Part shown: one piece after another, positions 1 through 12,239 of the stretch | How positions within the stretch are numbered: the first letter of the stretch is position 1 | How the letters are laid out: every line of letters starts with the position of its first letter | From: Acidobacteriaceae bacterium | Lineage (GTDB): Bacteria; Acidobacteriota; Terriglobia; Terriglobales; Acidobacteriaceae | DNA length: 12,239 bases | NCBI GenBank assembly: GCA_003140705.1 | Contig: PLKU01000552.1 | Span: forward strand, 1,806-14,044 | Direction of reading: 5' to 3' | The notes under the pieces: generated by a model | Seen by the model: only the letters and a program-made list of their open reading frames with translations | Database searches by the model: none | What the model was told of the DNA's origin: nothing | Made by a program: the position numbers and the translations under genes

Positions 1-2940
1 AAGGAGTTTGGCACGCACGGCGATGGAAAAGCGGATGACTGCGCGGCGATCCAAGCCGCGATTGACAAGGCTGGAAGTGCAGCCCAAGAGGGTATTGTGT
101 TCGTGCCCTCCGGCCGCTACAGGCTTACGCGGACCATATACATTTGGCCAGGTGTCCGCGTGATTGGCTATGGGGCCACGCGCCCAGTGTTTCTGCTGGA
201 GGACAACTCACCGGGGTTTCAAAAGGGTGTGGGCGTCATGGTAATGTTCACGGGTGGTCGCCCTAGACAGATGCCTCCCGGCATGGGTGTGCGGGTTCCG
301 TTTTCACCGCCGGGCACGGTGCCGCCTGATAGCGCTATCGCTGACGCTACTCCCAGCACATTTTATTCGGCTATGAGTAACATCGATTTCGAACTTGGCG
401 AAGGCAACTCAGCCGCCGTTGCCATCAGGTTCCATGCGGCGCAGCACGCTTACCTCAGCCACATGGACTTCCATATCGCGTCAGGACTTGCGGCACTGAC
501 CGAGATCGGCAACGAGGCTGAGGATCTACATTTTTACGGCGGACGCTACGGCATCCTGACAGATAAGACCTCGCCGGCCTGGCAATTCACGCTGATCGAT
601 TCAACTTTTGAAGGCCAGCGGGAAGCGGCGATCCGCGAGCATGAGGCAGGTCTCACCCTGATCCGCGACACGTTCCGCAATGTGCCTACCGCTGTAGATA
701 TCGATCCACAGTATTCCGACGAGTTGTGGGCCAAGGACTGCCGATTTGAAAACATCTCAGGCCCCGCGGTGGTCATCAGCAACGAGAAAAATCCTCTAAC
801 TGAGATCGGTTTTGAAAACGCTGTGATGCAGGATGTGCCGACCTTTGCTCGGTTCCGCGAAAGCGGGAGAACTGTGCCGGGCAAAGGTGCGATTTACAAG
901 GTGAGGAATTTCAACTACGGGCTGATTGTGCCCGGCGAGGGAATGACTGGCAGCATCGGCATGCAGTATGACGGGGCGTCGCTAAGCAGCTTGCCCATTC
1001 CGCTGCCGCCGGCCATCTCAGCGCTGCCACCCACTGAAGAATGGGTGAATGTCCACACACTTGGTGTGACAGGAGACGGCACAACCAACGACACGGCCGC
1101 GATTCAAAAAGCAATCGATACGCATCGAGTGCTTTATTTCCCCAGCGGTCACTACATTGTCAGCGACACACTAACCCTGAAATCTGACACAGTGCTGATT
1201 GGTTTGCACCCTACGCTGACGCAATTTGACCTGCTGGATAGCACTGCGGGTTATCAGGGTGTGGGACCACCGCGTGCCGTGATTTCTGCGCCTGCGGGCG
1301 GTAAGAATATCCTTTGCGGATTTGGAGTTTTTACTGCTGGCGTGAATCCGCGCGCAGTTGGGGTCCTGTGGAGAGCCGGCGCCGGTTCACTAATCGACGA
1401 TGTGCGCTTTCTTGGCGGCCATGGCAGCGGAACCAACCCGTACAACAACAACCACACCGCTGATTCCGATTTGCACAAGCGCTGGGACGGGCAGTATCCC
1501 AGCTTGTGGGTGAACGATGGAGGTGGCGGCACCTTCGCAGACATTTGGACTCCGAACACGTTTGCGCAGGCGGGGTTCTATGTTTCGAATACGAAGACCC
1601 CGGGCCACGTTTATGAACTCTCGACTGAGCACCATGTCCGCAACGAAATCCGGTTTGACCACGTGGAGAATTGGGATCTGAATGCTCCGCAGACCGAAGA
1701 GGAAGCCGGCGAGAGTCCCGAATCGTTGTCATTGGAATTTGATTGGTCAAAGAACATCACTGTCGCCAACTATCACGGCTATCGCGTCACTCGCTCGCGC
1801 GCACCGTTTTCCGCTGCTGTGCGGCTGTTTCATTCAGGGGAGATCCATTTTCGCAACGTGCATGTGAATGCTGAAAGCGGATATGCGATTTGCGATGACA
1901 ACGGCTGCGGTACATTTCTTCGGGTGAGCAAGTTCCCATACGAAAATGGGATTGAAGATGTGACGCATCATCTGGAAGTCCGCGAACGAGAATTCGCTAT
2001 GCTCGATATTCCGGCAGAGCCGCTCAGGCCCTCAGTGCAGGGTGACTGGGGAGTGTTTGCCGCTGGGTCCAAAGTTGAAAAGCTTGAAGACGGCTTCTTT
2101 TCCATTTCGGGCGCAGCGGTAGATGCATCCGGGAAGCTTTATTTTGTGGACCATCATCAGCAGCGCATTTATGGCTGGTCGGCAAGCGAGGGACTCACCG
2201 TTGAACGAGACAATCCGCTGGACCCGGTGAACCTGGCATTCGACAAGGCTGGGGACCTGCTGGTTGTCTCGTCTGATGGCCCGGAGGGAACTGTCTACTC
2301 ATTCCGCCCCGGTTCCCCGGAAGACCAGTTGACGGTGATTGCGCCGCAAGCTACCAGGCCGCATCCGGGTGCTGCAGTTTTGCTGCCGGTGAATTACTGG
2401 AACAATGGAGAGTTCAAGAACCAGTTCGACTTCAGCACCTACACATACACAACGCTGTGCGAGATGTTTGTTCAGGACGTGTCTACGCCCAAGACGAGAG
2501 AATATGTGTCGCCCGACGGGAGTGTATATCTGCCTGCCGGACGCGTATTTCAGCAGGGGCCACCGGACTGGAGCGGCTGGCGATTCTCTGACGACCTTGA
2601 CGCCGAAGGTTTTATCGCCGCCCTCCCCGGTGAGCACGTTTTTATCAGCAGCGCATCAGAAGACCGGACCTACCGCGGACTCGTGGCTGGAGACGGCACA
2701 CTGACCGATCTCAAGCCATTTGCTGAGAGAGGCGGTGAGAGCGTCGCAGTGGATGGCAAGGGCAACGTGTATGTAGCCAACGGCCAAATCTTTGTGTATG
2801 ACTCGGCTGGAAAAGAGATTGGCGAAATCGACGTGCCGGAGCGTCCTATTGATCTTGCGTTCGGCGGAGCGGATCACCGCACGCTCTTCATTCTCGCCCA
2901 CCACGCGCTGTTTGCAGCGACGATACGAAGTTCAAAATGA
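1..2940 (+). CDS. Two-module pectate-lyase-3/GH55-like beta-helix protein fused to an SMP-30-like beta-propeller (5' end outside window)
   Basis: The reading frame is open from base 1, so the N-terminus and any signal peptide lie outside the window; a GTG at 97 is internal, because coding similarity begins before it. Visible length is 979 residues (numbered from base 1). Two copies of the pectate-lyase-3/GH55 opening motif are seen: GTHGDGKADDCAAIQAAID near residues 4-22 and GVTGDGTTNDTAAIQKAID near 355-373. Each is followed by a V-x-F/YFPSGxY stretch typical of the first strands of a right-handed beta-helix. Paired helices are the architecture of GH55 exo-beta-1,3-glucanases. From about residue 681 the sequence changes to a propeller-like pattern (AAVDASGKLYFVD, GNVYVANGQIFVYD, AFGGADHRTLFI) matching SMP-30/gluconolactonase endings. 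The likely role is exported polysaccharide binding or hydrolysis; the substrate is unproven and catalytic residues were not assigned. Such proteins are often simply labelled gluconolactonase. It ends in TGA with no clear terminator. Confidence 0.85.
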   Translation, partial: KEFGTHGDGKADDCAAIQAAIDKAGSAAQEGIVFVPSGRYRLTRTIYIWPGVRVIGYGATRPVFLLEDNSPGFQKGVGVMVMFTGGRPRQMPPGMGVRVPFSPPGTVPPDSAIADATPSTFYSAMSNIDFELGEGNSAAVAIRFHAAQHAYLSHMDFHIASGLAALTEIGNEAEDLHFYGGRYGILTDKTSPAWQFTLIDSTFEGQREAAIREHEAGLTLIRDTFRNVPTAVDIDPQYSDELWAKDCRFENISGPAVVISNEKNPLTEIGFENAVMQDVPTFARFRESGRTVPGKGAIYKVRNFNYGLIVPGEGMTGSIGMQYDGASLSSLPIPLPPAISALPPTEEWVNVHTLGVTGDGTTNDTAAIQKAIDTHRVLYFPSGHYIVSDTLTLKSDTVLIGLHPTLTQFDLLDSTAGYQGVGPPRAVISAPAGGKNILCGFGVFTAGVNPRAVGVLWRAGAGSLIDDVRFLGGHGSGTNPYNNNHTADSDLHKRWDGQYPSLWVNDGGGGTFADIWTPNTFAQAGFYVSNTKTPGHVYELSTEHHVRNEIRFDHVENWDLNAPQTEEEAGESPESLSLEFDWSKNITVANYHGYRVTRSRAPFSAAVRLFHSGEIHFRNVHVNAESGYAICDDNGCGTFLRVSKFPYENGIEDVTHHLEVREREFAMLDIPAEPLRPSVQGDWGVFAAGSKVEKLEDGFFSISGAAVDASGKLYFVDHHQQRIYGWSASEGLTVERDNPLDPVNLAFDKAGDLLVVSSDGPEGTVYSFRPGSPEDQLTVIAPQATRPHPGAAVLLPVNYWNNGEFKNQFDFSTYTYTTLCEMFVQDVSTPKTREYVSPDGSVYLPAGRVFQQGPPDWSGWRFSDDLDAEGFIAALPGEHVFISSASEDRTYRGLVAGDGTLTDLKPFAERGGESVAVDGKGNVYVANGQIFVYDSAGKEIGEIDVPERPIDLAFGGADHRTLFILAHHALFAATIRSSK

Positions 2941-3239
2941 TGCCGAAAGCTCCGAGTGAACAAGATAGGACGATTGATTGCTTGAATCCATAAACTCATA
3001 TCCATTTCGATTCGTTCGTTACGTCAATCACGCAACACATCAGAAGAAACGACATTTCGCATCATTCTGTTGACGCTTCGTCACTCGATATTAGACTTTG
3101 AGGTAAGAGCCGCAGAGTCTTTCTTTCTTCACTCATTGAGCAAGGTGGGATCGGCAGATTGCCTGGGGCGGTCGACGCCCGGGTGAAGTTGTTGCCGGAT
3201 CATCGTCGCGCTTTTCGTCCTAATTTCATCGAATGTCCA

Positions 3240-3252
3240 GCGCGCTGCGCGC
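3240..3252. repeat. 13-bp GC palindrome just upstream of promoter
   Basis: Two perfect 6-bp arms, GCGCGC and GCGCGC, flank a single T. The dyad ends 28 bases before the proposed -35 box of the methyltransferase promoter. It could be an operator or simply low-complexity GC sequence; nothing identifies a binding protein. Confidence 0.3.
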
Positions 3253-3280
3253 CAGATGAGATTACCTCTGTGGATTTCGG

Positions 3281-3309
3281 TTGTGCGCGTTATTGATGAA
3301 GCCTACAAT
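3281..3309 (+). promoter_or_regulatory. Putative sigma-70-type promoter of the methyltransferase
   Basis: TTGTGC (3281-3286) and TACAAT (3304-3309) are separated by exactly 17 bases, the optimal spacing for a housekeeping sigma factor. The -10 box matches the consensus at 5 of 6 positions and the -35 box at 4 of 6. Transcription would begin near 3316, giving a leader of about 50 bases before the ATG at 3367. This is a by-eye match. Confidence 0.45.
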
Positions 3310-3350
3310 GCAAAAGTTCCCCAATCCACAGCAATTACAACCACACTTCG

Positions 3351-3356
3351 AAAGGA
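3351..3356 (+). promoter_or_regulatory. Ribosome binding site of the methyltransferase
   Basis: AAAGGA lies 10 bases before the ATG at 3367. Together with the promoter position it favours this start over an in-frame ATG at 3256, which would lie upstream of the promoter. Confidence 0.5.
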
Positions 3357-3366
3357 CTCCCACCTC

Positions 3367-4377
3367 ATGGAAGAGCCGCGCATTGATCACATCATGCAGA
3401 TTGGCCTTGGTTTCTGGGCCTCAAAGACGCTGCTGAGCGCAGTAGAGATAGAACTGTTCACGGAACTGGCAAAGCACCCCGAAGACCTTCCCACAATAAC
3501 CGGACGCCTCGGTCTGCACCCACGGTCTGCCCGCGATTTTCTTGACACACTGGTTGCGCTGAAGCTGCTTGATCGGCGCGACGGAGTTTATTACAACACT
3601 CCTTCGACTGACCGCTTTCTGGACAAGCGCAAGCCGTCGTATACGGGAGGGATCTTGGAGATGGCGAATCGCCGCCTCTACCCTCACTGGAACAATCTGA
3701 CCGCCGCATTGAGGACGGGCCTACCGCAGGGAGAGGGTGGACCGAGCGAACCTGACACTTTCGCCACCCTCTACGCCGATCCAGAGCGGTTGAAGGGGTT
3801 TCTGCGAGCCATGACAGGGATCAGCCATGGTGGTAACCAGGCGATCGCGAGGCAGTTTCCGTGGGCGCAGTACAAATCGGCAGTGGATGTGGGCACCGCG
3901 CAAGGGGATCTCATCGTCCAGGTCGCCCTGGCCAATCCGCACATTGCCGGCATGGGCTTCGATCTGCCTGAAGTGGGTCCTATCTTCGAGGACTATGTTG
4001 CGGCCAATGGGCTTTCTTCTCGTGTTGAGTTTCGTTCAGGAAGCTTCTTCGACGCACCGCTGCCTGAGGCCGATGTAGTGATGATGGGGCACATTCTTCA
4101 CGACTGGGACCTGGAGCAGAAGAGGCTATTAATCGCCAAGGCGTATGCGGCTATCAAACCCGGTGGTGCATTTATTGTGTACGAAAGCATTATCGACGAT
4201 GACCGTAAGGAGAATGCCTTTGGGCTCATGATGAGTCTGAACATGCTCATCGAGACGCCTGGGGGATTCGACTACAGCGGGGCCGACTGCATGGGCTGGA
4301 TGAAGGAAGCCGGCTTCAGCGAAACGCGTGTAGAAGACCTGGTTGGGCCCGACTCCATGGTGATTGGAATCAAATAG
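3367..4377 (+). CDS. SAM-dependent O-methyltransferase (acetylserotonin/hydroxyindole O-methyltransferase-like, Methyltransf_2 family)
   Basis: A protein of 336 residues, normal for this family. The N-terminal 90 residues form a winged-helix dimerisation-type domain ([19 protein letters not shown], then [21 protein letters not shown]). The Rossmann methyltransferase domain follows: motif I is [10 protein letters not shown] (about 172-181), a variant of the usual DVGGGxG, and the acidic FDLPEV follows it. HILHDWD contains the presumed catalytic His245 found in plant-type O-methyltransferases, then [11 protein letters not shown]. The family transfers a methyl group from S-adenosylmethionine to a hydroxyl of a small aromatic or polyketide-like molecule in the cytoplasm; the substrate here cannot be told. 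The start at 3367 has a ribosome binding site and family-like sequence begins there, while the 37 residues upstream look non-coding. It has its own promoter and faces the esterase-GH28 chimera, with 91 bases between the stops. Confidence 0.88.
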
Positions 4378-4468
4378 CGCCTTCGACGGATGAAGCAGCC
4401 ACAGAGGATGATGCGCTATGGTTGCATGTTCATGATTGAATTCCCGCGAACCTGTTGACTCCCTTGCC

Positions 4469-5893
4469 TCAGTGCAATTGATATGGCTGAGCGGGCAAAG
4501 GGACGGGATCATCGGGTTTTGGCGCATCGGTGGGTGCGGCGCCGTTCAGACCAATGCCGGTTACGTTGCTGGTATTGATCAGGGCTCCCGCGTAGCCGGT
4601 AACGCTGATGTTTTTGATCTCAGCCCGACGAACATTCGCAAGATAGATTCCTTTGGCGCAGGTACCGGTGATATTGACCAGGGAGAAGCCTTCAAGAGGC
4701 TTGTCCGGATGGACGCTGGTGCCGTCTACAAGGATTGGCGCATCGGTGACGCGAATGTTTGAAAATCGAAAGTTCCTGACCGTAGGAATGCCATCGTTGC
4801 CGGGGACAGGGGATTCATCCTGCTTGCCGCTGCCGAGCAACTTGAAACGAATCAGTCCGCCCTGGGTTCCGGAGACGTCGAGGTTGTTGGCAACGATGTC
4901 CTCGATAAACGCGCCGCGACCGGGACGGGTTTTTATGTAGAGAGCAAAGGTCTTTGCGCCGGTGAACTTGCAGTGTTCGATGCGAACGTTGCGGATGCCA
5001 CCCGATGTCTCGCTGCCAATGCCGATGCAGGCGAAGACCAAGCCCGCAAATGTGCAATTGGAGATGTGCACATCCTCAGTGGTTTGGTGCAACAGATAGC
5101 CTTCGCTGCCGCCGCCGGAGCAACCAAATGCGCCGATATGCTTCGCATCCACTTCGGGAAGCTGGGCGAGATAGTCGATGCCGCGCATCGCGTCCCAGAG
5201 CTCATAGAGTGCGAAGGTATCTCCAATCAGCATCGGCTTGAGGCTGGCTTCGCCGTGTTCGCCAGTGGGGCCGGTCGCGAGCGAGGAGCCAGGCTTGGCG
5301 GGATCGGGATACTGCAGGCGCTCACCCTGGCCGATTGGATCGTACGACAAAACGACAAAACCGTTTCGAGCAAATAAGGCAGCGGCGCTGTAATCACCGG
5401 CCTTGCCGGCAGGGCTGTGGCCCGGGCTCATCAGAATGGCCGGAAACTTGGTGTCCGCAGGTGCGCCATCGGGAACATAGAGCAGCGCCGTAACCGGAAA
5501 GCTGGGTTGACTGTCGAAAAGGACCTTCTCAATTCGAAAGCCGTCGGCCTGCGTGGAGCCGAGAGTTCTGGGATTGAGCGGCGTGCGCTCAGGTAGCGTG
5601 CCGACGAGTGACATGATCTGTTTGCGGACCCTTGCTTGACGCGCTTCAGCGTCGGCAAGTGATTTGATCAGGCCAATGCTTTCGGCGCGGGTCGAGGTAT
5701 ACGCGGCGGCGAGGTTGTCAAGATATTCGGTGAGGTGCGTGCGGCCGATTTGTGCGGGGCTGTTTGGATCACTCCTGGAGCCTGGAAGGGGAGCCGGACG
5801 AACAGGCGGAGTGGGGGTCTGAGCCAATGCGACGCCGGCAAGTACGGCGCCAGCGCACAGTGTGCGAACAACGGAAGAGATAGCCCTGCACAT
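4469..5893 (-). CDS. Chimeric protein: N-terminal half of an acetylxylan-esterase-like alpha/beta hydrolase joined in frame to the C-terminal half of a GH28 polygalacturonase
   Basis: A protein of 474 residues. Residues 1-24 are a Sec signal peptide ending ALA-QT. Residues about 45-262 match large exported acetylxylan-esterase-type hydrolases: ALLYVPDG, FPAILMSPGHS, GFVVLSYDPIGQGER, and the nucleophile elbow FGCSGGG with Ser259. The acid and His of the triad should follow this point, but the sequence changes abruptly at about residue 263 into GH28: GYLLHQTTEDVHISNCTF, IGSETSGG (292-299), YIKTRPGRG (319-327), then beta-helix turns to a normal C-terminus. The GH28 front half, with the catalytic Asp motifs (NTD and DD), is absent, and the expected GHG His is not seen. 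Neither half appears catalytically complete, so this is best read as a deletion-fusion relic that remains open, or as an assembly error. It follows the ThuA-like gene by 50 bases, likely in one transcript. Confidence 0.82.
   Translation of the reverse strand: MCRAISSVVRTLCAGAVLAGVALAQTPTPPVRPAPLPGSRSDPNSPAQIGRTHLTEYLDNLAAAYTSTRAESIGLIKSLADAEARQARVRKQIMSLVGTLPERTPLNPRTLGSTQADGFRIEKVLFDSQPSFPVTALLYVPDGAPADTKFPAILMSPGHSPAGKAGDYSAAALFARNGFVVLSYDPIGQGERLQYPDPAKPGSSLATGPTGEHGEASLKPMLIGDTFALYELWDAMRGIDYLAQLPEVDAKHIGAFGCSGGGSEGYLLHQTTEDVHISNCTFAGLVFACIGIGSETSGGIRNVRIEHCKFTGAKTFALYIKTRPGRGAFIEDIVANNLDVSGTQGGLIRFKLLGSGKQDESPVPGNDGIPTVRNFRFSNIRVTDAPILVDGTSVHPDKPLEGFSLVNITGTCAKGIYLANVRRAEIKNISVTGYAGALINTSNVTGIGLNGAAPTDAPKPDDPVPLPAQPYQLH
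5093..5116 (-). other. Fusion junction between the esterase and GH28 halves
   Basis: The nucleophile Ser259 codon is at 5117-5119, followed by three Gly codons and then SEGYLLHQ, which reads as the GH28 segment that normally follows an SGRD/AGRD-type motif. The join therefore lies at or near the GGC repeat. Short GGC/AGC microhomology there would suit a deletion between two neighbouring genes. The exact base cannot be fixed without the parent sequences. Confidence 0.6.
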
Positions 5894-5900
5894 CACGATG

Positions 5901-5904
5901 CCTT
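5901..5904 (-). promoter_or_regulatory. Ribosome binding site of the chimeric gene
   Basis: On the minus strand AAGG precedes the ATG at 5893 by 7 bases. A GTG immediately upstream (5896) would have only 4 bases of spacing, so the ATG is preferred. Confidence 0.45.
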
Positions 5905-5943
5905 GATACTCTTCGAAGAAAACTGGTCAACAACAAATGCGCA

Positions 5944-6978
5944 TCAGTTCTGTGGCGCGACATTCTGGATTGGGACATGGTCTGCGGGGATATGCTGCGC
6001 GACAATCGGCTTCTGCACCTCGCGGACCAATGGTGAGGCGCCGTTCAGGTACGTCGGGTCCATGGAAGCGATATCGGCGCGAAAACTCACAGTGTTTGCG
6101 GTGGGAAAGCCGGCCGGGATCTTCTGTGTGACTTTCCCGGTGGCTACCCACTCGGTGCCGCGCTGCAACAAGGTCATCAGACCAACGCAACTTAATGCGG
6201 ATACATCGTGCCCCATCGTGGTGTGAAAGACTCTTCCCTTTCCGTAACTCACGACCATCACCATCGGCTCGTCACGATCTGTGCCCTTGTTTTTTGGATC
6301 GGAGTGGGCAGTGGCGAGTACGGTCATGTTCTTGCCTGGACCGCGAAGGGTGGCGTAAAGCTCGTCGGCAGCGTGCATCCATACGGGCGGCAAACCTTTC
6401 ATGATTGGATGCTCGGATTGGCGCGTGACAACCTGAAATGGAAGCCGCGCCCCATGCGATCCGGCAGATCCTGGACTGGGATCGGAGACCAGCTTGCCAT
6501 CCTTGATGAACCACATGGGCCCTGCCTTCTCCGTGCGGCCTCTCCAGCCGCCAATGCCGATCATCAGGTTATACGCCGACCAGTCGGGGAAGGCATTATC
6601 AGCCGCATGGACCACCACAAGGCCGCCGCCCTTGCTCACGTACTGCTCGAACTGTGAACGCAGAGCCTCGGGCCAGTCGGGGGCATCGTAGTTCGATACG
6701 ATCACCTGATAATGGCTGAGGTTTGGCTTGAAGTCGCTCAGGTCCTGATCCGATGGAGGCGCGGTCATCACCGTGACCTGAAACAGCCCGGTCTCCTCGA
6801 GCTCCGCCCGCAGCACAGGAGTGGTGAGTCTCCAATTGTGGTAAGGTCCGCCGCTTTGTCCATCGAGTAAAAGTACCCGGATCATCGTGAGTCCATGAGC
6901 AGAAGGCGATTGGGCTATGAGGGCAAACGGGGCAACAAGAAGAATGCCGAACAGAACAAGGATTGCCAAGTGCCTCAT
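5944..6978 (-). CDS. Exported ThuA-like domain protein
   Basis: A protein of 344 residues with a signal peptide (MRHLAILVLFGILLVAPFAL, cleavage after LIA before QS). The rest matches the ThuA-like fold, a glutamine-amidotransferase-like Rossmann domain: IRVLLLDGQSGGPYHNW, YDAPDWPEALRSQFEQYV, GGGLVVVHAADNAFPDW, EHPIMKGLPPVWMHAADELY, and MVMVVSYGKGRVFHTTMGHD. ThuA domains are linked to sugar metabolism (trehalose utilisation) and, in exported forms of soil bacteria, sit beside glycosidases; the precise reaction is not established. About 55 residues beyond the last core motif have no recognised domain. The start is the ATG at 6978, with GAGG 8 bases upstream; a GTG at 6984 is too close to that site. 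It lies 113 bases after the CHAT gene stop and 50 bases before the chimeric gene, so it probably heads a two-gene unit or is reached by read-through from the caspase operon. Confidence 0.87.
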   Translation of the reverse strand: MRHLAILVLFGILLVAPFALIAQSPSAHGLTMIRVLLLDGQSGGPYHNWRLTTPVLRAELEETGLFQVTVMTAPPSDQDLSDFKPNLSHYQVIVSNYDAPDWPEALRSQFEQYVSKGGGLVVVHAADNAFPDWSAYNLMIGIGGWRGRTEKAGPMWFIKDGKLVSDPSPGSAGSHGARLPFQVVTRQSEHPIMKGLPPVWMHAADELYATLRGPGKNMTVLATAHSDPKNKGTDRDEPMVMVVSYGKGRVFHTTMGHDVSALSCVGLMTLLQRGTEWVATGKVTQKIPAGFPTANTVSFRADIASMDPTYLNGASPLVREVQKPIVAQHIPADHVPIQNVAPQN

Positions 6979-6986
6979 GATCACAG

Positions 6987-6990
6987 CCTC
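6987..6990 (-). promoter_or_regulatory. Ribosome binding site of the ThuA-like gene
   Basis: GAGG on the minus strand, 8 bases before the ATG at 6978 and only 2 bases before the alternative GTG at 6984. A small hairpin (GCGGA/TCCGC arms, 6994-7010) sits just upstream of it. Confidence 0.5.
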
Positions 6991-7057
6991 GTAGCGGAGG
7001 GTTGTTCCGCGCAGGAGAAGAATACACCAGACATTGAGTTTTCACGCGCAGTGGCAT

Positions 7058-7094
7058 TTAGCAATGAACAGCTCTTAGCAATGAACAGCTCTTA
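7058..7094. repeat. 17-bp tandem duplication at the end of the CHAT gene
   Basis: The unit TTAGCAATGAACAGCTC occurs twice in perfect tandem and is followed by a third TTA, 37 bases in all. On the coding strand each unit starts with TAA, and the first TAA is the stop codon of the TPR-CHAT gene, so the stop and the following 14 bases have been copied once. The unit length is not a multiple of three. This looks like a recent slippage event. Confidence 0.85.
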
Positions 7095-10000
7095 TTGGTA
7101 GTTGCCGATGAGCACAAACGGCGCCCAGTAGAACGGATGCGAGTACTTCGACTCTTTGCCCGCGGCGGTTTCAGCCTGCTCGAGCTGAGGTCCCCGCTCT
7201 TTTGTGCTGTTCGGCGTTGCGGCACCTGCATCGTGGAGCAGCGCCAACTGCGCCTGTCGCAGGGCCTCCGCTTTGCCCGCCGAAGGATTCTTGACCCAGC
7301 GGACATAGAAGTCACTCATCAATCGGCTAGTACTGGCGTCGTTCACATCCCACAGCGTGGCCAGCACCGCTTCCGCATCCTTTTGCTGAGCGATCATTCC
7401 CAGGCTATCCATCTCAGTGCCGTCCCTGGTCTTGTAATCCTTCGCGGTGCTGCAGGCCGAGAGGGTCAGCAGGCGTGTTCCGTGAAAGGCAACCGTGGAA
7501 TGTTCCATCTCAGAGAGATTCCACTCATAGCCCTTGTCTTCTCCGCTGTCCTCTCCGCCGAGCATCAGGAATGGCTCTTCGCCGCTGCCCGTTTCCACCA
7601 CGAAGTGGCTGGCAATATGGACTACGGGAAATCTCTTCTCCCCGCCAAGCTCCGTTTTCAGCGCGGCTAACGTGAACTGATCATTGGGGAGCAGCTTTCC
7701 TTCCATGGGGCCGTGCGAATCAGGCGCCGAGGGGTCATGGACCACCGCATCCAACTCCGGCATCACACCGGGCAATGCGGGCAGGCCGCCGTAGCTCCTT
7801 GACAGGCCCATCGCCAGCACACTGGGCTTGGTCCCGTTGGTCAGCGGTGAATCCGTCATATGACCGTAACTCTCGGGAGTAAAGAGAACGTTTTTGAAGC
7901 GCTCAATCATGTAGCTATGGCCGTCATAGAGCGCGGCCATGGGCAAGTACCGCAAGGCGTCGTCCAAGGACCAGAGCAGCGTTGGAACACCGGCTTGCGC
8001 GCTTGTGGGCGGTTCGATGGTCTTCAACTCACCTTCTACAGGAGCCACGACCATTGCGTACAACTGGGTAAGGAGTGGTTTGGGATCAGAGGTGCGCGCA
8101 GCGAGGTTCTCCACGACCTCAAACACCTTGCTGCGCAACTCTGCAGGGGTTGCCTTCAATGCGAACTTCTTGCGCGTAGTGGCCGTGACCACAATCGCGT
8201 AGACATGATCCTGCCCCATTAGAATACGGACGCCCATGACGCGCGGTCCCAGCTTTGCCAGCGTGCCCTGCAGATAGCTCTGGCTGGAGTCGTCTCCGGC
8301 TTGAAGTTCATTGTCTTTCGGGGCGGCGGACCTGGCCTCTAGCCCGGGAAATATGGTGCCGGTGAAAAAGGCGAAAACCTCTGTATTTCCCTGCGTAAGA
8401 CTGGCGTTCAGTTTCTTCAGTTGAGCAACTTCCGCTGGGGTGCGCGCCGGCTTGGCCTGTAGAGTCGCATGTTGAAGGCTCAATTCCTCAAGAGCGATTA
8501 CCTTTTGCTGCTGCGCGTCCAACTCGCTTTGCGCTTTTTGTTGCACGGCATTCAGTTTCAGGGGTTCAACTTTAGCCGCGGCATCGGGAGCGGCACCGCG
8601 CACCACGTCTTTCAACTCCTGTTCCTTGAGGAGATCGAGAACCTGTTCAGCTTCGCCAAGCCTGCCGGTTTCGACAAGGAGCTCGGCCAGAATCCGATAT
8701 GTGGATGACCTCGACTGCGTAAATCCCGCTTGCAAATCTTTTTCCAGACCGACGATGTTCTTGCGAATCTGCTGATAGCTGTTCACCGCGTCCAATCCGA
8801 AGAAGATTGCTATCTCCGGGCGATGCTGCTTTTGGAAGCCGATCATCATCGCGGTATCGATTGCGCCCTGCATGTCCGGATCGCCTGCGGACTTGGCCAG
8901 TTCCAAGGCGGCGAGTGAATACGGAAACGCTGTCTGCGGCTGCCCCATTTGCGCATAGGCCGCGCCAATGAAGCCCAGAGCCATGGCTTCTCCGCGTGTC
9001 TCTTTCACTTCGCGCCAAACAGGAAGCGATTGGAAGCTGACCTCCAGCGCCTTGTTGAACTGACCCAAATCGAGATACGCTTTGCCGAGATTGCTCAAAG
9101 TCATTGCTTCGCCGCGGCGGTTTCCCACTTCACGCCAGATGGGCAAGGCCTGGTTATAGAAGCCCAATCCCTTCTGGGTTTGACCCAAATCGGCATAAGC
9201 CCTGCCTATATCGTTCAGATCAAGCGCCTCTCCGTTGCGGTTTCCCACTTCACGCCAGATGGGCAACGCCTGGTTGAGATAATCCAACGCGGTTTGCTTC
9301 TGCCCCAGATCGGAATAGACGCGGCCTAAATAATTCAGCGTGCTCGCCTCACCTTGGCGGATACCGAGTTCACGCCAGATCGCGAGCGCCTGATTGTAGG
9401 CCTCGAATGACTTCTGCTTCTGCCCCATATCGGCATAAGTGCGTCCGATGTTCCATAGAGTCAGCGCCTCGCCTGCGCGGTTTCCCTCTTGGCGCCACAG
9501 AGGCAGGGCCTGATTGAGATAGTTGATCGATTCGGACCCTCGGCTCATATCGCTATACACCCTTCCGATAGCGTCTAGTGCGCCGGCCTGGCCGTTGATC
9601 GAGCTCGTTTCGCGCGAGATCGTCAGCGCCTGATTCAGGAGATCCAGCGCCTTGTCCTCCTGTGCAAGATTGGAATAGGTCCGGCCGATGTTCCAAAGAG
9701 TCAGCTCTTCGCCCCGGCGATTGCCCGTCTCCCGCATCACCGGCAGGGCCTGGTTGAACATGTCCAGTGCCTTGTCCTCCTGGCCCAGGTCTGCATAAAC
9801 CCTGCCGATATAGTTCTGCGTCAGCGCCTCGCCGCCGCGGCTACCACCGTTGTGCTCAATGGTCAGGGCCTGGTTGTAGTCGTCCAGGGCCTTATTCGTG
9901 TTGCCCGCCTCACGATAGAACTCGCCAAGATAATTCAGCTCGATCGCCACATTCCTCAAGTTCTTTGCGGATCGTGCTTCAGTGAGCTTCTGCTCGTGGT

Positions 10001-10109
10001 CCTTGGTTCGATCGTTCAACGACCCACTTTGGCCCGAGGCCAAAGATGCAGCTGTCAACAATCCAATGCTCAAGCAAGTAACAGTGCGAACTACTTTTGC
10101 CAAAGTCAT
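7092..10109 (-). CDS. Exported TPR-CHAT protein (caspase-clan peptidase domain)
   Basis: A protein of 1005 residues. The first 26 residues form a signal peptide (LSIGLLTAASLASGQ), which decides the ATG at 10109; an upstream in-frame start at 10199 would lie inside the caspase gene and bury the signal. Residues about 52-450 are ten tetratricopeptide repeats of exactly 40 residues (consensus GEALTLxxIGRxYxDLGQ, then ALDxxNQALPIWREVGNR). A further TPR-like helix pair and a coiled coil (about 508-565, rich in Q, K and E) follow. The CHAT domain occupies roughly 625-1005, with the presumed catalytic His835 in HIASHF and Cys886 in LTLSACSTA, ending PFYWAPFVLIGNY as usual for CHAT. CHAT domains are separase/caspase-like cysteine peptidases, typically controlled by the attached repeats; known relatives act in cell-death and phage-defence systems, though those are mostly cytoplasmic. 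The gene lies 34 bases after the caspase stop and is probably cotranscribed with it. Confidence 0.9.
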   Translation of the reverse strand: MTLAKVVRTVTCLSIGLLTAASLASGQSGSLNDRTKDHEQKLTEARSAKNLRNVAIELNYLGEFYREAGNTNKALDDYNQALTIEHNGGSRGGEALTQNYIGRVYADLGQEDKALDMFNQALPVMRETGNRRGEELTLWNIGRTYSNLAQEDKALDLLNQALTISRETSSINGQAGALDAIGRVYSDMSRGSESINYLNQALPLWRQEGNRAGEALTLWNIGRTYADMGQKQKSFEAYNQALAIWRELGIRQGEASTLNYLGRVYSDLGQKQTALDYLNQALPIWREVGNRNGEALDLNDIGRAYADLGQTQKGLGFYNQALPIWREVGNRRGEAMTLSNLGKAYLDLGQFNKALEVSFQSLPVWREVKETRGEAMALGFIGAAYAQMGQPQTAFPYSLAALELAKSAGDPDMQGAIDTAMMIGFQKQHRPEIAIFFGLDAVNSYQQIRKNIVGLEKDLQAGFTQSRSSTYRILAELLVETGRLGEAEQVLDLLKEQELKDVVRGAAPDAAAKVEPLKLNAVQQKAQSELDAQQQKVIALEELSLQHATLQAKPARTPAEVAQLKKLNASLTQGNTEVFAFFTGTIFPGLEARSAAPKDNELQAGDDSSQSYLQGTLAKLGPRVMGVRILMGQDHVYAIVVTATTRKKFALKATPAELRSKVFEVVENLAARTSDPKPLLTQLYAMVVAPVEGELKTIEPPTSAQAGVPTLLWSLDDALRYLPMAALYDGHSYMIERFKNVLFTPESYGHMTDSPLTNGTKPSVLAMGLSRSYGGLPALPGVMPELDAVVHDPSAPDSHGPMEGKLLPNDQFTLAALKTELGGEKRFPVVHIASHFVVETGSGEEPFLMLGGEDSGEDKGYEWNLSEMEHSTVAFHGTRLLTLSACSTAKDYKTRDGTEMDSLGMIAQQKDAEAVLATLWDVNDASTSRLMSDFYVRWVKNPSAGKAEALRQAQLALLHDAGAATPNSTKERGPQLEQAETAAGKESKYSHPFYWAPFVLIGNYQ
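8757..9956 (-). repeat. Ten-unit 120-bp DNA repeat encoding the TPR array
   Basis: Ten consecutive 120-bp units, each coding for one 40-residue TPR. The registers are 9956-9837, 9836-9717, 9716-9597, 9596-9477, 9476-9357, 9356-9237, 9236-9117, 9116-8997, 8996-8877 and a degenerate 8876-8757. The segments at 9117-9146 and 9237-9266 are identical over 30 bases, exactly one period apart. Units 3 and 5 share LWNIGRTY, while 2, 4 and 6 share GRVY, suggesting that pairs of units were duplicated together. Confidence 0.9.
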
Positions 10110-10143
10110 TTTTCGTCTTTCGATACCCGGACCCGTTATCGAA

Positions 10144-11412
10144 TTACGGCAGGGCTTTCCTGGCCGCCGCTTCGGCTGCTCGAAGCGCAAAATCCGCATC
10201 CGGCGAACTCCTGGTCATCACGGGATGCTGATGCAGCCCCGCGGCGGAAACACGATGAGCCACTTGTTGCGCCACTTCGGCATAGACCTGGCTCAGTGGC
10301 ACCATGCCCTTATCATTCTTCAACGCCTGAAGCAGGAAGTAGGTGAAGTACCCGTGGCGCAGTTCGTCGCTTTCAAGAGACTCCTCGTTGACCTGACTGG
10401 CCGACATCACGATTCGCCCAGTACCTTCGCTCATCCGCGCCAGCATTTGCTGAGACGGCCCCGTATTTGCAGGTCCCGCGCCCGTCGTGCCAGAGTTCAT
10501 CTGGGCCGATTCATTTTTCATGGAGCCGCCGCTGTAACAGGTATCCAAGATGACCGCAGTGCGCAACGCCTTCATGCGTGTTGCAACCGCATTCGCCAGC
10601 TCGACCATGGGATACGCAGTGGCAAACATGGCGTCCTCGTCGAATTTGCCAGCGTTGTAGACCTCGGTGTCGTAGGTGACCAGATAATTTGCTCCACCCG
10701 CGGTGTCCATGGTTCTCGGCGTGCCGTGCGTTGCAACATAAATCAGCACCAGGTCATTGGGCTGCGCACGGCGGGCGATCATGTTCAGCTCTTCTTTGAT
10801 TTTCTTCGTGGTGGCCTGCTCATCAATCAGCACTAGAACATTGGCTGCTGGGAAATTGCCAATCCCCGGATCCTTCAATTGTGCTGCAATCGCATTTGCA
10901 TCCGCGGTTGTGTAGTTCAGGCGTGGAATTTCATGGTCGCTAAAGTGGCCGATCCCGATGACAAGCGCCCACTTCTGCTGCACCGGGCCGGGCGGCGGCG
11001 CAGGTTTGACGGGGGTGGATGCCGCGTCTCCCTCGGCGGTAAGGCCGCGCCCGCCCGGCGTGGCGAGCACGAGAGGGTTCAGTCCTTCCTGGAGCGATTC
11101 TGAACCATTGAAACGCGCTTTTTCCAACGCATATTTGGCAAGCGCGTCGTGGCCAAGCTTCTGCTCCACGAGACTGCGGTAGTACCAGGCGTCCCCCAGT
11201 TCTCCGCATTCTGAAACTGCGTGCTTGAGCAGTTGCAATGCGTCTTCAAATGCGGCCCGGTCGGCCTGGGGGCTGATCCGCTCCAGCGCTTGAACCACCA
11301 GATCCTTGCCTGCCCCGCAGCGTGCCCCCTGGCACCACGCGGGCAGGGAAACGCAGGCTGTAGCAGCCACCAGGGCCGAGCGCGCCACGAAGCTTCGCCA
11401 ACCGCTTCTCAT
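10144..11412 (-). CDS. Exported C14 caspase-family (metacaspase-like) peptidase with short helical repeat region
   Basis: A protein of 422 residues. The N-terminus is a signal sequence (SALVAATACVSLPAWCQG); a lipoprotein site at Cys20 (ATAC) is possible but weak. Residues about 35-105 look like one or two TPR-type helical pairs (GDAWYYRSLVEQKLGHDALA), followed by a Pro/Ala-rich linker. The caspase domain runs from about 148 (WALVIGIGHF) to about 410. The dyad is intact: His229 in YVATHGTP and Cys292 in ILDTCYSGG. Bacterial members of this family cleave after basic residues and are often secreted or regulatory. The ATG overlaps the TGA of the preceding gene by ATGA, implying translational coupling, and the TPR-CHAT gene follows 34 bases after the stop. 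The substrate is unknown; the partner CHAT protein is an obvious candidate. Confidence 0.9.
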   Translation of the reverse strand: MRSGWRSFVARSALVAATACVSLPAWCQGARCGAGKDLVVQALERISPQADRAAFEDALQLLKHAVSECGELGDAWYYRSLVEQKLGHDALAKYALEKARFNGSESLQEGLNPLVLATPGGRGLTAEGDAASTPVKPAPPPGPVQQKWALVIGIGHFSDHEIPRLNYTTADANAIAAQLKDPGIGNFPAANVLVLIDEQATTKKIKEELNMIARRAQPNDLVLIYVATHGTPRTMDTAGGANYLVTYDTEVYNAGKFDEDAMFATAYPMVELANAVATRMKALRTAVILDTCYSGGSMKNESAQMNSGTTGAGPANTGPSQQMLARMSEGTGRIVMSASQVNEESLESDELRHGYFTYFLLQALKNDKGMVPLSQVYAEVAQQVAHRVSAAGLHQHPVMTRSSPDADFALRAAEAAARKALP

Positions 11413-12239
11413 TTTGCCGCCACAGATTGACGCGCCCGCGCCTTCATTGCGGTGAGCACATGTGCGCTCACTCCACCACCGGTCAGACCTTGCTGGCCTG
11501 CAGCGCTCAGGTCGAAATTGACGGCCTTCGAGGAACGGATCGTCTGCGCGACCGTGTCGTCGTCCACACCGGACTTGATCATTGAAATCACCTGGGCATT
11601 GGTGAGCGCTTTTGCTGGCGCAGTGGACTTGATGTCCGATCCCGATTTCGCATTCAGTTTTTCAATCTTGATTGTTGTCGGCGTGCCTTTCTGGATCTGC
11701 TGATCCTCGAGCTTTCTGTAATGTTCGATTGCCGTCTCAATGCGCTTCTGGGGTTGAAGAAAGTACTTCTCGACTGGTTTTGCATCAATGGCTTTACCGT
11801 AGTTAATGGCTGCTTCGTCGAGGAATTTCATTGCGGACGCTTCATCCTCGGCCTGATAGGCCAGCGCCTCATCGGCCACGCCAATGTTGTACAGCCGGTA
11901 AGCATCGTCTTGCAGCTTGGGAAGCGGGGGGGCTGTCTCAAACGTCTCCTGGGCGCGCTGCCACAATCCGGCCTCCGCCAGCTTGTCGCCCGCATCAAGC
12001 GCGCCTTTTTGCCGCGCAAGATATACCTCCACCGACTCTTCGGTGTTCACGAGGTGTTGGGCGATCTGGCGCACGGCATCGGCCATCAGCAGCGCTTGGA
12101 GCTCATCATCGGTCGGAGGATTCAGAGCCTCGCTGCTTGTTCCACCTTTGATCCGTTTCCATGTGGTGGTGACTGCTCCTTTCACGCCCCCGGACGCAGA
12201 GTTGCCAAAGCCGTCAAACTCTTCGTCGTATTTCGCGGT
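11409..12239 (-). CDS. Protein of unknown function, C-terminal 276 residues (5' end outside window), first visible gene of the caspase operon
   Basis: The frame stays open to the right edge, with protein-like sequence (YDEEFDGFGNSASGG) before the in-frame GTG at 12185, so that GTG is probably internal and the gene continues upstream. Visible regions: a helical stretch near the edge (LLMADAVRQIAQHLV), a TPR-like or helical-repeat middle (GDKLAEAGLWQRAQETFE and RLYNIGVADEALAYQAEDE), a linker (PTTIKIEKLNAKSG), and a C-terminal module of about 60 residues (11606 to about 11430: LTNAQVISMIKSGVDDDTVAQ, then NFDLS, GVSAHVLTAM). This last pattern resembles a short domain I recall from acidobacterial hypothetical proteins. 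I do not recognise a function. Tight coupling to the caspase (ATGA overlap) suggests a partner, substrate or regulator. The resemblance of its middle to exported TPR-like lipoproteins is only an impression. Confidence 0.75.
   Translation of the reverse strand, partial: TAKYDEEFDGFGNSASGGVKGAVTTTWKRIKGGTSSEALNPPTDDELQALLMADAVRQIAQHLVNTEESVEVYLARQKGALDAGDKLAEAGLWQRAQETFETAPPLPKLQDDAYRLYNIGVADEALAYQAEDEASAMKFLDEAAINYGKAIDAKPVEKYFLQPQKRIETAIEHYRKLEDQQIQKGTPTTIKIEKLNAKSGSDIKSTAPAKALTNAQVISMIKSGVDDDTVAQTIRSSKAVNFDLSAAGQQGLTGGGVSAHVLTAMKARARQSVAAK

What the first reader, a model, noticed from the sequence alone, without database searches (positions are those of the whole stretch)
4469..5893. In-frame chimera of a decapitated GH28 polygalacturonase and a truncated acetylxylan esterase
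The protein starts as a signal-peptide-bearing alpha/beta hydrolase, reaches the nucleophile elbow GCSGGG (Ser259), then within about four residues becomes the second half of a GH28 beta-helix (TTEDVHISNCTF, IGSETSGG, YIKTRPGRG). By family knowledge, the esterase lacks its acid and His, and the GH28 half lacks the NTD and DD catalytic Asp motifs. An intact frame across the join with no stop codons suggests a recent deletion between two neighbouring genes, selection for a new binding protein, or a mis-assembly.
Basis: partly seen in the sequence, partly recalled or inferred. Interest (0 to 1): 0.75.

Follow-up and report, generated by a model that had tools for sequence, protein, structure and literature searches.

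The report
Broken in-frame fusion of two enzymes
In an uncultured bacterium, two genes for predicted plant-polysaccharide-degrading enzymes have been spliced into one reading frame that lacks key working parts of both; this looks like a recent accidental rearrangement rather than a new kind of enzyme.

Summary
The chimera is in the sequence, on the minus strand (ATG at 5893, stop 4469-4471, 474 aa). Residues 1-262 differ at one position from an intact 746-aa esterase-family protein (P0003); residues 263-474 differ at four from the end of an intact 475-aa GH28 (P0006). The fusion lacks the GH28 DGID and GDD motifs and all of the esterase after its nucleophile elbow. No other genome showed it in overlapping draws of 80 genus, 398 family and 397 order genomes. 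One further record, P0002, has the same join and one different residue, which argues against a one-off assembly error. The deletion story needs amending: in 8 of 8 relatives where the genes adjoin, GH28 precedes the esterase, the reverse of the fusion, so a simple deletion works only if this lineage had another order. The join lies on an S-G-x-G codon stretch shared by both genes in phase, which would explain the site and the open frame. Best reading: a short-homology rearrangement relic. Mis-assembly is less likely but not excluded without reads. A new function is unsupported.

The parts
5108..5893 (-). Esterase-derived part, residues 1-262: N-terminal segment (signal peptide judged by eye) and first part of an alpha/beta hydrolase, ending at the nucleophile elbow GCSGGG
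   Evidence: 1 difference in 262 from intact 746-aa P0003; AXE1 match 18.4 bits, below cut-off 21
4469..5107 (-). GH28-derived part, residues 263-474 and stop: C-terminal beta-helix coils without DGID and GDD motifs
   Evidence: 4 differences from intact 475-aa P0006; Beta_helix 26.3 bits, GH28 10.7 bits below cut-off 22.9
5107..5119 (-). Join region, codons S-G-G-G plus one base, a short stretch that both parents share in the same codon phase (esterase SGGG, GH28 SGRG)
   Evidence: sequence, residue comparison, codons in relatives
5944..6984 (-). ThuA-family gene, same strand, 47 bp upstream of the fusion frame (GTG at 5896); same transcript is inferred
   Evidence: ORF, PF06283 107 bits; 85% match in G030 behind the same upstream cluster
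3256..4377 (+). O-methyltransferase gene, convergent with the fusion, 91 bp between the two stop codons
   Evidence: ORF, PF00891 and PF08100

Best explanation
A real, recent, strain-level rearrangement relic. In an uncultured acidobacterium, DNA inside an esterase gene (after codon 261 or 262) was joined to DNA inside a GH28 gene at a short stretch shared by both genes (S-G-x-G codons), probably by strand slippage or another short-homology process. Because the shared codons are in the same phase, the new gene stayed in frame. If the esterase lay directly upstream of GH28 in this lineage, the event was a single deletion of about 2.2 kb; if the order was the one seen in relatives, it needed a duplication, circle or larger rearrangement. 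The 474-aa product keeps an export-signal-like start but only part of each catalytic domain and most likely has no esterase or pectinase activity. Shown: both parents, the join, the missing GH28 motifs, no close match to the missing halves in the held (73% complete) assembly. Inferred: mechanism, order before the event, loss of activity.
For: 1 difference in 262 from intact P0003 and 4 from intact P0006. A second record, P0002 (longest contig 10037, 4 member sequences), has the same join with one different residue, R373S. No listed match covers both halves in a genome other than the window's own among 80 genus, 398 family and 397 order genomes, which overlap; in the last two draws at most the best 4 first-look candidates per genome were scored. 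The missing esterase end and GH28 start have no close match in the own genome. In the 8 relatives with adjacent genes the join site is a 9-11 of 13 nt match, reached by 0.003-0.19% of all 13-nt window pairs between the two genes. Same-row AlphaFold comparison, best models: fusion pLDDT 58.6, pTM 0.42; intact P0006 69.1, 0.74.
Against: Gene order in relatives is GH28 then esterase in 8 of 8 adjacent pairs, so the simplest deletion does not follow from it. The DNA of the intact alleles of this species was not seen; the short homology is inferred from relatives 52-74% identical at protein level. No reads were available. The frame is free of stops and frameshifts, as a functional gene would be, though a very recent relic would be too. 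The structure comparison is weak: the five models of the control range from 54.2 to 69.1 mean pLDDT and those of the fusion from 54.4 to 58.6, so three of the five control models (59.3, 56.3, 54.2) are within one point of the fusion's range or inside it.
Confidence: 0.66

Rival explanations
1. Assembly or library chimera: two loci of one or more strains (ThuA-esterase and GH28-methyltransferase) were joined falsely in a fragmented draft genome.
For: The assembly has 582 contigs and 73% completeness. The fused order contradicts the order in relatives. Intact near-identical parents exist as separate records. Template-switch chimeras also favour short shared stretches (general knowledge) like the one at the join.
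Against: A shared stretch of about 13 imperfect nt is too short for a k-mer or overlap assembler to confuse (general knowledge). P0002 shows the same join with one different residue, so at least two non-identical records carry it; whether they come from independent samples is unknown.
Confidence: 0.22
2. A functional new secreted protein (for example a carbohydrate-binding beta-helix with a new N-terminus) kept by selection.
For: Open frame with an export-signal-like start next to ThuA; the last beta-helix coils are predicted about as confidently as in intact GH28.
Against: No other genome examined has it; both catalytic domains are cut in the middle; in the best models the coils from the join to about residue 350 are predicted with lower confidence than in P0006 and pTM drops from 0.74 to 0.42; near-identity to the parents leaves no divergence in which selection could show.
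Confidence: 0.05
3. Junction of a tandem duplication or excised circle of the usual GH28-esterase pair, reinserted between ThuA and the methyltransferase.
For: In the GH28-then-esterase order, esterase start joined to GH28 end is exactly the joint such an event makes (order).
Against: A tandem duplication would leave intact GH28 upstream and intact esterase downstream; the window has ThuA and the methyltransferase there and no further close copy was found in the assembly, which is however incomplete.
Confidence: 0.07

Closest known systems
Long (713-790 aa) acetyl-xylan-esterase-like alpha/beta hydrolases of acidobacteria (P0003 and relatives; Pfam AXE1 PF05448)
   Same: Residues 1-262 nearly identical to P0003, including the GCSGGG elbow
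   Different: The 484 residues after the elbow are missing
GH28 family protein (P0006; Pfam PF00295; distant relative of exo-poly-alpha-D-galacturonosidase 3jur)
   Same: Residues 263-474 nearly identical to the C-terminal part of P0006
   Different: The first 262 residues, with DGID and GDD motifs, are missing
Gene-fusion relics made by short-homology deletion in bacteria (general knowledge, no paper read)
   Same: In-frame join inside both genes at a short shared stretch
   Different: The order of the parts is opposite to the order of the two genes in relatives where they adjoin

Membership tests
GH28 | Pfam Glyco_hydro_28 above gathering score | tested here: not met
   10.7 bits, cut-off 22.9; intact P0006 57.3
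GH28 | Catalytic Asp motifs (DGID and GDD; their catalytic role is recalled) | tested here: not met
   Present in P0006, aligned with 3jur, absent from the fusion
GH28 | Right-handed beta-helix coils | tested here: met
   Beta_helix 26.3 bits, cut-off 25.9, best stretch residues 259-321 only; partial helix
AXE1-like esterase | Pfam AXE1 above gathering score | tested here: not met
   18.4 bits, cut-off 21; intact P0003 37.8
AXE1-like esterase | Nucleophile elbow G-x-S-x-G | tested here: met
   GCSGG at residues 257-261
AXE1-like esterase | Catalytic acid and His after the elbow (family knowledge) | tested here: not met
   Everything after residue 262 of P0003 is missing; the exact residues were not mapped
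Short-homology deletion relic | Join on a short stretch shared by both parents | tested here: inconclusive
   9-11 of 13 nt in 8 relatives; parental DNA of this species not available
Short-homology deletion relic | Parents in the order esterase then GH28 before the event | tested here: inconclusive
   8 of 8 adjacent pairs in relatives show the reverse; this species not seen

The most novel reading that the evidence does not exclude
The fusion is a secreted protein newly made by rearranging the usual GH28-esterase pair into a permuted order, already spread among strains (P0002 and window differ at one residue), and kept for a binding or regulatory role beside ThuA.
Probability: 0.05. Interest if true: 0.45.

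Novelty: new member of a known kind. Interest (0 to 1): 0.2.

Why it matters
It is a fresh example of how two genes of related function become one frame, caught with near-identical intact parents in public data. If real, a population holding intact and fused alleles would allow a direct look at the fate of new gene fusions. Otherwise it is a warning that such chimeras in draft genomes should not be annotated as bifunctional enzymes.

Tried and rejected
Contig-length matching as a stand-in for synteny: the longest-contig columns were compared. share one length (61993: esterase P0005, GH28 P0047, ThuA P0128); share none; share three short lengths (1687, 2215, 2621), probably by chance, which shows that a shared length is only a hint. 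Nothing is shared with the lengths of P0002 (10037), P0003 (10121) or P0006 (3797), so the intact allele's surroundings stay unknown. Within, eight lengths occur for both an esterase and a GH28 record, so the two genes probably share contigs in close relatives, but order cannot be read from that.

ThuA near the esterase or GH28 in relatives: not found in the stretches fetched, apart from the window's own contig (E 1e-20, 1e-15, 1e-12). G030 keeps the upstream cluster and ThuA but has unrelated genes after ThuA.

Viral contigs: two scans, no relative. Structure model: low confidence; the alignment mixes two families, so it was read only against a control with the same rows, and no fold search was run. 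Own-genome esterase pieces on C443 and C43 belong to a more distant paralogue, not the missing half.

Papers: seven searches; I saw listings and abstract starts only and opened no paper. Three returned nothing; no title listed in the others concerned this fusion.

Full report
The gene lies on the minus strand. The open frame is 4469-5896, the likely start is the ATG at 5893, and the product has 474 aa. The window is 1806-14044 of a 25,023-bp contig in an assembly of 582 contigs, 73% complete.

A protein search with the whole frame gave one further record of the same fusion (P0002) and then two separate families: esterase-family proteins of 713-790 aa (plus the shorter P0071 and P0112) and GH28 proteins of 436-503 aa, each covering 45-57% of the query. 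Only the best 120 of 3291 hits were listed. Best of each: P0003 (746 aa) and P0006 (475 aa). Residue by residue, the fusion differs from P0003 at 1 of the first 262 positions (166) and from P0006 at 4 positions after the join (406, 441, 461, 468). At the join the esterase reads S-G-G-G-T, GH28 reads S-G-R-G-S and the fusion S-G-G-G-S. Lost are 484 residues of the esterase and about 262 of GH28, the latter including DGID (from 232) and GDD (252-254), which align with 3jur.

Is it unique? The listed matches in 80 genus genomes (18 with a match at 1e-70, own included), 398 family genomes (31 at 1e-80, own included) and 397 order genomes (56 at 1e-60, own included) are esterase-only or GH28-only, the own genome excepted. 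The draws overlap, and at most the best 4 candidates of the first look were scored per genome.

Is it an assembly error? P0002 differs from the window at residue 373 (R to S), so a second, non-identical sequence has the same join, in a cluster of 4 members. The tool lists P0002 without a source, so its independence from the window's sample is not known. Reads were not available. The own assembly holds no close match to the missing pieces, but it is incomplete.

Gene order. Eight relatives were found with both genes side by side: G065, G021, G394, G175, G233, G305, G357 and G285. In the genus, 11 genomes other than the own one have both families; 2 of 11 are adjacent, 8 have them on different contigs, and G050 has them about 78 kb apart on opposite strands. 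The fusion has the opposite order, esterase then GH28, between ThuA and a convergent methyltransferase. A single deletion therefore requires an order not seen in any relative examined. One hint that ThuA, esterase and GH28 can share a neighbourhood is that P0128, P0005 and P0047, each about 80% identical to the window's parts, share the longest contig length 61993, the only length common to the tables; order and distance there are unknown.

Why there, and why in frame? In the 8 adjacent pairs, the DNA coding for esterase S-G-G-G and for GH28 S-G-R-G matches at 9-11 of 13 positions; 0.003% to 0.19% of all 13-nt window pairs between the two genes do as well. This is a proxy, since the parental DNA of this species was not seen, and the site was chosen after the join was known. 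It fits a short-homology event and would explain the kept frame, because the shared codons are in phase; by chance alone one join in three is in frame. A library chimera could choose such a site too.

Product. AlphaFold2 with 30 mixed rows gave, for the best model, pLDDT 58.6 and pTM 0.42; the same rows with intact P0006 first gave 69.1 and 0.74. In the best models the coils from the join to about residue 350 lose confidence; the last coils are similar. Against this, the control's five models spread from 54.2 to 69.1 and overlap the fusion's (54.4 to 58.6), and the alignment is noisy, so this is weak evidence. The missing motifs and half domains carry the argument: an inactive, perhaps unstable, exported protein is the likeliest product.

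Verdict: a real and recent fused relic is most likely (0.66), a chimera of assembly or library second (0.22).

Noticed in passing
window 5944-12185 (-): A 258-aa protein without Pfam match, a caspase-domain (Peptidase_C14) protein, a TPR-CHAT protein and ThuA stand in this order and are kept in the same order in G030 (L096).
   Followed up: partly
L068:140-1117 (-), outside the window: A phage-integrase-family gene near the contig start, beyond the methyltransferase. In G030 the genes after ThuA are unrelated, so the fusion-methyltransferase side may be an inserted region.
   Followed up: no
window 7058-7091: A perfect 17-bp tandem repeat (two copies) between ThuA and the TPR-CHAT gene.
   Followed up: no
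L082:1-1306 (G000:C443) and end of G000:C43: Pieces of a more distant esterase paralogue at contig ends, with a frame change, an in-frame TGA and unknown bases; possibly one gene split over two contigs.
   Followed up: partly
protein P0112: A 318-aa esterase-family protein that follows the family to about residue 250 and then turns into unrelated sequence; perhaps another break just before the nucleophile elbow, or a frameshift.
   Followed up: no
L036: A 72% relative of P0003 on a bin labelled Opitutia, outside the acidobacteria; mis-binning, mislabelling or gene transfer.
   Followed up: no
window 1-2940 (+): A large protein with two pectate-lyase-like (RHGA/epimerase) stretches followed by an SMP-30/NHL-type propeller region.
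   Followed up: no
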